In this document: positions 1-64,000 of the stretch, piece after piece | Numbering within the stretch: position 1 is the stretch's first letter | Layout: each line of letters starts with the position of its first letter | NCBI RefSeq assembly: GCF_021391495.1 | Contig: NZ_CP090063.1 | Location: 4,712,001-4,776,000 of the forward strand | Source: Amycolatopsis acidiphila | GTDB taxonomy: Bacteria; Actinomycetota; Actinomycetes; Mycobacteriales; Pseudonocardiaceae | Direction of reading: 5' to 3' | DNA: 64,000 nt | Notes under the pieces: model-generated | Database searches by the model: none | What the model saw: only the letters and a program-made list of their open reading frames with translations | What the model was told of the DNA's origin: nothing | Made by a program: the position numbers and the translations under genes

Positions 1-584
1 GGGGACACGATGATCGCGTTCACCACGCCCTGCTGCAACGCGGCCATCCGCGGGCCGTTGTCGCCGATGTAGACGACGTTGTAGTCCTTGCCGCGCACCA
101 GCCCGCTGTCCTTCATCGCGACGTTGATGGCGGTGTCCGACGCGGAGCCCGCGCTGCTGGCGGCGATCGTCTTGCCCTTGAGGTCCTTGACCGAGGTCAT
201 CCCCTTCTGGCCGTACACCTGGAAGAACATCCACGGGTACACCGCGGCCGCGATGGTGAACGGCGAGCCGGCGACGATGGCGCCCGCCATGTCCGAGACC
301 CCGGACTGCGAGAGCTGCACCGAGTTCGTGGCGAGCGCCGGCGGCGCCTTCGTGCCCGGCAACAGCACCATCGACACGTTCAGCCCGTACTTGGTGAAGA
401 TGCCGTTCTCGATCCCGAGGTACAGCGGGATGTTGGTGGCCGAGGTCGCGCCGTAGGCGATCTTGAAGTCCACCGGGCCCGCGCTCTGCCCGCTGCCGGC
501 GCCCGAGCCGCTGCTGCCCGACCCGCAGGACGCGAGCAGGACCGAGGCGAGGGCGAGAGCCGCTGCGACTGTGAAGCGTCTCAT
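1..584 (-). CDS. ABC transporter substrate-binding lipoprotein, NitT/TauT type (partial)
   Basis: The gene starts with ATG at 584 and runs off the left edge, so only about 194 N-terminal residues are visible. A hydrophobic leader ends in LLASC, a lipobox, followed by a Ser/Gly linker, which marks a membrane-anchored extracellular binding protein. The body (FKIAYGATSATNIPLYLGIENGIF, later VKDLKGKTIAASS) is typical of the NMT1/SsuA-like fold that binds small organic anions for import. It lies 27 bases downstream of an ATPase gene and after a permease gene, completing a three-gene importer. The ligand cannot be read from the sequence; the divergent aromatic-acid/CoA genes suggest a carboxylate. 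Confidence 0.85.
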   Translation of the reverse strand, partial: MRRFTVAAALALASVLLASCGSGSSGSGAGSGQSAGPVDFKIAYGATSATNIPLYLGIENGIFTKYGLNVSMVLLPGTKAPPALATNSVQLSQSGVSDMAGAIVAGSPFTIAAAVYPWMFFQVYGQKGMTSVKDLKGKTIAASSAGSASDTAINVAMKDSGLVRGKDYNVVYIGDNGPRMAALQQGVVNAIIVS

Positions 585-611
585 GGTGCTGCCTTTCGGA
601 AGGGACGGCGG

Positions 612-1409
612 CTAACCCGCCGCGGCGAAGTCGTTTCCCCCGGTTTCGATCAGCTTCCACACCCGCTGCTCCAGCTGCTGGAACTCCAGGGTGTGCTTGA
701 CGCTCAGGTCCCGCGGGCGGGGAAGGTCCACCGGGATGATCTCGCGCACCTTCGCAGGCCGCGGGCCGAACACGACGACCCGGTCGGCGAGGAACACGGC
801 CTCGCTGATCGAGTGCGTCACGAACACCGACGTCTTCGTCTGGTGCGCCCAGATCCGCAGCAGCTCGACCTGCATGAGCTCCCGGGTCTGGGCGTCCAGC
901 GCCGCGAACGGCTCGTCCATCAGCAGGATCTCCGAGTCGACGGCGAGCGCGCGGGCGAGGTTCGCCCGCTGTTTCATGCCGCCGGAGAGCTGATGCGGGT
1001 AGTACGCGGCGAACTCGGCGAGGCCGACGAGCTCGAGCAGCTCGTCCGCCCGCGCCACCCGCCGCTGCTTGCTCCAGCCGAGCACCTCCAGGCCGTACAT
1101 CACGTTCCCGGCGATCGTGCGCCACGGCAGCAGCTGCGCCGACTGGAAGACCGTCGCCCGGTCCATGCCCGGCCCGGTGATCCGCGCGCCGTCGAGCTCG
1201 AACCAGCCGCCGGCGAGCGGGAGCATCCCGCTGATCGCCGTCATGAAGGTCGTCTTCCCGCAGCCCGACGGGCCGACGATGCACAGGAACTCCCCCTCGC
1301 GCACGTCGAGGTCGATGCCGTCCACGACACGCGTGGTGCGTGCCGTGCGGCGGTCGCGGGTGGTGTAGGCGATCTGAACGTCCACAGCGGACAGTTTCGC
1401 GGTGCTCAT
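612..1409 (-). CDS. ABC transporter ATPase, NitT/TauT type
   Basis: A 265-residue cytoplasmic ATPase that powers the importer. Walker A GPSGCGKT is at about residues 46-53, the Q-loop near 89, the signature LSGGMKQ at 141-147, Walker B ILLMDEP at 161-167 and the switch His near 199. All residues needed for ATP hydrolysis are present. ATG at 1409 overlaps the permease stop by 4 bases (ATGA), so translation is coupled. Length and motifs fit the SsuB/TauB group. The substrate is undetermined. Confidence 0.93.
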   Translation of the reverse strand: MSTAKLSAVDVQIAYTTRDRRTARTTRVVDGIDLDVREGEFLCIVGPSGCGKTTFMTAISGMLPLAGGWFELDGARITGPGMDRATVFQSAQLLPWRTIAGNVMYGLEVLGWSKQRRVARADELLELVGLAEFAAYYPHQLSGGMKQRANLARALAVDSEILLMDEPFAALDAQTRELMQVELLRIWAHQTKTSVFVTHSISEAVFLADRVVVFGPRPAKVREIIPVDLPRPRDLSVKHTLEFQQLEQRVWKLIETGGNDFAAAG

Positions 1410-2272
1410 GAGTCCGAATCGACCTTCCACGCGGAGAACCGGTTCTCGATCGTGTTCAGCAGCACGACCATCACCACACCGGCCAGCGCGAGGAACACGA
1501 CGGCGAAGTAGTAGCGGTCGGTCTGGAAGATCTGACCGGTGAGGTTGAGGTAGAAGCCGACACCGGCCGAGGCGCCGTACAGCTCGCCGACGACCACCGC
1601 GATGATGCCGCGCGCCACGCCGTTCTTCAGCCCGACGACGATGTGCGGCACGCTCGCGGGCAGCGCGACCGTGCGGAACACCCGGCCGTTGCGCGCGCCG
1701 AACGTGCGTGACATCCGGATCAGCTCCGGGTCGATCGTCCGGATGCCGACGGTGGTGTTGATGACCACCGGCCACACGGCCAGCAGGTACACCACCGCGA
1801 TCTTCGACGGGATGCCGATGCCCAGCACCAGCACCAGGATCGGCACCAGCGCGACGACGGGCGTCGAGTACAGCGCCGAGATGAGCGGGTCGGTCAGCTC
1901 GCGCAGCGGCCGGTACCAGCCGCAGAGCAGGCCCGCCGGGATCCCGGTGACGACCACGAGCAGCATCCCGATGCCGAACTCCTGGGCGCTGATCCCGATG
2001 TGGTGGACGAAGTCGTCCGTGCCGAACACCGTCGGCGCGGCCTGCGCGATCCGGATGGGCGAGCTGATGTAGAGCGGGTCGATGACGCCGAACGCCGAGA
2101 TCAGCTGCCACAACAGCAACGCGGCGAGCACGCCGGCCGTGCCGAGCACGGTCTTGTGGTAACGCGCCCAGAACCCGAGCCGGGTCACGGTGACGAGGCC
2201 TGCCGGCGCCGGCCGCGGACTCGCCGCCTCGCGCATCAGCGCCGGTTCTTCCCCGGTCCGAAGTGAACTCAT
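1406..2272 (-). CDS. ABC transporter permease, NitT/TauT type
   Basis: A 288-residue inner-membrane permease of the SsuC/TauC family with about six hydrophobic segments and the cytoplasmic EAA-like loop (PELIRMSRTFGARNGRVFRTVALPASVP) that contacts the ATPase. ATG at 2272 was chosen; an open frame continues upstream to 2419, but that part (MRRTALPTW...) is not permease-like. It is first in the operon permease-ATPase-SBP. Its promoter should lie in the shared intergenic region with the IclR gene, where a 17-bp palindrome sits at 2455-2471. Confidence 0.9.
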   Translation of the reverse strand: MSSLRTGEEPALMREAASPRPAPAGLVTVTRLGFWARYHKTVLGTAGVLAALLLWQLISAFGVIDPLYISSPIRIAQAAPTVFGTDDFVHHIGISAQEFGIGMLLVVVTGIPAGLLCGWYRPLRELTDPLISALYSTPVVALVPILVLVLGIGIPSKIAVVYLLAVWPVVINTTVGIRTIDPELIRMSRTFGARNGRVFRTVALPASVPHIVVGLKNGVARGIIAVVVGELYGASAGVGFYLNLTGQIFQTDRYYFAVVFLALAGVVMVVLLNTIENRFSAWKVDSDS

Positions 2273-2454
2273 GACGGCGCAACCTCTCGAAGAGCCCGTA
2301 CGACGGTGTACATTTCCCGGCTCCGCGCAATCGTCGAGCGGGCTGAAGGAAGCGGCTCGACAAGTCCACGTGCGAAGGCCGTTCGCACGCGACCACGTGG
2401 GGAGTGCGGTCCTGCGCACTCCTCGCCACGGCCCGAACGGGGCGCCCGACTGGT

Positions 2455-2471
2455 GTTCCGTTGGGCGAAAC
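2455..2471. promoter_or_regulatory. Putative IclR operator 1
   Basis: GTTCCGTTGGGCGAAAC is an imperfect palindrome and matches the site at 2681-2697 in 15 of 17 positions. It lies on the importer side of the divergent region, about 180 bases upstream of the permease start. IclR-family proteins commonly bind palindromes of this size; assignment to the adjacent IclR gene is inference. Confidence 0.55.
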
Positions 2472-2680
2472 GTTTGTCCTGTTCAGCCGATAGCTAGATG
2501 TATACGGGATCACGTCCGGGGCAGTCAAGAAGTGATCGGACGAGTTCGCGACGGGCACGCAGCTTTCCGAGATCGCGCAGAACCTGTTTGATACCAACGA
2601 GATTCGCGGAGCCGGCTCGAGGATGCCCCTTGACATCCCGCACGGGAGCGGTGACCCTACGGGCATGGAGGCGAACAGCC

Positions 2681-2697
2681 GTTCCGTTGTACGAAAC
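2681..2697. promoter_or_regulatory. Putative IclR operator 2
   Basis: GTTCCGTTGTACGAAAC has arms GTTCCGT and ACGAAAC (6 of 7 pairs complementary) around a 3-base centre. It lies about 104 bases upstream of the IclR start and repeats the site at 2455-2471. The pair fits autoregulation plus control of the divergent importer. Confidence 0.55.
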
Positions 2698-2800
2698 AGA
2701 TCCCCGTGACTCCGAGCCGGTGCCGGAGCGCGGACGGTTGAGTGTGGGACCCGGGTGCGGGAGTGTGGAGCTCGCGCGGGCATCGGAGCTCGGAGGAACT

Positions 2801-3586
2801 GTGGTCGCAGGTGAACGTGAACCGGTCGCCAGGGCGATCGACGTGCTGTCCTGGCTCGCGGCGAACCCCAAGCCCCCGTGGAGCGTGCGGCACGTCGCCC
2901 GCGGCCTGCGGATGTCCCCGACGACCGTGCACCGGATCTTCGGCATCTTCGAAACCCGTGGCCTGCTGGAGAAGGACGGCGAGGGCGGCTACGTCGCGGG
3001 CCTGGAGCTGTACCGCATCTCGCACTCCGTGGCCGCGCAGATGTCGCCGGTGCACCTCGTCCGGCGGCACCTCGAAGCGCTGTGCGCCGAGTGCGGGGAG
3101 ACCGTGCTCCTCGGCGGCTACGACGCCAAACGGGCTCAGATGATGTTCGTCGACGTCGTGCAGGCGCCGCATCCCGTGCAGTACCTCTCGAAGCTCAACG
3201 AATGGCTCCCCCTGCACTCCGGCGCGACCGGGCTGGCGATCCTCGCCTTCCTCCCCGAGCTCGAGCGCAAGTCGATCTACGCGGCGGGGCTGGCGTCGCT
3301 GACCGACCGCACCCTGGTCACCGAGGACGACATCGAAGCCGCGCTCACCCAGGTACGGCAGCAGGGTTACGCCTGCAGCCACGGGCAGCGCACGCTCGGC
3401 GCCGTCGGCATCGCCGCCCCGGTCTTCGACGCCGCCGACCACGTCTTCGGCGACGTCTGCGTCACCATCCCCGAGCAGCGCTTCACCGAGCCGATGGCGG
3501 CCACCGTCGGCGCCGCGGTGCTCGCCACCAGCAAGATCGTCACCGAGGAGCTGCGCCGCGCGGGCTACCGGCGCGGTATCGCCTGA
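2801..3586 (+). CDS. IclR-family transcriptional regulator
   Basis: A 261-residue regulator. The N-terminal winged helix-turn-helix spans about residues 8-68 (PVARAIDVLSWLA, then MSPTTVHRIFGIFETRGLLEK), and the IclR effector domain follows at about 85-255 (GGYDAKRAQMMFVDVV, WLPLHSGATGLAILAFL). GTG at 2801 is preferred because GGAGG lies 4 bases upstream and the length then matches the family; the frame stays open to 2498 without resemblance. It probably senses the aromatic or carboxylic substrate of the downstream UbiD-thiolase-CoA-transferase genes and controls them and the divergent importer. Confidence 0.9.
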   Translation: MVAGEREPVARAIDVLSWLAANPKPPWSVRHVARGLRMSPTTVHRIFGIFETRGLLEKDGEGGYVAGLELYRISHSVAAQMSPVHLVRRHLEALCAECGETVLLGGYDAKRAQMMFVDVVQAPHPVQYLSKLNEWLPLHSGATGLAILAFLPELERKSIYAAGLASLTDRTLVTEDDIEAALTQVRQQGYACSHGQRTLGAVGIAAPVFDAADHVFGDVCVTIPEQRFTEPMAATVGAAVLATSKIVTEELRRAGYRRGIA

Positions 3587-3654
3587 CCGGACCCGCGCCC
3601 CGTCACCACGAGCGTCCGGCTTTCGCGCGCACCAGCGAGCTGGAAGGACCCGTC

Positions 3655-5112
3655 ATGCCATTCGAGGACTACCGTGCCTATCTCGACGCCGTCGAGGGAA
3701 TCGGCGAGCTGAAGCTCGTGCGCGGGGCGGACACCAAGTCCGACATCGGTCCCATCACCGAGATCACCGCCTGGTCCCCCGAGCACCCGCTCATCCTGTT
3801 CGACGACATCGCGGGCTACCCCGCGGGCTGGCGGATCGCGGCCCACTCCTTCGACTCCTACCAGCGGATGCGGCTGATCCACGGGTTCCCCGACGGTCTG
3901 CGCGGGCGGGCGCTGACGTTGTGGTGGAAGGAAAAGCTCGACAACTACGTCCCGGTGCCGCCGCGGATGGTCGACTCCGGACCGGTGCTCGACGTCGTGC
4001 AGACCGGCGACGAGGTCGACCTCACCCAGTTCCCGGCGCCGCTGTGGCACGCCGACGACGGCGGTCCCTACCTCGCCACCGGTGGCGCGTCGATCCTGCG
4101 CGACCCGGACACCGGCCGGCTCAACGTCGGCTGCTACCGGGGGATGCTCTACGACCGCAACACCCTCGGGCACCATCTGGCCGGTGGCCACAACGGCCAG
4201 GTCATCCGGGACAAGTACTTCGAGCGCGGGCAGAACTGCCCGGTGGTGATCAGCCTGGGCAACGATCCGGCGTTCACCCTGGCCGGGGCGGAGAACGTCG
4301 GCTTCGGCACCAGCGAGCTCGAGTACGGCGGCTTCCTGCGCGGCGCCCCGTTCGAGCTCGTCGAGGGCCCGCACACCGGGCTGCCGATGCCCGCGACGGC
4401 GGAAGTCGTGCTCGAAGGCGAGATCCTGCACCCCGACCACGAGGACAAGCGGCTGGAAGGCCCGTGGGGCGAAGGCGCCGGGTACTACGCCTCCGCCTTC
4501 GCGCAGCCGCCGGTCCGGGTGCACGCCTGCTACCGCCGCCACGACCCGATCGTGCTCGGCGAGCCGACCCTGCGCTTCCGCAACCGCGGTGCGGCGGGCG
4601 GGTTCGCCCAGACCGCGCGGCGCTGGCACCTGCTGGAGCGCTCCGGGCTCGAAGGCATCAGGGGCGTCGCCCAGTCCGGGCCGTACCTGGTGATCTCGGT
4701 CAAGCAGCACTACTCGGGGCACGCACTGCGGATCGCGGACTACGCCATGGCCGGGCTCGCCGACCGGCCGCCGCGCTACCTCGTCCTGGTCGACGACGAC
4801 ATCGACCCGTACAACCCGGCGCTGGTCAACTGGGCCATCAGCACCAGGGTCGACCCCGCCGCTCAGGTCCACATCGGACGCGACCGCTGGTGCAACGTGG
4901 TCAACCCCGCCGGGCTCACCCCGGCGAAGCGGGTCATCGAGGACTACACCATCGGCACCATGATCATCGACGCGTGCAAGCCGTTCCGGTGGCGGTTCGA
5001 CTGGGAGAAGATGTTCTCCCACAGCGACATCCCCGAGCAGCTGCGCGCGCAGACGGCGGAGAAGTGGGCGGACAAGCTCGGCCCCCTCATCACCGCACCC
5101 AAACCGGCCTAG
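3655..5112 (+). CDS. UbiD-family prenylated-FMN decarboxylase
   Basis: A 485-residue UbiD-family protein, a group that uses prenylated FMN for reversible decarboxylation of aromatic or unsaturated acids. The family signature NVGCYRGM (Arg at about 162) and EGPWGEGAGYY (Glu268 and Glu273) match the Arg-Glu-Glu catalytic set described for fungal Fdc1. It starts 68 bases after the IclR gene and probably shares its transcript. No UbiX-type prenyltransferase is in the window, so the cofactor must come from elsewhere. The substrate is unknown; thiolase, DUF35 and CoA-transferase genes downstream suggest decarboxylation within a CoA-ester degradation route. Confidence 0.9.
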   Translation: MPFEDYRAYLDAVEGIGELKLVRGADTKSDIGPITEITAWSPEHPLILFDDIAGYPAGWRIAAHSFDSYQRMRLIHGFPDGLRGRALTLWWKEKLDNYVPVPPRMVDSGPVLDVVQTGDEVDLTQFPAPLWHADDGGPYLATGGASILRDPDTGRLNVGCYRGMLYDRNTLGHHLAGGHNGQVIRDKYFERGQNCPVVISLGNDPAFTLAGAENVGFGTSELEYGGFLRGAPFELVEGPHTGLPMPATAEVVLEGEILHPDHEDKRLEGPWGEGAGYYASAFAQPPVRVHACYRRHDPIVLGEPTLRFRNRGAAGGFAQTARRWHLLERSGLEGIRGVAQSGPYLVISVKQHYSGHALRIADYAMAGLADRPPRYLVLVDDDIDPYNPALVNWAISTRVDPAAQVHIGRDRWCNVVNPAGLTPAKRVIEDYTIGTMIIDACKPFRWRFDWEKMFSHSDIPEQLRAQTAEKWADKLGPLITAPKPA

Positions 5113-5174
5113 AGAGTGTTCTGAAAGCGGTATGCGTAGCGGTGCGGGTAGCGGCGCCAGTTGAGTGCCCACAG

Positions 5175-5193
5175 CAAGCGGCTCCGCCGCTTG
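5175..5193. repeat. Perfect 8-bp inverted repeat, 3-base loop
   Basis: CAAGCGGC-TCC-GCCGCTTG forms a perfect hairpin in the 108-base gap between the UbiD and thiolase genes, 28 bases before the thiolase start and just ahead of its strong AGGAGG. There is no T-run, so it is not a standard terminator. It could be an mRNA processing or stabilising stem, or one copy of a dispersed palindromic repeat. Confidence 0.6.
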
Positions 5194-5220
5194 GGAAACA
5201 GAATTCAGGAGGAGTCCACA

Positions 5221-6366
5221 GTGACCACAGCAGCAGCGACGGCCATCGTCGGGGTGGGCGCGACGGAACAGGGCGAGATCCCTGGCGAGACCGGGAACCA
5301 GATCGCCGTGCGGGCCGCGGTCGAGGCCCTGCGGGACGCGGGGATCGACAAGTCCGCGATCGACGGCCTGGTGACGTGCAAGCCGCCGCGCTCGGGGGAG
5401 AACGGCGGCATCGACGAGGACATCGGCTTCCTGCTGGGCATCAACCCCGCCTTCAGCACCACCCTCGAGTACGGCGCGTGCGGCTTCTCCCTGCACATAG
5501 CCGCGATGGCCATCCAGGCCGGACTCGCCAGTACGGTGCTGCTGACCTACGGCTCGAACCAGCGCAGTGCCAAGGCGAACTTCTCCACCCCGGTCGGCGG
5601 CACCGCGGACTGGGCGGCGCTCGCGGGGTTCGTGCACGTGGCCGGTCCCGCCGCGATGGCCGCGCGCCGGCACATGGCGCTGTACGGCACGACCGAGGAA
5701 CAGCTGGGCTGGGTCTCGGTCGCGCAGCGGGAATGGGCGCTGGACAACCCGCGCGCGATCTTCCGCAAGCCGCTGACGATCGAGGACTATGTGGACAGTC
5801 CCTACCTGGTGGCGCCGCTGCGCCGGCCGGACCTGACGATGATCTCCGACGGCGGCACCGCGATCGTGCTGACCAGTGCCGGGCGGGCGCGGGACTTCGC
5901 ACCGCGGCCGGTGTACCTCGCGGCGATGGCGCAGCAGTCGGCGATGCGCAACGATCAGAACCCCGACAAGGTGATGCGGCCCTGGATCGCCGACATCGCG
6001 AAGCGGCTCTACGCCTCGGCGGGGATGCGCCCGTCGGACATGGACCTGGTGTACCTGCAGGACGCGACCTCGGTCTGGGTGCTGCAGCAGCTGGAGTGGT
6101 ACGGCTTCTGCGGGGTCGGCGAGGCAGGCCCCTTCCTGGCCGAGGGGCACACCCGGCCCGGCGGGTCGCTGCCGGTCAACACCAACGGCGGCCAGCTCTC
6201 CGAGTCCTACATGTGGAACTGGATGCACCTGTTCGAATGCGTCCGGCAGCTGCGCGGCGACTGCGGGGACCGGCAGATCGCCGGGGCCGAGGTCGCCCTG
6301 CACGCACAGACCCACGACTTCTTCAAAGGCGCGGCCACCATCCTGACGACACGGAGTGAGTCATGA
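5221..6366 (+). CDS. SCP2-type thiolase / lipid-transfer protein
   Basis: A 381-residue thiolase-fold protein of the nonspecific lipid-transfer (SCPx/Ltp) group. GTG at 5221 is supported by AGGAGG at 5207-5212 and by the N-terminus TAIVGVGATEQG, which is where the family begins. Cys87 lies in EYGACGF at the usual nucleophile region, and the C-terminal signature GGSLPVNTNGGQLSESYMWNWMHL is intact. The gene overlaps the next (DUF35) by 4 bases. In steroid side-chain degradation, Ltp proteins pair with DUF35 domains as retro-aldolases, so this one may be an aldolase or a thiolase. Confidence 0.88.
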   Translation: MTTAAATAIVGVGATEQGEIPGETGNQIAVRAAVEALRDAGIDKSAIDGLVTCKPPRSGENGGIDEDIGFLLGINPAFSTTLEYGACGFSLHIAAMAIQAGLASTVLLTYGSNQRSAKANFSTPVGGTADWAALAGFVHVAGPAAMAARRHMALYGTTEEQLGWVSVAQREWALDNPRAIFRKPLTIEDYVDSPYLVAPLRRPDLTMISDGGTAIVLTSAGRARDFAPRPVYLAAMAQQSAMRNDQNPDKVMRPWIADIAKRLYASAGMRPSDMDLVYLQDATSVWVLQQLEWYGFCGVGEAGPFLAEGHTRPGGSLPVNTNGGQLSESYMWNWMHLFECVRQLRGDCGDRQIAGAEVALHAQTHDFFKGAATILTTRSES

Positions 6367-6770
6367 GCACCTACGCCAAGCCCCTGCCCGACACGAGTGA
6401 CCCGGCGACCGCGCCGTTCTGGGCCGCGAGCCGCGAGGGCAGGCTGGTCGCACAGCAGTGCGCCCGCTGCGGCTACCTGCGCTGGCCCCCCGGCCCGGTC
6501 TGCACCGAGTGCCAGACCCCCGGCGGGGAGTGGACGGAGCTCGCCCCGAGCGGCACGCTCTACAGCTACGCCGAGTACCACCGCGCGCTCGACCCGGCGT
6601 TCAAGGAGGACATCCCCTACCGGGTCGGGCTCGTGGAGCTGGACGAGGGCCCGCGGATGTACGGCATGATGCGCGGCGAGCTGGTCACCGCCGACATCGG
6701 GAAGAAGGTGCGGGCCGTCTTCGAGCCCGCCACCCCCGAGGTCACCTTCGTGCGCTGGGAACTCGTGTGA
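6363..6770 (+). CDS. DUF35 Zn-ribbon/OB-fold protein
   Basis: A 135-residue protein with a zinc ribbon (C33, C36, C47, C50 in CARCGYLRWPPGPVCTEC) followed by an OB-fold at about residues 55-130. Proteins of this type are subunits of thiolase-like enzymes and bind acyl-CoA. ATG at 6363 overlaps the thiolase stop by 4 bases, and the stop overlaps the next start by 1 base, so stoichiometric expression with both is likely. It most likely forms a complex with the upstream thiolase. Confidence 0.9.
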   Translation: MSTYAKPLPDTSDPATAPFWAASREGRLVAQQCARCGYLRWPPGPVCTECQTPGGEWTELAPSGTLYSYAEYHRALDPAFKEDIPYRVGLVELDEGPRMYGMMRGELVTADIGKKVRAVFEPATPEVTFVRWELV

Positions 6771-8110
6771 TGACCGCCGATGGGGTCACCGGCGTGCCCG
6801 AGGGCCGTCGGCTGTCCGTCCTGGACGGTGTGCGAGTACTGGACCTGACCCGGTTCCTGGCAGGCCCGTTCGGCGCCATGGTGCTCGCGGACCTCGGCGC
6901 GGACGTGCTGAAGGTGGAGCAGCTCACCGGCGACTCGACGCGGGCGAACCCACCGTACTTCCACCAGGGCGACAGCGCCTACTTCCTGGCCATCAACCGG
7001 AACAAGCGCTCGATCGCGCTCGACATCCGCTCCCCGGAGGGCAAGCGGATCCTGCGCGAGCTGATCGCGGACTCCGATGTGGTGCTGGACAACCTGCGCG
7101 CACCGCAGCGCAAGGCGCTCGGACTGTCCTTCGAGGACATCTCGGCGGTCAACCCGAAGATCGTCAGCGTCTCGGTCACCGGGTTCGGCTCGGACGGGCC
7201 CTACGCGGACCGGCCCGCCTACGACATCATCGTCGAGGCACTGGCCGGGGTGATGAGCGTGACCGGGCCGGTCGGCGGGCCGAGCGTGCGCGCCGGGGTG
7301 CCGATCGGGGACATCACCGCCGGGTTGTACGCGGCGATCGCCGCGCTGGCGGGCCTGCAGACGGTGCGCAGCACCGGCCGCGGCACGCACCTGGACGTGG
7401 GGATGCTGGACTGCCAGGTGAGCCTGCTGTCGTACCTCGCGCAGTACTACTTCACCGGCGGGCTGGTGGCGACCCACCAGGGCCGCGAGCACGTGTCGAT
7501 CCCGACCTACAACACGTTCTCGACCAAGGACGGCACGGAGATCGTGATCGCCGCGAACACCCAGGAGCAGTGGCTGGCGCTGTGCGGCGTGCTGGGCCGC
7601 GAAGACCTCGCGGCCCAGCCGCGCTTCCGGAGCAACCCCGAGCGGCTGCGCCACCGCGACGAGCTGGTCCCGATCCTGCGGGAGGAGGTGGCGAAGTGGC
7701 ACCGCGAGGACCTCGACCGGGCGTTGGTCGAGGCCGAGGTGCCGGTGGCGCCGATCAACACGATCGACGTCGCGCTGCGCAACCCGCAGGTCCGCCACCG
7801 GGAGATGGTGGTGCGCAGCCCGCACCGCCGCGGCGGTGACTTCCTCACGATCGGGGTGCCGGTCAAGAGCCGGCAGTCCCCGGGCGCGAAGTTCCAGTCG
7901 CCACCCGCGCTGGGCGGCGACACCGTGGCGGTCCTGCACCGCCTCGGCTACAGCGACGGGGACATCGCGCGTCTGCAGGAGGCCGATGTGCTCCGCGCGG
8001 CGGCCGGCGACGCCCCCGCCGAGACCGCGCCGTCCCGCGACGGCGAGCTCGGGGACGACGGCGCGCACACCGACTCCCGCGACCTGGCGCGACCTGGTCC
8101 GCCCGAGTGA
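6770..8110 (+). CDS. CaiB/BaiF (family III) CoA-transferase
   Basis: A 446-residue family III CoA-transferase, which moves CoA between carboxylates through an aspartyl-CoA intermediate. The catalytic Asp is probably D181 in PIGDITAGLYAA, by position relative to formyl-CoA transferase GDSNTG. N-terminal VRVLDLTRFLAGPFGAMVLADLGADVLKVE is canonical. The last 40 or so residues are Asp/Glu/Pro-rich and extend beyond the family core. The ATG overlaps the DUF35 stop by one base. It probably activates the substrate or an intermediate for the thiolase/DUF35 step. Confidence 0.92.
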   Translation: MTADGVTGVPEGRRLSVLDGVRVLDLTRFLAGPFGAMVLADLGADVLKVEQLTGDSTRANPPYFHQGDSAYFLAINRNKRSIALDIRSPEGKRILRELIADSDVVLDNLRAPQRKALGLSFEDISAVNPKIVSVSVTGFGSDGPYADRPAYDIIVEALAGVMSVTGPVGGPSVRAGVPIGDITAGLYAAIAALAGLQTVRSTGRGTHLDVGMLDCQVSLLSYLAQYYFTGGLVATHQGREHVSIPTYNTFSTKDGTEIVIAANTQEQWLALCGVLGREDLAAQPRFRSNPERLRHRDELVPILREEVAKWHREDLDRALVEAEVPVAPINTIDVALRNPQVRHREMVVRSPHRRGGDFLTIGVPVKSRQSPGAKFQSPPALGGDTVAVLHRLGYSDGDIARLQEADVLRAAAGDAPAETAPSRDGELGDDGAHTDSRDLARPGPPE

Positions 8111-8150
8111 CCGGCCGAAGCTGTCGATGCCCGCGGGGATCTCGCCGAGC

Positions 8151-9515
8151 CTAAGGCGAGACCGCTCGCGGGCGGCGAGCGTCCCCGTCGCGGGACGGGA
8201 TCGCGCTCGCCCCGGGCCGCGCCAGCCCGTAGTGCCCGCGCAGCGTGCTCGTCTCGTAGCCGGTCCGGAACAGCCCCCGGGACCGCAGGATCGGCAACAC
8301 CGTGTCCACAAAGGACCGTAGTCCGGCCGGCAGCACCGCGGGCATCACGTTGAACCCGTCCGCGGCCCCCGAGGTGAACCAGTGCTCGATGGTGTCGGCC
8401 ACCTGGAGCGGGGTCCCGGTGAACGTCCGGTGCCCGCGCCCGCCGCCGAGCCTGCCGATCAGCTGCCGGACGGTCAGGTTCTCCCGCCGCGCGAGGGTGA
8501 CGATCAGGGTGTAGCGGCTCTTCGCGCCCTCGATCTCGTCCTCGCCCGGCAGCTCCGCGGGCAGCGGTTCGTCCAGCACCAGCCGTTCCGGCGGCACGCG
8601 CAGCTGCCTGGCGAGCTGGTCCACCGCGTAGTCCGGCACGATCAGCCGGTCCAGCTCGGCGTCGAGGGCCCGGGCCTCGTCCTCGGTCTCGCCGAGCACG
8701 GGCACGATCCCGGGCAGGATCTTCACCGACTCCGGGTCGCGGCCGAGGTCCGCGGCGCGTTTCTTGACGTCCGCGTAGAAGGCCTGGCCCTCCTCGAGAG
8801 TGGGCTGCGCGGTGAACACCGCGTCGGCGTACCGGGCGGCGAACTCCTTGCCGTCCTCGGAGGACCCGGCCTGGACGAGCAGCGGATGCCCCTGGGGCGA
8901 GCGCGGCACGTTGAGCGGGCCGGCCACACTGGAGTGCTCGCCCAGGTGATCGACCGGGAAGACCCGGCCCGGATCGGTGTGCACCCCGCGCGCCTTGTCC
9001 GCCACGATCGCGTCGTCGGCCCAGCTGTCCCACAGCTTCCGCGAGACGTCGACGAACTCGGCCGCGCGCCGGTACCGCTCGGCGTGCGCCGGCTGCGCGT
9101 CCAGGCCGAAGTTGCGCGCCGCCTCGTCGCCGGCGGTGGTGACGATGTTCCACCCCGCGCGGCCGCCGCTGAGGTGGTCGAGCGAGGCGAGCCGGCGGGC
9201 GAGGTTGTACGGCTCGTTGTAGCTGGTGGAGGCTGTCGCGCTGAGGCCGATCCGGCTGGTCGCCCTGGCGAGCGCGGCGAGCAGCAGCGTCGGTTCGAGC
9301 CTGCCGCTGGGCCTGCGGCCCGGGTCTCCCCACAGCACGGGGCTGTCGGCGAGGAACACCGAGTCGAACCCCGCGCCCTCGGCGATCCTGGCCAGCTCCT
9401 CGAAGTACCCCACGTCCACATGCGACAGCGGGTCCGCGCCGGGCAGCCGCCAGGACGCCTCGTGGTGGCCGGTGTCGTGGATGAACAGGTTGAGATGCAG
9501 CTGGGGGCCGGTCAT
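8151..9515 (-). CDS. LLM-class flavin monooxygenase (NtaA/SnaA/DszA family)
   Basis: A 454-residue FMN-dependent monooxygenase of the luciferase-like NtaA/SnaA/DszA group (HLNLFIHDTGHHEASWR; GGRAGWNIVTT; PLLVQAGSSEDGKEFAA). Relatives oxidise chelators, streptogramin precursors or sulfones using FMNH2 from a separate reductase. The ATG overlaps the ATPase stop by 4 bases, making it the last gene of an SBP-permease-ATPase-monooxygenase operon. The shared promoter element with tauD makes an organosulfur (sulfonate or sulfone) substrate likely. No flavin reductase gene is adjacent. Confidence 0.9.
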   Translation of the reverse strand: MTGPQLHLNLFIHDTGHHEASWRLPGADPLSHVDVGYFEELARIAEGAGFDSVFLADSPVLWGDPGRRPSGRLEPTLLLAALARATSRIGLSATASTSYNEPYNLARRLASLDHLSGGRAGWNIVTTAGDEAARNFGLDAQPAHAERYRRAAEFVDVSRKLWDSWADDAIVADKARGVHTDPGRVFPVDHLGEHSSVAGPLNVPRSPQGHPLLVQAGSSEDGKEFAARYADAVFTAQPTLEEGQAFYADVKKRAADLGRDPESVKILPGIVPVLGETEDEARALDAELDRLIVPDYAVDQLARQLRVPPERLVLDEPLPAELPGEDEIEGAKSRYTLIVTLARRENLTVRQLIGRLGGGRGHRTFTGTPLQVADTIEHWFTSGAADGFNVMPAVLPAGLRSFVDTVLPILRSRGLFRTGYETSTLRGHYGLARPGASAIPSRDGDARRPRAVSP

Positions 9516-10240
9516 GGCTTCGCTCCTGTCGTCGCGGCGCCCAGTGCGTGCCGGAGCAGGTCGCGGTATTCGTGGAACCCGGGGTCCCGCAGGGAGCGGG
9601 ACCCGGGCAGGTCGATGCGGACGTCGACGGCGATGCGGCCGGCCTCGAGCACGAGCACCCGGTCGGCCAGCTCGACGGCCTCGTCCACGTCGTGCGTGAC
9701 GAGCAGGACCGTCGGGCGGTGGCGCTGGTAGAGCTCGCGCAGCAGACCGTGCATCCTGATCCGGGTGAGCGCGTCCAGCGCGCCGAACGGCTCGTCGGCC
9801 AGCAGCAGCTCGGGCTCGGCCACCAGTGACCGGGCGAGCGCCACCCGCTGCTGCTCGCCGCCCGACAGCTCGCCGGGCCAGGCCCGCTCCCGCCCGGCCA
9901 GCCCGACCTCGGCGAGCGCTTCGGCACCGGCTCGCCGGGCGCCCGCCAGGCCGAGGACGACGTTGTCGAGCACGCGCAGCCACGGCAGCAGGCGCGAGTC
10001 CTGGAACGCCACCGAGACCCGCTCCGGGGTCGTGATCTCCCCGGACCCGGTGACGTCGTGGTCGAGCCCGGCCAGTGCGCGCAGCAGCGTGCTCTTGCCC
10101 GAACCGCTCTGCCCCAGCAGTGCGACGAACTCACCGGCGCCCAGCTCGAGGTCGAGCCCGTCCAGCACCGGCTGCGCGGCGAACCGTCGCTCCAAAGAGG
10201 ACACCCGGACGGCGGTCAGCCCGCCAGCGTGCGCCGCCAT
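9512..10240 (-). CDS. ssuB: ABC transporter ATPase, sulfonate type
   Basis: A 242-residue ATPase with Walker A GQSGSGKS at about 43-50, signature LSGGEQQ at 125-131, Walker B LLLADEP at 145-151 and switch His183. The FQDSRLLPW stretch after the Q-loop is typical of SsuB/TauB. It overlaps the monooxygenase start by 4 bases and its own start lies inside the permease 3' end, so the operon is translationally coupled. The symbol reflects family and context; the true substrate is not proven. Confidence 0.88.
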   Translation of the reverse strand: MAAHAGGLTAVRVSSLERRFAAQPVLDGLDLELGAGEFVALLGQSGSGKSTLLRALAGLDHDVTGSGEITTPERVSVAFQDSRLLPWLRVLDNVVLGLAGARRAGAEALAEVGLAGRERAWPGELSGGEQQRVALARSLVAEPELLLADEPFGALDALTRIRMHGLLRELYQRHRPTVLLVTHDVDEAVELADRVLVLEAGRIAVDVRIDLPGSRSLRDPGFHEYRDLLRHALGAATTGAKP

Positions 10241-11058
10241 GACAGCACCTTTCGCTCGAGGATCCGCAGCAGGGCGTCGGAGCCGAACCCGAAGATCCCG
10301 AAGACCGCCAGGCCCACCAGGATCACGTCGGACTGGCCGTAGTCCTGTGCGCGGAACATCATCTTGCCGAGCCCGTCGACCGCGTTGACCGACTCGACCA
10401 CGACCAGGGTCAGCCAGGCGATCGACGCCGAGAGCCGCAGGCCGAGGAAGAACCCCGGCAGCGCACCGGGGATGACGACCTTGCGCACGAACCGGAGCCG
10501 GGAGAGCCCCAGTGACTCGGCGAGCTCGACGTAGCGGTGGTCGATCGCGATCAGCGCGGCGTGTGTCTGGACGTAGCTGTAGACCACCACGCCGACCGCG
10601 ATGAGCACGATCTTGAACTGCTGGCCGATGCCCAGCCACAGGATCATCAGCGGGGCAAGGCCGAGCAGCGGGATCGCCCGCTTCACCTGTACCGGCCCGT
10701 CGATCAGCGCCTCCCCCACCCGGCTGAGCCCGGCCAGCAGGGCCAGCGCGGTCCCGGCCAGCACGCCGATGCCGAACCCGAGGCCGACGCGGTACAACGA
10801 CGCGCCGAGGTTCGCCTGAAGCGTGCCGTCCGCGATCAGGTCGGCACCGGTGCGCACGACCGTCCACGGCGCGGACAGCTTCCGCGGGTCGAGCGCGCCG
10901 AGGGCGGAGGCGAGCGACCAGAGGCCCAGCAGCACCAGGACACCCAGCAGCCGGGCGAAGGGAACGGTGCGGGGGCGGCTGAGCCTGCGGGTGGCTTTGC
11001 TGGTGCCCCGCGGAGTGGCCACCACGCCGGTCGTCTTCGGTTCGATCACGCTCGTCAT
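10216..11058 (-). CDS. ssuC: ABC transporter permease, sulfonate type
   Basis: A 280-residue SsuC-like permease with a basic cytoplasmic N-terminus, about six membrane segments and the coupling loop YVELAESLGLSRLRFVRKVVIPGALPG. ATG at 11058 overlaps the binding-protein stop by 4 bases, and the 3' end overlaps the ATPase start by 25 bases. Together with the flanking SBP and ATPase it forms a complete importer, probably for alkanesulfonates or related organosulfur compounds. Confidence 0.88.
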   Translation of the reverse strand: MTSVIEPKTTGVVATPRGTSKATRRLSRPRTVPFARLLGVLVLLGLWSLASALGALDPRKLSAPWTVVRTGADLIADGTLQANLGASLYRVGLGFGIGVLAGTALALLAGLSRVGEALIDGPVQVKRAIPLLGLAPLMILWLGIGQQFKIVLIAVGVVVYSYVQTHAALIAIDHRYVELAESLGLSRLRFVRKVVIPGALPGFFLGLRLSASIAWLTLVVVESVNAVDGLGKMMFRAQDYGQSDVILVGLAVFGIFGFGSDALLRILERKVLSWRRTLAG

Positions 11059-12101
11059 GACCGGGGCCCCTGGTAGGCGGGCGCCACCGCGTCCGCCGCG
11101 ACCCGCTCGAACCGCCGGTCGAACAGGTCGGCCGCGGCGAAGGAATGGCCGAAGTAGCCCCACTTCGACACCAGGTCGACGGTCTCCTGCTCCCATCTGA
11201 TAGCCGCGTCCCAGCTCGCCGGGAACTCCGGCTTCTCGCTGGTGTCCACGATCCGCCTGCCGTCGGCCGCACTCACCTGCTGGTCCTTGACGTAGTACGC
11301 GTCGATCCAGGCGTCCGGGTTCTCCCAGGCCCACACCTGGGAACGCGACCAGAACGGGATGAAGGCCTTGATGGCCGCGGCCTTGCCCGGATCGGCGAGC
11401 ACGTCGGTGGGTGCCCACAGGATGGTCAGGGCGTCGACCGCGGGGGTGACGATGCCGCGGGCCCCCTCGGGGCCGAACTGGGTGAGGTACTTGGTCAGCG
11501 TCGGCTCCGCCAGCGGTGCCACATCGACCTGCCCGGCCTGCAACGAGGTCAGGAACTGCGGGCTGTTGAGCTCGACCAGCTGGACGTCGTCCTTGGTCAG
11601 GCCCTGCTGTTCCAGGGTGCGCAGCACGACGACGCCCTGTGCCTGGCCGGGCGAGAACGCGATCTTCTTGCCGCGCAGGTCGCCGAGTGCGTGCACGTCC
11701 GATCCGGGCGCGGTGGCGAGCACGTACTGCGGCTGCTGCTTCCATTGCACCGCAACGATCTTCGCGTCCAGCCCGGTGCCGTGCGCCTGGATGGGCGGGA
11801 TCCCGGCGTTGGTCGCGATGTCGACGGCGTGTGCGCGGAAGGCCTGGATGACGTCGGGGCCGGCCGGCACGACCGGCCAGTCGCGCACGGTGAACGGGAG
11901 CTTGCCGACCTCTCCGGCGGACTTGAGCTGCACCTCGGTCGTGTGCACGGCGACCGAGAGCGAGGTCCCGGCGGGCACGGTGTCGGAGACCTGGGCGGTC
12001 AGCTGCGTGCTCGCGCTCGACGCGCAGCCGGTGCCGGCCAGCGCGAACGCGGCGAGCAGCGCCGCCAGGCGTCTCGATGGGGAGGGGACGGAACGGGGCA
12101 T
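11055..12101 (-). CDS. ssuA: ABC transporter substrate-binding lipoprotein, sulfonate type
   Basis: A 348-residue binding protein. A basic N-terminus and hydrophobic stretch end in LAGTGC, a lipobox, so it is membrane-anchored outside the cell. The domain is SsuA/NMT1-like (LSVAVHTTEVQLKSAGEVG; ALGDLRGKKIAFSPGQAQG; DAWIDAYYVKDQQVSAADGRRI). It is the first gene of the operon; its promoter element at 12170-12216 shares a 47-bp pattern with that of tauD. Ligand specificity is inferred, not seen. Confidence 0.87.
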   Translation of the reverse strand: MPRSVPSPSRRLAALLAAFALAGTGCASSASTQLTAQVSDTVPAGTSLSVAVHTTEVQLKSAGEVGKLPFTVRDWPVVPAGPDVIQAFRAHAVDIATNAGIPPIQAHGTGLDAKIVAVQWKQQPQYVLATAPGSDVHALGDLRGKKIAFSPGQAQGVVVLRTLEQQGLTKDDVQLVELNSPQFLTSLQAGQVDVAPLAEPTLTKYLTQFGPEGARGIVTPAVDALTILWAPTDVLADPGKAAAIKAFIPFWSRSQVWAWENPDAWIDAYYVKDQQVSAADGRRIVDTSEKPEFPASWDAAIRWEQETVDLVSKWGYFGHSFAAADLFDRRFERVAADAVAPAYQGPRS

Positions 12102-12169
12102 GGGGAGTTCCTCGCATTAATCCACTTCGGACTGTTTCCGGATCCGATTCTCGTTCCGTGCCCCCGAGC

Positions 12170-12216
12170 GGGTCAATTTTGCGTGGACGTGAACTAATCC
12201 CGTTCCACGATATGGG
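12170..12216 (-). promoter_or_regulatory. Shared sulfur-gene promoter element, ssuA-like operon copy
   Basis: Read on the minus strand, an upstream block CCCATATCGTGGAAC is followed after 17 bases by ACGCAAAATTGACCC. The tauD copy at 14543-14589 has the second block identical (15 of 15) and the first 13 of 15, with the same 17-base spacing. TTGACC can serve as a -35, and 18 bases further on GAGAAT is a plausible -10. The element directly abuts the ROK gene stop. A common activator or repressor of organosulfur genes is inferred. Confidence 0.7.
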
Positions 12217-13410
12217 TCAGCTGGTGCGGCGGAGCCTTCTGGTGAGCAGCCGCAACGGATCCTGGTAGAACTCGGTGAGCAGGACCGCGCCCGCGGCGCT
12301 GGCGAGCACGGTGCGGGGAAAGCTCGTCGGCAGCACGCTGTGCTCGGGGTCGTCGCACACCCAGGAGCGGGCCGCGAGCTCGGCGCGCAGCGCGGCCAGG
12401 CAGCCGGGCACCCTGCTGATCCCGGGTTCCACGACGATCAGCGCGTCGGGGTTGAGCAGGTCCACCAGTGGCACGGCCGCGCGCCCGATCACCCGGGCAC
12501 GTTCCCGGAAGAGCGCGACCGCGGCGGGCGAGCCTTGCTCGGCCAGCGCCAGCAGGGCCGGGAACGAGGGCTGGTCGAGGATTCCGCCGGCGAGCGCGCG
12601 CCGGGCGAGCGTGTGTTCGGACACGGTCGCCTGCAGGCAGCCGGCCCGGCCGCACGAGCAGGGCTCGGCGCTGCCTTCGACGGGAAGGTGCGCGACCGCC
12701 CCGGCCGCCGAGCGCGGGCCGTGCTGCACGGTCCCGGCCGTCGCGAAGGCGGCGTCCACCACGTTGCCGACGAACAGCTGGAGCACGCTTTCCCGGGTCA
12801 CGCCGAACAGTCGCTCGGCGTGGATCAGCGCGCGCGAGTGCCCGTCCACCTCGACCGCGAGCCCGGTTCGCCCGGCCAGCAGGTCGCGTGCGGCCACGTC
12901 CCGCCAGCCGAGCACCGGATGCTCGACGATGACGCCGGATGCCTGGTCGACCCAGCCGCCGGTCGCGACGCCCAGGCCGACGGGACTGCGCTCGGGTGCG
13001 TGCGCCTCGAGCATCGCGAGCAGCCGGTCGGCGGCCCTTTCCAGTACTGCCAACGGTTCCCGCGCGTGGTGTGGCAGCCGCTCCGCCAGCAGGACGCGGC
13101 CGCGCAGGTCCAGCAGCGCGACCGTGGTGTGCGGCACCGCGACGTGGATACCCGCGACGACGTGCTGGGCGGTGTCGATGTCCACGGGCACGTGCGGGCG
13201 CCCGACGCGATGCGTGCGGGTCGCCTCGTCCAGCTCCCGCACCAGGCCGAAGGCGGCCAGCTCGGTGATGTGCCCGGTGACCGCCGAGGGGGACAGCCCG
13301 GTCCGTCGCGCGATGGTGCTGCGGGCGACCGGCCCGCCGGCCAGCACGTCCCGCAGCACCACGCTCGCGCTCACGCTGCGTCGCGACGACGCGGATGCGT
13401 TGCGCGACAT
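12217..13410 (-). CDS. ROK-family transcriptional regulator
   Basis: A 397-residue NagC/XylR-type regulator. The N-terminal winged helix (about 15-62, RSTIARRTGLSPSAVTGHITELAAFGLV) precedes the ROK fold, with the zinc motif CSCGRAGC at 251-258. The kinase Asp region reads VDGHSRALIHAERLFG where sugar kinases have NDA, so it is a regulator, not a kinase. It sits between tauD and the ssu-like operon on the same strand and may regulate either; ROK proteins usually sense sugars, so a role in sulfur control would be unusual. Confidence 0.9.
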   Translation of the reverse strand: MSRNASASSRRSVSASVVLRDVLAGGPVARSTIARRTGLSPSAVTGHITELAAFGLVRELDEATRTHRVGRPHVPVDIDTAQHVVAGIHVAVPHTTVALLDLRGRVLLAERLPHHAREPLAVLERAADRLLAMLEAHAPERSPVGLGVATGGWVDQASGVIVEHPVLGWRDVAARDLLAGRTGLAVEVDGHSRALIHAERLFGVTRESVLQLFVGNVVDAAFATAGTVQHGPRSAAGAVAHLPVEGSAEPCSCGRAGCLQATVSEHTLARRALAGGILDQPSFPALLALAEQGSPAAVALFRERARVIGRAAVPLVDLLNPDALIVVEPGISRVPGCLAALRAELAARSWVCDDPEHSVLPTSFPRTVLASAAGAVLLTEFYQDPLRLLTRRLRRTS

Positions 13411-13505
13411 GGGTTTCTCCCGCCGTCCGGACCGGTGTCCGCGATCGTCGCAGAAAACCCCGCGCCGTCCCAGCGATCGCCGTGCCGGCCCAGGATGTGG
13501 GAGGC

Positions 13506-14480
13506 TCAGCCGGCCACGACCACCCGGTGCTCCGCGGTGAACGGGCGGCCCTCGATCAGCTCCGACTCGCGCCCGTCCGGTCCCACCGGCCGGTCCCCGA
13601 TGAGTGTGACCCGGTGCAGCCGCCGCTCGACGTCGAGGTGCTCGAGGTCACGCGGAGCGAGATGCGCGGTAGCACGGTTGTCCCAGAACGCGACGCTGCC
13701 CGGCGCCCAGCGGAACCGCACCGTGTACTCGGGACGGGTGATCTCCGCGTACAGCAGCTCCAGCACGGCGTGGCTCTCCCGGGGCGAGAGCCCGACGATG
13801 TGGCTGGTGAAGCCCGGGTTGACGAACAGGCCCTTCTCCCCCGTCGCCGGATGCACGCGCACCACCGGGTGCACGGCCACGAGCAGGTTGTCGTTCACCC
13901 GCCGCGCGTAGGCGCCGTCCCCGGCCGGACGGTCGCTGCCGCCGTAACGGTGCTCGGCCCGCAGCGTGTCGACGAACGCCCGCACCGGCTCGGACAGGCC
14001 CTCGTACGCCGCGACCAGGTTCGTCCACTGCGTGTCGCCACCGAACTCCGGCACGACGTCGGCACGCAGGATCGAGCCCGCCGGCGGGTTCACCGCCGCC
14101 GTCACGTCGGTGTGCCAGCCGGTGAAGTAGCTGTACTGCCGGCGGCGGTTCTGCGCGCGGTAGTCCGGCCCGTAGCGCTCCTCGTACCGGCGGGGGTCGA
14201 TGGTGAAGATCTCCGGATGCCCTTCCGGCGGCGTGTCGTCGTGGGGGTGGGCGTAGGTCAGGTCGCCGAACTGGCGGCCGAACGCGATCTGCGCGGCGTG
14301 GTCGAGGTGCTGGCCGCGGAAGAACAGAACCCGATGGGCGTGCAGCGCGTCCTTCAGTTCCGCGACCACGTCCCCGCCGAGCGGGCGCGCGAGATCCACC
14401 CCGTCGACGTCTGCCCCGATATGGCCTGCGACCGGGCGCACCGTCAGGGTGCGCGCCGGATTCTCCCGGATCACGGTCAT
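13506..14480 (-). CDS. tauD: TauD/TfdA-family Fe(II)/2-oxoglutarate dioxygenase
   Basis: A 324-residue dioxygenase of the TauD/AtsK group that oxidises taurine, alkylsulfates or related compounds to release sulfite or sulfate. The iron facial triad is H123 and D125 (GWHTDVT) with H273 (TAHLAP), and an Arg in RLHRVTL near 293 should bind 2-oxoglutarate. ATG at 14480 has GGAGAGG upstream. The promoter element is shared with the ssuA-like operon, so both probably respond to sulfur starvation. The exact sulfonate or sulfate ester cannot be told. Confidence 0.88.
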   Translation of the reverse strand: MTVIRENPARTLTVRPVAGHIGADVDGVDLARPLGGDVVAELKDALHAHRVLFFRGQHLDHAAQIAFGRQFGDLTYAHPHDDTPPEGHPEIFTIDPRRYEERYGPDYRAQNRRRQYSYFTGWHTDVTAAVNPPAGSILRADVVPEFGGDTQWTNLVAAYEGLSEPVRAFVDTLRAEHRYGGSDRPAGDGAYARRVNDNLLVAVHPVVRVHPATGEKGLFVNPGFTSHIVGLSPRESHAVLELLYAEITRPEYTVRFRWAPGSVAFWDNRATAHLAPRDLEHLDVERRLHRVTLIGDRPVGPDGRESELIEGRPFTAEHRVVVAG

Positions 14481-14542
14481 GGTTCTTTCCTCTCCTCGCC
14501 GGACGATTTCGGCGATTCGATCGTCGGACCAGACGCGTGGGA

Positions 14543-14589
14543 GGGTCAATTTTGCGTATTCGCGAAAAAACGCGGTTCCGCGATCTGGG
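14543..14589 (-). promoter_or_regulatory. Shared sulfur-gene promoter element, tauD copy (inside GNAT 3' end)
   Basis: On the minus strand CCCAGATCGCGGAAC, 17 bases, then ACGCAAAATTGACCC. It aligns without gaps to 12170-12216. TTGACC as -35 is followed 18 bases later by GACGAT as a possible -10. The element overlaps the last codons and stop of the upstream GNAT gene, so the tauD promoter is embedded in coding sequence. Confidence 0.7.
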
Positions 14590-15265
14590 AACCGGGCACC
14601 CGCACGGAGGTGAACACCGGCCGGGCCCGCAGCCGGAAGCCGAGTGACTCGTACAGCCCGATCGCGCCGGTGTTGGTCGCCGCGGCGTGCAGGAACGGGG
14701 TCTCGCCGCGCTCGCGGATCCCGGCCGCGACCGCCAGCACCAGGCGGGTGCCGAGGCCCTGACCGCGGAACGCCGCGTCGGTGCACACCGCGCTGATCTC
14801 GGTCCAGCCCGGCGGGTGCAGCCGCTCCCCCGCCATCGCGATGAGCCTGCCGCCGCGGCGGATGCCGAGGTACGTGCCCAGTTCGACGGTGCGCCGCCGG
14901 AACGGGCCCGGGCGGGTCCGTTCGACGAGGGCGAGCATCTCCGGCGCGTCGGCGGCGGTCAGCCGGACCGCTTCGTCGTCGGGCGCCGCGGTCACCCCGG
15001 CGTCGACCAGCTGCACGCCGGGCGTGCGGTCGGCGATCTCCCAGCCGGGCGGCGGGACGATCCCGCCTGCCATGGCGACCACGGCCCCCGGCCCCGCCAG
15101 CGCCGAGATGTCCGCCCACACGCCCTCGTCCGGTTCCGGGGCCAGTGCGAGGAACGGCGCGACGTCGGCCTCGTAGCGCGCCGCCTGGCCATGCCGTTCG
15201 GCGAACCGCGCGTGCGGCCCGGTCAGCGCGGCCCAGGCGGGGTTGTCCAGTACTGCCTCGGTCAC
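14546..15265 (-). CDS. GNAT-family N-acetyltransferase
   Basis: A 239-residue protein with a C-terminal GNAT domain; the acetyl-CoA loop FRGQGLGTRL and the later TNTGAIGLYESLGFRLRARPVF are canonical, and the arrangement resembles FR47-like acetyltransferases. The N-terminal 110 residues (PAWAALTGPHARFAER) match the family's leading domain. GTG start at 15265. It follows the LysR-blaB pair after a 131-base gap and precedes tauD, whose promoter lies in its 3' end. The acceptor substrate is unknown. Confidence 0.88.
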   Translation of the reverse strand: MTEAVLDNPAWAALTGPHARFAERHGQAARYEADVAPFLALAPEPDEGVWADISALAGPGAVVAMAGGIVPPPGWEIADRTPGVQLVDAGVTAAPDDEAVRLTAADAPEMLALVERTRPGPFRRRTVELGTYLGIRRGGRLIAMAGERLHPPGWTEISAVCTDAAFRGQGLGTRLVLAVAAGIRERGETPFLHAAATNTGAIGLYESLGFRLRARPVFTSVRVPGSQIAEPRFFANTQN

Positions 15266-15396
15266 CGGGCTTCGCCCTCCTGCCTGTCCGTGCGCTCGCT
15301 GCTGTGATCAGCCTAGCCGCCGCGCGCGGACCGGCCGGCCGGCTCGGCGACCCCGCCGCGCACGGGAACTTCGCCGTGCGCGGCGCCGGCGGGTAG

Positions 15397-16293
15397 TCAG
15401 CGCGCGGCGTGCGGCTCCGGCTCCCGAAGCGGGGCCACGGCGTGATAGGCCGCCGTGCCGATGGCCGCGTCCGCGCGGGGGACGGTCGCCTCCGCGCGGG
15501 CGGCGTGGGTGAAGACCGCCACCGCGACCGGGTGCTCGTCGGGGTAGCTCACCACGCCCACCTCGTTGCGGACCGCGCCGAGCGTGCCGGTCTTGCCCGC
15601 CACCCGCACCGCGCCGGGGAAGCCCGCCCGCAACCGGTGCGTCCACACCTGCGCGAGCAGCACCTGCCGGGCGAACGCGGTCTGCTCCGGTGAAGCGACG
15701 TCCCCGCGCCACAACGCCGACATCAGCCGGGTCATCTCGCGGGGTGTCGTCGCCGAGCCGTAGACGGGGTCGAGCGCGCGGATCGCGGCCGTGGCGTTGT
15801 TGTCGGTGAGGACGGCGAACGCCGTGGCCACGTCGTGCGCCGCGGTGTCCTGCACCAGCATCCGATGGACGTCGTCCGTGCCGCCGCGCACCGTCGTCGC
15901 CGTGAGCGCCAGGTCGTCGAGCACCGCCTGCACCCGCCCGGCGCCGAGCCTGCGGTGCACGGCGTCGGCCGCCGCGTTGTCCGACACGGTGATCATCGAG
16001 GTGGCCAGGTCGCGCCAGGTCATCGTCACCGCGTCCCGCAGCGCCGAGAGGCCCGCTGGCCCCTCCGTCCGCGTGTCCGGGTGTACGGTGACCGGCTCCC
16101 GCGGGTCGATCTCCCCGTCGTCGACCGCCCGGCAGAAGGCCGCGAGGACGACGACCTTGTACGTCGACGCCATCACGACCGGATCGTCGGCGCCGAACCC
16201 GACCTCTCCGTCGCCGGTCACCGGCCGCGCGTGCACCCAGCCACGCACACCCGCGTCGCGGAACACCTCGCGCAACCGGCCTTCGACGCTCAC
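15397..16293 (-). CDS. blaB: BlaB-like penicillin-recognising protein (class A beta-lactamase fold)
   Basis: A 298-residue serine beta-lactamase-fold protein with STYK (S43-K46), SDN (104-106) and KTG (234-236) but no ExxLN omega-loop motif and no signal peptide. GTG at 16293 overlaps the LysR stop by 4 bases. In Streptomyces cacaoi a LysR gene (blaA) and a cytoplasmic SxxK protein (blaB) lie together, divergent from the beta-lactamase blaL, and both are needed for induction. The same three-gene arrangement here supports a regulatory rather than hydrolytic role, though weak beta-lactamase activity is possible. Confidence 0.82.
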   Translation of the reverse strand: MSVEGRLREVFRDAGVRGWVHARPVTGDGEVGFGADDPVVMASTYKVVVLAAFCRAVDDGEIDPREPVTVHPDTRTEGPAGLSALRDAVTMTWRDLATSMITVSDNAAADAVHRRLGAGRVQAVLDDLALTATTVRGGTDDVHRMLVQDTAAHDVATAFAVLTDNNATAAIRALDPVYGSATTPREMTRLMSALWRGDVASPEQTAFARQVLLAQVWTHRLRAGFPGAVRVAGKTGTLGAVRNEVGVVSYPDEHPVAVAVFTHAARAEATVPRADAAIGTAAYHAVAPLREPEPHAAR

Positions 16294-17159
16294 GCCCGCT
16301 CCGCCAGGCTTTCGATGGCCGCCGCCCGCGCCTGCGCGTTCGCCGGGTCCGCGTAGACCACGCGCACCCGCAACGGCACCGGGTCTCCGGCCACGGGCCG
16401 GCGCACGACGCCCGGCGCGCCGAGATCGGGGTCCGCGGTGAGGGTGAATCCGGCGCCGGAGGCGACCAGGGCGAGTGCCGCCGCCGCGTCGTGCACGGTG
16501 GTCGTGTGGCCGTGGTATCCCCGCACGTCGAGCGTCTCGCACAACAGGTCGTACGCCGCCGGGCCGGCGGCGCGGGGGCCGGTGGCGAACTCCAGGTCCC
16601 GCAGCAGCCGCAGCGGCACCGGTCCGGGACGGCGGGCGGCGCGGTGGGTCCCGGGCAGCAGGACGTCCATCGGCAGCGCGACGACGGGCCCGCCGACCAG
16701 GCCCTCCAGCGGGGACGGGTGTTCGATCACCGCGAACTCCAGTGCTTCGGACCGCAGCCGGTCCAGCAGTGTCACCGTCGGACCGGTCGTCACCTCGACG
16801 CGCGCGTCCGCGCACCCGGTGACCGCCGCGGCGACCCCCGCCACGGCGCGCGGCCCGACCGCGGGGACGACCCCGACCCGCAGCCGGTGCGCGACCCTGG
16901 CGTGCCGTTCGGCGGCGGCACGCAGCTCCGCGGCGTCGTCGAGCAGCGACCGCGCCCTCGGCAGCAGGTCCCGCGCCGCGGGCGTCAGAGCCGCGCCCCC
17001 GCGTCCGCGGTCGAACAGGGAGACGCCCAGCGTGGCCTCGAGACGGCGCACTCCCTGCGACAGCGGCGGCTGCGCCATGCCCAGCCGGGCCGCCGCCCGG
17101 CCGAAGTGCCGTTCCTCGGCGACGGCCACGAAGAATTCGAGGTGCCGCAGCAGGTTCAC
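16290..17159 (-). CDS. blaA: LysR-family regulator of beta-lactamase
   Basis: A 289-residue LysR regulator when started at GTG 17159 (VNLLRHLEFFVAVAEERHFGRAA), the usual family start; the frame stays open to 17246, but that would run across the divergent operator. The HTH lies in residues 1-60 (FGRAAARLGMAQPPLSQGVRRLEATLG), followed by the co-inducer domain. It is divergent from the beta-lactamase gene and coupled to the BlaB-like gene, the S. cacaoi BlaA arrangement. It probably activates blaL when cell-wall damage or beta-lactam is sensed. Confidence 0.87.
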   Translation of the reverse strand: MNLLRHLEFFVAVAEERHFGRAAARLGMAQPPLSQGVRRLEATLGVSLFDRGRGGAALTPAARDLLPRARSLLDDAAELRAAAERHARVAHRLRVGVVPAVGPRAVAGVAAAVTGCADARVEVTTGPTVTLLDRLRSEALEFAVIEHPSPLEGLVGGPVVALPMDVLLPGTHRAARRPGPVPLRLLRDLEFATGPRAAGPAAYDLLCETLDVRGYHGHTTTVHDAAAALALVASGAGFTLTADPDLGAPGVVRRPVAGDPVPLRVRVVYADPANAQARAAAIESLAERA

Positions 17160-17180
17160 GGGCCCGTGATCACCAGCATC

Positions 17181-17228
17181 GATATCAACCCCCAGCGGCA
17201 ACGACCGGATGATGATATTAGCGATATC
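17181..17228. promoter_or_regulatory. blaA/blaL divergent operator region
   Basis: A perfect inverted repeat GATAT-TAGCG-ATATC lies at 17214-17228. The hexamer GATATC occurs at 17181-17186 and 17223-17228, 42 bases apart, equal to four helical turns. The region is AT-rich against its surroundings and lies between the divergent LysR and beta-lactamase starts. LysR proteins bind paired sites in such regions; assignment to BlaA is inference. Confidence 0.55.
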
Positions 17229-17254
17229 GGAGCAGGCTTGATTCACTCGGCCTC

Positions 17255-18160
17255 ATGAGCACGCTCCACCGCCGCGCCGTCCTGGCCGCGGGCCTCGCCG
17301 CCGTCCTCGCCGGATGCACCCCGCGACCGAACCCGGCCACGGGCCCGACCCCGGACCCGGCCCCCGCCGGCGAACCGCCGTTCGCCGCGCTCGAAAAGCA
17401 GTTCGGCGGCAGGCTCGGGGTGGCCGCCCTCGACACCGGCAGCGGCGCGACGACCGGTTACCGGGCCGGGGAACGGTTCCTGATGTGCTCCACCGTCAAG
17501 GCCCTGCTGGTCGCCGCCGTCCTGCAGCGCAGCTCGGCCGATCCCGCCCTGCTCGACCGCCGCATCCGCTACACCCGGGCAGACTTGATCGCGCACTCGC
17601 CCGTCACGGCGAGCCGGCTCGCCGACGGCATGACGGTCGCCGAACTGTGCGAGGCCGCGTTGACCGTCAGCGACAACGCCGCGGAGAACCTGCTGTCCGC
17701 GCAGTTCGGCGGGCCGGCGGCGGTCACGGCCTTCCTCCGCGCGCTCGGCGACCCGCTGACCAGCTCCGACCGCACCGAACCCGCGCTCAACGACTCGGCC
17801 CTCGGCGACCTGCGCGACACCACCACGCCGTCCTGGTTCGTCCGCGATCTGCAGCGGGTCGCACTGGGCACCGCGCCGCTCACCGAGGGGCAGCGGGGGC
17901 GCCTCACCGGGTGGATGACCGCTTGCACCACCGGTGCCGCCCAGATCCGCGCGGGCGTCCCCGCCGGGTGGCAGGTCGCCGACAAGACCGGCAGCGGGTC
18001 GGCCGGGGAGTCCAACGACGTCGGCATCGTCCGGCCGCCCGGCCGCGCGCCCATCGTGCTGGCGATCTTCACCGCCCCCGCCTCGAAGGACGACACGACC
18101 GGCAACCCGACCATCGCCGCCGCGACGAGGATCGCCCTCGGCGCGCTGAAGACGCCGTGA
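17255..18160 (+). CDS. blaL: Class A beta-lactamase, lipoprotein/Tat-like leader
   Basis: A 301-residue class A beta-lactamase that hydrolyses penicillins. The leader HRRAVLAAGLAAVLAGC has twin Arg and a lipobox, so it is exported and probably lipid-anchored. Catalytic motifs are complete: STVK (S79, K82), SDN (139-141), omega-loop ExxLN (E175 to N179) and KTG (244-246). Length fits the family. It is divergent from the LysR gene and likely induced by it. The actual spectrum cannot be inferred from the sequence. Confidence 0.93.
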   Translation: MSTLHRRAVLAAGLAAVLAGCTPRPNPATGPTPDPAPAGEPPFAALEKQFGGRLGVAALDTGSGATTGYRAGERFLMCSTVKALLVAAVLQRSSADPALLDRRIRYTRADLIAHSPVTASRLADGMTVAELCEAALTVSDNAAENLLSAQFGGPAAVTAFLRALGDPLTSSDRTEPALNDSALGDLRDTTTPSWFVRDLQRVALGTAPLTEGQRGRLTGWMTACTTGAAQIRAGVPAGWQVADKTGSGSAGESNDVGIVRPPGRAPIVLAIFTAPASKDDTTGNPTIAAATRIALGALKTP

Positions 18161-18239
18161 GGGGCACCGGGTTGAACCGGTTGCGGTGACGGGGTTGTCC
18201 GCAGCGCCGTGGAGCGCGGTGCCGCTCGCGGTGTGTCGC

Positions 18240-19199
18240 TCAGCCCGCGTCGAGGGCGGCGCGGAGGGCGGCTTCGCCGGGCATTCCGCCGCGGGCGCCG
18301 AGCGCCGTCACCGACAGGGCGGCCGCCACGTTGGCGACCCGCGCCGCGGAGGACAGCGTGTCCCCCGCCGCGAGGCGGGCCGCCAGCACGCCGTTGAAGG
18401 TGTCGCCGGCGCCGGTGTGTCGCGGACCTCGACCGGCCTGGGCGGAAGGTGTTCCGGAGCGCTGCCGGGAGCCACCACCAGGACGCCCTCTCCCCCGAGG
18501 GTCACCACGACCGGCGCCCCGGTGCGCTCGCTCACGGCTTCGGCCAGTGCGCCGTGGTCGCGCGCACCGACCCCGGGGCTTCGGCCAATGTGGACAGTTC
18601 GCCGCGGTTCGGGGTGAGCAGCGGCCCGTACGAGAGCAGGCCCGCCACGACCCCGGTCACCGGCGCCGGGTTCAGCACGCACGTGACACCGGCACGGGCG
18701 GCCGCCTCGACCGCAGCCCGGACCGCGGCCTCGGAGATCTCCGTGCTCACCAGGACACAGCCCAGGCCGGGCGCAGCCGCTTCGATCGCCCGGCGGACGT
18801 CGTCGGCGGCGACCTCGTCGTTCGCCCCGGCACCGACGGCGATCTGGTTCTCGCCCGCCTCGTCCACCACGATCAGCGCCACCCGGTGGCCACCTCCGGA
18901 CGCACGGCGACATCGCCGACCGTCACGCCCTCGGCCCGCAGCCCGGCCAGCGCGCCGCGGCCGAAGTCGTCGTCGCCGACCGCCCCCACGGGGCGGACGC
19001 GGGCGCCGGCCCGTGCGGCCGCGACGGCGGCGTTGGCGCCCTTCCCGCCGCCGTGACGCTCCACTGTGGACCCGACGACGGTCTCACCCGGTCCGGGCAG
19101 TCGCGCGGCGGTCACCACGAGGTCGACGTTGACCGCGCCGACCACCAGGACGCCGGGCACGCTCCTCGAACCGGTCACGTAGGTCTCCTCGTCTTCCAC
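18240..19199 (-). pseudogene. rbsK: Ribokinase (PfkB family), broken by three frameshifts
   Basis: Conceptually joined, this encodes a near full-length ribokinase, the cytoplasmic enzyme making ribose-5-phosphate. Segment 1 (from 19199) carries GAVNVDLV and GGGKGANAAVAAARAG; segment 2 has ALIVVDEAGENQIAVGAGAN and LTPNRGEL; segment 3 has GAPVVVTLGGEGVLV; segment 4 has the catalytic TGAGDTFNGVLAARLAAG and runs to the TGA at 18240. Frame changes fall near 18884, 18571-18578 (within CCCCGGGG) and 18416-18420. All look like single-base losses, so either a recent pseudogene or base-calling errors. Confidence 0.8.
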
Positions 19200-19244
19200 C
19201 CGGCCGAGGACAGGAGGACCGGTGACCTTGCGGGCTCTTCACTC

Positions 19245-19841
19245 TCACTCAGCCACCTTGGGCTGGCCGCAAGCGGAAGGCCGGAGTCCGTCCATCAGGA
19301 GGTTCAGCAGGCGAGCCGCCATCGCTTCGTGCTCGCGCGAGCTAGCCACGGTGAAGATACCGATGAGAGCGGCAGCGATGTCTTCGGCGGGGACGTCGGC
19401 GCGGAGTTCCGCGCTCGTGCGGCCGGCTTCGAGGATGTCGTCGATGGCCCCGAGCAGCTCGGTCCGGGTGTGGGCATGGGCGATCTCGCCCGATTCGACC
19501 ATCGCGAGCAGCGTGTCGAGCATCCCGTTCTTGGTCGCGATCCACTCCCCGAACAGGTCCATCCAGCGTCGCAGCGCCGCGGGCGGGTCGAGCTGGGCGA
19601 GTAGCTCACGGGCACCGGCGGTGAGCCGCGAGACCTGGTCCCGGTAGACCGCGTCGACCAGCGCCTCGCGGGTGGGAAAGTGCCGGTAGAGAGTGGCGAT
19701 GCCGACCCCGGCTTCGTTGGCGATCGCGCGCATCGACGGCTCGGCCTCGGCCGAAGCGAACAAGCGGGTCGCCACGGCCAGCAGCTGTTCGCGGTTGCGG
19801 GTCGCGTCCGCCCGCGGTCTACGGATCTCTGCGGCGGCCAA
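19245..19841 (-). CDS. TetR-family transcriptional regulator
   Basis: A 198-residue TetR repressor with an N-terminal HTH (MRAIANEAGVGIATLYRHFPTREALVDAVYRDQV, about 37-70) and a C-terminal ligand domain. The start is TTG at 19841, with GGAG about 11 bases upstream; no ATG or GTG fits. Two imperfect 20-bp palindromes lie in the gap to the divergent oxidoreductase gene, one overlapping this start. It probably represses itself and that gene. Confidence 0.87.
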   Translation of the reverse strand: MAAAEIRRPRADATRNREQLLAVATRLFASAEAEPSMRAIANEAGVGIATLYRHFPTREALVDAVYRDQVSRLTAGARELLAQLDPPAALRRWMDLFGEWIATKNGMLDTLLAMVESGEIAHAHTRTELLGAIDDILEAGRTSAELRADVPAEDIAAALIGIFTVASSREHEAMAARLLNLLMDGLRPSACGQPKVAE

Positions 19842-19860
19842 AACGGATCACGCTCCATTT
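19841..19860. promoter_or_regulatory. TetR operator, proximal
   Basis: AAACGGA-N6-TCCATTT, arms complementary in 6 of 7 positions. It overlaps the TTG start of the TetR gene. Its centre is 39 bp from that of the second site at 19880-19899. Confidence 0.6.
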
Positions 19861-19879
19861 GTGCTGGATTGGGTCACTA

Positions 19880-19899
19880 AAACGGAGCATAGTTCGTTT
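19880..19899. promoter_or_regulatory. TetR operator, distal
   Basis: AAACGGA-N6-TTCGTTT, sharing the same left arm and 20-bp architecture as the site at 19841-19860. It lies upstream of the divergent oxidoreductase start, where bound repressor would cover its promoter. Confidence 0.6.
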
Positions 19900-19936
19900 A
19901 CGTTGCTTCACGAGCCGCTGCAGGAGACAGGTGAGC

Positions 19937-20896
19937 ATGAAAGAACCGAGCCTCAACACGTCGGCGACCACGAGCCGGGCGGTCCAGTTCGAGTCGTTCG
20001 GCGGACCGGATGCCTTGAGCGTCCGCGAGGTACCCGTGCCGCACGCCGGCTCGGGGCAGATCCGCGTGCGGGTCACCGCGGCCGGCCTGAACCCGATGGA
20101 CTGGTTCATGACCTCTGATGCAGAGACCGCCGCACGATTCGGCTTGAGCCTGCCGTGCGGGTTCGGCACCGACTATGCCGGGGTGGTGGATGAGGTCGGT
20201 GACGGCGTGAGCGAGTTCGTGGTCGGTGACCGGGTGTTCGGCGGCGCCCTGTCCCGCGCGGTCGCCGACCACGTCGTCGTGGACGAGGCGGGGACCATCG
20301 CGGTGGGCGGCGAGGCGCACCGTACCCCTGACGGCGTCGACGACCGCACCGCCGCCACCCTTGCTATTGCGGGCCGCACGGCGGCCGCAGCTCTGGCCGT
20401 GGTCAACCCGGGCCCGGGCGACACGGTGCTCATCGGCGGCGCGGGAGGCGGGGTAGGCGTGTTCGCTGTCCAGCTCGCGCGCCTCGCGGGCGCGCGAGTG
20501 ATCGGGACGGGGTCGGCAACCTCGGCCGATGCCCTGCGAGCACTGGGGGCCGAGCCGGTCGCCTATGGCGATGGTCTGGTCAACCGGGTCCGTGCGCTGG
20601 CTCCCGCTGGCGTCACTGCGGTCATGGACCTGCACGGGACGGACGCGGCGCAGGCGGCACGCGAACTTGGCGTGCCTGACGAGCGCATCACCACCATTGC
20701 CGCCCAGGTCGACGGGATCACGCCGGCGAACGGCGCCAACGCAGCCCCGGGCGCCATCGAGGAGATCGCCGGCCTGGTTGCGGCGGGTCGGCTCCGGGTG
20801 CCGATCGCGGCAAGCTTTCCGGTCGAGCAGATCCGTGCCGCGGTCGAGCTTCAGGCGGGGCGGCACGTGCACGGGAAGGTCGTCGTCGACCTCTAG
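19937..20896 (+). CDS. NADP-dependent quinone-oxidoreductase-like (zinc-less MDR)
   Basis: A 319-residue medium-chain dehydrogenase/reductase without zinc-binding Cys clusters, close to quinone oxidoreductases. GroES-like domain residues 1-130 (AVQFESFGGPDALSVREVPVP; GTDYAGVVDEVGDGV) precede the nucleotide-binding motif GGAGGGVG (167-174). ATG at 19937 has GGAG upstream; the open frame to 19859 crosses the operator and was not used. It is divergent from the TetR gene and probably induced by an electrophile or quinone that the TetR senses. Confidence 0.9.
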   Translation: MKEPSLNTSATTSRAVQFESFGGPDALSVREVPVPHAGSGQIRVRVTAAGLNPMDWFMTSDAETAARFGLSLPCGFGTDYAGVVDEVGDGVSEFVVGDRVFGGALSRAVADHVVVDEAGTIAVGGEAHRTPDGVDDRTAATLAIAGRTAAAALAVVNPGPGDTVLIGGAGGGVGVFAVQLARLAGARVIGTGSATSADALRALGAEPVAYGDGLVNRVRALAPAGVTAVMDLHGTDAAQAARELGVPDERITTIAAQVDGITPANGANAAPGAIEEIAGLVAAGRLRVPIAASFPVEQIRAAVELQAGRHVHGKVVVDL

Positions 20897-20984
20897 GAAA
20901 GGTCGGGAACACGGCGCTCTTCTTCTCGCAGGTTCGTCCTGCGACCACATGACCTCGGACCCGCGTCCAGCAGGAGGTCCACGG

Positions 20985-21373
20985 TCACCGCGGCCGCAAG
21001 GGCGACCCGCTCTCACCGACAAACAGCGCGACCGGCTCGCACGCCTGTTCGCCGACGACGCGCACGTCCACCTCGGCGCGGCCCACCAGAGCGGCGATGC
21101 GGCCGGCCGGCTCAGGCCACAGCTCCCGCGGGAGGTGGTGCCCCATGCGGTCCAGGACCACCAGCTCGGCGAAGACCGACAGGTCCGCCTCACCGACGCG
21201 GGCTCGCCGGTGGTGTACATCATCGACGTCAGCGACCGGACCCGCGCCGGATGCTCGATCGCCACCAGCTGCGCGATCATCCCGCCCAGCGAGGCGCCGA
21301 CGAGGTGCGCGCTGCCGAGCTCCAGCGCGTCGAGCAGGCCGACGGTGTCCGCCGCCAGGTCTCGCTCATGCAC
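20985..21373 (-). pseudogene. Alpha/beta hydrolase remnant
   Basis: This is the only recognisable content of the 721-base gap 20897-21617. From 21373 the minus strand reads AADTVGLLDALELGSAHLVGASLGGMIAQLVAIEHPARVRSLTSMMYTTGEP, including the nucleophile elbow GASLGG. After a frame change near 21190 it continues LSVFAELVVLDRMGHHLPRELWP, the family's C-terminal His region, to a stop at 20985. The N-terminal strands, the middle lid and the acid residue are missing, so it is a deleted pseudogene, not a sequencing error. Confidence 0.7.
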
Positions 21374-21617
21374 ACAACGGCAACGACGGAACAGACCGGA
21401 AAAATCGCCCTCCGGTCCGATTTTCTGCCGTTGCCGGCCGGGTTACGGTGCAAGGGGAAGAACTCGCTCGTGGACGTCCGCCCCCGCGTGCCGACCGGCA
21501 GTTCGGTGTTCCCGACGAAAATCCTCGTTGATCTTGTGTGCGCACGACAACCCCCCGCCCCGCCCCGGGCACCAGACTCCGTCGGATACGTCTGTCTTTC
21601 TGCCGAGGAGGAGCCGA

Positions 21618-23210
21618 ATGACCACACAGGACGTCCTGGTCCGGGGAGGGCTCGTCGCCGACGGTGGCGGCGGAGAACCGGTCGAAGCAGATGTCCTGAT
21701 ACAGGACGGGCGCATCGCGGCGGTCGAGCCGCACGGGGTGATCCCCGCCGATGGCCGCGCGACCCTCGACGCCACCGGCCGCGTCGTCGCCCCGGGCTTC
21801 ATCGACGTGCACTCCCACGCCGACAACGCCCCGCTGCTCGCCGAGGACGACACCAGCAAGATCCTCCAAGGCATCACCACCGAGGTGGTGGGCAACTGCG
21901 GGTTCTCCCTCGCCCCCACCGGCGCGGAGTCCGTCGAGGCGATGGCCCGGTTCTCGCAGCGCATCTTCCCGCCGCTGCAGTTCACCTGGTCGAACTGGGC
22001 GGAGTTCACCGAGCTGACCGACTCCCGCGGCTACGTCACCAACTACGCGCCGCTGATCGGCCACGGCACCCTGCGGATCGCCGTGCTCGGCATGGCCGAC
22101 GTGACCCCGGACGCCGGCGAGCTCGAACAGATGGGCCGGCTGCTCGAGGACGCGCTCGCCGGCGGCGCGTTCGGCATGTCCAGCGGACTGGTCTACCCGC
22201 CCGCGGTGTTCAGCGAGACCGGCGAGCTGATCGCACTGGCCCGCCACCTCGGCCGCGACGGGCTGTACACCACGCACATGCGCGGCGAGGGCGACTCGCT
22301 CCTGTCGTCGATCGCCGAGACCGTCCGGATCGGCCGCGAGGGCGACTGCCGGGTGCACATCTCACACCTGAAGTGGACCGGCAAGGACAACTGGGGCAAA
22401 ATGCCGCGCGCACTGGCCAGGATCGCCGAGGCCGCCGACAGCGGAGTGTCCGTCACGAAGGACATCTACCCCTATCCGGCCGGTTCCACGATGCTCACCG
22501 CGCTGCTGCCACCGCCGTTCCTGGCCGACGGCGACGAAGGGGTGCTGGCGCGGCTGAACTCGCCGGAGCAGCTGCGCCGGCTGGCGTCGATGATGGAGAA
22601 CGGCCTGCCGGGCTGGGACAGCCACCAGAAGGCGGCGGGCTGGGACGGCGTGCTGGTGTCCACCACCGCGAGCCACCGCTACGAGGGCAAGACGATCGCC
22701 GAGCTGTCGCAGGTGCTCGACCTGGCCCCGCTCGACGTGCTCGTGCGCATCCTGCGCGAGGAGGAGCTGCACGCGAGCATGGTGATCTTCTCCATGGACG
22801 AGCAGGACGTGCGCACGGCGTTCGCCGACCCCGACACGATGGTCGGCACGGACGGGCTGCCTCCCGGCTCCGGCGGCAAGCCGCACCCGCGGTTGTTCGG
22901 CACCTTCCCGCGGATCCTCGGCGAGTACGTGCGGGCCGGGTCGGTGCTGCCGCTCGGCGAGGCGATCCGGCGGATGACCTCCCTGCCCGCCAAGGTGTTC
23001 CGCATCCCGGGGCGCGGCGCGATCCGGCCCGGCCTGGTCGCGGACCTGGTCGCCTTCGACCCCGCCACGGTCGGGCACGAGACCGACTACCGGGACCCGG
23101 TCCGCCACCCCGACGGCGTCTCGTGGGTGATGCAGCGGGGATCCGTCGTCGTCGACGGGCAGAACTACCTCGGGCCGCGCAGCGGCCGGCGGCTCACCCC
23201 CGCCGCCTGA
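21618..23210 (+). CDS. N-acyl-D-amino-acid deacylase (D-aminoacylase family amidohydrolase)
   Basis: A 530-residue amidohydrolase of the D-aminoacylase/N-acyl-D-glutamate deacylase family, which releases D-amino acids from N-acyl derivatives. Metal-site residues include H65 and H67 (DVHSH), the family Cys C94 (GNCGFS), H220, H250 and D412 (VGTDGLPPGSGG). ATG at 21618 has GAGGAGGAG just upstream. An MFS gene follows after 29 bases and probably imports the substrate. D-amino acid or peptidoglycan-fragment scavenging is inferred. Confidence 0.9.
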   Translation: MTTQDVLVRGGLVADGGGGEPVEADVLIQDGRIAAVEPHGVIPADGRATLDATGRVVAPGFIDVHSHADNAPLLAEDDTSKILQGITTEVVGNCGFSLAPTGAESVEAMARFSQRIFPPLQFTWSNWAEFTELTDSRGYVTNYAPLIGHGTLRIAVLGMADVTPDAGELEQMGRLLEDALAGGAFGMSSGLVYPPAVFSETGELIALARHLGRDGLYTTHMRGEGDSLLSSIAETVRIGREGDCRVHISHLKWTGKDNWGKMPRALARIAEAADSGVSVTKDIYPYPAGSTMLTALLPPPFLADGDEGVLARLNSPEQLRRLASMMENGLPGWDSHQKAAGWDGVLVSTTASHRYEGKTIAELSQVLDLAPLDVLVRILREEELHASMVIFSMDEQDVRTAFADPDTMVGTDGLPPGSGGKPHPRLFGTFPRILGEYVRAGSVLPLGEAIRRMTSLPAKVFRIPGRGAIRPGLVADLVAFDPATVGHETDYRDPVRHPDGVSWVMQRGSVVVDGQNYLGPRSGRRLTPAA

Positions 23211-23239
23211 CCGTCCCCCCGCGCCCCCTGGAGCAGCCC

Positions 23240-24508
23240 ATGTCCTCCCCCGCCCGTCCCGCGCTGAGCGCCCGGCGCGTCACCGCGGTCACCGTCACGA
23301 TCCTGTTCGTCGCGTGGATCGTGGACTACGTCGACCGGCTGGTCATCTCCACCGCCCTGCCCAGCATCGGCAAGGAGTTCGGCCTCGACCACAGCCAGCA
23401 GGGCCTGCTGCTGACCGTGTTCTTCATCAGCTACGCGCTGCTGCAGTTCCCCGGCGGCGCGCTCGCCGACCGGATCGGCTCGAAACGCACGATGGTGATC
23501 GCCATGGTCGCGTGGTCGGTGTTCACCGGCCTGAGCGGGCTGGCCACGTCGTTCGGGATGCTGCTGATCGTGCGGGTGCTCTTCGGCGTCACCGAGGGCG
23601 TGTTCCCGGGCGCCGCGATGAAGGCCGTCACCGAGCGCACCGAGCCGCGCACCCGGATGACCGCCAACGGGATCATCCTGGGCTCCAACCCGTTCGGTGC
23701 CGCGCTCGCCCCGCTCATCGCCGCGCCGGTGATCACCGCGGTCGGCTGGCAGACCTCGTTCTTCTCGGTCGCCGCCGCCGGGGTCGTCGTCGCCGCCATG
23801 CTGTGGTTCCTGCTGCCGGCGCCGCTGCCGGCGAGCATCGCGGTGGACGAGGACGCTCCCGCCGCGGCCCCGCCGCGGTTCGGCACCATGGCGTTGCTGC
23901 GCCGCGGCGTGCTGTGGCGGTTCGCGCTGCTGTTCGGCGGGTTCGACCTGGTCGCGTGGGGGCTGACCAGCTGGGTGCCCAGCTACCTGCAGACCGTGCG
24001 GCACGTCTCGACGAACGCTTCCGGGATCCTCGCCTCGATCCCGTTCTTCTGCGCCACGATCGGCACGGTGCTCGGCGGGCTGTGCTACGACCGGTTCTTC
24101 CACGGCCGGCACCGGCTGCCGATCGTGGCCTCGTGCGTGGTGTCCGGGATCTTCCTGCTGCTGATGATCTTCTCGTCGTCGGCCGGGATGTTCACGCTGT
24201 ACCAGTCGGTGTCGATGCTGGTGCTGTACCTGAGCTTCATGCCGATCTTCGGGCTGCCGCTGCGGCTGCTGCCACGCGAGGTCGTCGGCTCGGGTGCGGG
24301 GCTGGTGAACATGGGCGGCCAGGTCGCCGGCGCGCTGGCGCCGTTCGTGATGGGCTTCCTGGCCGACCACATCTCCTTCGACGCGGCGTTCCTGTTCCTG
24401 GAGCTCGGGCTGATCGTCGCGATCGCCGCGGTGTTCTGGACACCGCAGCGGCCCGACGACCTGATCAAGCACTTCCCGGAGCTGCAAGCGGCGGGCGCCC
24501 GGGTGTGA
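23240..24508 (+). CDS. MFS transporter (anion:cation symporter type)
   Basis: A 422-residue major facilitator with twelve predicted membrane segments. The N-terminal half (VDYVDRLVISTALPSIGKEFGLDHSQQGLLLTVFFISYALLQFPGGALADRIGSKRTM) carries the family loop between helices 2 and 3 and resembles ACS-family organic-anion symporters. It follows the D-aminoacylase gene by 29 bases on the same strand, so it likely imports an N-acylated amino acid or similar organic anion. Confidence 0.9.
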   Translation: MSSPARPALSARRVTAVTVTILFVAWIVDYVDRLVISTALPSIGKEFGLDHSQQGLLLTVFFISYALLQFPGGALADRIGSKRTMVIAMVAWSVFTGLSGLATSFGMLLIVRVLFGVTEGVFPGAAMKAVTERTEPRTRMTANGIILGSNPFGAALAPLIAAPVITAVGWQTSFFSVAAAGVVVAAMLWFLLPAPLPASIAVDEDAPAAAPPRFGTMALLRRGVLWRFALLFGGFDLVAWGLTSWVPSYLQTVRHVSTNASGILASIPFFCATIGTVLGGLCYDRFFHGRHRLPIVASCVVSGIFLLLMIFSSSAGMFTLYQSVSMLVLYLSFMPIFGLPLRLLPREVVGSGAGLVNMGGQVAGALAPFVMGFLADHISFDAAFLFLELGLIVAIAAVFWTPQRPDDLIKHFPELQAAGARV

Positions 24509-24517
24509 GGTGCCCGG

Positions 24518-25075
24518 TCACAACCCCTTGGCCCAGGCGTCGATCGTGGTGACCTCGGCCTGCCTGGGGAACACCTTCTCGGTCAGCACGCGGTGGACCT
24601 CGGCGTCGGCGTCGAGACAGCCGTCGGACAGCACGGTGAGCCGGAAGTCGAGGTCGGCGGCCTGGCGCAGGGTGGACAGCACCACCCCGCTGGTCGCGAT
24701 GCCGGTCAGCACCAGCTCCCGCACCTCGCCTGCGCGCAGCACCACGTCCAGGTCGCTGCCGGCGAAGGCGCTGACCCGCCGCTTCGTGACGACCACCTCG
24801 CCGGGCAGCGGCGTGACGTCGGGGTGGATCCGCATGGCGGCCTCGTCGAAGCCTCCCCGGTCCCGGATCGCGCCGAACCCCTTGTTGTGCGAGCTGATCT
24901 CCGGGTACCCCGCCCGGAAACCGACCTGCACGTAGATCACCGGGACGCCGGCGGCGCGGGCGGCGCCGATCGCGCGGCGCAGCCCGGGCAGGTAGTCGCT
25001 GTCCTGGTCGAACCGGCTCACGATCCCGGCCTGCACGTCCATCACCAGCAGGGCGCTGTTCGTCATTCTGGTCAC
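24518..25075 (-). CDS. Isochorismatase-fold hydrolase lacking the usual Cys
   Basis: A 185-residue protein of the isochorismatase-like fold. The acid Asp is in LLVMDVQ and the Lys in VVTKRRVSAF, but where cysteine hydrolases have a Cys the sequence reads GIATSGVVLSTL, with Val in its place. GTG at 25075 overlaps the MFS stop by 4 bases and is preferred; ATG at 25066 is an alternative. It ends the marR-MFS operon. Activity may be isochorismatase-like or lost; annotations as cysteine hydrolase would be wrong in mechanism. Confidence 0.85.
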   Translation of the reverse strand: MTRMTNSALLVMDVQAGIVSRFDQDSDYLPGLRRAIGAARAAGVPVIYVQVGFRAGYPEISSHNKGFGAIRDRGGFDEAAMRIHPDVTPLPGEVVVTKRRVSAFAGSDLDVVLRAGEVRELVLTGIATSGVVLSTLRQAADLDFRLTVLSDGCLDADAEVHRVLTEKVFPRQAEVTTIDAWAKGL

Positions 25076-26790
25076 TGCTTCCTTCCCCGGCCCGAGGCCG
25101 GCTGTGCGTCGCCGCGAACGGCGACCGGTTGGTGGCGGCCTCGCAGCAGGGAGGCCACCGCGGCGACCACGGCCATCACCGCGGCCGCGGTGAACACCGT
25201 GACGAGTCCGTTGTGGACAGGCCCGGCGACGAGCTGGGGGAAGAACGTCTTCCCGGTCAGCACGTCCACGTTCGGCTGGGGCAGGGTGGCGAGCACGCCG
25301 CTGCTGCCCAGCAGGTGCCCGACCGGGTTGCTGCCCAGGAACGCGGCGAACAGGGTGCTCACCGGGGGCAACGCGGCCACGCTGGTCGCGGTCGCCGCCG
25401 GCACGCCCTGCGCCTGCAGGCCGGCCGCGAGGGTGTGCGGCAGCGAGCCGGCGAGACCGGCGATCATCAGCGAGAAGAAGATGCCGATGGACAACGAGGT
25501 TCCCGAGTTCTGGAACGTCGAGCGCATCCCGGACGCCACCCCGCGTTCGCCGGGCGGCACGCTGCCCATGATCGCGGAGGTGTTCGGCGCGGAGAACATC
25601 CCCTGCCCTATCCCGGACAGCAGGAGCAGGAGCGCGAAGACGGGGTAGGAGAAGTTCACCGGCAGGGCGAGCAGCCCGACGAACGCGCCGGCGACGATCA
25701 CCAGCCCGCCGGTGGCGAACAGCCGCGCGCCGAACCGGTCGGACAGGTACCCCGAGACCGGCCCGGCGACCAGGAACCCGGCCGTCAGCGGCAGCATGTA
25801 GATCCCGGCCCACAGCGGGGTGTCCTCGTAGTCGAAGCCGTGCAGCGGCAGCCAGATCCCCTGCAGCCAGATGATCAGCATGAACTGCAGCCCGCCCCGG
25901 GCGATCGCGGTGAGCAGCGCCGCGAGGTTCCCGGCGGCGAACGCGCGGATCCGGAACAGCCCGAGCCGGAACATCGGCGCGACCACCCTGGTCTCGGCGA
26001 TGCAGAACACGATCAGCAGCAGCACGCCCAGCGCGAGGCCGCCGAGCACGGCCGGGTTGCCCCAGCCGGTCGGATGCCCGCCGTAGGGCTGGATGCCGTA
26101 GGTGATCGCGGCGAGGATGACGCCGGTGCCAGCGGTGAACGTGGCCGTGCCGATCCAGTCGATGCGCGCCGGGCGCCGCTCGCCGGTCTCCCGCAGGCTG
26201 CGGTAGGACCAGATGGTGCCGAGCACGCCGATCGGCACGCTCACCCAGAACACCGCGTGCCAGTCGATCGCGGCGAGCAGCCCGCCCGCGAGCAGGCCGA
26301 GGAACTGACCAGCCAGCGCGGTGATCTGGTTGACGCCGAGCGCCATGCCGCGCTGCCGGGCGGGAAACGCGTCGGTGAGGATCGCGGCGGAGTTCCCGGT
26401 CAGCGTCGCGCCGCCGAACGCCTGCACGACGCGCCAGCCGATCAGCCACAGCGCACCGCCGCCCCCGGTCAGCGGGTCGAGCGAGAGCGCCAGCGAGGCG
26501 GCGGCGAAGATCGCGAAGCCCATGTTGTACATCCGGACGCGGCCGAACATGTCCCCCAGCCGGCCCAGCGCGACCACGAGCACCGCCGAGACCAGCAGGT
26601 ACCCGAGGATCATCCACAGCAGGTAGCTGATGTTGCCCGGCGCGAGCGGGTCCAGCCCGATCCCGCGGAAGATCGCCGGCAGCGAGATGATCACGATCGA
26701 CCCGTCGACGCTCGCGATCAGCACCCCGAGGGTGGTGTTGGACAGCGCGATCCACTTGTAGCGTTCGCCGCCGCCGCTCTGCGCCGTCAC
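25072..26790 (-). CDS. MFS drug transporter, DHA2 (EmrB/QacA) family
   Basis: A 572-residue, 14-helix drug:H+ antiporter-type protein (ASVDGSIVIISLPAIFRGIG; LGRLGDMFGRVRMYNMGF; GNSAAILTDAFPARQRGMALGVNQI). GTG at 26790 overlaps the marR stop by 4 bases and its stop overlaps the next gene's start. Located between a MarR repressor and an isochorismatase-like gene, it probably exports a toxic phenolic or xenobiotic sensed by MarR. Confidence 0.92.
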   Translation of the reverse strand: MTAQSGGGERYKWIALSNTTLGVLIASVDGSIVIISLPAIFRGIGLDPLAPGNISYLLWMILGYLLVSAVLVVALGRLGDMFGRVRMYNMGFAIFAAASLALSLDPLTGGGGALWLIGWRVVQAFGGATLTGNSAAILTDAFPARQRGMALGVNQITALAGQFLGLLAGGLLAAIDWHAVFWVSVPIGVLGTIWSYRSLRETGERRPARIDWIGTATFTAGTGVILAAITYGIQPYGGHPTGWGNPAVLGGLALGVLLLIVFCIAETRVVAPMFRLGLFRIRAFAAGNLAALLTAIARGGLQFMLIIWLQGIWLPLHGFDYEDTPLWAGIYMLPLTAGFLVAGPVSGYLSDRFGARLFATGGLVIVAGAFVGLLALPVNFSYPVFALLLLLSGIGQGMFSAPNTSAIMGSVPPGERGVASGMRSTFQNSGTSLSIGIFFSLMIAGLAGSLPHTLAAGLQAQGVPAATATSVAALPPVSTLFAAFLGSNPVGHLLGSSGVLATLPQPNVDVLTGKTFFPQLVAGPVHNGLVTVFTAAAVMAVVAAVASLLRGRHQPVAVRGDAQPASGRGRKQ

Positions 26791-27236
26791 AGCTGCTCCG
26801 CCAGCCGCTCCAGCAGCGGCACGACGGCCAGCAGCTCACGGCGCTCGGCCGCGGTGAAGCCCTCCTCCAGCGCGAGCGCCAGCCGCTGGACGCTCGCCGA
26901 CCGGCGGTCGTGGATGACGGCCCGGCCCGCCTCGGTGGGTGTCATCACGACCCGGCGCCCGTCCGCGGCGTCCGGCGCGCGGTCCACCATGCCGCGTTGT
27001 TCGAGCGCGGCCAGCGTGCTCGCCATCGCCTGCGGCCGCACCGCCTCGGCGTCCGCGAGCGCGCCCGGCGCGGCCGGCCCCTCGCGGTCCAGCCGGGACA
27101 GCACCGACATCTCCGACAGGGTCAGCTCGCCCGGCGCGTGCGCCTGCCGCAACCGGCGCACCAGCCGCCCGACCGCCACCTTCAGCTCGGCCGCCACCCG
27201 CGCGGACTCCCGGGACGGCGTCTTGATCTCAGCCAC
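26787..27236 (-). CDS. MarR-family transcriptional regulator
   Basis: A 149-residue winged-helix regulator (ELTLSEMSVLSRLDREGPAAPGALADAEAVRPQAMASTLAALEQRGMVDRAPDAADGRRVVMTPTEAG). GTG start at 27236. It is first in the operon with the MFS exporter and the isochorismatase-like gene, all coupled by GTGA overlaps. A short palindrome at 27242-27258 overlaps the likely start of transcription, consistent with autorepression relieved by a phenolic ligand. Confidence 0.9.
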   Translation of the reverse strand: MAEIKTPSRESARVAAELKVAVGRLVRRLRQAHAPGELTLSEMSVLSRLDREGPAAPGALADAEAVRPQAMASTLAALEQRGMVDRAPDAADGRRVVMTPTEAGRAVIHDRRSASVQRLALALEEGFTAAERRELLAVVPLLERLAEQL

Positions 27237-27503
27237 GATAGTAACAATAGGCTGTTTAAATCTGCCTTATCAACTGGGTTGAAGTTTGTCGCTCGCGGCC
27301 TCGCGGGCGGGGGCCGGGCAGCGGACCCGGCCATCAGGTCGAAGCTCACCGTGAACGACCCGGAAACGTTGCCGGACCACCGGACGCACCTCATCGGGCG
27401 ACGAAGGCGGCGGGGCCGTGACGTGGCACCCGCCGGCGACGACACTGGCCCGTGGGCCCCGAGCCCCCTCGGGCGCCCTCCCCACCGAGGAGAGGAACTC
27501 CGG
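27237..27503. other. Divergent intergenic region, marR operon / hydrolase
   Basis: This 267-base gap holds no gene that can be supported. Its only visible structure is TAACAATAGGCTGTTTA at 27242-27258, an imperfect palindrome in unusually AT-rich sequence 6 bases from the MarR start, a plausible MarR operator. The rest is GC-rich and featureless up to the GAGGAGAGGA ribosome-binding site of the hydrolase gene. Confidence 0.45.
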
Positions 27504-28337
27504 ATGTCGAAGATCACCGTCGGCCACGAGAACTCCGAGGCCATCGAGATCCACTACGAGGACCACGGCAGCGGGCAGCCCGTCGTGCTCATCCACGGCT
27601 ACCCGCTCAACGGGCACTCCTGGGAAAAGCAGGAAAGAGTGCTCCTGCAGGCGGGCTACCGGGTCATCACCTACGACCGGCGCGGGTTCGGCCAGTCCAG
27701 CCAGCCCACCGTCGGCTACGACTACGACACCTTCGCCGCCGACCTCGCGGCCCTGCTGGAGCACCTCGGACTGACCGGCGTCGTGCTCGTGGGCTTCTCC
27801 ATGGGCACCGGCGAGGTCACCCGCTACCTGGGCACCTACGGCTCCGCCCGCGTCCGCAAGGCCGTGCTCATGGGCGCGATCCCGCCGTTCCTGCTCAAGA
27901 CCGACGACAACCCCGACGGCGTCGACCGGTCGGTGTTCGAGGGCATCAAGGAGGCCGTGGTCAAGGACCGTCCCGCCTACTTCAAGGACTTCCTGGACAA
28001 CTTCTACAACGTCGACACCTACGGTGGCACCCGCATCAGCGACCAGGCCTGGCAGAACAGCTTCAACGTCGCCGTCGCCGCGTCCGCCCATGCCGCGCAC
28101 GCCTGCGTCGACACCTGGCTCACCGACTTCCGCCAGGACCTGCCCAAGATCGGCGTGCCGGTGCTGCTCATCCACGGCGACGCCGACCGCATCCTGCCGT
28201 ACCAGGCCACCGCGGCCCGGCTGCCCGGGCTCGTCAAGGACCTGGAGTTCGTCACCGTCGAGGGCGGCCCGCACAACATCGCCTGGACCCACCCCGAGGA
28301 GGTGAACGGCCCGCTGCTCGACTTCCTCGGCCGCTGA
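27504..28337 (+). CDS. Alpha/beta hydrolase (non-heme chloroperoxidase-like)
   Basis: A 277-residue alpha/beta hydrolase close to cofactor-free haloperoxidases and esterases. The oxyanion region HGYPLNGHSW, nucleophile S99 in GFSMGTGE, acid Asp near 226-228 (HGDADRILPY) and His257 (GGPHNIAW) form a complete triad. ATG at 27504 follows GAGGAGAGGAACT. It stands alone between the marR operon (divergent) and the epimerase gene (convergent). A perhydrolase or esterase role is likely; the substrate is unknown. Confidence 0.9.
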   Translation: MSKITVGHENSEAIEIHYEDHGSGQPVVLIHGYPLNGHSWEKQERVLLQAGYRVITYDRRGFGQSSQPTVGYDYDTFAADLAALLEHLGLTGVVLVGFSMGTGEVTRYLGTYGSARVRKAVLMGAIPPFLLKTDDNPDGVDRSVFEGIKEAVVKDRPAYFKDFLDNFYNVDTYGGTRISDQAWQNSFNVAVAASAHAAHACVDTWLTDFRQDLPKIGVPVLLIHGDADRILPYQATAARLPGLVKDLEFVTVEGGPHNIAWTHPEEVNGPLLDFLGR

Positions 28338-28344
28338 GCCGCCG

Positions 28345-29328
28345 TCAGGACCGCACTGCCGGGTTGTCCGCGACGTAGGCCCGCACGATGTCGTCGAACG
28401 ACTCCTCGGCGGTGAGGCCGAGTGCGTGGGCGCGCGGGGTGCGCAGCCGCGCGGGCCAGCTGCGCACCAGGGGCCCGATGGCGGGGTCGTCGATCCAGTC
28501 GATGAGCTCGCTCGCCCGCGTGCCCGCCACCCGGTCGAGTGCGGCCGCCATCTCGCGCGGCGTCGTGGTCAGCGCGGGGAGGTTGAGCGCGGTCCGGCTG
28601 CCCCACGCCTCGTCGCCGGCCCGGGCGGCGAGCAGGATGCCGTCCAGGGTCCGGCGCGGCGAGGACAGCGCGACGGGTGTGTCCGGCGGGACCGGGCACA
28701 CCGCCCGCTGCCCGGCGAGCGGCTCGCGGACGATCCCGGACAGGAAGCTCGACGCGGCGGCGTTCGGCCTGCCGGGCCGCACGGACACCGTCATCAGCCG
28801 CACGGACCGGCCGCGGACGAATCCCTTGCGCGTGTAGTCGGCCACCAGCTGCTCGCCGATGAACTTCTGGACGCCGTAGCTCGACTGCGGGCGCGGCAGG
28901 GTGTCGTCGTCCACCACGCCGACCGGCCCGATCGCCGGGTCGCTGCCGAACACGGCCAGCGAGCTGGAGAACACCAGCACCGGCGGCGTCCGGTGCCGCC
29001 GGGCGTACTCCAGCAGCGCGCGGGTCCCGTCCACATTGGTGCGCATGCCGAGGTCGAAGTCGGCTTCGGCGGCGCCGCTGACCACCCCGGCGAGATGGAA
29101 CACCACGTCCGCCTCGCCCAGTTCGGGCAGCACGCTCACCAGCTCCCCGACGACGGGCCGCACGCGCTCGTCCTCCGCGAGGTCGGCGGCAGGCTCGGCG
29201 AGATCCGCCAGGACCAGCTCGCCGACCGCGGCCGGTCCCGCACCGCCGACGGCCACCGGCCCGGCGAGCAGCCGGCGTGCGAGCAGGGTGCCGAGGAACC
29301 CGGCACCTCCGGTGATGACGACCTTCAC
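28345..29328 (-). CDS. NAD-dependent epimerase/dehydratase, DenD-like
   Basis: A 327-residue short-chain dehydrogenase of the extended type with NAD motif TGGAGFLG at about residues 6-13 and catalytic SxnYxxxK (SSSLAVFG; SSYGVQK). It resembles D-erythronate 2-dehydrogenase (DenD), which oxidises the C2 hydroxyl of four-carbon sugar acids. GTG at 29328 overlaps the kinase stop by 4 bases, so the two are coupled, as in known denD-denK loci. No aldolase/decarboxylase (OtnC-type) or isomerase (OtnI-type) gene is adjacent. Confidence 0.82.
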   Translation of the reverse strand: MKVVITGGAGFLGTLLARRLLAGPVAVGGAGPAAVGELVLADLAEPAADLAEDERVRPVVGELVSVLPELGEADVVFHLAGVVSGAAEADFDLGMRTNVDGTRALLEYARRHRTPPVLVFSSSLAVFGSDPAIGPVGVVDDDTLPRPQSSYGVQKFIGEQLVADYTRKGFVRGRSVRLMTVSVRPGRPNAAASSFLSGIVREPLAGQRAVCPVPPDTPVALSSPRRTLDGILLAARAGDEAWGSRTALNLPALTTTPREMAAALDRVAGTRASELIDWIDDPAIGPLVRSWPARLRTPRAHALGLTAEESFDDIVRAYVADNPAVRS

Positions 29329-30725
29329 AGGACCTCCAGTCGGCCGACGACGTCCGCCAGCGAGCTCTCGTCGCCGACGTTCCCGGCGAACACCACGTAC
29401 GGCAGCCCCGCCGCGGGCCCGGACACCGGCTCCCACAGGGACACAATGCCCGGCAGCAGGGAGCCCCGGACCCAGGCCCGGCGGATGCCCAGTGCCTCGG
29501 TGGCCACGTCGGAGGAGGTGATGCCGCCCTTCGCCACCACGAACCCGGGGCGGCGCGCCGCGACCACCCGCCCGGCGGCGGTGGTCAGCGCGGCGCTCAC
29601 CCGGCGGGCGATGTGCAGGCTCGCCGCCTCGTCCGCGCCCTTGACCAGGGCCCGCGAGGTGCTCAGCACCACCAGTGAGTTCTCGAGCGCGGCAGCGGCG
29701 GCCGCCACCGCGTCGCGGATGTGCTCGTCCGCACGGGTCTCGTCGAGCAGCGTCGGCACGTCGAGCTCGACCGCGGCGAACCGGCGCCGCCGCCCCAGCT
29801 CGGCGAGCTGCCCCGTCGTCAGCGCGACGTGGGAGCCGACGACGACGAGCCCGTGCGCCCCGGGCCGGACGAGCCCGGCCAGCACCTCGTCCGCGATCGG
29901 CGGCTGCGCATCCTGCCCCACCCGGGCCCGCACGAAGGACGGGCCGATCCGGTACACAAAGGACATTCCGGCGTCCTCCGCGGCGAGGACCGCCAGCACG
30001 GCGGCGCGCAGGTCGTCGTCCTCGGCGGCGTCGAGCGCGACGACCCTCCCGCCGCGGACGCCGGTCAGCCGGTTCCGGAGGCTTTCCGTGGTGCCACCGC
30101 GGATGTCCTCGACCGTCAGCTCGGCGACCTCCTCGGCGGCCAGTCGTCCGCCGCTCTTTTCGGCGACCCAGTCGGCGAGCCTGGACGAGCGGTAGCCGAA
30201 CGTCGCGTCGCGAGCGAACTCGCTCTCCGCCACGGGAAGCAGCCCGTCGCCGGCCCGCAACCAGTGCACACCGTGGATCGTGACCCGGCCGGCGTCGGTG
30301 TAGGCGGGCGCGAGCACGACCGCGTCGACCGTGCCGCCGTGCTTCGCGACGACCTCGCCGATCGCGTCGGTTTCGAGCGGGAAATGGCCGCGCAGCGTGG
30401 AATCGCTCCGGCTCGCGAAGACCGGGCGAACGCCTTCCCGCCCGGCAGCTTCGAGGCACGCTTCGACGACCTCGCGGTCCCGCGTGGCCGCCTCGCCGGG
30501 CGCGAGGCTGCGGGTGTTGGTCAGCACGAAGAACCCGGGCGTGTCCTGGCGCAGCGCCCACCGGACGTCCTCGACGCCCCAGCGCGTGAGCACCGGCAGG
30601 TCGCGGACGGTCTGGGTGCCGGTCGGGTCGTCGTCGAGGAACACGACCCGGCGCGCGCCCGCCAGCGCGCCGCGCACCGCCCGCGCGGGCACCCGCCGCA
30701 CCGCGTGCAGGGGTTCGGGGTTCAC
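29325..30725 (-). CDS. Four-carbon acid sugar kinase family protein (DUF1537/OtnK-like)
   Basis: A 466-residue DUF1537 kinase. The N-terminal domain has FLDDDPTGTQTVRDLPVLT and SRSDSTLRGHFPLETDAIG, the family's substrate-binding signatures, and the C-terminal domain has FVVAKGGITSSDVATEALGI for nucleotide binding. These enzymes phosphorylate 3-oxo-tetronates in erythronate/threonate catabolism. GTG at 30725 has GGGAGG upstream. It is the first gene of a two-gene operon with the DenD-like dehydrogenase. Confidence 0.87.
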   Translation of the reverse strand: MNPEPLHAVRRVPARAVRGALAGARRVVFLDDDPTGTQTVRDLPVLTRWGVEDVRWALRQDTPGFFVLTNTRSLAPGEAATRDREVVEACLEAAGREGVRPVFASRSDSTLRGHFPLETDAIGEVVAKHGGTVDAVVLAPAYTDAGRVTIHGVHWLRAGDGLLPVAESEFARDATFGYRSSRLADWVAEKSGGRLAAEEVAELTVEDIRGGTTESLRNRLTGVRGGRVVALDAAEDDDLRAAVLAVLAAEDAGMSFVYRIGPSFVRARVGQDAQPPIADEVLAGLVRPGAHGLVVVGSHVALTTGQLAELGRRRRFAAVELDVPTLLDETRADEHIRDAVAAAAAALENSLVVLSTSRALVKGADEAASLHIARRVSAALTTAAGRVVAARRPGFVVAKGGITSSDVATEALGIRRAWVRGSLLPGIVSLWEPVSGPAAGLPYVVFAGNVGDESSLADVVGRLEVL

Positions 30726-30845
30726 TCGGCGCCTCCCATCGCGCCCCCACCCTATAGCGGCCCGTGCCCGGTGAGGGTGTCGCTCCGGGGCCGGAGACGG
30801 CAGGCTGGGACGAACTGCCCGGCCACTCGAGGAGCGTGCGTCGAG

Positions 30846-31678
30846 ATGCCATGGTTTCCGGACTTCGCCAGCGCCGTCGAGCTGGTCCGCAGGCAGACCC
30901 GGGCCGCGGGGCGGGCCGACCCGGTCGGGCAGTACTTCGCCGCGCTCGACAACGGGAACGCCCGGGCGCTGGAGGCCGCGTGGCCCGGCGAGGTGGTGGT
31001 GCACGACCCCCGCGCCGGCGAGGTCCGCGGCCACAAGCAGCTGCTGAAGTTCGTCCGCCGGAACCGGGCGTGGCTCGCCGGGCGGCACGCGCGGATCGAG
31101 ACGGCGGCGGCCACCACGGACGGCGACCGGGCGGTGGTCGAGCTGCTCGCCCACCTGGTCGCGAACGACGGGCGCGAGGTGGCCTGGCCGGTGGCGGTCG
31201 TCGCCCAGTCCCCCGACGACCGGTCGGTCGTGTTCCGCACCTACTGCAGCCAATGGCCGGTCGACGGGCAGCGCCATCTGCGACCGCCGATCCTCGGCCC
31301 CGCCGCGGTCCACCCCGGCGACGTCGTCGGCGATACGCGTCCGCGCTGGAGGCCGGTGACACGGAGGCGGTCGTGGCCACTTTCGCGCCGGACGGCTACT
31401 TCCGCGAACCGATCGGCCGGCACTACACCCACACCGGCACCCCGGCCCTGCGTTCGTTCTTCACCAGTTGCTTCAGTGCCGGTGGCGGCATCGGGTTGCA
31501 GCACTGCGCCGTCACCGACGACGGGACGCGCTGCGCTGTCGAATACAACTGCGTCCGCTGGGGCGAGCACGACCTGCCGCCGCAGGCGGGACTGAGCGTC
31601 TGCGAACGCGGCCCCGACGGGCTCCTCGCCGCGGTGCGCGTCTACGACGACGTCGAAGGACCGCTCGCGCGCCCCTGA
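30846..31678 (+). pseudogene. NTF2/SnoaL-like two-domain protein with frameshift
   Basis: ATG at 30846 (after GAGGAG) opens an NTF2-like domain (VGQYFAALDNGNARALEAAWPGEVVVHDPRAGEVRGHKQLLKFV). After GDVVG near 31330 the frame must shift by one base, after which a second NTF2-like domain continues YASALEAGDTEAVVATFAPDGYFREPIGRHYTHTGTPALRSFF to the stop at 31678. Joined, it is about 277 residues with two related domains. The shift is either real damage or a single base error. Function unknown; SnoaL-like proteins are often isomerases or hydratases. Confidence 0.65.
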
Positions 31679-31711
31679 GGGAGACCGATCTCGCAGTGCT
31701 GGTGCTGCCGC

Positions 31712-32287
31712 TCAGCAGCCCAGGACCGAACGCGCCGCGGCGGAGAGGAGCTTGCGCAGCCGGTTGTCCTCCAGGCCGCTGTTGTGGAACAACGTCGACT
31801 GGATGGCGCCGATCGCGGCGTGCACGACCACCCTCGCCTCCGGGTCGCCGATGTCGGTGCGCAGCTCGGCCAGCAGGTGCACCCACTCCTCCAGGTACAG
31901 CCGCTGCTTGCGGCGCAGCCGCCGCCGGTCGTCCTCGGGCAGGTTGTGGATCTCGTTGTGGTAGACCTGCGCCAGCTCGCGGTCGGCGACCACGAACTCC
32001 ACCTGCCCGGCGATCAGCTCGTGCAGCGCCTCGCGCAGGTCGCCGACCTCGTGCACGATCCGCTGCTCGTCGCGCAGCAGCCCGTCGATGACCCGGTCGA
32101 ACAGGGCCACCAGCACCGCGGACTTGCTCTCGAAGTGCCGGTAGATCGCCGAGCCGGTGACCCCGGCCGCGGCGCCGATGTCCGCCATGGACACCGCGTG
32201 ATACCCCTTGCGCGCCACCAGGTCGGCGGCCGCGGCGAGGATCCGCTCCTTGCGGGCGGGGTCGCGGGTGCGTGCCGGCGAGCTCAT
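31712..32287 (-). CDS. TetR-family regulator of the acyl-CoA operon
   Basis: A 191-residue TetR repressor with HTH in VSMADIGAAAGVTGSAIYRHFESKSAVLVALFDRVIDGLL (about 32-68) and a TetR_C domain resembling acyl-CoA-sensing regulators. ATG overlaps the ligase stop by 4 bases, placing it last in an eight-gene operon. It probably binds the two 16-bp sites in the divergent promoter region near 42 kb and is released by an acyl-CoA intermediate, as for AtuR-type or fatty-acid regulators; this is inference. Confidence 0.88.
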   Translation of the reverse strand: MSSPARTRDPARKERILAAAADLVARKGYHAVSMADIGAAAGVTGSAIYRHFESKSAVLVALFDRVIDGLLRDEQRIVHEVGDLREALHELIAGQVEFVVADRELAQVYHNEIHNLPEDDRRRLRRKQRLYLEEWVHLLAELRTDIGDPEARVVVHAAIGAIQSTLFHNSGLEDNRLRKLLSAAARSVLGC

Positions 32288-33867
32288 CCCGCACCACCGG
32301 TGTAGTGCTCGGCGAAGCTCTCCCGGACCACGTTCTTCCGGATCTTGCCGGTCGAGGTGCGTGGCAGCTCGCCGGCCACGATCACGGCCTTCGGCACCTT
32401 GTACCGGTCGATGCGCGAACGCAGGCCCGCCAGCAGCGCCTCGGGATCGATCCGCCGGCCGGGCTTGGGCACCACGACCGCGGTGATCGCCTCCGTCCAC
32501 CGCTCGTGCGGCAGCCCCACCACGACGGCCTCCGCGATGTCCTCGCCGACCTCGAACAACGCCTTCTCGACCTCCATCGAAGCCACGTTCTCCCCGCCGG
32601 TCTTGATCACGTCCTTGCGCCGGTCGCTGAACCACAGGATGCCATCGGCGTCGAAGTACCCGACGTCCCCGCTGTGAAACCAGCCGTGTTCGAACGCCTC
32701 CGCCGTCGCCTCCGCGTCGTCGAGGTACCCGGTCATGGTGTGCGGGCCCCGGTAGACGATCTCGCCGACCTCGCCCTGGGGCAGCAGGCTCCCGTCGGCG
32801 TCCATGATCGCGGTCTGCACGTTGACCACCGCGCTGCCGACCGCGCCGGCGTGCGAGAGCTGGTGCTCCGGGCGGAAGAGGTTCGTCGTCGGGCTCATCT
32901 CGGTCTGTCCGAAAAGGAGGTAGAACTCACAGCCGAACACCTCGATCGCCTGCCGCAGCTGGGCTTCGGGCATCGCGGCCATGGCGTAGAGCGCCCGGCG
33001 GAGGCTGGACAGGTCGCGGGTGGCGACGTCCGGGTGCTCCAGCAGCTGCTGGTACATCATCGGCAGCCCGAAGATCTGCGTGATGCGCTCGCGTTCGATC
33101 TGCTCGAGCAGGCCCGCGGCGTCGAACCCGCGCCGGACGTGGATGGCCGCGCCGACCATGACCGCGGCGGTGCAGTGGCAGTTGAGCTGCGCGGTGTGGA
33201 ACATCGGCATCATCGCGACGAACCGGTCCTCCTCGGTGAACCGCGCCTCCAGCGCCATCATCGTCGACTCGAGGTAGATCGCGGTGTGATTACCCATCAC
33301 GCCCTTGGGGAACGAGGTCGTGCCGCTGGTGTAGAGGTAGGTGATCGGGTCGCGGTCGCCGACGACGTGCTCGGGCTCGGTGTCCGGGAAGCCCTCGGCC
33401 AGCTCCTCGAAGGTGCCCCCCTCGGCCGCGGCGCCGGTGCCAGGGGCGACGATCACGTCCGTCACCGCGGGCACCTTGCCCAGCGCGTCCGACATGGCCT
33501 CCAGCAGCTGGCTCTCGACGACGATCCCGCGGGACTTCGAGTGCCCCAGCACGTACGCCACCTCGTCGGCCCGCCAGCCGAGGTTGACCGGCACGCACAC
33601 CACGCCGAGCTTCGCGCAGGCGTAGTAGGTCACCAGGAACTCGGCGCTGTTGCCCGAGGCGAGCGCGAGCGCGTCGCCGCGGGCGTAACCGCGGGCCGTG
33701 AGGGCGTTGGCGACCCGGTTCACCCACGCGTTGAACTCGGTGTAGGTGAACCGGCGCGCGCCGTCGACCACCGCGGTGCGCCGGGGATGGCGGGCGGCGG
33801 TCCTGGTCAGGCTGTCGCCGACGTTGACCCGGTGGATGAGGTTGTCGTGGAGCTCGGACGCGGACAT
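32284..33867 (-). CDS. Acyl-CoA synthetase (AMP-binding)
   Basis: A 527-residue ANL-superfamily ligase that activates a carboxylic acid to its CoA ester through an acyl-AMP. The P-loop YTSGTTSFPKGV is at about 179-190, the A5 region is FGQTEMSPTTN, WFHSGDVGYFD is the A7 motif, and catalytic Lys508 is in TSTGKIRK. It lies between the acyl-CoA dehydrogenase and TetR genes in the operon. The acid is probably branched or isoprenoid, judging from the carboxylase and AtuA-like neighbours. Confidence 0.93.
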   Translation of the reverse strand: MSASELHDNLIHRVNVGDSLTRTAARHPRRTAVVDGARRFTYTEFNAWVNRVANALTARGYARGDALALASGNSAEFLVTYYACAKLGVVCVPVNLGWRADEVAYVLGHSKSRGIVVESQLLEAMSDALGKVPAVTDVIVAPGTGAAAEGGTFEELAEGFPDTEPEHVVGDRDPITYLYTSGTTSFPKGVMGNHTAIYLESTMMALEARFTEEDRFVAMMPMFHTAQLNCHCTAAVMVGAAIHVRRGFDAAGLLEQIERERITQIFGLPMMYQQLLEHPDVATRDLSSLRRALYAMAAMPEAQLRQAIEVFGCEFYLLFGQTEMSPTTNLFRPEHQLSHAGAVGSAVVNVQTAIMDADGSLLPQGEVGEIVYRGPHTMTGYLDDAEATAEAFEHGWFHSGDVGYFDADGILWFSDRRKDVIKTGGENVASMEVEKALFEVGEDIAEAVVVGLPHERWTEAITAVVVPKPGRRIDPEALLAGLRSRIDRYKVPKAVIVAGELPRTSTGKIRKNVVRESFAEHYTGGAG

Positions 33868-33886
33868 CGGTTCTCCTTACAGGAAG

Positions 33887-35026
33887 TCAGTACGACCGGG
33901 GCAGCCCCAGCGAATGCTGTGCGACGTAGTTCAGGATCATCTCCCGGTTCACCGGCGCGATCCGGAGCAGCCGGGCGAGCCCCCAGAACGGGACGAGCCC
34001 GTACTCGACGGCGAGGCCGTTGCCGCCGTGGGTCTGGATCGCGGCGTCCACGGCGGCGAGCGCCGCCTCCGCCGCGGCGTACTTCGCCATGTTCGCCGCC
34101 TCCCCCGCCGGCTCGCCGTGGTCGTGCAGCCAGGCCGCGCGGGCGGTCATCAGCGCGGCCAGCTCCACCTCGATCTTCGCCTTGGCGAGCACGTGCGAAA
34201 CCCCTTGGTGCGCCCCGATCGGCTGCGACCACACCACCCGGTTCCGCGCGTACTCGGCCGCCTTCGCCAAGGCATAGCGCCCGATGCCCACGCACACCGC
34301 GGCGCCCGTGACGCGCTCGGGGTTGAGCCCGTGGAAGACCTGCGCGAACCCCTCGCCCTCGACGCCGACCAGCCGGTCCGCGCCCACCCGCACGTCGTCG
34401 AAGTGCAGGGTGAACTGCCGCTCCGGCAGCTGCACCGACACCGGCAGCGGTTGGCTGACCAGCCCCGGCGCGTCGGTGTCCACGATGAACAACGACAGCC
34501 GGCCCTGCGCCCCGGTCCTGGCCACGACCAGGATCGCGTCCGCGTCGTCGACACCGGAGATGTAGTACTTCTGTCCATTGAGGACGTAGTCGGCACCGTC
34601 CCTGACCGCCGTGGTGGCCAGCTTGTGCGTGTTGGACCCGGCCTCCGGCTCGGTGATCGCGAAGACCACCTTGCCCTGCCCGCTCGCCAGCCGCGGCAGC
34701 CACTCCTTGCGCTGCTCCTCGGTGCCGTAGGTGGCGATGACCTCGCCGGAGATCGCACTGGACACCAGCAGCAGCAACAGCGGGCAGCCCTGGGCGGCGG
34801 ACTCCTCGCACACGATCGCCAGCTCCACCAGCCCGGCACCCCCGCCGCCGTAGGCCTCCGGCACGTTGATCCCGACGAACCCGTGGTCGCCCAGTGCCCG
34901 CCACAGCTCGGTGGTCGCCTCCCTGGCCTCGGCCTTGCGGGCGAAGTACCCGCCGCCGAAGTCCGCGGCGATCGCGCCGACCGCGGCACGCAACGCCCGG
35001 TGCTCGTCGGTTTCGTGGAAGTCCAT
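33887..35026 (-). CDS. Acyl-CoA dehydrogenase
   Basis: A 379-residue FAD-dependent acyl-CoA dehydrogenase that introduces an alpha-beta double bond. FAITEPEAGSNTHKLATTA and YVLNGQKYYISG form the flavin and substrate domains, and QTHGGNGLAVEYG is the C-terminal family signature. The gene sits 9 bases after the AtuA-like gene stop and 19 before the ligase. In an atu/liu-type pathway it makes the enoyl-CoA that the biotin carboxylase then carboxylates (compare AtuD). Confidence 0.93.
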   Translation of the reverse strand: MDFHETDEHRALRAAVGAIAADFGGGYFARKAEAREATTELWRALGDHGFVGINVPEAYGGGGAGLVELAIVCEESAAQGCPLLLLLVSSAISGEVIATYGTEEQRKEWLPRLASGQGKVVFAITEPEAGSNTHKLATTAVRDGADYVLNGQKYYISGVDDADAILVVARTGAQGRLSLFIVDTDAPGLVSQPLPVSVQLPERQFTLHFDDVRVGADRLVGVEGEGFAQVFHGLNPERVTGAAVCVGIGRYALAKAAEYARNRVVWSQPIGAHQGVSHVLAKAKIEVELAALMTARAAWLHDHGEPAGEAANMAKYAAAEAALAAVDAAIQTHGGNGLAVEYGLVPFWGLARLLRIAPVNREMILNYVAQHSLGLPRSY

Positions 35027-35035
35027 CGGCTCTCC

Positions 35036-36796
35036 TCACCCCTCGCCCAGCAGGTCCGCCGGGATCGCCACCGAACGCGACCGCAGGTACTCCCCCAGGC
35101 CCTTCGCCTGCGGATCAGGCCGGGTGGAGGCGGCGACCCCGGAGCCGAGGATGCCGACGACCACGAAGTTCAGCGCGTTGAGGTTGGGCAGCTCGAACCG
35201 GCGGACGGGCAGCTGCGCGGCCTCGGGAAGCAGCTCGCGGAACCGCCCGACCGTCAGATAGCCGCGCAGCCAGGCGAACGACCGCTCGTCCCTGGTCCAC
35301 AGGCCGACGTTGGCGTTGCCCCCCTTGTCCCCCGAGCGCGCCGCGCACACCCGCCCGAGCGGTGCCCGGCGCACCGGGCCCGCCACGGGCGCGGCGACCG
35401 GATGCGCCACGGGCACCGGCACCTCGCCGGAAGGCCCGTGGGCGATCACCTTCCGGGTCCCGTCGGGCAGGACCACGCTGTGCTCGACGAGCCCGGCCGG
35501 CACCGACGCGGGCCAGTAGACGCCGTAAGCGCTTTCCGCGCCCGGCGGTGTCGTGGTGTGGAAGCCGGCGTAGCCGCCGAGGGCGAGCTCCATGGTGGCG
35601 TTGGAGAACCGGCGGCCGACCTTGCGCGGATCGGGGTCCTTGACCGTGACCCGCAGCTGCGCGGTCGCCTGCTCGTTGCCGGGCGCGTCCTCGTGGTCGA
35701 ACCGGATCAGCCGGACGTCGGTCTCGGCGAAGGAGTCCTTGCCGCCCAGGATCTCGAACAGCTCCTGCTCGGCCCAGGCCGCCTTCTCCTCGATGTCCAG
35801 GCCGGTCAGCACCAGCGTCATCGTGTTGCGGTAGCCGCCGAGGTAGTTGACGGCGACCTTGAGCCGGTCCGGCGGCGCGCTGCCGCGGGTTCCGGAGATG
35901 CGCACCCGGTCGGCCCCGTCCTGCGTCAGTGCCACGGTGTCGAACCGGGCCACCACATCGGGGTTGACGTAGGCGGGCTCGGCGATCTCGTAGAGCAGTT
36001 GCGCGGTCACGGTTCCCGGCGACACCAGCCCGCCGGTGCCCGGGTGCTTGGTGATCACGCTGCTGCCGTCCGCCTCGACCTCGGCGATGGGGAACCCGGG
36101 ATAGCGGCGGTCGGTGATCTCGTGCAGCCACGAGTAGTTGCCCCCGGTCGCCTGCGGGCCGCATTCGATGACGTGGCCCGCGGCGACGGCCCCGGCGAGC
36201 GCGTCGAAGTCCGTGCGCCGCCAGCCGTGCCACCAGGCCGCCGGGCCGACGACCAGGGACGCGTCGGTCACCCGCGGGCACACGACGAGGTCCGCACCGG
36301 CGGCCAGCGCCTCCGCGATCCCCCAGCCGCCGAGGTAGGCGTTGGCGGACACGGGTTTGACCCCCGCCTCGGCGAGGGGCTGTCCGGTGTCCATGTTGGA
36401 CAGTGGATGGCCGGCCGCGATCAGCTCGTCGATCCGGCCGGCGAGGTCGTCGCCCTCGACGTAGGCGATCTTCGGGACCAGGCCGAGCTTCGCGGCGAGC
36501 TCGCCGAGCTTTCCGGCCAGGCCGGCCGGGTTGAGCCCGCCCGCGTTGCTGACCACCCGGATCCCGCGGTCCAGACAGGTGCCGAGGACCTGTTCCATCT
36601 GGGTCAGGAACGTGCGGGCGTACCCGGCGTCCGGGTCCTTCTGCCGGGCCTTCCACAGGATGAGCATGGTCAGCTCGGCGAGGTAGTCGCCGGTGAGCAC
36701 GTCGAGGGGGCCGCCCTCGACCATCTCCCGGGCGGCGGCGATGCGGTCGCCGTAGAAGCCCGAGCAGTTCCCGATACGCACGGCGCGCCTGGTCAT
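35036..36796 (-). CDS. AtuA-family protein (DUF1446)
   Basis: A 586-residue protein with the DUF1446 domain (RIGNCSGFYGDRIAAAREMVEGGPLDVLTGDYLAELTM; PRVTDASLVVGPAAW) and a C-terminal AtuA-like domain (about 480-586, AARSGDKGGNANVGLW). Its relative AtuA lies in the Pseudomonas acyclic terpene operon but its reaction is unproven. ATG overlaps the TIGR03084 gene by 4 bases. Within this operon a role in hydroxyacyl-CoA processing is possible. Confidence 0.88.
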   Translation of the reverse strand: MTRRAVRIGNCSGFYGDRIAAAREMVEGGPLDVLTGDYLAELTMLILWKARQKDPDAGYARTFLTQMEQVLGTCLDRGIRVVSNAGGLNPAGLAGKLGELAAKLGLVPKIAYVEGDDLAGRIDELIAAGHPLSNMDTGQPLAEAGVKPVSANAYLGGWGIAEALAAGADLVVCPRVTDASLVVGPAAWWHGWRRTDFDALAGAVAAGHVIECGPQATGGNYSWLHEITDRRYPGFPIAEVEADGSSVITKHPGTGGLVSPGTVTAQLLYEIAEPAYVNPDVVARFDTVALTQDGADRVRISGTRGSAPPDRLKVAVNYLGGYRNTMTLVLTGLDIEEKAAWAEQELFEILGGKDSFAETDVRLIRFDHEDAPGNEQATAQLRVTVKDPDPRKVGRRFSNATMELALGGYAGFHTTTPPGAESAYGVYWPASVPAGLVEHSVVLPDGTRKVIAHGPSGEVPVPVAHPVAAPVAGPVRRAPLGRVCAARSGDKGGNANVGLWTRDERSFAWLRGYLTVGRFRELLPEAAQLPVRRFELPNLNALNFVVVGILGSGVAASTRPDPQAKGLGEYLRSRSVAIPADLLGEG

Positions 36797-37590
36797 CGCG
36801 CCTCCCCGGCGGGCTTGCGACCGGGACCGGGCGCCCCGGCGAACGCCTGCGCGATCGACATCCATTCGGTCGCGACGGGGCCCTCGACGCGCAGTGCGAT
36901 GTCGTCGGCATGCCGCCGCTGGGTCACCGCGAGGCAGAAGTCGAGCGCCGGTCCCGAAACCCGGTCGGCCGCCTCGGGCGGCCCCCACGCCCAGGTGCTC
37001 CCGTCCGGGGCGCGCAGTTCGACCCGCACCGGCGCGGCCGGTACCGCCCGGCCATGCAGGCTGAAGGCGAACCCGAAGGTGCCGACGCCGAGGTGGGCGA
37101 TGTGGCGCAGGCGCCCGGTCGGCTCGCGCCGGACGCCGAGGGCGTCGGCGACGTCCTGCCCGTGCGCCCAGGTCTCCATGATCCGCGCGGTGACCGAGCT
37201 GGCGGCGCTCATGTCGGGGCCGTACCAGGGCAACCGCGCCTTGGGCTCGAGCGTCTCGAACACCTCCGCGAACCCCCGCCGCGCCCGGCGGAACCAGCCG
37301 AGCAGCCCGTCACCGGGCAGCTCCCGGTGCCGCGCCGCCACCTCGTCGGGGAAGCCCGGGCCGAGCGCCGTCAGCTCCGCCGCCTCGCGCCGGAACCGGT
37401 CGGGCGCCGTCGCGGCCAGCAGCGCGGCCTCGTCGAAGTAGGCGAGATGGCTGACCTGGTCGCGGATCGCCCAGCCCTCGGCCGGGGTGGGCCGGCTCCA
37501 GCCGGCATCGTCCAACGTGGACAGAAGATCGTCGAGCACGCGGGTCTCCGCCAGCAGGTCGGCGACGAGGCCCGGCATCGAAACGGGCAT
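36793..37590 (-). CDS. TIGR03084-family metal-binding protein (DinB/MDMPI type)
   Basis: A 265-residue protein of the mycothiol-dependent maleylpyruvate isomerase/DinB fold. Putative metal ligands are in QVSHLAYFDE near residue 48 and ETWAHGQDVADAL near 145-150. The N-terminal LLAETRVLDDLLSTLDDAGWSRPTPAEGWAIRDQV is diagnostic for TIGR03084. The ATG directly follows the enoyl-CoA hydratase stop with no gap. The function in acyl-CoA operons is unknown; a thiol-dependent isomerase or protective role is possible. Confidence 0.85.
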   Translation of the reverse strand: MPVSMPGLVADLLAETRVLDDLLSTLDDAGWSRPTPAEGWAIRDQVSHLAYFDEAALLAATAPDRFRREAAELTALGPGFPDEVAARHRELPGDGLLGWFRRARRGFAEVFETLEPKARLPWYGPDMSAASSVTARIMETWAHGQDVADALGVRREPTGRLRHIAHLGVGTFGFAFSLHGRAVPAAPVRVELRAPDGSTWAWGPPEAADRVSGPALDFCLAVTQRRHADDIALRVEGPVATEWMSIAQAFAGAPGPGRKPAGEAR

Positions 37591-38349
37591 CTAGCGTCCC
37601 TTCCAGACCGGTGCGCGCTTGTCCCGGAACGCGGCCGGGCCCTCCTGCGCGTCTTCGCTCAGGTAGACCGGCTCCCAGATCCGCTCGGCCTCGGCGTAGG
37701 CGTCGGCGAGCGGGTGCTCGGCGATCAGCCGGACGGTCTTCTTGGCGGCCAGCACCGACAACGGCGCGTTCGCGGCGATCCGCTCGGCCAGCCGCTGGGC
37801 CGCACCGGCCAGCTCACCGGCCGGGACGACCTCGTTCACCAGCCCGATCTCCCGCGCCCGCGCGGCGTCGACCGGATCGCCGGTGAGCAGGATCTGCATC
37901 GCGATGCGCGGCGGGACCAGCCACGGCAGCGGCGCCGCCCAGGGTGCGCCCCGGCCCACCTTGGCCTCGCTGATCGCGAACCGGGCGCCCTCGGCGGCGA
38001 CACACAGGTCGCAGCTCTGCGCGAGCAGGAAGCCGCCCGCGTAGGCGACGCCGTTGACGGCGGCGATCGTCGGCTTGGCGACCTCGATGGTGCGCCCGAA
38101 CTGCGGGACGAAGTCCGGTGGCGGCACCCTCAGCCCGCTGTCCGCCATCTCCTTGAGGTCACCGCCCGCGCAGAACGCCTTGCCGCCCGCGCCGGTGAGG
38201 ACGAGGACCTTGGCGTCGTCGTCCTCGTTGAACCGCTCGGTCCCGGCCAGCAGGCCGTCGCGCACGGACTTGTTCAGCGCGTTGCGGGCTTCGGGCCGGT
38301 TGATCGTCAGCCAGGCCACCGGACCGCGCAGCTCGTAGGTCACGTCCAC
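37591..38349 (-). CDS. Enoyl-CoA hydratase/isomerase family protein
   Basis: A 252-residue crotonase-fold enzyme with oxyanion-hole motifs GGKAFCAGGDLKEMA and NGVAYAGGFLLAQSCDLCVAAEGARFAISEAKVGRGAP. The Glu in ISEAK is in the position of the second catalytic acid of hydratases. GTG at 38349, two bases after the biotin carboxylase stop, follows GGAGG. In an atu-type scheme it would hydrate a carboxylated enoyl-CoA (compare AtuE), but ordinary enoyl-CoA hydratase activity is equally possible. Confidence 0.92.
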   Translation of the reverse strand: MDVTYELRGPVAWLTINRPEARNALNKSVRDGLLAGTERFNEDDDAKVLVLTGAGGKAFCAGGDLKEMADSGLRVPPPDFVPQFGRTIEVAKPTIAAVNGVAYAGGFLLAQSCDLCVAAEGARFAISEAKVGRGAPWAAPLPWLVPPRIAMQILLTGDPVDAARAREIGLVNEVVPAGELAGAAQRLAERIAANAPLSVLAAKKTVRLIAEHPLADAYAEAERIWEPVYLSEDAQEGPAAFRDKRAPVWKGR

Positions 38350-38351
38350 GC

Positions 38352-40349
38352 TCAGGCCTCCTGTTCCTCGACGACGGCGAGCACGGTGCCGACGTCCACC
38401 GCCTGTCCGACGGAGACCCCGAGGTCGCCGACGATCCCGTCGTGCGGGGCGAGCACGCTGTGCTCCATCTTCATCGCCTCCAGCACCACCACCGGCGTGC
38501 CGGCGGACACCTTCGCCCCGGCCTCGACCGTGATCCGCACGACGGTTCCCGGCATCGGCGCGAGCAGCGACCCCGGCGCGGAACGGGCGCCGGGATCGGG
38601 GAACCGGGGCAGCTCGGTCAGCTCGGTCGAGCCGAGCGCACTATCCACATAGGACGTGCTGCCGACCGGGTGCACGCGGACCTGCCGCCGGATGCCGTCG
38701 ACGTCGAGCTCGACGAGGTCCGCCGATGCGTGGTGCACCAGGACCTCCGGTAACGCCACGCCGCCCACGGTGGCATCGACAGCGCTTTCCCGCACCCGGT
38801 AGGTCACCGGGACCTCCGCACCGTCGACGGCGAACACCACCTGCTGCGGCCCGTTGGCCACGTTGCGCCAGCCCGAAGGCAGTGTCCTCAGCACCGGCGC
38901 TTCCGCCCGCCGGGTGGCCTGCCCCGCCAGTGCGGCGGCGAGGGCATGGACCGGCACGGCCCGCGGATCGCGCGAGCCCGTCGCGAGCTCCACCGGATCG
39001 TGTCGGCTCAGGTAGCCGGTGTCGATCAACCCGGCCCGGAACTCCGGCTCCCGCAGGATGCCGGCGAGCAGCTCCCGGTTGGTCGCCAGGCCGTGCACGC
39101 GGGTTCCGGCGAGCGCCTTCGCCAGCAGGCGGCAGGCCTCGTCGCGGTTCGGCCCGTACGCGATCACCTTCGCCAGCATCGGGTCGTAGTGCACGCCGAC
39201 CACCGAACCGTCGGCCACCCCGGCGTCCACCCGCACGCCGTCGAGCGGCGGCACGGCGAACCGGTGCACCGTCCCGCTCGCCGGCAGGAACCCGGCGGCG
39301 GTGTCCTCGGCGTAGAGCCGGACCTCCACCGCGTGCCCGTGGACGGCGGCGGCGAGCACCTCGTCCGGCAGCGGGTTCCCCTCCGCGACCAGGAGCTGCA
39401 GGCGCACCAGGTCCAGGCCGGTGATCAGCTCGGTGACCGGGTGCTCGACCTGCAACCGGGTGTTGACCTCCAGGAAGTGGAAGCGGCCGTCGGCGCCGAG
39501 GACGAACTCCACGGTGCCCGCGCCGACGTAGCCGATCGCCTTGCCCGCCGCGACGGCGGCGTCGCCCAGCTCGCGGCGCAGCGCCTCGTCGACGACCGGC
39601 GACGGCGCCTCCTCGATGATCTTCTGGTAGCGCCGCTGGATCGAGCACTCCCGCTCGAACAGGTGCACGACGGTGCCGTGTGTGTCGCCGAAGATCTGCA
39701 CCTCGACGTGCCGCGGTGAGTCGACGAAGCGCTCCAGGAACACCGTGCCGTCGCCGAACGCCGACGCGGCCTCGCGGCGCGCGCCCTCGACCGCGTCCAG
39801 CAGCTCGTCCGGCCCACGCACCACGCGCATCCCCCGGCCACCGCCACCGAAGGCCGCCTTGACCAGCACCGGGTACCCGATCTCCTCGGCCGTCCTGGCG
39901 CCCAGTGCGGCCGGGTCGAACTCCGCGTCCGCATCGATCGTGATCCCGGGAAGGACCGGGACACCGGCCGCGGCCATCAGCTCCTTCGCCGCGATCTTCG
40001 AGCCCATCGCTTCGATCGCCTCGGGCGGCGGGCCGACGAAAATCAGCCCGGCTGCCGCGCAGGCCCGGGCGAAACCCCCGTTCTCAGAGAGGAAACCGTA
40101 ACCGGGATGCACGGCGTCGGCGCCCGTGCGGCGGGCCGCGTCGATGATCAGGTCGGCGCGCAGGTAGGTGTCCGCGGGCGAGCTCCCGGGCAGGCGCACG
40201 GCTTCGTCGGCGTCGGCCACGAACGGTGCGCCGGTGTCCGCGTCGGAGTACACCGCGACCGTGGCGATGTCCAGCGCCCGGGCGGACCGCATCACGCGCG
40301 CGGCGATCTCGCCGCGGTTGGCGACGAGCAGCTTGCGGATCTCGGTCAT
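38352..40349 (-). CDS. Acyl-CoA carboxylase alpha subunit (biotin carboxylase + BCCP)
   Basis: A 665-residue biotin-dependent carboxylase subunit: biotin carboxylase N-domain, ATP-grasp at about 115-310 (KAAFGGGGRGMRVV; FLEVNTRLQVEHPVTE), and a C-terminal biotinyl domain with EAMKMEH (Lys627 is biotinylated). It carboxylates biotin using ATP and bicarbonate for the adjacent carboxyltransferase. Architecture matches methylcrotonyl-, geranyl- and propionyl-CoA carboxylases; pathway context favours a 3-methyl-enoyl-CoA such as geranyl- or methylcrotonyl-CoA. Confidence 0.94.
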   Translation of the reverse strand: MTEIRKLLVANRGEIAARVMRSARALDIATVAVYSDADTGAPFVADADEAVRLPGSSPADTYLRADLIIDAARRTGADAVHPGYGFLSENGGFARACAAAGLIFVGPPPEAIEAMGSKIAAKELMAAAGVPVLPGITIDADAEFDPAALGARTAEEIGYPVLVKAAFGGGGRGMRVVRGPDELLDAVEGARREAASAFGDGTVFLERFVDSPRHVEVQIFGDTHGTVVHLFERECSIQRRYQKIIEEAPSPVVDEALRRELGDAAVAAGKAIGYVGAGTVEFVLGADGRFHFLEVNTRLQVEHPVTELITGLDLVRLQLLVAEGNPLPDEVLAAAVHGHAVEVRLYAEDTAAGFLPASGTVHRFAVPPLDGVRVDAGVADGSVVGVHYDPMLAKVIAYGPNRDEACRLLAKALAGTRVHGLATNRELLAGILREPEFRAGLIDTGYLSRHDPVELATGSRDPRAVPVHALAAALAGQATRRAEAPVLRTLPSGWRNVANGPQQVVFAVDGAEVPVTYRVRESAVDATVGGVALPEVLVHHASADLVELDVDGIRRQVRVHPVGSTSYVDSALGSTELTELPRFPDPGARSAPGSLLAPMPGTVVRITVEAGAKVSAGTPVVVLEAMKMEHSVLAPHDGIVGDLGVSVGQAVDVGTVLAVVEEQEA

Positions 40350-40356
40350 CGGTCCC

Positions 40357-41955
40357 TCACATCCGGAAGACGCCGAAGCCGCGACGGCCTTCGACCAGCT
40401 GGGAATGGGCCGCGGACAACGAGATCCCGAGCACGGCGCGGGTGTCGCGCGGGTCGATCACGCCGTCGTCGTAGAGCCGCGCGCTGACGAAGAAGGCATG
40501 TGACTCGCGTTCGATCTGCGCCTCGATCTGCGCGCGGCGCCGCTCGTCGGCCTCGGTGTCGAACTCACGCCCGGCGGACTCGGCCGACTGCCTGCCCACG
40601 ATGGACAGCACCCCGGCGAGCTGCTGGGCGCCCATCACGGCGAGCTTCGCGTTGGCCCAGGCGAACATGAACCGCGGGTCGTAGGCGCGGCCCGACATCC
40701 CGTAGTTGCCGGCACCGAACGACGCACCGATGTTCAGCGTGACGTGCGGGACCTTGCTGTTGGTCACCGCGTTGATCATCTTCGCGCCGTCCTTGATGAT
40801 CCCGCCCTGTTCGTAGGCCTTGCCGACCATGTAGCCGGTGGTGTTCTGCAGGAAGACCAGCGGGGTGCCGGTCTGGTTGGCCAGCAGGATGAACTCGCTG
40901 GCCTTCTTGGCCTCCTCGCTGAACAGCACACCGCGCGCGTTCGCCAGCACGCCGACCGGGAACCCGTGGATCGACGCCCAGCCGGTGACCAGGCTCGTGC
41001 CGTAGCGCGGCTTGTACTCCCCGAAGCGCGAGCCGTCGACGACACGGGCGAGCACCTCGTGCGGGTCGACCGGCACCCGGAAGTCCGCCGAGGCGATGCC
41101 GAGCAGCTCGTCCGGGTCGTACAGCGGCGGGTCGGCGGGCAGGCTCGGCCCGGGGCCGAGCTTGCGCCAGTCGAGCTCGGCGACGATCTGGCGGCCGATC
41201 CGCAGGCAGTCCAGCTCGTCGGTGGCGAAGTGGTCCGAGAGCCCGGACACCCGCGAGTGCATGTCGGCGCCGCCCAGCTCCTCGTCGTCGGACTCCTCGC
41301 CGGTGGCCATCTTCACCAGCGGCGGCCCGCCGAGGAACACCTTCGCCTGGCCGTCCACCAGCACCGCGTAGTCGCACATGCCGGGCACGTAGGCGCCGCC
41401 CGCGGTGGAGTTGCCGAACACCAGCGCGATCGTCGGAACGCCCGCCGCGGACAGCTCGGTGAGGTCGTGGAAGATCTTGCCGGCGTGCACGAACAGTTCC
41501 GACTGGGTCGGCAGGTCCGCTCCGCCGGACTCGACCATGTTGATCACAGGCAGCCGGTTCGCGCGGGCGATCTCCAGCGCCCGCAACGTCTTCTTGAGCG
41601 TGTACGGGTTCATCGCGCCGCCGCGGACGGTGGGGTCGTGGGCGATGATCACGCACTCCACCCCGGACACGACGCCGACCCCGGTGAGGATGCTGGCGCC
41701 GACGGTGAACTCGGTGCCCCAGGCGGCGAGCGCGGACAGCTCGAGGAACGGGCTGTCCCGGTCGAGCAGCAGCTCCAGGCGCTCGCGCACCAGCAGCCGG
41801 CCCCGCTTGTGGTGTCGCTCGGCGTACCTCGCGCCGCCCCCTGCGCGCGCGAGGTCGAGCTGCTCCTCGAGCGCGGCGACGGCGGCCAGCTGCGCCTCGC
41901 GGTTGCGCCGGTAGGTCTCCGCCGTGACGTCCACAGTGGATCTCAAGGTGGGCAA
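40357..41955 (-). CDS. Acyl-CoA carboxylase carboxyltransferase (beta) subunit
   Basis: A 532-residue carboxyltransferase with the two crotonase-like halves (GSSILTGVGVV-type stretch; NSTAGGAYVPGMCDYAVLV; LVFLQNTTGYMVGKAYEQGGIIKDGAKM; NIGASFGAGNYGMSGRAYDPRFMF). It transfers the carboxyl group from biotin to an acyl-CoA. The start is TTG at 41955 with GGAAGGGG upstream; GTG at 41934 is the next option. It is the first gene of the eight-gene operon. Size and sequence resemble MccB/AtuC more than PccB. Confidence 0.92.
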   Translation of the reverse strand: MPTLRSTVDVTAETYRRNREAQLAAVAALEEQLDLARAGGGARYAERHHKRGRLLVRERLELLLDRDSPFLELSALAAWGTEFTVGASILTGVGVVSGVECVIIAHDPTVRGGAMNPYTLKKTLRALEIARANRLPVINMVESGGADLPTQSELFVHAGKIFHDLTELSAAGVPTIALVFGNSTAGGAYVPGMCDYAVLVDGQAKVFLGGPPLVKMATGEESDDEELGGADMHSRVSGLSDHFATDELDCLRIGRQIVAELDWRKLGPGPSLPADPPLYDPDELLGIASADFRVPVDPHEVLARVVDGSRFGEYKPRYGTSLVTGWASIHGFPVGVLANARGVLFSEEAKKASEFILLANQTGTPLVFLQNTTGYMVGKAYEQGGIIKDGAKMINAVTNSKVPHVTLNIGASFGAGNYGMSGRAYDPRFMFAWANAKLAVMGAQQLAGVLSIVGRQSAESAGREFDTEADERRRAQIEAQIERESHAFFVSARLYDDGVIDPRDTRAVLGISLSAAHSQLVEGRRGFGVFRM

Positions 41956-41993
41956 GGCGATGCCCCTTCCGTTCGAAGCCTGCGCGACCCGAC

Positions 41994-42009
41994 GTTACTC
42001 GCCATTCAC
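41994..42009. promoter_or_regulatory. Putative TetR operator, carboxylase side
   Basis: Read on the minus strand, GTGAATGGCGAGTAAC matches the 42123-42138 site in 11 of 16 positions with the same GTGAAT start. It lies about 40 bases upstream of the carboxylase start, between a weak -35 and TAACGT as -10. It fits a repressor site for the operon's own TetR. Confidence 0.45.
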
Positions 42010-42088
42010 TAACTTGAGAAGTACCTCCCCCGGCTTCGGAGCGTCGACGCAGCTCACCGGGCATTAACGGCGACTTTCTGTGACCCCC

Positions 42089-42117
42089 TTCACAATCCGT
42101 CCGGGCAAGGCTACGAT
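42089..42117 (+). promoter_or_regulatory. Sigma-A-like promoter of the second acyl-CoA ligase
   Basis: TTCACA at 42089-42094 and TACGAT at 42112-42117 are separated by exactly 17 bases, close to the housekeeping consensus. Predicted transcription starts at about 42124, inside the palindrome at 42123-42138, so a bound repressor would block initiation. Confidence 0.6.
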
Positions 42118-42122
42118 CCCGA

Positions 42123-42138
42123 GTGAATCGTGGTTCAC
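42123..42138. promoter_or_regulatory. Putative TetR operator, ligase side
   Basis: GTGAATCGTGGTTCAC has perfect 5-bp arms (GTGAA/TTCAC) and extended pairing in 6 of 8 positions. It overlaps the predicted transcription start of the plus-strand ligase. A related 16-mer lies at the opposing promoter (41994-42009). Confidence 0.6.
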
Positions 42139-42167
42139 ATGCGTCTCGGATCGGAGCGAGGTCGGCC

Positions 42168-43832
42168 ATGAGCTTTGACGTCACCAGCCTGGACCATCGG
42201 CGGGCGGCGAACCGCTGGGAGCGGGTGAGCGTCGGCGACATCCTGGAGCGGCTCACCTGGAGCTACCCGGACAAGGAGGCCATCGTCGGCTGGCGCGGCG
42301 CGTTCGCCCATCCCGAGCACGAGCGGCTGACCTACCGCCAGGCCGACGAGCTGACCGCGAGGTTCGCCAACGGACTGCTCGCGCGTGGCCTCCGGCGCGG
42401 CGACCGGGTGCTGCTGTTCTGCGAGAACTCCGTGGAGGCCTACCTGGCCAAGCTGGGCATCGCGAAGGCGGGCCTGGTCTGCGTGCCGGTCAACCCGACC
42501 CTCGCCCCGGACGTCGTCGCCCACCTCATCGAGACCACCGAGCCCGCCTTCGCCGTGGTCGACGCCGAGCTGTGGGCCCGCGCGAAGGAGCCGTTCGGGC
42601 AGACCGGGCTGGCACCGGGGGTCACCATCCCGATCGGCGGCGGCGCGGTCGAGGACAGCGTGACCTTCGCCGGGTTCGTCCACGAGCAGCCCACGACCGA
42701 GCCGGCGACCGAGATCTCCGGCGACGACATCTGGCAGATCCTGTTCACCTCGGGCACGACCGCGCTGCCCAAGGGCGCGATGATCTCCCACCATTCGAGT
42801 CACTACGCCGCGTACAGCTTCGCGCTCACGCTCACCCGCGGCGTGCGGCTGGAGTGCGACCTCAAGCTGGCCACCTTCCTGCCGATCATCTACCACGTCG
42901 CCGACCAGATCTTCACGTTCCCGGCGTTCCTGGCCGGGGGCACGCTGCTGATCGGGCGCCGCCCGGACCCGGCCGCGGTCGCCGAGGCGATCAGCCGCGA
43001 GGCCATCACCGCACTGTGGGCAGGCTCCCCCGCGATGGCCGGCGCGCTCGCCGGGATCCTGCGCGAGGACCGGCTCTCCTACGACCCGCGCAGCCTCAAG
43101 GTGCTCGTCTACGGCTGGGCGGCGCTCGCGCCCGGCACACTGGCCACGTTCAAACGGCTCTGCGGCGAGGAGCTCGTCGCGACGGAGATCTTCGGGCAGA
43201 CGGAATCCATTTCGTGCCACCGGTTCTGGCCCGACAAGTGGCCGGAGGTGTACCGGCGGACGGCGCCGGAGCAGAACTACGTCGGCGTCCCCAACCCGCT
43301 GCTGGCCTCGACGGTGATGGACGAGACCGGCGCGATGCTCACCGGCAGGCCCGGTGTGCCCGGCGAGGCGGTCTACCGCTCCCCGGCCGTCACCGCCGGC
43401 TACTACCGCGACCTCCCGGCGACGGAAGAAGCCTTCCGCGACGGCTGGTTCCACTCCGGCGACAGCTGTGTGTACGACGAGCACGGCCTGCGGGTCATGG
43501 TGGACCGGTACAAGGACATCGTGAAGTCCGGCGGGGAGAACGTGTCCAGCATCCGGGTGGAGTCGGTGCTGCACCAGCATCCGGGCGTGGCTGAGGCGGC
43601 GGTCGTGGGGCTGCCGCACGACCGCTGGGGTGAGGCGGTCACCGCGGTCGTGGTGCCGGGCGCCACCGGCACCACGACGCGCGAAGACCTGCTCGCCTTC
43701 TGCCGCGAGCGTCTCGCGGGCTTCGAGACCCCGAAGGACGTCGTGTTCGTGACCGCACTGCCGGAAACCGTCGGCGGGAAGGTGCTGAAGTACAAGCTGC
43801 GCCAGCAGTACCGGACGTTCTACTCGGGTTAG
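42168..43832 (+). CDS. AMP-dependent acyl-CoA ligase
   Basis: A 554-residue ANL ligase divergent from the carboxylase operon. The P-loop FTSGTTALPKGA is at about 193-204, the A5 region is FGQTESISCHRF, WFHSGDSCVYDEHG is A7 and catalytic Lys538 is in VGGKVLKYK. ATG at 42168; the frame from 42123 would cross the operator and was not used. Co-regulated with the operon by the shared sites, it likely activates a different acid entering the same pathway. Confidence 0.92.
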   Translation: MSFDVTSLDHRRAANRWERVSVGDILERLTWSYPDKEAIVGWRGAFAHPEHERLTYRQADELTARFANGLLARGLRRGDRVLLFCENSVEAYLAKLGIAKAGLVCVPVNPTLAPDVVAHLIETTEPAFAVVDAELWARAKEPFGQTGLAPGVTIPIGGGAVEDSVTFAGFVHEQPTTEPATEISGDDIWQILFTSGTTALPKGAMISHHSSHYAAYSFALTLTRGVRLECDLKLATFLPIIYHVADQIFTFPAFLAGGTLLIGRRPDPAAVAEAISREAITALWAGSPAMAGALAGILREDRLSYDPRSLKVLVYGWAALAPGTLATFKRLCGEELVATEIFGQTESISCHRFWPDKWPEVYRRTAPEQNYVGVPNPLLASTVMDETGAMLTGRPGVPGEAVYRSPAVTAGYYRDLPATEEAFRDGWFHSGDSCVYDEHGLRVMVDRYKDIVKSGGENVSSIRVESVLHQHPGVAEAAVVGLPHDRWGEAVTAVVVPGATGTTTREDLLAFCRERLAGFETPKDVVFVTALPETVGGKVLKYKLRQQYRTFYSG

Positions 43833-43836
43833 CGCG

Positions 43837-46800
43837 TCACGTCAGCTGGGCCGGCACGTTGTAGGCCTCCACCAGCAGGCGCGGGTGAGCGACGTCGCGG
43901 CGCGGGGAGACGGTGACCGTCCGGCTCTCCCCCGGCAGCAGCCAGAGGTAGTTGTCGCCGTAGAGGGTGGGCAGCACGCGGTCGGTGCCGTTGCTCTCCC
44001 GAAGCGACAGCCGGGTCATCGCGGCCACCGCTTGGCCGGTGTTTTCGATCGTCGCCGTGTAACCGTTCTTGCCCGTGCCACGCAGGCCGACCCGCAGCCG
44101 CGTGCGGGGCAACTGGTTGAGGCCCTGCATCACCGCGTCCGCGCGGTAGCGCCAGTAGGTGTTCTCCGACAGGACCGCCCCGCTCGCGTCGGTCATCGTC
44201 AGGCGCAGCAGGTGCAACGCCGGCAGCGCGTCGTCGAAGGGCACGGTGAACGCGTTCGCCGTCGACACGGCGGCGATGCCGAGCTGCCGGCGCACCGGGC
44301 CGCCGACCGGCTTCCCGTCGAGGCCGTGCAGCTGCGCGGTGACCGTCACCGCCGAGAGCGGCGCCGGCGTGTGGTTGACCGCCGTGACCTGCCAGGTCGA
44401 CAGGTCCGCCTGGACGTGGCGCGCCTCGCAGCCCTTGCGCGCGCCGTAGTAGCTGCCGTTGACGTCGAGGTCGTAGTCGTAGGTCTGCCACACCGTGCTG
44501 TGCCAGGCCGGATGCGACATCCACAGCAGTACGCCGGTGGCGTCGTTCCACAGCTTCGCGTTCCACGCCTCGAAGATCGCGCGCATGTTCTCGTAGTTGA
44601 CGAACTGCGCCTTGCGGCAGAACTCGGCCAGGCTGGTGGACGGCGCGAGCCGCGCGTCGATCGCCGCCAGGTAGGTCTGCGGGGACTGGTTGCCGTTGGC
44701 GGACCAGTCGTGCAGGTACCACGGGCCGTCGATCGGCCAGCCCGGGTCGCCCTCGCCCACGAGGTTGCGCATGCTCTCCACGACCGACACCGTCGGCAGC
44801 CCGATCTCGCTCCAGAACCCGGCCTTGCCGGTGAAGTACTGGCGCGGGTCGAGCCAGCGGTACGGCCCGTCGCCGGTGATCACGCCGCCCGCGGAGTTGC
44901 TCTGGTACAACAGGTCCGTGTTCGCGGTGACGATCTCGCGCAGGGCGTTGTCGACGACCGACGGCGGGCTGCCCTCGTTGCAGCCGAACCAGATCGTCGC
45001 GCACGGGTGGTGGCGGTAGCGCAGCACGGTGTCCTTCGCCTGGGCCAGGAACACGTCATGGTTCGCCGGGTCGGTCGAGAAGCCGTCCCAGAACTCGTTC
45101 CACAGCAGGATCCCGTACTTGTCGCACGCCGTGAACAGCTCTTCCCGGTAGGAGGAGCCGATCCAGTTGCGGAGCAGCGTGAAGTTCATGTCCCGGTGCA
45201 TCGCGACCACCGCGTCCATCCGGTCGGCCGGCATCCGGCGCAGCAGCTCGTCCCACCCCCAGCTGCCGCCGCGGCAGAACACCTTGACCCCGTTGACGAG
45301 AATCGTCAGCGGTTGCGGCGTGTTGTCCACCGAGGCCGCGTCGGTCCAGGTCTGCCCGTCCTGGGAGACCTGGATCCGGAACGTCTGCGCGTAGGCGGTC
45401 TCCCAGGTCAGCACCACCCGGTCGAAGGCGGCCGCCGTGCCGAGGTCGACCTGGAGCCATTGGTCGTCCGCGTACTCCGACGTCCAGCGCGTGCCCGGGT
45501 CGCCGTCGACCGCGTTGCCCGGCGGGTTCCCGTCCGCCACCGAGGACGAGGTCGCCGTCGTGTCCAGCGCGAGGTCCGTGCCGGGGGCCGAACTGTCCAC
45601 AACGGACATTGTCCACAGGGAGAAACCCCAGCCGATGGCCCGTTTGTCGCCCTGCCTCCGGACGAACCGAGCCTGCTGCGGGGCGAGGTCGACCGTTTGC
45701 ACCGCCTTGCCGTCCTGCACCACGACCGGCAGGTCGTAGCGGTAACCGATCTGCCGGAAGCCCACCCGCACCGTCCGGCGGTCGGCGACCACCTGCCCGA
45801 CCGACGCGGTCAGCACGAGGTCGTGCAGGTTCGCGTCGCCGTACCCGTTGGGCCACCACAGCTTCGGGTTCGCCAGCCGCAGCCGCGGGAAGTCCTTCGG
45901 GGCGAACACGACCGCGGACTCCTGGCCGGGCTGGACGGTGACCGTGCTGGACACGCTCACCCGGTCGAAGGTGGCGGACACCTTCACCCGCTGCGCGGTC
46001 GTGCCGGTGCCCCGCACCGGCACCGTGATCGTGACCTCCGCGCTGCTGGTGTCGGGCAGGTTCGGCAGCACCGTGTCCACGCGGGCGTCCCCGAGCACGG
46101 CGGCGCCCGTGGCGCGCAGGCGCACGTGGTTCCAGATCCCGGCGGCCCGGTCGCGCACCGCGGGCATCCAGTCCCAGCCGGACACCGCGAGGTAGGTCGG
46201 CGAGTCGCGGAACATGGTGGTGCCGGCGTCGACGAACGAGTTTCCGGCCGGCCCCTTGTCGCCGGGACTGCCCGGGTACGGCATCGGCGAGATCTTCACC
46301 GCGAGCACCTGGTCGCCAGAGCGCCGCAGCGCTGCGGTGACGTCGAAGGCGGCGCGGCCGAACGGGTGCGCGAGGCTGCCCACGTTCGCGCCGTTGAGCC
46401 AGATCTCGGCCTCGTGGTTGACCGCGTCGAACTCCAGCCACACGTGCCGTCCCGCGCCGGTGTCCAGGCCGCGCGGCAGCGCGAACGTGCGCCGGTACCA
46501 CCAGGTGTGCCGGGAAAGCGCTTCCGGGACCTGCAGGTTGTTCATCCCGTACACCGGGTCGGGCAGCTGCCCCTGCTCGACCAGCGAGGCCAGCACGGTG
46601 CCGGGCACCGTCGCGGGCAGCCAGTCGCGGGTGTCGACCGGCGTGCCCGAGAGCACGGCACCGTCGCCGCTCGGCGCCCAGTCCTGCATGGTGAGCACCC
46701 AGCCGGACTCCAGCGGCACCGTGCCCTGGTCGTCGACCGTCAGCGCCGGCGGGTCGTCCCGCTCCCGCACGGGGAAGCTGGTCCAGCCGCGCACGGTGGG

Positions 46801-47442
46801 ACGGGCGCCGTGGCTGCTGCCGTAGACCTGGAACCCGTTGAGCCCCAGCGGGTTCGTGGTCGACCGGGCGGTGGCGCTCAGCCGCACCCAGCGTGCGCTG
46901 ACCGCCGGTGCCAGCGGGATCTCCAGCACGCCGCCGGTGCCCGAGCCGGTGTGGTACACGGTCCGCCAGGACTTGCCGTCGGCCGAGACGTCGAGGTCGA
47001 AGACGACGGCCTAGCTGGACTGGACCTCGGTGCCGCTCGTGGTGCTGCGGGAACCGCCCGCGTCGAACGCCGGGTCGCCGGGGCGGGCCTCGAAGGTCAG
47101 CACCACCGACTCGACCTGGCAGCTGCCCTGCAGGTCCACGACGATCCACTGCGGGTCGCCGCCTTCAGCGGCGCGCCATCCCGAGCCCGCGGTCCCGACC
47201 TGGGCGAGGCCGTCCACCGCGAACTCCGCAGGGGTGGCGGCGTAGTCGGTGGACGACACCCGCACCGGCCGGAACAACGCGAGGTCCTGCCGCCGGTCGG
47301 CGCCGGCGGGAGCGGGCGTCGCCGCGGCGACGCCCGCTCCCGCCGGCGCCAGGCCGAACCCGGCCAGCAGCCCGGTGCCGGCGGACAGCAGCCGTCGGCG
47401 CGATAACGGCGGCACGGCCAGGGCGTCGTGGTCCAGCGACAT
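43837..47442 (-). pseudogene. Tat-exported GH2 glycosidase with in-frame TAG
   Basis: One frame runs from ATG 47442 to 43837 (1200 residues), interrupted only by TAG at 47011-47013 after about 143 codons. The N-terminus has a Tat leader (SRRRLLSAGTGLLAGFGLA), then an F5/8-type C domain that the TAG splits (FEVQSS stop AVVFDLDVSADGKSWRTVY). GH2 sugar-binding, Ig-like and TIM-barrel domains follow, with acid/base Glu in WFGCNEGSPP and nucleophile Glu in FWSEIGLP; a second discoidin-like insert lies midway. The CNEG motif is closer to beta-mannosidases than to the Asp-type exo-glucosaminidase CsxA. Substrate unknown. Confidence 0.8.
47299..47350. repeat. 52-bp perfect palindrome in the GH2 signal-peptide region
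   Basis: Two 25-base arms (47299-47323 and 47326-47350) are exact reverse complements around GC, so the whole 52 bp is self-complementary. It encodes the Ala/Pro/Gly-rich end of the Tat leader (APAGAGVAAATPAPAGA). In mRNA it would form a very stable hairpin about 90 bases into the coding region; in DNA it could cruciform or trouble sequencing. Confidence 0.85.
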
Positions 47443-47517
47443 CGGCGGCTCCGATCTTCCGGGAACGGCCGCCGGGGGACGGCGCCCTTGTCCCGGGCAG
47501 CCCTCCGCGCCGACGGC

Positions 47518-47531
47518 TGACAACGTTGCCA
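47518..47531. promoter_or_regulatory. LacI-type operator 1 upstream of GH2
   Basis: TGACAACGTTGCCA matches the actinobacterial LacI-type palindrome TGACAACGTTGTCA in 13 of 14 positions, with a central AACGTT. It lies 76 bases upstream of the GH2 start. No LacI gene is in the window. Confidence 0.65.
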
Positions 47532-47595
47532 TGAAGCTTCGTTCGGACCTGTCCCCGAAATCAAGGAGAGGAAGAGAGAGGATTGCGGACAAGAA

Positions 47596-47609
47596 TGACA
47601 GCGTTGTCA
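47596..47609. promoter_or_regulatory. LacI-type operator 2 upstream of GH2
   Basis: TGACAGCGTTGTCA matches the same palindrome in 13 of 14 positions. Its centre is 78 bp from operator 1, a spacing that would allow looping. Both sites lie in the 233-base gap between the PHP gene stop and the GH2 start. Confidence 0.65.
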
Positions 47610-47675
47610 GCGAAATCGCCGGACACCGCTCGAGGCCCGGCGCGGACACCGCCGCCGGGCCTCGGAAAACGCCGC

Positions 47676-49190
47676 TCAGCTCTCGCCGAGGAAGATCGGG
47701 TTCGTCATCGCGACCATGGCGTTCTGCACCGTCGTGCCGGGCCCGCCCGCAGGCCGGCGCACCTCCACCCGCACCCAGCGGCTGTAGCGGGGGTAGGTCG
47801 TCCAGCGCACCGTCGCGGTGCCCGACGCGCCAACGGTTTCCGTGTGCTCGACGCCCAGCTGGTCCAGGATCGAGACCGTGCTGCCCGGTACGCCACCGAC
47901 CGTTGCCTCGACGGTCACCGGGGTTCCGGTGTCCGCGTGCAGCCGGTCGCCGATCCCCGCGGAACGCCCGCCGCCGCTCGCGGTGCACGACAGCGAGACC
48001 TGCGCGGACTCGGCCAGCCACGACCGGCCCGCCTTCAGCCCGGCGAGCAGGTCCTGCCTGCGCAGGCTGTCGGCGAGCACGACGGTATGCGGCAGCGCGA
48101 CGACCTGGTCGGGGTTGTGCGCGTCGGAGTCGCCGATCGCGGGGATCCACTGACCCGAGCGCAGCAGCCCGTCCCAGTGGTTGACGGTCTGCTGGTCGTC
48201 GTCGGTCCACGGGCCGTTCCACACCTCGACGAGGTCGGCGATCTCGTAGCCGAACTCGTACGTGCAGCCGAAGCAGTTCGCGAACGGGTGCGCCGCCGTG
48301 ACCAGCCCGCCCGCCTTGTGCACCTGGTCGACGAACCGGCGGAAGTCCTTGGGGTCGCCCGCGCGGTAGCGCCAGTCGATCCAGGTGCCGGCGGGCAGCC
48401 CGATCGCGGGCCAGTGCCCGGAGCGGGTGGTGACCTCTTCGCCGTTGAGGATCAGCAGGTCGCTCGTCGCGTGGTCGCCCCACTGCAGCTGGGCGCTGGA
48501 GGTGTTGTGGTCGGTGGAGACGATGAAGTCCAGCCCGGCCGCCCGCGAGTCGGCGACGAGCTGCTCCGGGGTGCGCCTGCCGTCGGAGTGCACGGTGTGC
48601 AGGTGGCAGTCGCCGCGGTACCAGGCCCGGCCGCGTTGCCTGGCGGGCGCGGTGAGCGGCGCCGGGTTCGGCCTGAACGGCTTGCCCTGCGGCCCGAACG
48701 TCAGCGTGATGTCGACCCGGTAGGCCAGGCCCTGCGGCGCGACGGTGTACGGGCCGAGGATGACGTGCCAGGTGCCCGGCGTGACGGGCCCGGCGAGGTA
48801 GCCCGGCGTGGCCTGCGATGCGCTGATGGAGAACCGGTCGCGGAACCCGCCCGACCAGCCGCGGAAGCCGCGCTCGTTGCCCAGCTGGATGCCCTCGGGG
48901 CCGAACATGCCGATGTCACAGGCGTTTCCGCGGATGCCGGCGGGAACGGCGGGCTTGTCGTAGGAGTACACGACGTCGATCTGGCTGACGCCCCTGGGCA
49001 CCTCGACCGGCAGGTAGTACCAGTCCGGGATGTCCGGCGCGAACGTTCCCGTCACCGTCTTCGTCTGCTGTGACGTCCCCGGCCCGGGGTCGGCGAACGC
49101 GACCCCGGGCAGCAGGTTGACCGCCGCCCCCGCCGCAAGGACACCGCCGGCCCGCAGCAGGTTGCGCCGGGTCAGATCAGGTGAGGACAT
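47676..49190 (-). CDS. Tat-exported PHP-domain metallophosphoesterase (CehA/McbA family)
   Basis: A 504-residue protein. The Tat leader LTRRNLLRAGGVLAAGAAVNLLPGVAFA is followed by a beta-rich domain (about 45-190) and a PHP hydrolase domain with metal motifs CHLHTVHSDG, STDHN, AAHPF and IGDSDAHN. CehA/McbA proteins hydrolyse esters or phosphodiesters outside the cytoplasm. ATG at 49190 has GGAGGTAGCG directly upstream; the frame to 49226 adds unrelated residues. It is upstream of the GH2 gene on the same strand but separated by LacI sites. Confidence 0.88.
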   Translation of the reverse strand: MSSPDLTRRNLLRAGGVLAAGAAVNLLPGVAFADPGPGTSQQTKTVTGTFAPDIPDWYYLPVEVPRGVSQIDVVYSYDKPAVPAGIRGNACDIGMFGPEGIQLGNERGFRGWSGGFRDRFSISASQATPGYLAGPVTPGTWHVILGPYTVAPQGLAYRVDITLTFGPQGKPFRPNPAPLTAPARQRGRAWYRGDCHLHTVHSDGRRTPEQLVADSRAAGLDFIVSTDHNTSSAQLQWGDHATSDLLILNGEEVTTRSGHWPAIGLPAGTWIDWRYRAGDPKDFRRFVDQVHKAGGLVTAAHPFANCFGCTYEFGYEIADLVEVWNGPWTDDDQQTVNHWDGLLRSGQWIPAIGDSDAHNPDQVVALPHTVVLADSLRRQDLLAGLKAGRSWLAESAQVSLSCTASGGGRSAGIGDRLHADTGTPVTVEATVGGVPGSTVSILDQLGVEHTETVGASGTATVRWTTYPRYSRWVRVEVRRPAGGPGTTVQNAMVAMTNPIFLGES

Positions 49191-49305
49191 CGCTACCTCC
49201 GCATCGGTCGAGAGCCCGGCCGACACTAGTGACGGGGAGGGACCTGACGCGGGCCCGCCGGTGAACAGTGGCGGGCGAACCGGTGACCGGTTCGCGGTCC
49301 CCGCT

Positions 49306-50238
49306 TCAGCTGTCGCGCACGGCGTATCCGGCCAGTGTGCGCTGCGCCCCGGCGATCAGCGTCCGACTGGTCGCGAGCACCGCGGCAAGGCCGGCGTTCG
49401 GTTCGCCGCCGGTGGCCTGCCCGAGCACCACGCCGAGGATCAGCCCGGGCACCCTCGGGTTCACCGCGCGGGCGGCCCACATGAGCGCGCCACCCGCGGC
49501 GGTGCTGGAGCCGGTCTTGACCCCGACCACGCCGTCGGTGCCCAGCAGCGTGTTGGTGTTGGCGAAGCGTCCCGGCACACCGCGCACAACGATGCTGGGC
49601 TCGGCGACGATCGCGCAGAACACGCTGTCCTGCATGGCTTTCTCGAGCAGCAGCAACTGGTCACCGGCCGTGCTGGTGGTCGAGTCCTCGACCCCGCTCG
49701 CCCCGGTGTAGGTCGTGCGGTGCATACCCAGGCCGGCAGCGGCTCTGTTCATCTTCCCGGTGAAGGCCGCTTCGCTGCCCGCGTCCCAGCGCGCGAGCAG
49801 GCGTGCGACGTTGTTCCCCGAGGGCACCAGCATCAGCTCGAGGAGCTGGCGTTCGCCCAGTTCCTTCCCGGCGAGGAGCGGGACGGTGGACTCGCCGACG
49901 GCGTTCGCCTCGTCCTCGGCCTCCTGGTCCACAAGGATGCCGGGACCGCTGTCCTGGGCGCGCAGCGGGTGGTCGTGCAGCACCACGTAGGCGGTCATGA
50001 CCTTGGTGACGCTGGCGATCGGCACGGGCTCCTGCACCCCGGAAACCCCCAGCCCGCCCACGCCCGCGACGGCGACCGCGGCCTGGCCCTCGCCGGGCCA
50101 GGGCAGGCCACCCGCCCAGACCGGGCCGGGTCGCTTGTGGACACGCACGGCGACGATCGTCGCGGTGAGCACCACCAGGAGCACGGCGAGCACGATGCCG
50201 ATGCTGCGCACCGGCCGGGAAACAGCAGACAGGCCCAC
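49306..50238 (-). CDS. D-alanyl-D-alanine carboxypeptidase (S11 family)
   Basis: A 310-residue DacA-like penicillin-binding protein that trims D-Ala from peptidoglycan stem peptides. One N-terminal membrane segment (about 13-31) anchors it outside. Active-site motifs are SVTK (S76, K79), SGN (140-142) and KTG (241-243). GTG start at 50238. It lies just downstream of a two-component system gene pair on the same strand, separated by 119 bases, so it may belong to that system's envelope response. Confidence 0.9.
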   Translation of the reverse strand: MGLSAVSRPVRSIGIVLAVLLVVLTATIVAVRVHKRPGPVWAGGLPWPGEGQAAVAVAGVGGLGVSGVQEPVPIASVTKVMTAYVVLHDHPLRAQDSGPGILVDQEAEDEANAVGESTVPLLAGKELGERQLLELMLVPSGNNVARLLARWDAGSEAAFTGKMNRAAAGLGMHRTTYTGASGVEDSTTSTAGDQLLLLEKAMQDSVFCAIVAEPSIVVRGVPGRFANTNTLLGTDGVVGVKTGSSTAAGGALMWAARAVNPRVPGLILGVVLGQATGGEPNAGLAAVLATSRTLIAGAQRTLAGYAVRDS

Positions 50239-50357
50239 GGAAAACCCCTCCCAGTGACGAGGGCGGAGGCGCCCTCGTCACCCACCGTGGACCGCGAGGA
50301 TGTCGATCCCGCCGGTGCCGCCCATCCGCCGTGGCTCGGCCTTGTATCGACGGCGTA

Positions 50358-51608
50358 TCAGCGGTTTTCGGCCGGGGGAAAGCGAACCGTGGCGAGCGCG
50401 CCGCCGCCGGCCGCGTGGCCGAGGAACAGCTGGGCGCCGATCACCTGCGCCTGCCCGAGTGCGATGGTGAGCCCGAGCCCGTGCCCCCGGCCCCGCTCGG
50501 CAGTGCCGGTGCGGAACCGTTGCGGGCCTTCGGCCAGCAGCGCCGGCGGGAAGCCGGGGCCGTGGTCGCGGACGTGCACGAGCGGTCCGGACACGGTCAC
50601 CTCGACGGGGGGACCGCCGTGCCGGAACGCGTTCTGCACGAGGTTCGTCACGATGCGCTCGGCCCGGCGCGGATCGGTCCGGACCACCGCGGCGCCGGTG
50701 GTCTCGACCACCGCGTCCAGTCCGGTCCGGGACACCGCCTGCGTCACCAGCTCCCCCAGCGGGACTCCGGTGAGCTCGGCCCGCTCGCCCCCGGCGTCGA
50801 GCCGGGAGATCTCCAGCAGGTCCTCGACCAGCAGCCGCAGCACCCGCACCCGGTCGCGGACCAGGTCGGTCGCCTCGCTCTCCGGCAGCAGCTCGGCAGC
50901 GGTGACCAGGCCCGCCAGCGGGGTCCGCAGCTCGTGCGCGACGTCCGCGGTGAACCGCTGCTCGCCGAGCAACCTGTGCTGCAGGGAGGCCGCCATCGAG
51001 TCCACGGCCGTGCCGATGTCGGCGATCTCGTCCCCGCCGCGCGCCCTGATCCGCGCGTCGAGGTCCCCGCCCGCGATCCGCAGCGCGGTGCCCGCGACGC
51101 GGCGCAACCGGCGGTTGATCAGCTCGGTGAGCAGCGCGACCACCACGATCACCAGCACGAGCGTGCCCAGGGTGGCCTTCACCACGAACCGGTCCTCGGT
51201 CTGCAGGCTCCGCAGGTCCGTGCCCATGTCGACGCGGACGGCGAGCACGACGCCGTCGACCTCCTCCGCCGCCCACATCCACGGGGCGCCCGGCTTGGTG
51301 GTGTCGTACCAGGTCGCGGAGGTACCGGGGCCGCCGCTCAGCGCCTGGCGCAGCGGGTCCGGCACGCTGTTCGCCACCCCCGCGCCGGGGCTGCCGGTCC
51401 GGAGGTAGGTCTCGGCGACGGTGTCGAGCGCCTCCAGCGCGCGGGCCCGGCCGACCTCGTCCGCCCTCGCGGCCGCGCTCTGGTGCACGAGCACGCCGAT
51501 GACCAGCGCGACGACGCTCGCGGCGGCCGCGGCGAGCCCGGCGATCTGCCACCGCAGCGACCGCCAGGTGAGCAGGGCGCGCAGCACGGCGGCGAGTCGG
51601 CGGCGCAC
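50358..51608 (-). CDS. Sensor histidine kinase
   Basis: A 416-residue membrane kinase. Membrane segments at about 22-44 and 147-164 flank a roughly 100-residue extracellular sensor; a HAMP domain follows (RRLRRVAGTALRIAGGDLDARI), then the H-box FTADVAHELRTPL (phospho-acceptor His225) and ATPase motifs NLVQNAFRHGG, DHGPGFPP and GHGLGLTIA. GTG at 51608 lies one base after the response regulator stop. It resembles CseC/VanS-like envelope sensors. The ligand is unknown. Confidence 0.92.
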   Translation of the reverse strand: MRRRLAAVLRALLTWRSLRWQIAGLAAAAASVVALVIGVLVHQSAAARADEVGRARALEALDTVAETYLRTGSPGAGVANSVPDPLRQALSGGPGTSATWYDTTKPGAPWMWAAEEVDGVVLAVRVDMGTDLRSLQTEDRFVVKATLGTLVLVIVVVALLTELINRRLRRVAGTALRIAGGDLDARIRARGGDEIADIGTAVDSMAASLQHRLLGEQRFTADVAHELRTPLAGLVTAAELLPESEATDLVRDRVRVLRLLVEDLLEISRLDAGGERAELTGVPLGELVTQAVSRTGLDAVVETTGAAVVRTDPRRAERIVTNLVQNAFRHGGPPVEVTVSGPLVHVRDHGPGFPPALLAEGPQRFRTGTAERGRGHGLGLTIALGQAQVIGAQLFLGHAAGGGALATVRFPPAENR

Positions 51609-51609
51609 G

Positions 51610-52290
51610 TCAGGGCCGCAGCTTGTAGCCGAACCCGCGGACCGTCTCGATCCGCTGGGCGCCGATCTTGCGGCGCAGCCGTTGCACGCACAGGTCGACC
51701 ACCCGGCTGTCGCCGTCCCACCCGTAGTCCCACACCGTGCGCAGCAGGGTGCTGCGGTCGAGCACCAGCCCGGCGTTCGCGGCGAACTCCAGCAGCAGCC
51801 GCAGCTCGGTGGGCGTGAGCGCGACCGGCTCGCCGCCGACCGTCACCTCGAGCGCGCCGGTGTCGATCACCAGGTCGCCGAACGCGAGCGCGCCGCCGGC
51901 CGGCCCGCTGTCGTCGCGGTAGCCCGCGCGCCGCAGCACCGAGCGGATCCGGGCCACCAGCACGGAGGTGTCCACCGGCTTGGTCACGTAGTCGTCGGCA
52001 CCGGCCTCCAGGCCAGCGACCACGTCCAGCGACTCGCCGCGGGCGGACATCATCAGGATCGGGCAGGTGCTGCTCTCGCGGATGCGCCGGCACAGGCCGA
52101 TGCCGTCGAGGCCGGGCAGCATGACGTCGAGCAGGAGCAAATCGGGGGTCGCCCGCCGGAACATCTCCAGCCCGGCGAGCCCGTCCCCGGCCGTGGCCAC
52201 GCCGTAGCCGTAGCGGGACAGCGCCATCGCCAGCGTCCTGCGGATGACGTCGTCGTCCTCGACGAGCAGTACCGAAACCGAAGCAGACAT
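51610..52290 (-). CDS. OmpR-family response regulator
   Basis: A 226-residue regulator with receiver domain (acidic pocket E11-D12-D13-D14, phospho-acceptor D55 in LLLLDVMLPG, Lys near 104 in YVTKPVD) and a C-terminal winged helix (LTPTELRLLLEFAANAGLVLDRSTLLRTVWDYG; RVVDLCVQRLRRKIG). ATG at 52290; the upstream frame to 52368 is not family-like. It pairs with the adjacent kinase and probably controls nearby envelope genes, including the divergent lipoprotein. Confidence 0.93.
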   Translation of the reverse strand: MSASVSVLLVEDDDVIRRTLAMALSRYGYGVATAGDGLAGLEMFRRATPDLLLLDVMLPGLDGIGLCRRIRESSTCPILMMSARGESLDVVAGLEAGADDYVTKPVDTSVLVARIRSVLRRAGYRDDSGPAGGALAFGDLVIDTGALEVTVGGEPVALTPTELRLLLEFAANAGLVLDRSTLLRTVWDYGWDGDSRVVDLCVQRLRRKIGAQRIETVRGFGYKLRP

Positions 52291-52385
52291 CGCCGCCAAG
52301 CTACCGGACGCGTGATCAGCTCGCGGCTTGTTACGTTCGTGCCACTCCCGGCGACTCATCCGGTACACCGAGTTCCCGGGGGCAG

Positions 52386-52931
52386 GTGACGACGGGTGAT
52401 GGTCAGCGAGTGAGCGTGGCCGTGGTGCTGTGCGCGGTGGCGATTCCGGCGGGCGCCGGCTGCGGCTCGGGCGGTGGCGGCCCGGCCCGAGAGGGGCCGC
52501 CGGAAGTGACGACCGGTCAGGCCACGGACGTACCCGAGGCGACCACCGGACCGGGCGCCGGCGGCGGCCCGGTGGGTAGCTGCCCAGGCGAGCCGGCCCC
52601 GGGAGCGCCGATCACGATCCCGGCGTTCACCATCCTCGAGGGGTTCCCGTTGCCGGAGATGAAGGCGGCCATCGAGAACCATCTGCGAGACGACTCCGAG
52701 GCCTGCGGGGACGGCAGTCTGTGCGTGACCGTGAACTACGTGCTCAGGTCGCGCAACCAGGGCGGCTGCATCATCGAGAACACCCGTCCGCCCGCCGGAG
52801 CCACCATCCGGCGGGGATCCACCGTCACCGTCACCATCAACTGCCGCCGGGCGTCGGTGTCCCCGGACCACGAGACAACGCAGGAACCGACCCCCGTGAC
52901 CACGACCGAGCCCGCCACTTCCGGCTCCTGA
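52386..52931 (+). CDS. Putative lipoprotein with PASTA-like domain
   Basis: A 181-residue secreted protein. The leader VSVAVVLCAVAIPAGAGC ends in a lipobox-like AGAGC, followed by a Gly/Thr/Pro linker and a domain whose end (GCIIENTRPPAGATIRRGSTVTVTINC) resembles PASTA repeats, which bind cell-wall muropeptides or beta-lactams. Start GTG 52386 or 52410 cannot be separated. It is divergent from the response regulator and 9 bases ahead of the membrane-protein gene. Function not established. Confidence 0.65.
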   Translation: MTTGDGQRVSVAVVLCAVAIPAGAGCGSGGGGPAREGPPEVTTGQATDVPEATTGPGAGGGPVGSCPGEPAPGAPITIPAFTILEGFPLPEMKAAIENHLRDDSEACGDGSLCVTVNYVLRSRNQGGCIIENTRPPAGATIRRGSTVTVTINCRRASVSPDHETTQEPTPVTTTEPATSGS

Positions 52932-52940
52932 CCGGCCGCG

Positions 52941-53815
52941 ATGACCACCCACCAGCTCGACAGCGGCCTGCCCCGGGTGCTCAGGGCGGCCGGCGCACTG
53001 GTGGCGCCGGGCACCGCGCTGGTCGCTCTGCTGTACTACTTCGGCTGGCTGCGCGTGTTCTGGTTCTGCAACTACTTCGGGGTCAACTCCACGGTGCTCG
53101 GCTTCACCACCGAGGACTACCTGATGCGCAACGTCGACGGCCTGTTCGTGCCGCTGGCCGTGGTCGCGACGATCACCCTGCTCGTCGCCTGGTCCCGGTA
53201 CCTGGTGGGCCCGGTGCTCGCCCGCCGCCCGGCTGCCCGCCTCCTCGCCGCCGGCATCGCACTGGTCGTCGGCACCGCGGCGGCCACGGCCGGGTTCCTG
53301 GCCGTGTTCGGGCTCCGCCTCGGGCTCTCGGTCGGTCCGCTCTGCCTCGCCGCCGGTGTCCTGTTGCTGGCGCTGGCGTCCAGGCTGCAGCGCACGGGCG
53401 GGACAACGCGGGTCCAGTGGGCGCTTCTGGCGGAATGGGCCGGCATCTTCGCGGTCGTCTGCATCTGCGCGTTCTGGGCGGTCGCCGACTACGCGAGCGC
53501 GGTCGGGACGGGGCGGGCCCAGCAGGTGGAGGCGGAGCTGGCCGGCTACCCGGGGGTCACGGTGCACAGCGCGAAAAGCCTCGGCCTCGCCGGCCCGGCA
53601 TCGACCGCACGCCGTGCCCCGTCCCCGACGGCACCTACCACTACCGCTACGACGGCCTGAAACTCGTCCTGCAGTCGGGCGACCAGTACTTCCTCCTGCC
53701 CCGGAACTGGTCGAGGGGTACCGGTCAGGCGATCATCCTGCCCCGCGGCGATGGCGTCCGGCTCGAGTTCAGCGCGACCCCGGCGGGGCTGCGCGGGCTG
53801 CCCTGCGCCGGTTGA
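52941..53815 (+). pseudogene. Membrane protein with C-terminal frameshift
   Basis: The frame from ATG 52941 encodes four or so hydrophobic segments (VAPGTALVALLYYFGWLRVFWFCNYFGV; VPLAVVATITLLVAW; LLAAGIALVVGTAAATAGFLAVFG) and continues to YPGVTVHSAKSLGL. At about 53590-53598 a one-base shift is needed; the other frame then reads PGIDRTPCPVPDGTYHYRYDGLKLVLQSGDQYFLLPRNWSRGTGQAIILPRGDGVRLEF to a stop at 53815. Joined it is about 291 residues. The conserved-looking tail argues for a base error or very recent mutation. Function unknown. Confidence 0.65.
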
Positions 53816-53899
53816 CCCCGGTCGGGCGGTGCCACCCGACCGGGCACAATCGACACCGCCAAGACCGTTTACGCCCTGTTTCGCCCATGGCACAGCTGG

Positions 53900-53909
53900 T
53901 GGTCTTATG
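53900..53909 (+). promoter_or_regulatory. GntR-regulon core site A
   Basis: TGGTCTTATG ends 8 bases before the GntR ATG. The same core (TGGTCTKATS) occurs at 57496-57505 and, on the minus strand, at 62489-62498. TGGTC matches the half-site bound by FadR-type GntR proteins. Its position suggests autorepression. Confidence 0.6.
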
Positions 53910-53917
53910 ATTGGTCC

Positions 53918-54688
53918 ATGACGTCACGTGAAAGCGCGACCACCAAGGCGGCCGGCAACCCCGACGAGATGTTCAGCCGGGTCAACGTGGGCCGGGTGTC
54001 CGGGCTCATCGTCGACCAGATCCGGCTGCTGATCAGGGACGGGATGCTCAGCGCGGGCGACCGGCTGCCTTCGGAGCGCGAGCTGGGCGAGCGCTTCGGC
54101 GTCAGCCGGGTGACCGTGCGGGAGGCGTTGCGCGGCCTGGAGGCGAACGGCCTGGTCACCATCCGCGTCGGCGCCCGCGGTGGGGCGTTCGTGACCGCGC
54201 CCACGAGCAAGCACGTCGGCGAGGGGATCACCGACCTGCTGACGCTCTCGGGGCTCACCGCCTCGGAGGTGACCGAGGCGCGCCGGGTGTTCGAGATGGG
54301 CTTCGTGCCGCTGGTGTGCGAACGCGCCGACGAGCAGGACATCGCCGAGCTGAACGAGATCTGCGACCGCGCGGACGCCGCGATCGCCGAGGGCGGCTAC
54401 CCGGTGTCGCTGTCCGCGGAGTTCCACGTGCGGGTCGCGAAGGCCAGCCACAACGCCGCGATCGAGATGCTCGCCCAGTCCTTCCACGGCCCGATGCTGA
54501 TGTCGCTGCAGCAGGCCCAGGACGAGGACCCGAAGGTGGGGATCGTCGGCACGCACGAGCACCGCCAGTTCGTCCAGGCCGTGCGCAAGCGCGACGTGGC
54601 GGCCGCCGAGGCCGTGATGAGCAAGCACCTGGCCCGCACGGCCGACCGCGTGCGGGCCCCGAAGACGACTAGGAAGAAGCGGAAGTAG
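53918..54688 (+). CDS. FadR-type GntR transcriptional regulator
   Basis: A 256-residue GntR regulator: winged HTH at about 25-95 (GLIVDQIRLLIRDGMLSAGDRLPSERELGERFGVSRVTVREALRGLEANGLV) and an FCD ligand domain with metal-type residues (EARRVFEMGFVPLVCERA; SAEFHVRVAKASHN; THEHRQFVQAV). No clear ribosome-binding site precedes ATG 53918, so it may be leaderless; ATG at 53969 is an alternative. Its 3' end overlaps the convergent ligJ by 20 bases. It likely controls the aromatic-acid genes through the repeated core motif. Confidence 0.9.
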   Translation: MTSRESATTKAAGNPDEMFSRVNVGRVSGLIVDQIRLLIRDGMLSAGDRLPSERELGERFGVSRVTVREALRGLEANGLVTIRVGARGGAFVTAPTSKHVGEGITDLLTLSGLTASEVTEARRVFEMGFVPLVCERADEQDIAELNEICDRADAAIAEGGYPVSLSAEFHVRVAKASHNAAIEMLAQSFHGPMLMSLQQAQDEDPKVGIVGTHEHRQFVQAVRKRDVAAAEAVMSKHLARTADRVRAPKTTRKKRK

Positions 54689-55664
54689 CCAGCCGCGGGT
54701 AGACCCGGCGGGCGTTGAGCTCGAAGATCTTCCGCTTGTGCTCGCCGGGCAGCGCGACCGCGTCGAGGTATCTCTTCGTGTCGTCCCACGCGATGCCGGT
54801 CTCCGGATCGGCGCCGCGCACCGCGCCGATCATCTCGGACGCGAACAGGATGTGCTCCGCGTCGATCACCTCGCAGAGCAGGTCGATGCCGGGCTGGTGG
54901 TAGACGCAGGTGTCGAAGAAGACGTTGCCCATGACGTGCTCGGCCGGGTCGGGCCTGCCGAGCCGGACCGCGAGCCCGCGGTAACGGCCCCAGTGGTAGG
55001 GCACCGCCCCGCCGCCGTGCGGGATCACCAGCCGCAGCGTGGGGAACCTGGCGAACAGGTCGCCCTCGACCAGCTGCATGAACACGCTCGTGTCGGCGTT
55101 GAGGTAGTGCGCGCCGAGGGCGTGGAAGTTCGGGTTGCACGACGCCGAGACGTGGATCATCGCGGGCACGTCGAGCTCGACCAGCTTCTCGTACAGCGGG
55201 AACCAGTACTCGTCGGTGAGCGGCTTCGCCGTCCAGTGCCCGCCCGAAGGATCGGGGTTGAGGTTGCAGCCGACGAACCCCAGCTCCTCCACGCACCGGG
55301 TCAGCTCCGCGATCGAGTCCCCGAGGCTCCCACCGGGCGTCTGCGGCAGCTGGCAGACCGCCGCGAAGTGCCGCGGGTACAGCACGGCGACGCGGTGCAC
55401 CAGGTCGTTGCAGGCGCGCGCCCAGTCGCGGGCGATCGCCGGGTCGGCGACGTGGTGCTCCATCCCGGACGCCTTGGGCGAGAACAGCATCAGGTCCTCC
55501 CCGCGTTCGGTCAGCACCCGCAGCTGGTTGGGCTCGATGCTCTCGCGGATCTCGTCGTCGCCGATCCGCGCCGGCGCCGGGCGCTCACCGGCCAGCTGCG
55601 CGTCGCGGTAGCGCTGGTGCGCGGCCGGGGTGGTGGTGTAGTGCCCGTGGCAGTCGATGATCAC
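54669..55664 (-). CDS. ligJ: 4-Oxalomesaconate hydratase
   Basis: A 331-residue amidohydrolase-superfamily enzyme closely matching LigJ of Sphingobium, which hydrates 4-oxalomesaconate to 4-carboxy-4-hydroxy-2-oxoadipate in protocatechuate 4,5-cleavage. Zinc and catalytic residues line up: H6 and H8 (DCHGHY), H171 and C176 (MIHVSASC), H216 and H224 ([16 protein letters not shown]) and E277 ([11 protein letters not shown]). GTG at 55664 overlaps the ligK stop by 4 bases. No ligAB, ligC or ligI is in the window. Confidence 0.9.
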
Positions 55665-56347
55665 GACTGCTCCGCGTCGACGTACTCCAGGCCTTTCGCG
55701 GCGAGCCGCTCGCGCATGCCGTGCACGTCGAGGCTGAGCTCGCCCGCCAGATAGCGCTCGCGGACGGTGGCTTCCTTGGCCTCGCGCGCTTCCGCGGCCG
55801 CGAGCACGTCGGCGGCCTTCGCCCTCGGCACGACGACGACCCCGTCGTCGTCGGCGACGATCACGTCGCCCGGCGCGACCGATTGCCCCGCGCACACGAC
55901 GGGCACGTTGACGCTGCCCAGCGTCTCCTTCACCGTGCCGGTCGCCGAGATGTACTTGGACCACACCGGAAACCGCATCCGGGTCAGCTCGGCGACGTCC
56001 CGGCAGCCCGCTTCGATCACCAGGCCGCGCACGCCGCGGGCCTTCGCCGACGTGGCGAGCAGATCGCCGAAGTAGCCCGCGTCCGACGGCGACGTCGGCG
56101 CGACGACCAGGACGTCGCCCTCCCGGCACTGTTCGAGCGCGACGTGGATCATCCAGTTGTCGGCGGGCGGCAGGCTCACCGTCACCGCCGTCCCGGCGAT
56201 GTGGTCACCGGGGTAGACCGGCCGCATCGAGGCGCCGAGCAGACCGGTGCGTGCCTGCGCCTCGTGCACCGTCGCCACGCCGTGCTTGGCCAGCGCGTCC
56301 ACAACGGACTGTTCCGCCCTGGCGATGTCGCGCACCACGATTCCCAT
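55661..56347 (-). CDS. ligK: 4-Carboxy-4-hydroxy-2-oxoadipate aldolase
   Basis: A 228-residue RraA-like class II aldolase that cleaves 4-carboxy-4-hydroxy-2-oxoadipate to pyruvate and oxaloacetate, the step after LigJ. Substrate- and metal-site residues are in [31 protein letters not shown] (Arg116, Asp117). Full length for the LigK/CHA aldolase group. It is 9 bases after the dehydrogenase stop and coupled to ligJ, giving an adh-ligK-ligJ operon. Confidence 0.9.
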
Positions 56348-56356
56348 GTCCGTTCC

Positions 56357-57466
56357 TCACTTCCAGGGCAGCAGGGACACGTGGATGACACCCTCGTCAC
56401 CGGTCCCGCCGACCGAGGCGATCGCGCGGTCCACGTCCTGCAGCCCGAAGGTGTGCGTGGTCAGCAGGTCCAGCGGGAACCTGTTCGACGCCAGCTGCGC
56501 CAGGGCCAGCTCGCAGGCGCGGTAGCTGTGCCCGCGCGCGCTCTTGATCGTGATGGCCTTCTCGGTGACCTTCTTGACCGGGAAGTCGGGGAACGCGGCC
56601 AGCTCGCCCTGGATGACCAGGGTGCCCGCCCGGCGCTTGAGCGCGTCGATGCCCAGCAGGACCGGCGCGGTGCCGGCGCCCGCGGTGCAGTCCAGCACGG
56701 CGTCGACACCCTTGCCCCGGGTGAGGTCCATGATCCGCTCCAGCGGGTCCTCCTTCAGGATGTCGATCACGTGGTCGACGCCGAGGGTTTTCGCCAGCTC
56801 CATCCGGGCCGCGTCCCGCGTCGTGCCGGTCATGATGATCAGCGACGCCCCGGCCTGGCGCGCGGCGACCGCCTGCGAGAGCCCCTGCTGGCCCGGGCCC
56901 TGGATCAGCACCGTCGAGTCGTAGCCGACGTGGGCGTCGAACAGGGTCCACTCGATGCCGTTGGACAGCGGGGTGACGATGCCGGCCGCGTCGGCGCTCA
57001 CCGAGTCGGGCACCTTGTGCAGCACCGCGTTCCACGGCAGGTACAGGTACTGCGCGAAGCCACCCCACAGGTGGTACGGGTTCTCCGCCGAGGTGTAGCC
57101 ATAGCGGCGCGCGTCCGGGTTCGTGCGCCAGTCCGTGGCCTCGCAGTGCCGGTACTCCCCCTGATGGCACCACGCGCATTTCAGGCAGGGCACGTAGTGC
57201 TCGACGAAGACCCGGTCGCCGATCTCGACCCCTTGGCGCGCGAGGAACTGCGCGCCCGCCTTGGCGATCACGCCGACGTTCTCGTGGCCCATGATCACCG
57301 GCCCCGCGATCGAGGGCTTGGCGTACATCTTCACGTCGGTGCCGCAGATGCCGGCGACCTCGACCTTCAGCAGCGCGCCGTCTCCGGGGATCTCGGGCAT
57401 CGGGAACTCGCGGAACTCGGTCCGGCCCGGGCCGGTTCGCACGGCCGCCAGCACCTGCTCTGCCAT
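56357..57466 (-). CDS. Zinc-dependent alcohol dehydrogenase (MDR)
   Basis: A 369-residue zinc MDR dehydrogenase. Catalytic-zinc residues C41 (GICGTD) and H61-E62 (GHEN) and structural-zinc Cys at 94, 97, 100 and 108 are present, and the cofactor domain has IQGPGQQGL. ATG at 57466 is family-consistent; the frame to 57745 adds nothing recognisable. It is first in the operon with ligK and ligJ. In a phthalate-type route it could oxidise the cis-dihydrodiol, a step done by an unrelated dehydrogenase in Pseudomonas (Pht4); this is inference. Confidence 0.9.
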   Translation of the reverse strand: MAEQVLAAVRTGPGRTEFREFPMPEIPGDGALLKVEVAGICGTDVKMYAKPSIAGPVIMGHENVGVIAKAGAQFLARQGVEIGDRVFVEHYVPCLKCAWCHQGEYRHCEATDWRTNPDARRYGYTSAENPYHLWGGFAQYLYLPWNAVLHKVPDSVSADAAGIVTPLSNGIEWTLFDAHVGYDSTVLIQGPGQQGLSQAVAARQAGASLIIMTGTTRDAARMELAKTLGVDHVIDILKEDPLERIMDLTRGKGVDAVLDCTAGAGTAPVLLGIDALKRRAGTLVIQGELAAFPDFPVKKVTEKAITIKSARGHSYRACELALAQLASNRFPLDLLTTHTFGLQDVDRAIASVGGTGDEGVIHVSLLPWK

Positions 57467-57495
57467 GGTCACTACTCGCTCTCGCCGAGGACTAA

Positions 57496-57505
57496 TGGTC
57501 TGATG
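57496..57505 (+). promoter_or_regulatory. GntR-regulon core site B
   Basis: TGGTCTGATG lies between the adh start (57466) and the divergent decarboxylase-like start (57570), where one site could control both. An adjacent near-perfect 16-bp palindrome GGTATGTTAACATGCC (57505-57520) may be a second element. Confidence 0.6.
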
Positions 57506-57525
57506 GTATGTTAACATGCCTTCTA

Positions 57526-57549
57526 CGGGGAACTCCCCGGTTTCCGGGG
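57526..57549 (+). promoter_or_regulatory. Mutually exclusive leader hairpins
   Basis: CGGGG-AACT-CCCCG (57526-57539) and CCCCGG-TTT-CCGGGG (57535-57549) share the CCCC block, so only one stem can form at a time. They lie just upstream of the preferred ATG at 57570 and its GGGAG. This could modulate translation, but chance pairing in GC-rich sequence is possible. Confidence 0.35.
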
Positions 57550-57569
57550 CCGCGAGCGGCGGGAGCCTG

Positions 57570-58508
57570 ATGACGAAACAGCTGAAGACGGTCACCCGTA
57601 CCCAGGGCAACAACGCGGCGCTCAAGGACGGCACGGTCCGCCCCGCGGGTGTCTCGTTCGAGTTCGAGGAAGTCCCGGTGCTCGTACACGCCTTCCGCAG
57701 GATGGTGCGCGGCCTGGAGTTCGACGTCTGCGAGATGGCGTTCACGACCTACCTCGCCGCGAAGGCGCACGGAAAGCGCTTCACCGCGCTGCCCGTCTTC
57801 CTCGTCCGCGACTTCCACCATCGCGCGATCAAGGTGAACACCACGCTCGGCATCCGCGACCCCAAGGACCTCGCCGGCCGCAAGGTCGGCGTGAACCGGG
57901 GGTACACGGTCACCACCGGTGTGTGGGCGCGCGGCATTCTCCAGCAGCAGTACGGCCTCGACCTCGACGCGGTGACCTGGGTGCTGTCCGGCGACGAGCA
58001 CGTCGCGGAGTACCGGCCACCGGCGAACGTGGTGCCCGCACCGGACGGCCGGGACCTGGCGGACATGCTGATCGGCGGGGAGCTGGCGGCGGTGATCGGG
58101 GTCGACGTGGACCATCCGGACGTGGAGTACCTGATCCCCGACGCCGGCGAAGCCGGGTACGAGGCCCTTCGCACGAGCGGCCACTACCCGATCAACCACC
58201 TGGTCGTCGTGAAGGACGAGCTCCTCGACGCCGATCCCGGGCTGGCCGAGGTCGTCTTCGACGCCTTCGCCGAGGCCAAGAACCGTTACGTCGCCGGACT
58301 TTCCGCGATCGCGGAGCCGAGCGCGACCGATCGTCGGTACCAGCGGGTGCGGGCCGTCACCGGCGCGGACCCGCTGCCCTACGGCATCGAGCCGAACAGG
58401 CGGGCCATCGAGCAGCTCGTCGACCACGCCGTGAGCCAGCACATCCTCACCGAGCGGCCCGAGGCCGAGTCCTTGTTCGCCGAGCGGACCCGGCACCTGA
58501 GCGCCTGA
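57570..58508 (+). CDS. 4,5-Dihydroxyphthalate decarboxylase-like protein
   Basis: A 312-residue protein with the periplasmic-binding-like fold used by 4,5-dihydroxyphthalate decarboxylase (Pht5), which yields protocatechuate. There is no signal peptide or lipobox and no ABC permease nearby, so an enzyme is more likely than a binding protein. Family stretches: RGLEFDVCEMAFTTYLAAKAHGKRFTALPVFLVRDFHH and LIPDAGEAGYEALRTSGHYPINHLVVV. ATG 57570 has GGGAG upstream; ATG 57516 lies within a palindrome and was not used. It precedes the RpiB-like gene by 12 bases. Confidence 0.78.
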   Translation: MTKQLKTVTRTQGNNAALKDGTVRPAGVSFEFEEVPVLVHAFRRMVRGLEFDVCEMAFTTYLAAKAHGKRFTALPVFLVRDFHHRAIKVNTTLGIRDPKDLAGRKVGVNRGYTVTTGVWARGILQQQYGLDLDAVTWVLSGDEHVAEYRPPANVVPAPDGRDLADMLIGGELAAVIGVDVDHPDVEYLIPDAGEAGYEALRTSGHYPINHLVVVKDELLDADPGLAEVVFDAFAEAKNRYVAGLSAIAEPSATDRRYQRVRAVTGADPLPYGIEPNRRAIEQLVDHAVSQHILTERPEAESLFAERTRHLSA

Positions 58509-58520
58509 AAGGACCTTCCG

Positions 58521-58973
58521 ATGCGCTTCGCGATCGCGGCCGACCACAACGGTCTCGCCCTCAAGCAGCACCTGATCACCTGGCTGGGCGAGCGCGGGCA
58601 CGAGGCCGAGGACCGCGGCGCGCACGGACCGGACACAGTGGACTATCCCCCGCTGTGCGCCGACGTGTGCTCCCGGGTGCTCGCCGGCGCCGCCGGGTTC
58701 GGCATCGTCGTCGGCGGCAGCGGCAGCGGCGAGCAGATGGCGTGCAACAAGATCCGGGGCATCCGCGCCGCGCTGTGCGACTCGGTGTTCCTGGCCCGGA
58801 TCGCCCGTGGCCACAACGACGCGAACGTGCTCGTGCTGGGCGCCAAGGTGATCGATGAGCTCGTGGCCGAGCAGATCCTCGCCGGCTGGCTCGAAACGGC
58901 CTTCAAGGGCGGCCGGCACCAGCACCGGCTGGACCAGATCGCCGCGCTCGAACGCGGCGAGTCGCTTTCCTGA
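58521..58973 (+). CDS. RpiB/LacA/LacB-family isomerase
   Basis: A 150-residue RpiB-fold protein. AADHNG (Asp8, His9) and GGSGSGEQMACNKIRGIRAALC fit the actinobacterial type in which a Glu (E71 here) replaces the enterobacterial Cys as catalytic base. ATG 58521 with AAAGGA upstream. It is co-transcribed with the decarboxylase-like gene. A ribose-5-phosphate isomerase role in this aromatic cluster is unlikely; a pathway-specific keto-enol or aldose-ketose isomerase (for example on oxalomesaconate) is possible but unproven. Confidence 0.82.
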   Translation: MRFAIAADHNGLALKQHLITWLGERGHEAEDRGAHGPDTVDYPPLCADVCSRVLAGAAGFGIVVGGSGSGEQMACNKIRGIRAALCDSVFLARIARGHNDANVLVLGAKVIDELVAEQILAGWLETAFKGGRHQHRLDQIAALERGESLS

Positions 58974-58975
58974 CC

Positions 58976-59818
58976 TCACCCCAGAAACGCGAGCACCCTG
59001 GCGGGCGCGGTCGTCTCGGTCTGCTCGGCGACCGGCACGTCCCAGTACTCCGCCGTGGGCAGGCACTCCTGGAGGTAGCGCGCCGCGGACGGGGCGTGCG
59101 AGGCGTCCTGCCCCGGCACGATCAGCGTGGGAACGTCCAGCAGCAGCAGATCTTCCGGCTCCGCGCCCGGCACCGTGTCCCGGTCGAACAGCAGCCGCGC
59201 CATCCCGTTGACGACCAGCTCGTAGCGGTCCGGATCGGTCTTCGCGTACTCGGCCGCGAACACCGGATCGGTCCGCAGCACGGTCACCCACGGCCCGACC
59301 CGCGCGTCGGCGGAGAAGCCCGCGTCGGTGACACCGGCCAGGTCCCGCACACCCTGCAGGCCGTGTTCCCGCACGTAGCCGAGGTGGCGGGCCAGCCGCG
59401 CGTGCTGCAGCATCCGGTAGCGGACCCCGCCCGCCGGGGAGAACAACACCGTCCTGCCCGCCCGGTCCGGATAGGACACCGCGAACCGGAGCGCCACCGA
59501 ACAGCCGACGCAGCCGCCCATCAGGTGCGCCCGCTCGATGCCGAGGTGATCGAGCAGGCTCCGGCCCTGTCGCGCGTAGTCGAGCCAGCCGATCCGTTCC
59601 ACCCGGCCACCGGACCGGCCGGACTCGCGCCGGTCGAAGGTGATGCAGGTGAACCGCTCGCGCAGGTGCGCGAGGACGTTCGCCTTCCGGTAGACCCCGT
59701 GCGTGCGCCAGTTCTCGAGGGTGGCGTTGAACCCGCCGGGCGAGAACATCAGCAGCGGCGGGCCCGAGCCCTCGACCTCGTAGCGGGTCAGGATGCCGTC
59801 GAGCACGGTGCTGGGCAA
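58976..59818 (-). CDS. Alpha/beta hydrolase with Cys nucleophile
   Basis: A 280-residue alpha/beta hydrolase-fold protein. The nucleophile elbow reads MGGCVGCS, placing Cys103 where Ser is normal; the acid Asp is about 238 in GQDASH, and no His follows at the usual C-terminal place (VPVAEQTETTAPARVLAFLG). The start is TTG at 59818 after GGAG, 13 bases past the PanB-like stop; GTG 59806 is an alternative. It ends the Rieske operon and faces the RpiB gene. A Cys-type hydrolase (compare dienelactone hydrolase) or non-hydrolytic role is possible. Confidence 0.82.
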   Translation of the reverse strand: MPSTVLDGILTRYEVEGSGPPLLMFSPGGFNATLENWRTHGVYRKANVLAHLRERFTCITFDRRESGRSGGRVERIGWLDYARQGRSLLDHLGIERAHLMGGCVGCSVALRFAVSYPDRAGRTVLFSPAGGVRYRMLQHARLARHLGYVREHGLQGVRDLAGVTDAGFSADARVGPWVTVLRTDPVFAAEYAKTDPDRYELVVNGMARLLFDRDTVPGAEPEDLLLLDVPTLIVPGQDASHAPSAARYLQECLPTAEYWDVPVAEQTETTAPARVLAFLG

Positions 59819-59830
59819 GGAGAGCTCCGA

Positions 59831-60655
59831 TCAGTTCGCAGGGATCCCGCCCTTGATCTGCCGCGCCGCCCGCACGTCGGCCGAGTAGGCGGTGAGCGCG
59901 TCGAACGCGATCCGCGCGACGTTCGCGTAGGTATCGGGGGGATCGTCGAGACCGGACGCGCTGTAGCCGATGGCCGAGGTGGCCATCCGCATCCGGCCGT
60001 CGAGCCACGGGCCGCCGCCGAAACCGCCCAGCACCGGGATCCCCACCGCGCGGGCGACCGCCGCTCCGGCCACCGGGCCGGAGTTGGTGAAGTTGAGCAG
60101 GGACGCCCCGGCCGCCTCCAGGCGTTTGGCCTCCGCGACCAGCTCCTCGGTCATCTCCGGCGGCACCTGGTCGTCCGGGCCCGGCGTCGCGCTGTAGGTG
60201 ACGCCGTAGCGCAACGCGGTCTGCGGGGTGATGCCGAACTGCGCGAACACCGGGATGCCCGCGCGGTGGACCGCGGTCACGGCCTCGGGGAAGTCGGCCG
60301 CGCCGTCGAGCTTCACCAGGTCCACCCCGGCCTCCTTGACCAGCCGGATCGCCGCGCGCACCGCGCTGTCCGTGCCCTCCTGCAGCGGGCCGAACGGGAA
60401 GTCGCAGCTGACCAGCGCGCGTTTCACGCCGCGGCGGACCGCCTGGCACACGGTGACCATCTGGTCCATCGTGATCTCCATCGGGTTCGGCTGGCCCCAG
60501 AGGTTGACGCCGACCGTGTCCCCGACGGACACGATGTCGACCCCGGCCCGGTCGGCGATCCTGGCCAGCTGGTAGTCCCAGGCGACCACCCCGACGATCT
60601 TGCGGCCCGCGCGCTTCAGCTCCCGCAGCGCGGACAGCGTGACCTTCTCCGCCAT
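59831..60655 (-). CDS. PanB-family (ketopantoate hydroxymethyltransferase-like) protein
   Basis: A 274-residue PEP mutase/PanB-fold protein: VSVGDTVGVNLWG and VSCDFPFGPL are the metal-binding loops, with DLVKLDGAADFPEAVTAVHRAGIPVFAQFGITPQ. True PanB adds hydroxymethyl to 2-oxoisovalerate in pantothenate synthesis, but nothing else of that pathway is here. In the Rieske operon it may act as a lyase or aldolase on a carboxylated intermediate, as PEP mutase relatives do. Follows the 165-residue protein gene by 11 bases. Confidence 0.82.
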   Translation of the reverse strand: MAEKVTLSALRELKRAGRKIVGVVAWDYQLARIADRAGVDIVSVGDTVGVNLWGQPNPMEITMDQMVTVCQAVRRGVKRALVSCDFPFGPLQEGTDSAVRAAIRLVKEAGVDLVKLDGAADFPEAVTAVHRAGIPVFAQFGITPQTALRYGVTYSATPGPDDQVPPEMTEELVAEAKRLEAAGASLLNFTNSGPVAGAAVARAVGIPVLGGFGGGPWLDGRMRMATSAIGYSASGLDDPPDTYANVARIAFDALTAYSADVRAARQIKGGIPAN

Positions 60656-60666
60656 GACCTCTCCCC

Positions 60667-61164
60667 TCAGGCCCGCAGTGCCAGGAGCACTTCGGACACG
60701 TCGTTCTCGTCCGAGGTCACCATGAGCACCCGGGCGTGCGGGCGCAGCGCGGTACCGGCTCCGCCGACACCGCCGCCCGCGTCGAGGATCAGGCCCGCGG
60801 TCATGATCCCGCGGGCGGTGCACGCGGCCCCGATGGCCGAGGCGGCGTGCTCGTCCCCGTCCGCGGTCGCGATCATGACCACGACGTCGGCCGTCTCCAG
60901 CTGCTCACCGAGGCTGGACAGCACGCCGTCCAGATCGCGCAGCACGACCGCCGCCGCACCACGCGAGGCCAGCTCCAGGAACCGCGCCGCGTTCCAGCCC
61001 TGCCGGGCCACCCGGCGCAGGATCCCGTTCGCCACCTCGTCCAGTGCGACGACGCGCGCGCCCTGGCGGCCCTTGATGGGCACGTCGATCCGGTACCGGG
61101 CCTCCTCCTCGGTCGCCGCCATCGCGCAGCTGTTGAGCAGCACCGGGCGCATGAACGCGGTCAT
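60667..61164 (-). CDS. Conserved hypothetical protein in Rieske operon
   Basis: A 165-residue soluble protein that I do not recognise. It overlaps the Rieske stop by 4 bases (ATGA). Visible parts: RYRIDVPIKGRQGARVVALDEVANGILRRVARQGWNAARFLE, then a possible Rossmann or tubulin/FtsZ-like turn ADVVVMIATADGDEHAASAIGAACTARGIMTAGLIL. No signal peptide, membrane segment or metal motif is seen. Its fixed place between the oxygenase and PanB-like genes points to a pathway partner. Confidence 0.8.
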   Translation of the reverse strand: MTAFMRPVLLNSCAMAATEEEARYRIDVPIKGRQGARVVALDEVANGILRRVARQGWNAARFLELASRGAAAVVLRDLDGVLSSLGEQLETADVVVMIATADGDEHAASAIGAACTARGIMTAGLILDAGGGVGGAGTALRPHARVLMVTSDENDVSEVLLALRA

Positions 61165-62447
61165 ACCGTGCTCTGCGGGACGCCGGGGCTGGCGGTGAGC
61201 GCGTCCTGGCAGGCTTCGATGAACGAGCTCTCCCGCGGCAGCACGACCGCCGCCGAGCGGACCCGGTGGTGGGCCGGGTCGACGCCGGGCGGGACGACGC
61301 CTTCGTCGCGCAACGCCAGCACCGCCTTGCGCAGCCGCTGCCGCGCCTTGATGATCCCGGTGTCGGCGGAGACCAGCCGCTCCTTGGAGCGGTCCACGAT
61401 CGGCCCCATGCTCTCCTGCAGCGACGCGTCCTGCATCGCGATGCCCTTGATCCCCGAGTACGTCTCGCCGGCGCGCTGGGCCTCGCGGTCCATCAGGTAG
61501 TCGTTGTCCTTGTTGGCCTGCGGGCGGTAGGTGCCCGGGATGTTGGCGCTGTGCACGCCGTGGCCGTCCTTCATGGCCTGCCGTTCGGCCTCGGTCAGCG
61601 CGCGGACCGGGTGGTAGTCGAAGGAGTAGGCCCAGCAGTTGTGGTCGTCGATCGGGATCCAGAAGTGCCCGTGCATCGGGTGGTCGCCCCGGGGCGGGAC
61701 CATGGTGAAGCACGGCATGACCCACGGCGTGATGCGCCAGTAGTACTGGCCGTCCTCGGCGTTGCGCCGCGCGCCGACGAACAGGCCGCCGTCCGCCTCG
61801 GCCACCTCGAAGAACGGCTTGAGGTCGTTCATGTTGTACTCGTTGCCCTTGGCGCCCTTGAACAACGGGTCGCTCTTGAGGCCACCCGAGTGCAGGAAGG
61901 TCACGTGGCTGGAGTCGATCCCGCCCTCGAACGCCTGCAGCCAGTTGCTCTCCTGCCAGCGTTTGGAGGTGTAGGTCTGCTCCGGCGGCACGAGCGCGAA
62001 CTCGAACTCCGGCAGCGGGGGCTGCTTCGCCGGGTCTCCCAGATACGTCCAGAGCACGTCCCCGATCCGCACCAGCGGGTAGGCCGTCAGCTTGACGTTC
62101 GCGCAGAAGTTGTTGTTGTCCGGTTCGGACGGCACCTCGACGCACTGGCCGGTGACGTCGTACTTCCAGCCGTGGTAGGCGCAGCGCAGCCCCGACTGCT
62201 CGTTGCGGCCGAACCACAGTGAGGCGCCCCGGTGCGCGCAGAACTCGTCGATCAGCCCGTAACGGCCCTCGCTGTCGCGGAACGCGATCAGCCGCTCGGA
62301 CAGCAGCTTCAGCCGTACCGGCGGGGAGTCGTTCTCCGGCAGCTCCTCGGCGAGCATCGCGGGAATCCAGTACTGGCGGAACATGGCGCCCATCGGGGTC
62401 CCCGGCCCGGTCCGTGTGAGCAGCTCGTTGATCTCTGGTTTCAGCAC
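61161..62447 (-). CDS. Rieske oxygenase alpha subunit, phthalate 4,5-dioxygenase-like
   Basis: A 428-residue terminal oxygenase. Rieske cluster ligands are C70, H72, C89 and H92 (FCAHRG; CAYHGW), and the mononuclear iron site is in EGGIDSSHVTFLH (D178, H181, H186). The N-terminus ELLTRTGPGTPMGAMFRQYWIPAMLAEELPE is close to the phthalate 4,5-dioxygenase oxygenase (Pht3). GTG at 62447 with GAGAGGTGG upstream. It heads the operon oxygenase-165aa-PanB-hydrolase and uses electrons from the reductase and ferredoxin encoded upstream. Actual substrate unproven; other aromatic acids or methoxy-acids are possible. Confidence 0.9.
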   Translation of the reverse strand: MLKPEINELLTRTGPGTPMGAMFRQYWIPAMLAEELPENDSPPVRLKLLSERLIAFRDSEGRYGLIDEFCAHRGASLWFGRNEQSGLRCAYHGWKYDVTGQCVEVPSEPDNNNFCANVKLTAYPLVRIGDVLWTYLGDPAKQPPLPEFEFALVPPEQTYTSKRWQESNWLQAFEGGIDSSHVTFLHSGGLKSDPLFKGAKGNEYNMNDLKPFFEVAEADGGLFVGARRNAEDGQYYWRITPWVMPCFTMVPPRGDHPMHGHFWIPIDDHNCWAYSFDYHPVRALTEAERQAMKDGHGVHSANIPGTYRPQANKDNDYLMDREAQRAGETYSGIKGIAMQDASLQESMGPIVDRSKERLVSADTGIIKARQRLRKAVLALRDEGVVPPGVDPAHHRVRSAAVVLPRESSFIEACQDALTASPGVPQSTV

Positions 62448-62488
62448 CCGTCCACCTCTCTCGTACTGCGACCCAGCAGCGTCCTAAT

Positions 62489-62498
62489 GATAAGACCA
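62489..62498 (-). promoter_or_regulatory. GntR-regulon core site C
   Basis: Minus-strand TGGTCTTATC lies 42 bases upstream of the Rieske GTG, in the gap after the reductase gene. It repeats the cores at 53900 and 57496 and sits in local AT-rich sequence, consistent with a promoter site. Confidence 0.6.
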
Positions 62499-62518
62499 TT
62501 GGACCGCCATTGCCAAGG

Positions 62519-63742
62519 TCAAGCCGGCGGCGAAACCAGCCTCTTCAACGGAACCTCGTTGTCTCGGGCCTGTTCCGGCGAGATCTCCCCGCCCCGGTCC
62601 AGCACCTTGCGCACCGTCAGGTAGTCGGCGGTGCTGTTGACCGCGTCGACGGCGATCAGCGAGCCGCCCCGGTAGTACAGCACCGAGAACTTCTCCGCCT
62701 CGGGGTCGCCGCGGAGCACGTGTTCGTCGTGGCCGCCGGACAGGCCCGCGATCTGGAGCTTCAGGTCGTACTGATCCGACCAGAACCACGGGACCGCCGA
62801 GTAGGGCTCCCGCCTCCCCAGCAGCGTCGCGGCCGCCACCTTCGCCTGACCGATGGCGTTCTGCACGGATTCCAGGCGTACCAACCCATCGCGGGTCCTC
62901 GGATGCGGCGCCACCGTGCAGTCCCCCGCCGCCACCACGTCCGGCTCGCTCGTGCGCGCGAACTCGTCGACGACGATGCCGCCCGCGCAGTGCAGGCCCA
63001 GCTGCTCGGCCAGCTCCGTGCGCGGCACGATGCCCACGCCCGCGAGCACCAGGTCCGCCGGCACACGGGTGCCGTCGGACAGCTCGACGGCGCGCACCTG
63101 GCCGTGCTCGCCCGTCAGCGCGGTGACACCGACCCCGAGCCGGACGTCGCTGCCGCGGCGCTGGTGGGCCCGGCGGTAGAACTCCGAGACGACGGGCGCC
63201 ACGGAGCGCGGGATCAGCCGGTCCGCGGCCTCGACCACGGTGACGGACTTGCCGGCCGAGCGGGCGACCGCGGCCGCCTCCAGCCCGATGAAACCGCCGC
63301 CGACGACCACCACGTGACGTGCCGCGCCGAGCCGGCCGCGCAACCGGAGCGCGTCGTCGAGGTCGCGCAGGTAGTGCACCCCGTCGAGATCCGCGCCAGG
63401 GACGCCGAGCCGCCGCGGCCGGGCGCCGACGGTCAGCGCCAGCCGGTCGAACGGCAGCGACCGTCCACTGTGGGTGGTCGCGAGGCCCGGTGCCAGCCGG
63501 ACCACCTGCTCCCCCAGCACGAGGTCGATCTTCTGCTCCGCGTAGAAGGCCTCGGTGCGGAACGCGAGCGAGGCCAGGTCCGCCTTGCCGGCGAGGAAGG
63601 CCTTGGACAACGGCGGCCGCTGGTACGGCGGGTGCGGCTCGGCGCCGACCAGCGTGATCGGCTCCTCGTCGCCCGCTTCGCGCAGGGACGCCGCCATCTG
63701 GATCCCGGACTGGCTCGCGCCGACGATCAGCGTCCCGCTCAC
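62519..63742 (-). CDS. NAD(P)H:ferredoxin reductase (FAD)
   Basis: A 407-residue FAD-dependent ferredoxin reductase of the oxygenase-coupled (BphA4-like) type. FAD site LIVGASQSGIQMAASLREAG, the second motif VVVVGGGFIGLEAAAVARSAG for NAD, and the C-terminal VAAGDCTVAPHP and WSDQYDLKLQIAG are standard. GTG at 63742 overlaps the ferredoxin stop by 4 bases. It passes electrons from NAD(P)H to the adjacent 2Fe-2S ferredoxin for the Rieske oxygenase. Confidence 0.92.
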   Translation of the reverse strand: MSGTLIVGASQSGIQMAASLREAGDEEPITLVGAEPHPPYQRPPLSKAFLAGKADLASLAFRTEAFYAEQKIDLVLGEQVVRLAPGLATTHSGRSLPFDRLALTVGARPRRLGVPGADLDGVHYLRDLDDALRLRGRLGAARHVVVVGGGFIGLEAAAVARSAGKSVTVVEAADRLIPRSVAPVVSEFYRRAHQRRGSDVRLGVGVTALTGEHGQVRAVELSDGTRVPADLVLAGVGIVPRTELAEQLGLHCAGGIVVDEFARTSEPDVVAAGDCTVAPHPRTRDGLVRLESVQNAIGQAKVAAATLLGRREPYSAVPWFWSDQYDLKLQIAGLSGGHDEHVLRGDPEAEKFSVLYYRGGSLIAVDAVNSTADYLTVRKVLDRGGEISPEQARDNEVPLKRLVSPPA

Positions 63743-64000
63743 GGCTGGACCGGCGGGATGTCCACGGTGAGCCCGTCGAGCTCCTCGGTCATCTCGATCT
63801 GACAGCCGAGCCTGCTGCCTTCGCGCCGCTCGGTGACCGCGAGGTCGAGCAGGTCCTCCTCGGTGTCGTTCGGCTCGCCCACGAGCGGCAGCGACTCGGG
63901 CCGGACGTAGACGTGGCAGGTGGCGCAGCTGGCGTTTCCCCCGCATTCGGCGACGATGCCCGGCACCCCGTGCCGGGTCGCCGCCATCATCACGCTCTCC
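63739..64000 (-). CDS. 2Fe-2S ferredoxin (5' end off window)
   Basis: The frame enters from beyond 64000 (ESVMMAATRHGVPGIVAECGGNASCATCHVYV...), so the N-terminal strand is missing and the visible part is about 86 residues. Cluster ligands CGGNASCATC and the later RLGCQ identify a plant/putidaredoxin-type 2Fe-2S ferredoxin. The stop overlaps the reductase start by 4 bases. It should shuttle electrons between the reductase and the Rieske oxygenase. Confidence 0.9.
   Translation of the reverse strand, partial: ESVMMAATRHGVPGIVAECGGNASCATCHVYVRPESLPLVGEPNDTEEDLLDLAVTERREGSRLGCQIEMTEELDGLTVDIPPVQP

Follow-up and report, generated by a model that had tools for sequence, protein, structure and literature searches.

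Gene content of the locus

Positions 53918–64000 of the window (the whole 64000-nucleotide stretch of Amycolatopsis acidiphila DNA that was analysed) look, from the proteins they encode, like a gene block for the breakdown of an acidic aromatic compound (Table 1). The Rieske oxygenase, reductase, ferredoxin, Pht5-like, LigJ, LigK, PanB-like, RpiB-like, 165-aa (p165) and Cys-type hydrolase genes named in a first-pass annotation all lie where it had placed them and all have homologues, and to these we add two members that it lacked, a Zn-dependent alcohol dehydrogenase (ADH) and a GntR/FCD regulator. Its remark that LigAB, LigC and LigI are absent here agrees with our Pfam scans of the 12 cluster genes, in which LigA, LigB and Gfo/Idh (LigC-type) proteins were all missing and LigJ was the sole amidohydrolase, leaving none of LigI type (the scans used Pfam families, not dedicated LigC or LigI models).

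Table 1 Features of the cluster, with Pfam or NCBIfam matches and occurrence in the 32 cluster maps
Feature	Position	Strand	Remarks
GntR/FCD-family regulator	53918..54688	+	PF00392, PF07729; divergent from ligJ; GntR in 28/32 maps
LigJ-type 4-oxalomesaconate hydratase (amidohydrolase)	54669..55664	-	PF04909
LigK, 4-carboxy-4-hydroxy-2-oxoadipate aldolase/oxaloacetate decarboxylase	55661..56347	-	NF006731; 32/32 maps
Zn-dependent (MDR) alcohol dehydrogenase	56357..57466	-	PF08240, PF00107; 32/32 maps, two frames in one (G014)
Pht5-like (4,5-dihydroxyphthalate decarboxylase-like)	57570..58508	+	alternative upstream start 57516 possible
RpiB/LacAB-family isomerase	58521..58973	+	PF02502; 23/32 maps
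alpha/beta-hydrolase, Cys in nucleophile elbow	58976..59818	-	PF00561; TTG start
PanB-like (ketopantoate hydroxymethyltransferase superfamily), altered active site	59831..60655	-	PF02548, 200.5 bits; 32/32 maps
p165, family without a name	60667..61164	-	4-base overlap with the end of the Rieske gene
Rieske oxygenase, LigXa_C/isophthalate-dioxygenase group	61161..62447	-	PF00355, PF19301
Ferredoxin reductase (Pyr_redox_2 + Reductase_C)	62519..63742	-	29/32 maps
2Fe-2S ferredoxin (Fer2)	63739..64000	-	crosses window edge, ends ~64077; 29/32 maps

Beyond the window edge lie the remainder of the ferredoxin gene, a histidine phosphatase (PGAM-like), UbiX, UbiD and an NMT1-type ABC transporter; further out there are MFS, iron-type ABC and cupin/EutA-like genes, with names assigned by eye. 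UbiD and UbiX were considered as members of the route and rejected, as queries with the window genome's own proteins found them in one of the 32 mapped stretches, that of the genome itself.

Conservation of the cluster

Cluster maps were made by tblastn for 32 actinomycete genomes. The eight-gene core Rieske–p165–PanB–hydrolase–Pht5–ADH–LigK–LigJ was present in 32/32 (counting G015, whose LigJ is a 37-residue stub at a contig end), spanning 6.7–12.6 kb in 24 genomes, 16 kb in one and 22–25 kb in seven, and in 31 maps p165 lay on the same strand as the Rieske gene and <150 bp from it. A reading of the mycobacterial loci as a reduced cluster lacking LigJ/LigK was rejected as an artefact of 10-kb flanks, wider maps giving one cluster of 22–25 kb.

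The first-pass annotation had drawn the PanB-like, p165, RpiB-like and hydrolase genes as a unit co-occurring with LigJ and LigK, and this is borne out in part: p165, the PanB-like gene and the hydrolase are tightly kept with LigJ/LigK in all 32 maps, but RpiB is present in 23 only, the core also includes the dehydrogenase and Pht5-like genes (32/32 each), and the three rhizobial plasmid loci examined have no PanB. As these loci carry the cluster and no PanB was found within 14 kb, not every version of the cluster needs PanB. Every map had a sugar-phosphate-type gene (RpiB or PGAM), and cupin proteins, identified by eye, were present in 24, eight being without one; no ring-cleavage dioxygenase family was constant among the genes of the 32 maps. 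No description of this gene set was found in the titles or abstract openings of open-licence papers.

Properties of the middle-gene products

p165 has 700 homologues at E ≤ 0.001 and matched no Pfam or NCBIfam entry. At E ≤ 10, a scan of 29 members hit ten Pfam families, each through a single member and at best with E 0.014; PF00091 was not among them. The best match of the p165 profile to solved structures had an E value of 0.23. The predicted fold (AF2 model, VIA-align) appears similar to an FtsZ domain; unlike the FtsZ/tubulin nucleotide-binding domain, however, p165 is without the GTP motif GGGTG[TS]G, and its length is a third to half of that of the compared FtsZ proteins. The cluster thus includes one protein family with no Pfam entry and an unexpected predicted fold.

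The PanB-like protein shares the PanB superfamily and falls under both NCBIfam PanB cut-offs (TIGR00222, 142 of 207.55; NF001452, 176 of 272). Two Asp residues and a Lys align with those of PanB, and by analogy with that enzyme we take them to be metal ligands and the active-site Lys respectively; E181 of E. coli PanB, presumably the catalytic Glu, is replaced by Thr, and the metal Glu by Asp. In the hydrolase, C103 of the nucleophile elbow and D238 were each found in 41/41 sequences, and His is missing from the usual C-terminal loop: in the window protein none follows the final strand, judged from the sequence and the AF2 fold. The best Foldseek matches of this model (pLDDT 95.7) were a meta-cleavage-product hydrolase and esterases, but the Ser-His-Asp triad of meta-cleavage-product hydrolases is not kept. 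The cluster thus offers two well-defined proteins for work on enzyme chemistry, a PanB without its catalytic Glu and a Cys-hydrolase without the usual His.

The RpiB-like protein passed NF004051 (167.8 of 135) and TIGR01120 (139.2 of 138.65) and fell under the actinobacterial TIGR02133 cut-off (121.8 of 168.2); its E71, presumably the base, was present in 16/16 sequences. The Pht5-like protein gave 108 bits to the solved 4,5-dihydroxyphthalate decarboxylase (9jp7) and no Pfam or NCBIfam match, and 17 of the maps hold two or more copies of it.

The Rieske oxygenase and its partners

The Rieske protein had been called close to Pht3, but isophthalate dioxygenase (IPDO, 9ina) is nearer, at 466 bits compared with 239 bits for the phthalate dioxygenase from IPDO's source strain, so that the likelier substrate is of isophthalate type and not of phthalate type. 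By our own mapping, window numbers equal IPDO numbers + 4 up to I294. The carboxylate-binding R234 and H257 of IPDO from Comamonas testosteroni KF1 (PMC12445078), together with V178, are kept as R238, H261 and V182, whereas F249, G255, L198 and F333 are replaced by R253, H259, N202 and I336. R253 and H259 were found in 48/48 distinct p165-linked Rieske sequences, while three close unlinked paralogues (57–58% identity) have the IPDO-like F and G at these sites. N202 and I336 are not distinctive of the p165-linked enzymes: N202 occurs in two of the three unlinked paralogues, and I336, which stands in place of the ring-stacking Phe in 45/45 sequences, in all three. Another ADH gene adjoins an unlinked Rieske paralogue.

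In the excerpted text of PMC12445078, isophthalate degradation begins with 3,4-dihydroxylation and the iph cluster (iphA2CBA1) is described as holding a dioxygenase, reductase, transporter and dehydrogenase. Both clusters therefore have reductase and dehydrogenase partners, whereas p165, the PanB-like protein, Cys-hydrolase, Pht5-like protein, LigJ and LigK of the window cluster are not among the iph genes named there. The Zn-dependent ADH is a candidate dihydrodiol dehydrogenase. With the phthalate 4,5-dihydroxylation pathway (Pht3–Pht4–Pht5) the cluster shares a LigXa_C Rieske oxygenase and a Pht5-like protein, but, besides the difference in Rieske scores, its dehydrogenase is a Zn-MDR enzyme and LigJ and LigK lie inside the cluster.

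LigJ, LigK and the distribution of ring-cleavage enzymes

LigJ matched the solved 4-oxalomesaconate hydratase with 479 bits, and LigK matched NF006731 with 365.8 bits (curated cut-off 179). In a tree of 31 cluster LigJ sequences (that of G015 was left out because it is a stub) and 19 others, the two sets fell on opposite sides of a branch with support of 90/84. The non-cluster side includes second LigJ copies of five genomes that also carry p165, one of them the window's genome. Support for a separate LigJ branch is moderate. LigJ and LigK are common to the cluster and the protocatechuate 4,5-cleavage pathway (ligABC-I-J-K); in contrast to that pathway, the cluster is without ligAB, has no LigC- or LigI-type protein among the scanned genes and has a LigJ on its own branch, and LigA is rare among the carriers tested.

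An evenly drawn sample of the class (394 genomes; LigJ threshold E ≤ 1e-100) held p165 in six genomes and LigJ in 16, with LigJ in 6/6 p165 genomes compared with 10/388 others (Fisher p 1.6e-9). Two of the six (G411 and G079) were taken to be the same as G016 and G001 from identical LigJ coordinates, and three new ones joined the maps. The 29 carriers examined for LigA, namely the window's genome and 28 of 43 loci, were picked mainly for flanking-DNA length, the other 15 loci being left out, and are not an even sample. LigJ and LigK were present in 29/29. LigA exceeded its cut-off in four (the window's genome among them), leaving 25/29 without it, compared with 6/10 LigJ-positive sample genomes without p165. 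The matches in the window's genome and G028 were strong and those in G003 and G015 weak, LigB and a second LigK adjoining the latter. Counting strong matches, 2/29 against 6/10 gave p 0.0014, the 29 being an uneven sample, and inside the even sample alone the contrast (1/6 against 6/10) was not significant (p 0.15). In four of the six LigA-positive genomes with LigJ and no p165, LigJ, LigK, LigA and LigB lay on one fetched stretch.

Protocatechuate 3,4-dioxygenase (PcaH) was over its cut-off in 28/29 carriers, which therefore have another outlet for protocatechuate; the remaining one, G018, had neither LigA nor a PF02900 (LigB-type) protein. PF02900 proteins of some kind were present in 27/29 carriers, in which an unlinked extradiol enzyme is therefore possible, and none was found at E ≤ 0.001 in G018 and G024. 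The window genome's only LigA match (C1:4653745-4654005, LigB adjoining) lies ~112 kb upstream of the cluster, beside LigM-type O-demethylase genes. As this match and all seven PF02900 matches fall outside C1:4712001-4795000, we rejected a ligAB just beyond the window, and with it, as regards ligAB, the first alternative of the first-pass annotation, that the missing ring-cleavage genes lie there.

Proposed route and alternatives

Given that most carriers examined are without the usual ring-opening enzyme, the cluster may hold an undescribed ring-opening route. We put a probability of about 0.6 on a LigAB-independent route feeding LigJ/LigK, whose substrate and ring-opening step we infer; its basis is gene content, conservation, LigJ/LigK co-occurrence, rarity of LigA in carriers, the separate LigJ branch and the changed substrate-site residues. 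An earlier suggestion of a different route to 4-oxalomesaconate via the middle genes is thereby favoured, with no ligAB immediately outside and tight conservation, although the unit was drawn inexactly and this genome does have a distant LigAB. Such a self-contained catabolic cluster would act on a multiply carboxylated, isophthalate-like compound. The Rieske oxygenase, with ferredoxin and reductase, would dihydroxylate the ring, R238/H261 binding carboxylates as in IPDO and R253/H259 a further acidic group, and the diol would be oxidised by the Zn-dehydrogenase. Opening and trimming of the ring would then fall to p165, the PanB-like protein, the Cys-hydrolase and the Pht5-like decarboxylase, no LigAB-type extradiol dioxygenase taking part; the product, 4-oxalomesaconate (or a close homologue), would be hydrated by LigJ and cleaved by LigK, yielding pyruvate plus another 2-oxo acid. 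The step order and every catalytic role given to p165, the PanB-like protein, the Cys-hydrolase and the Pht5-like protein are putative, and against the scheme the Pht5-like gene would fit ordinary dihydroxyphthalate-type decarboxylation. The cluster would then be a candidate LigAB-free way of reaching the final LigJ/LigK steps of aromatic breakdown, present in actinomycetes and, in a version with no PanB, in rhizobia.

That same Pht5-like gene, the nearness of the Rieske protein to IPDO, the published 3,4-dihydroxylation (PMC12445078) and the LigAB beside LigM-type genes would all suit an ordinary isophthalate/phthalate locus, in which Rieske, dehydrogenase and Pht5-like proteins yield protocatechuate, distant genes of the same genome supply LigAB, LigC and LigI, LigJ/LigK finish and the other genes are accessory. 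Taking the window's strain by itself, the LigAB ~112 kb away leaves room for this. We regard it as decidedly unlikely, in view of the carriers without LigA, the PcaH in all but one and the single carrier with neither, the constancy of p165, PanB-like and hydrolase genes alongside LigJ/LigK, the tracking of R253/H259 with p165 and the position of this genome's second LigJ opposite the cluster branch.

A dioxygenase hidden elsewhere is rather unlikely: the cluster product would then be a gallate-like catechol, its ring opened directly to 4-oxalomesaconate by an unlinked dioxygenase (LigB-only, vicinal-oxygen-chelate or cupin), with no need of LigC or LigI. Cleavage of gallate to 4-oxalomesaconate is known and counts for this reading, as do the widespread PF02900 proteins and the cupins of most maps, but two carriers have no PF02900 protein, eight maps have no cupin and no ring-cleavage family is constant. 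It is very improbable that the substrate is not a benzene derivative at all but something such as an alicyclic or heteroaromatic polyacid, with LigJ and LigK acting on analogues of their usual substrates; the loss of the ring-stacking Phe, the ever-present RpiB or PGAM genes and the separate LigJ branch would fit, yet I is likewise found at that site in the unlinked IPDO-like paralogues, and the LigXa_C/IPDO-type Rieske protein, the LigJ score and the equivalog-level LigK argue for aromatic-acid chemistry.

Within the preferred LigAB-independent route, one specific version, a hydrolytic, extradiol-free (retro-Claisen) opening of the Rieske-derived dihydroxylated product, is in itself unlikely. 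The Rieske oxygenase, with p165 as its partner, would form a 3,4-diol at a carboxyl-bearing carbon and the dehydrogenase a 4-keto compound; rather than CO2 being lost to give protocatechuate, water would split C3-C4 through the PanB-like protein and/or the Cys-hydrolase. With isophthalate this would give a C8 homologue of 4-oxalomesaconate, which LigJ would hydrate and LigK cleave to pyruvate and 2-oxoglutarate, and the formulas balance (C8H6O4 + O2 + 2H -> C8H8O6; -2H -> C8H6O6; +2 H2O -> C8H10O8 = C3H4O3 + C5H6O5). Both the additional R253/H259 pair and the Pht5-like decarboxylase would suit a third carboxylate, i.e. a benzenetricarboxylate as the true substrate. For the LigAB-independent route as a whole, isophthalates and benzenetricarboxylates, which arise from plastics and from the oxidation of charred organic matter, are directly testable candidate substrates.

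Gene content and conservation of the cluster

The catabolic cluster lies at the end of the window, in a genome consisting of one 8.18-Mb contig. ORF analysis with Pfam and NCBIfam scans recovered every gene that the first-pass annotation had named there, but its list proved incomplete, in that a Zn-dehydrogenase and a GntR/FCD regulator also belong to the cluster. The functions of all cluster genes were assigned by homology; LigJ scores 479 bits against a solved 4-oxalomesaconate hydratase and LigK 365.8 bits against an NCBIfam equivalog cut-off of 179, and as predictions from sequence these two assignments are convincing. UbiX and UbiD genes were found just beyond the cluster, and among the 32 genomes mapped they occurred in the mapped stretch of the window genome only.

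Coordinates of the cluster and of the other loci discussed
Feature	Location	Strand
Catabolic cluster	window 53918-64000	
Zn-dehydrogenase gene	window 56357-57466	
p165 gene (165 aa)	window 60667-61164	-
UbiX and UbiD genes	L009 (fetched stretch):1865-3911	
LigA and LigB genes, window genome	C1:4652916-4654005	
LigM/LigAB locus (L067), window genome	G000:C1:4642001-4662000	
Second Rieske locus (L010), window genome	G000:C1:5238001-5254000	
LigA/PF02900 match, Pseudonocardia alaniniphila	G015:C31:145708-147523	

The protein collection contains 700 homologues of p165, whose family has no name. Loci with p165 numbered 43 in species genomes, and five rhizobial plasmids also carry it, three of which were examined. 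Wide maps were made for 32 actinomycete genomes (the window genome, 28 of the 43 species-genome loci and three class-sample genomes). The core of Rieske oxygenase, p165, PanB-like protein, hydrolase, Pht5-like protein, dehydrogenase, LigK and LigJ was present in all 32, a count that includes one LigJ stub at a contig end and, in another genome, a dehydrogenase in two frames. Ferredoxin and reductase were each found in 29 maps and GntR in 28. The Rieske gene and p165 lie on the same strand within 150 bp of each other in 31 of the 32 maps, and the PanB-like gene is within 200 bp of p165 in every one; the same 200 bp limit holds for PanB-like/hydrolase in 30, dehydrogenase/LigK in 31 and LigK/LigJ in 32. 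The rhizobial loci (Rhizobium, Phyllobacterium and Sinorhizobium mexicanum) carry Rieske, p165, hydrolase, LigK-type RraA, dehydrogenase, LigJ-type amidohydrolase and Pht5-like genes, but no PanB was found within 14 kb at any of the three. The Rieske gene and p165 are thus, as a pair, the most widely kept part of the cluster.

RpiB and a PGAM-like histidine phosphatase, sugar-phosphate-type enzymes inside an aromatic-acid cluster, were each present in 23 of the 32 maps and absent from nine, never both together, so that one or both occurred in all 32. Mycolicibacterium frederiksbergense LB 501T has its copy of the cluster on a 268-kb plasmid (L055, NZ_CP038798.1). Recurrent inside the cluster at mycobacterial and similar loci (L069-L075) were two bicupin proteins flanking an AAA-type protein of approximately 300 aa and, further along, an EutA-like protein, a third cupin, a class II aldolase and an iron-type ABC transporter, these names having been assigned by visual inspection or taken over from the record for Phyllobacterium.

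Substrate site of the Rieske oxygenase

The closest relative of the Rieske oxygenase is the isophthalate dioxygenase (IPDO) of Comamonas testosteroni KF1 (9ina, 466 bits), followed at 344 bits by the putative phthalate 4,5-dioxygenase 7fhr and at 239 bits by the phthalate dioxygenase 7fjl. Residues were mapped from IPDO by an alignment anchored on G172, T175 and V178. According to the IPDO study, R234 and H257 bind the carboxylates in the isophthalate complex, the residues discussed include V178, L198, I246, F249, I294 and F333, and the V178A/F249H variant admits phthalate and terephthalate (PMC12445078). Like IPDO, the window protein retains the equivalent R238, H261 and V182, but it differs in having R253 for F249, H259 for G255, N202 for L198 and I336 for F333. 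R253 and H259 occur in all 48 distinct p165-linked Rieske sequences compared, whereas three unlinked paralogues (57-58% identity) have F and G at these positions; a fourth (40% identity) differs throughout. Since N202 is shared by two of the three close unlinked paralogues and I336 by all three, only R253 and H259 track p165, and at the level of sequence they point to a further acidic group that the substrate would carry.

One IPDO-like oxygenase with F and G at the 253 and 259 positions is encoded at L010 beside a Zn-dehydrogenase and, by eye, a reductase, an MFS transporter and an IclR regulator; the arrangement resembles an ordinary locus of the isophthalate type, present in the cluster's own genome.

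LigJ partners and the proposed route

An even class sample of 394 genomes held p165 in only six and LigJ in 16, LigJ being present in all six p165 genomes against ten of the 388 others (p 1.6e-9). Strong LigA matches were found in six of the ten LigJ-positive genomes without p165, and in four of those six LigJ, LigK, LigA and LigB lay on a single fetched stretch (L147-L150). LigA occurred in one of the six p165 genomes (the window's) against these six of ten, a difference that is not significant at such small numbers (p 0.15). In a tree of 50 LigJ proteins, one branch (support 90/84) splits 31 cluster LigJ from 19 others, which include second copies from five genomes (G000, G007, G021, G025 and G253); the first of these, the window genome, also has a second LigK away from the cluster. 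From the tree split and the distribution of LigA and p165, LigJ therefore seems to work with either of two partners, LigAB or the p165 cluster.

In the ordinary route, LigAB opens the protocatechuate ring and LigJ and LigK finish. LigA, LigJ, LigK, PcaH and PF02900 proteins were sought in 29 genomes, a chosen subset (the window genome and 28 of the 43 loci) located via p165, and the counts thus hold for p165-bearing genomes only. LigJ was present in all 29 at E <= 1e-40, with at least 67% identity in 28, the weaker match coming from the genome in which a contig end truncates the cluster; LigK exceeded its cut-off in all 29 and LigA in four, two of them strongly. PcaH, a component of the ortho-cleavage enzyme of protocatechuate, exceeded its cut-off in 28. 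In the remaining genome, Sphaerisporangium album, the search found neither LigA nor any PF02900 protein; Arthrobacter pascens DSM 20545, another carrier free of LigA, has PcaH and no PF02900 protein in its genome, and each of the other 27 has at least one PF02900 family match. The LigA and LigB genes of the window genome lie approximately 112 kb from the cluster, adjoining LigM-type O-demethylase and PurU genes.

The most economical reading is that the cluster enzymes would carry out ring dihydroxylation and oxidation and then, putatively, ring opening and trimming, after which LigJ and then LigK would finish. In the boldest version, hydrolytic cleavage would yield a C8 homologue of 4-oxalomesaconate and, from it, pyruvate and 2-oxoglutarate, a scheme that is chemically balanced.

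L067 brings together the LigM-type O-demethylase, which scores 906 bits, another gene of LigM/DesA-like type, PurU and LigAB; it has the look of a locus for vanillate or 3-O-methylgallate, distinct from the cluster. In the carrier genome of P. alaniniphila, a weak LigA match and a PF02900 match with an adjoining second LigK perhaps mark a gallate-type dioxygenase locus.
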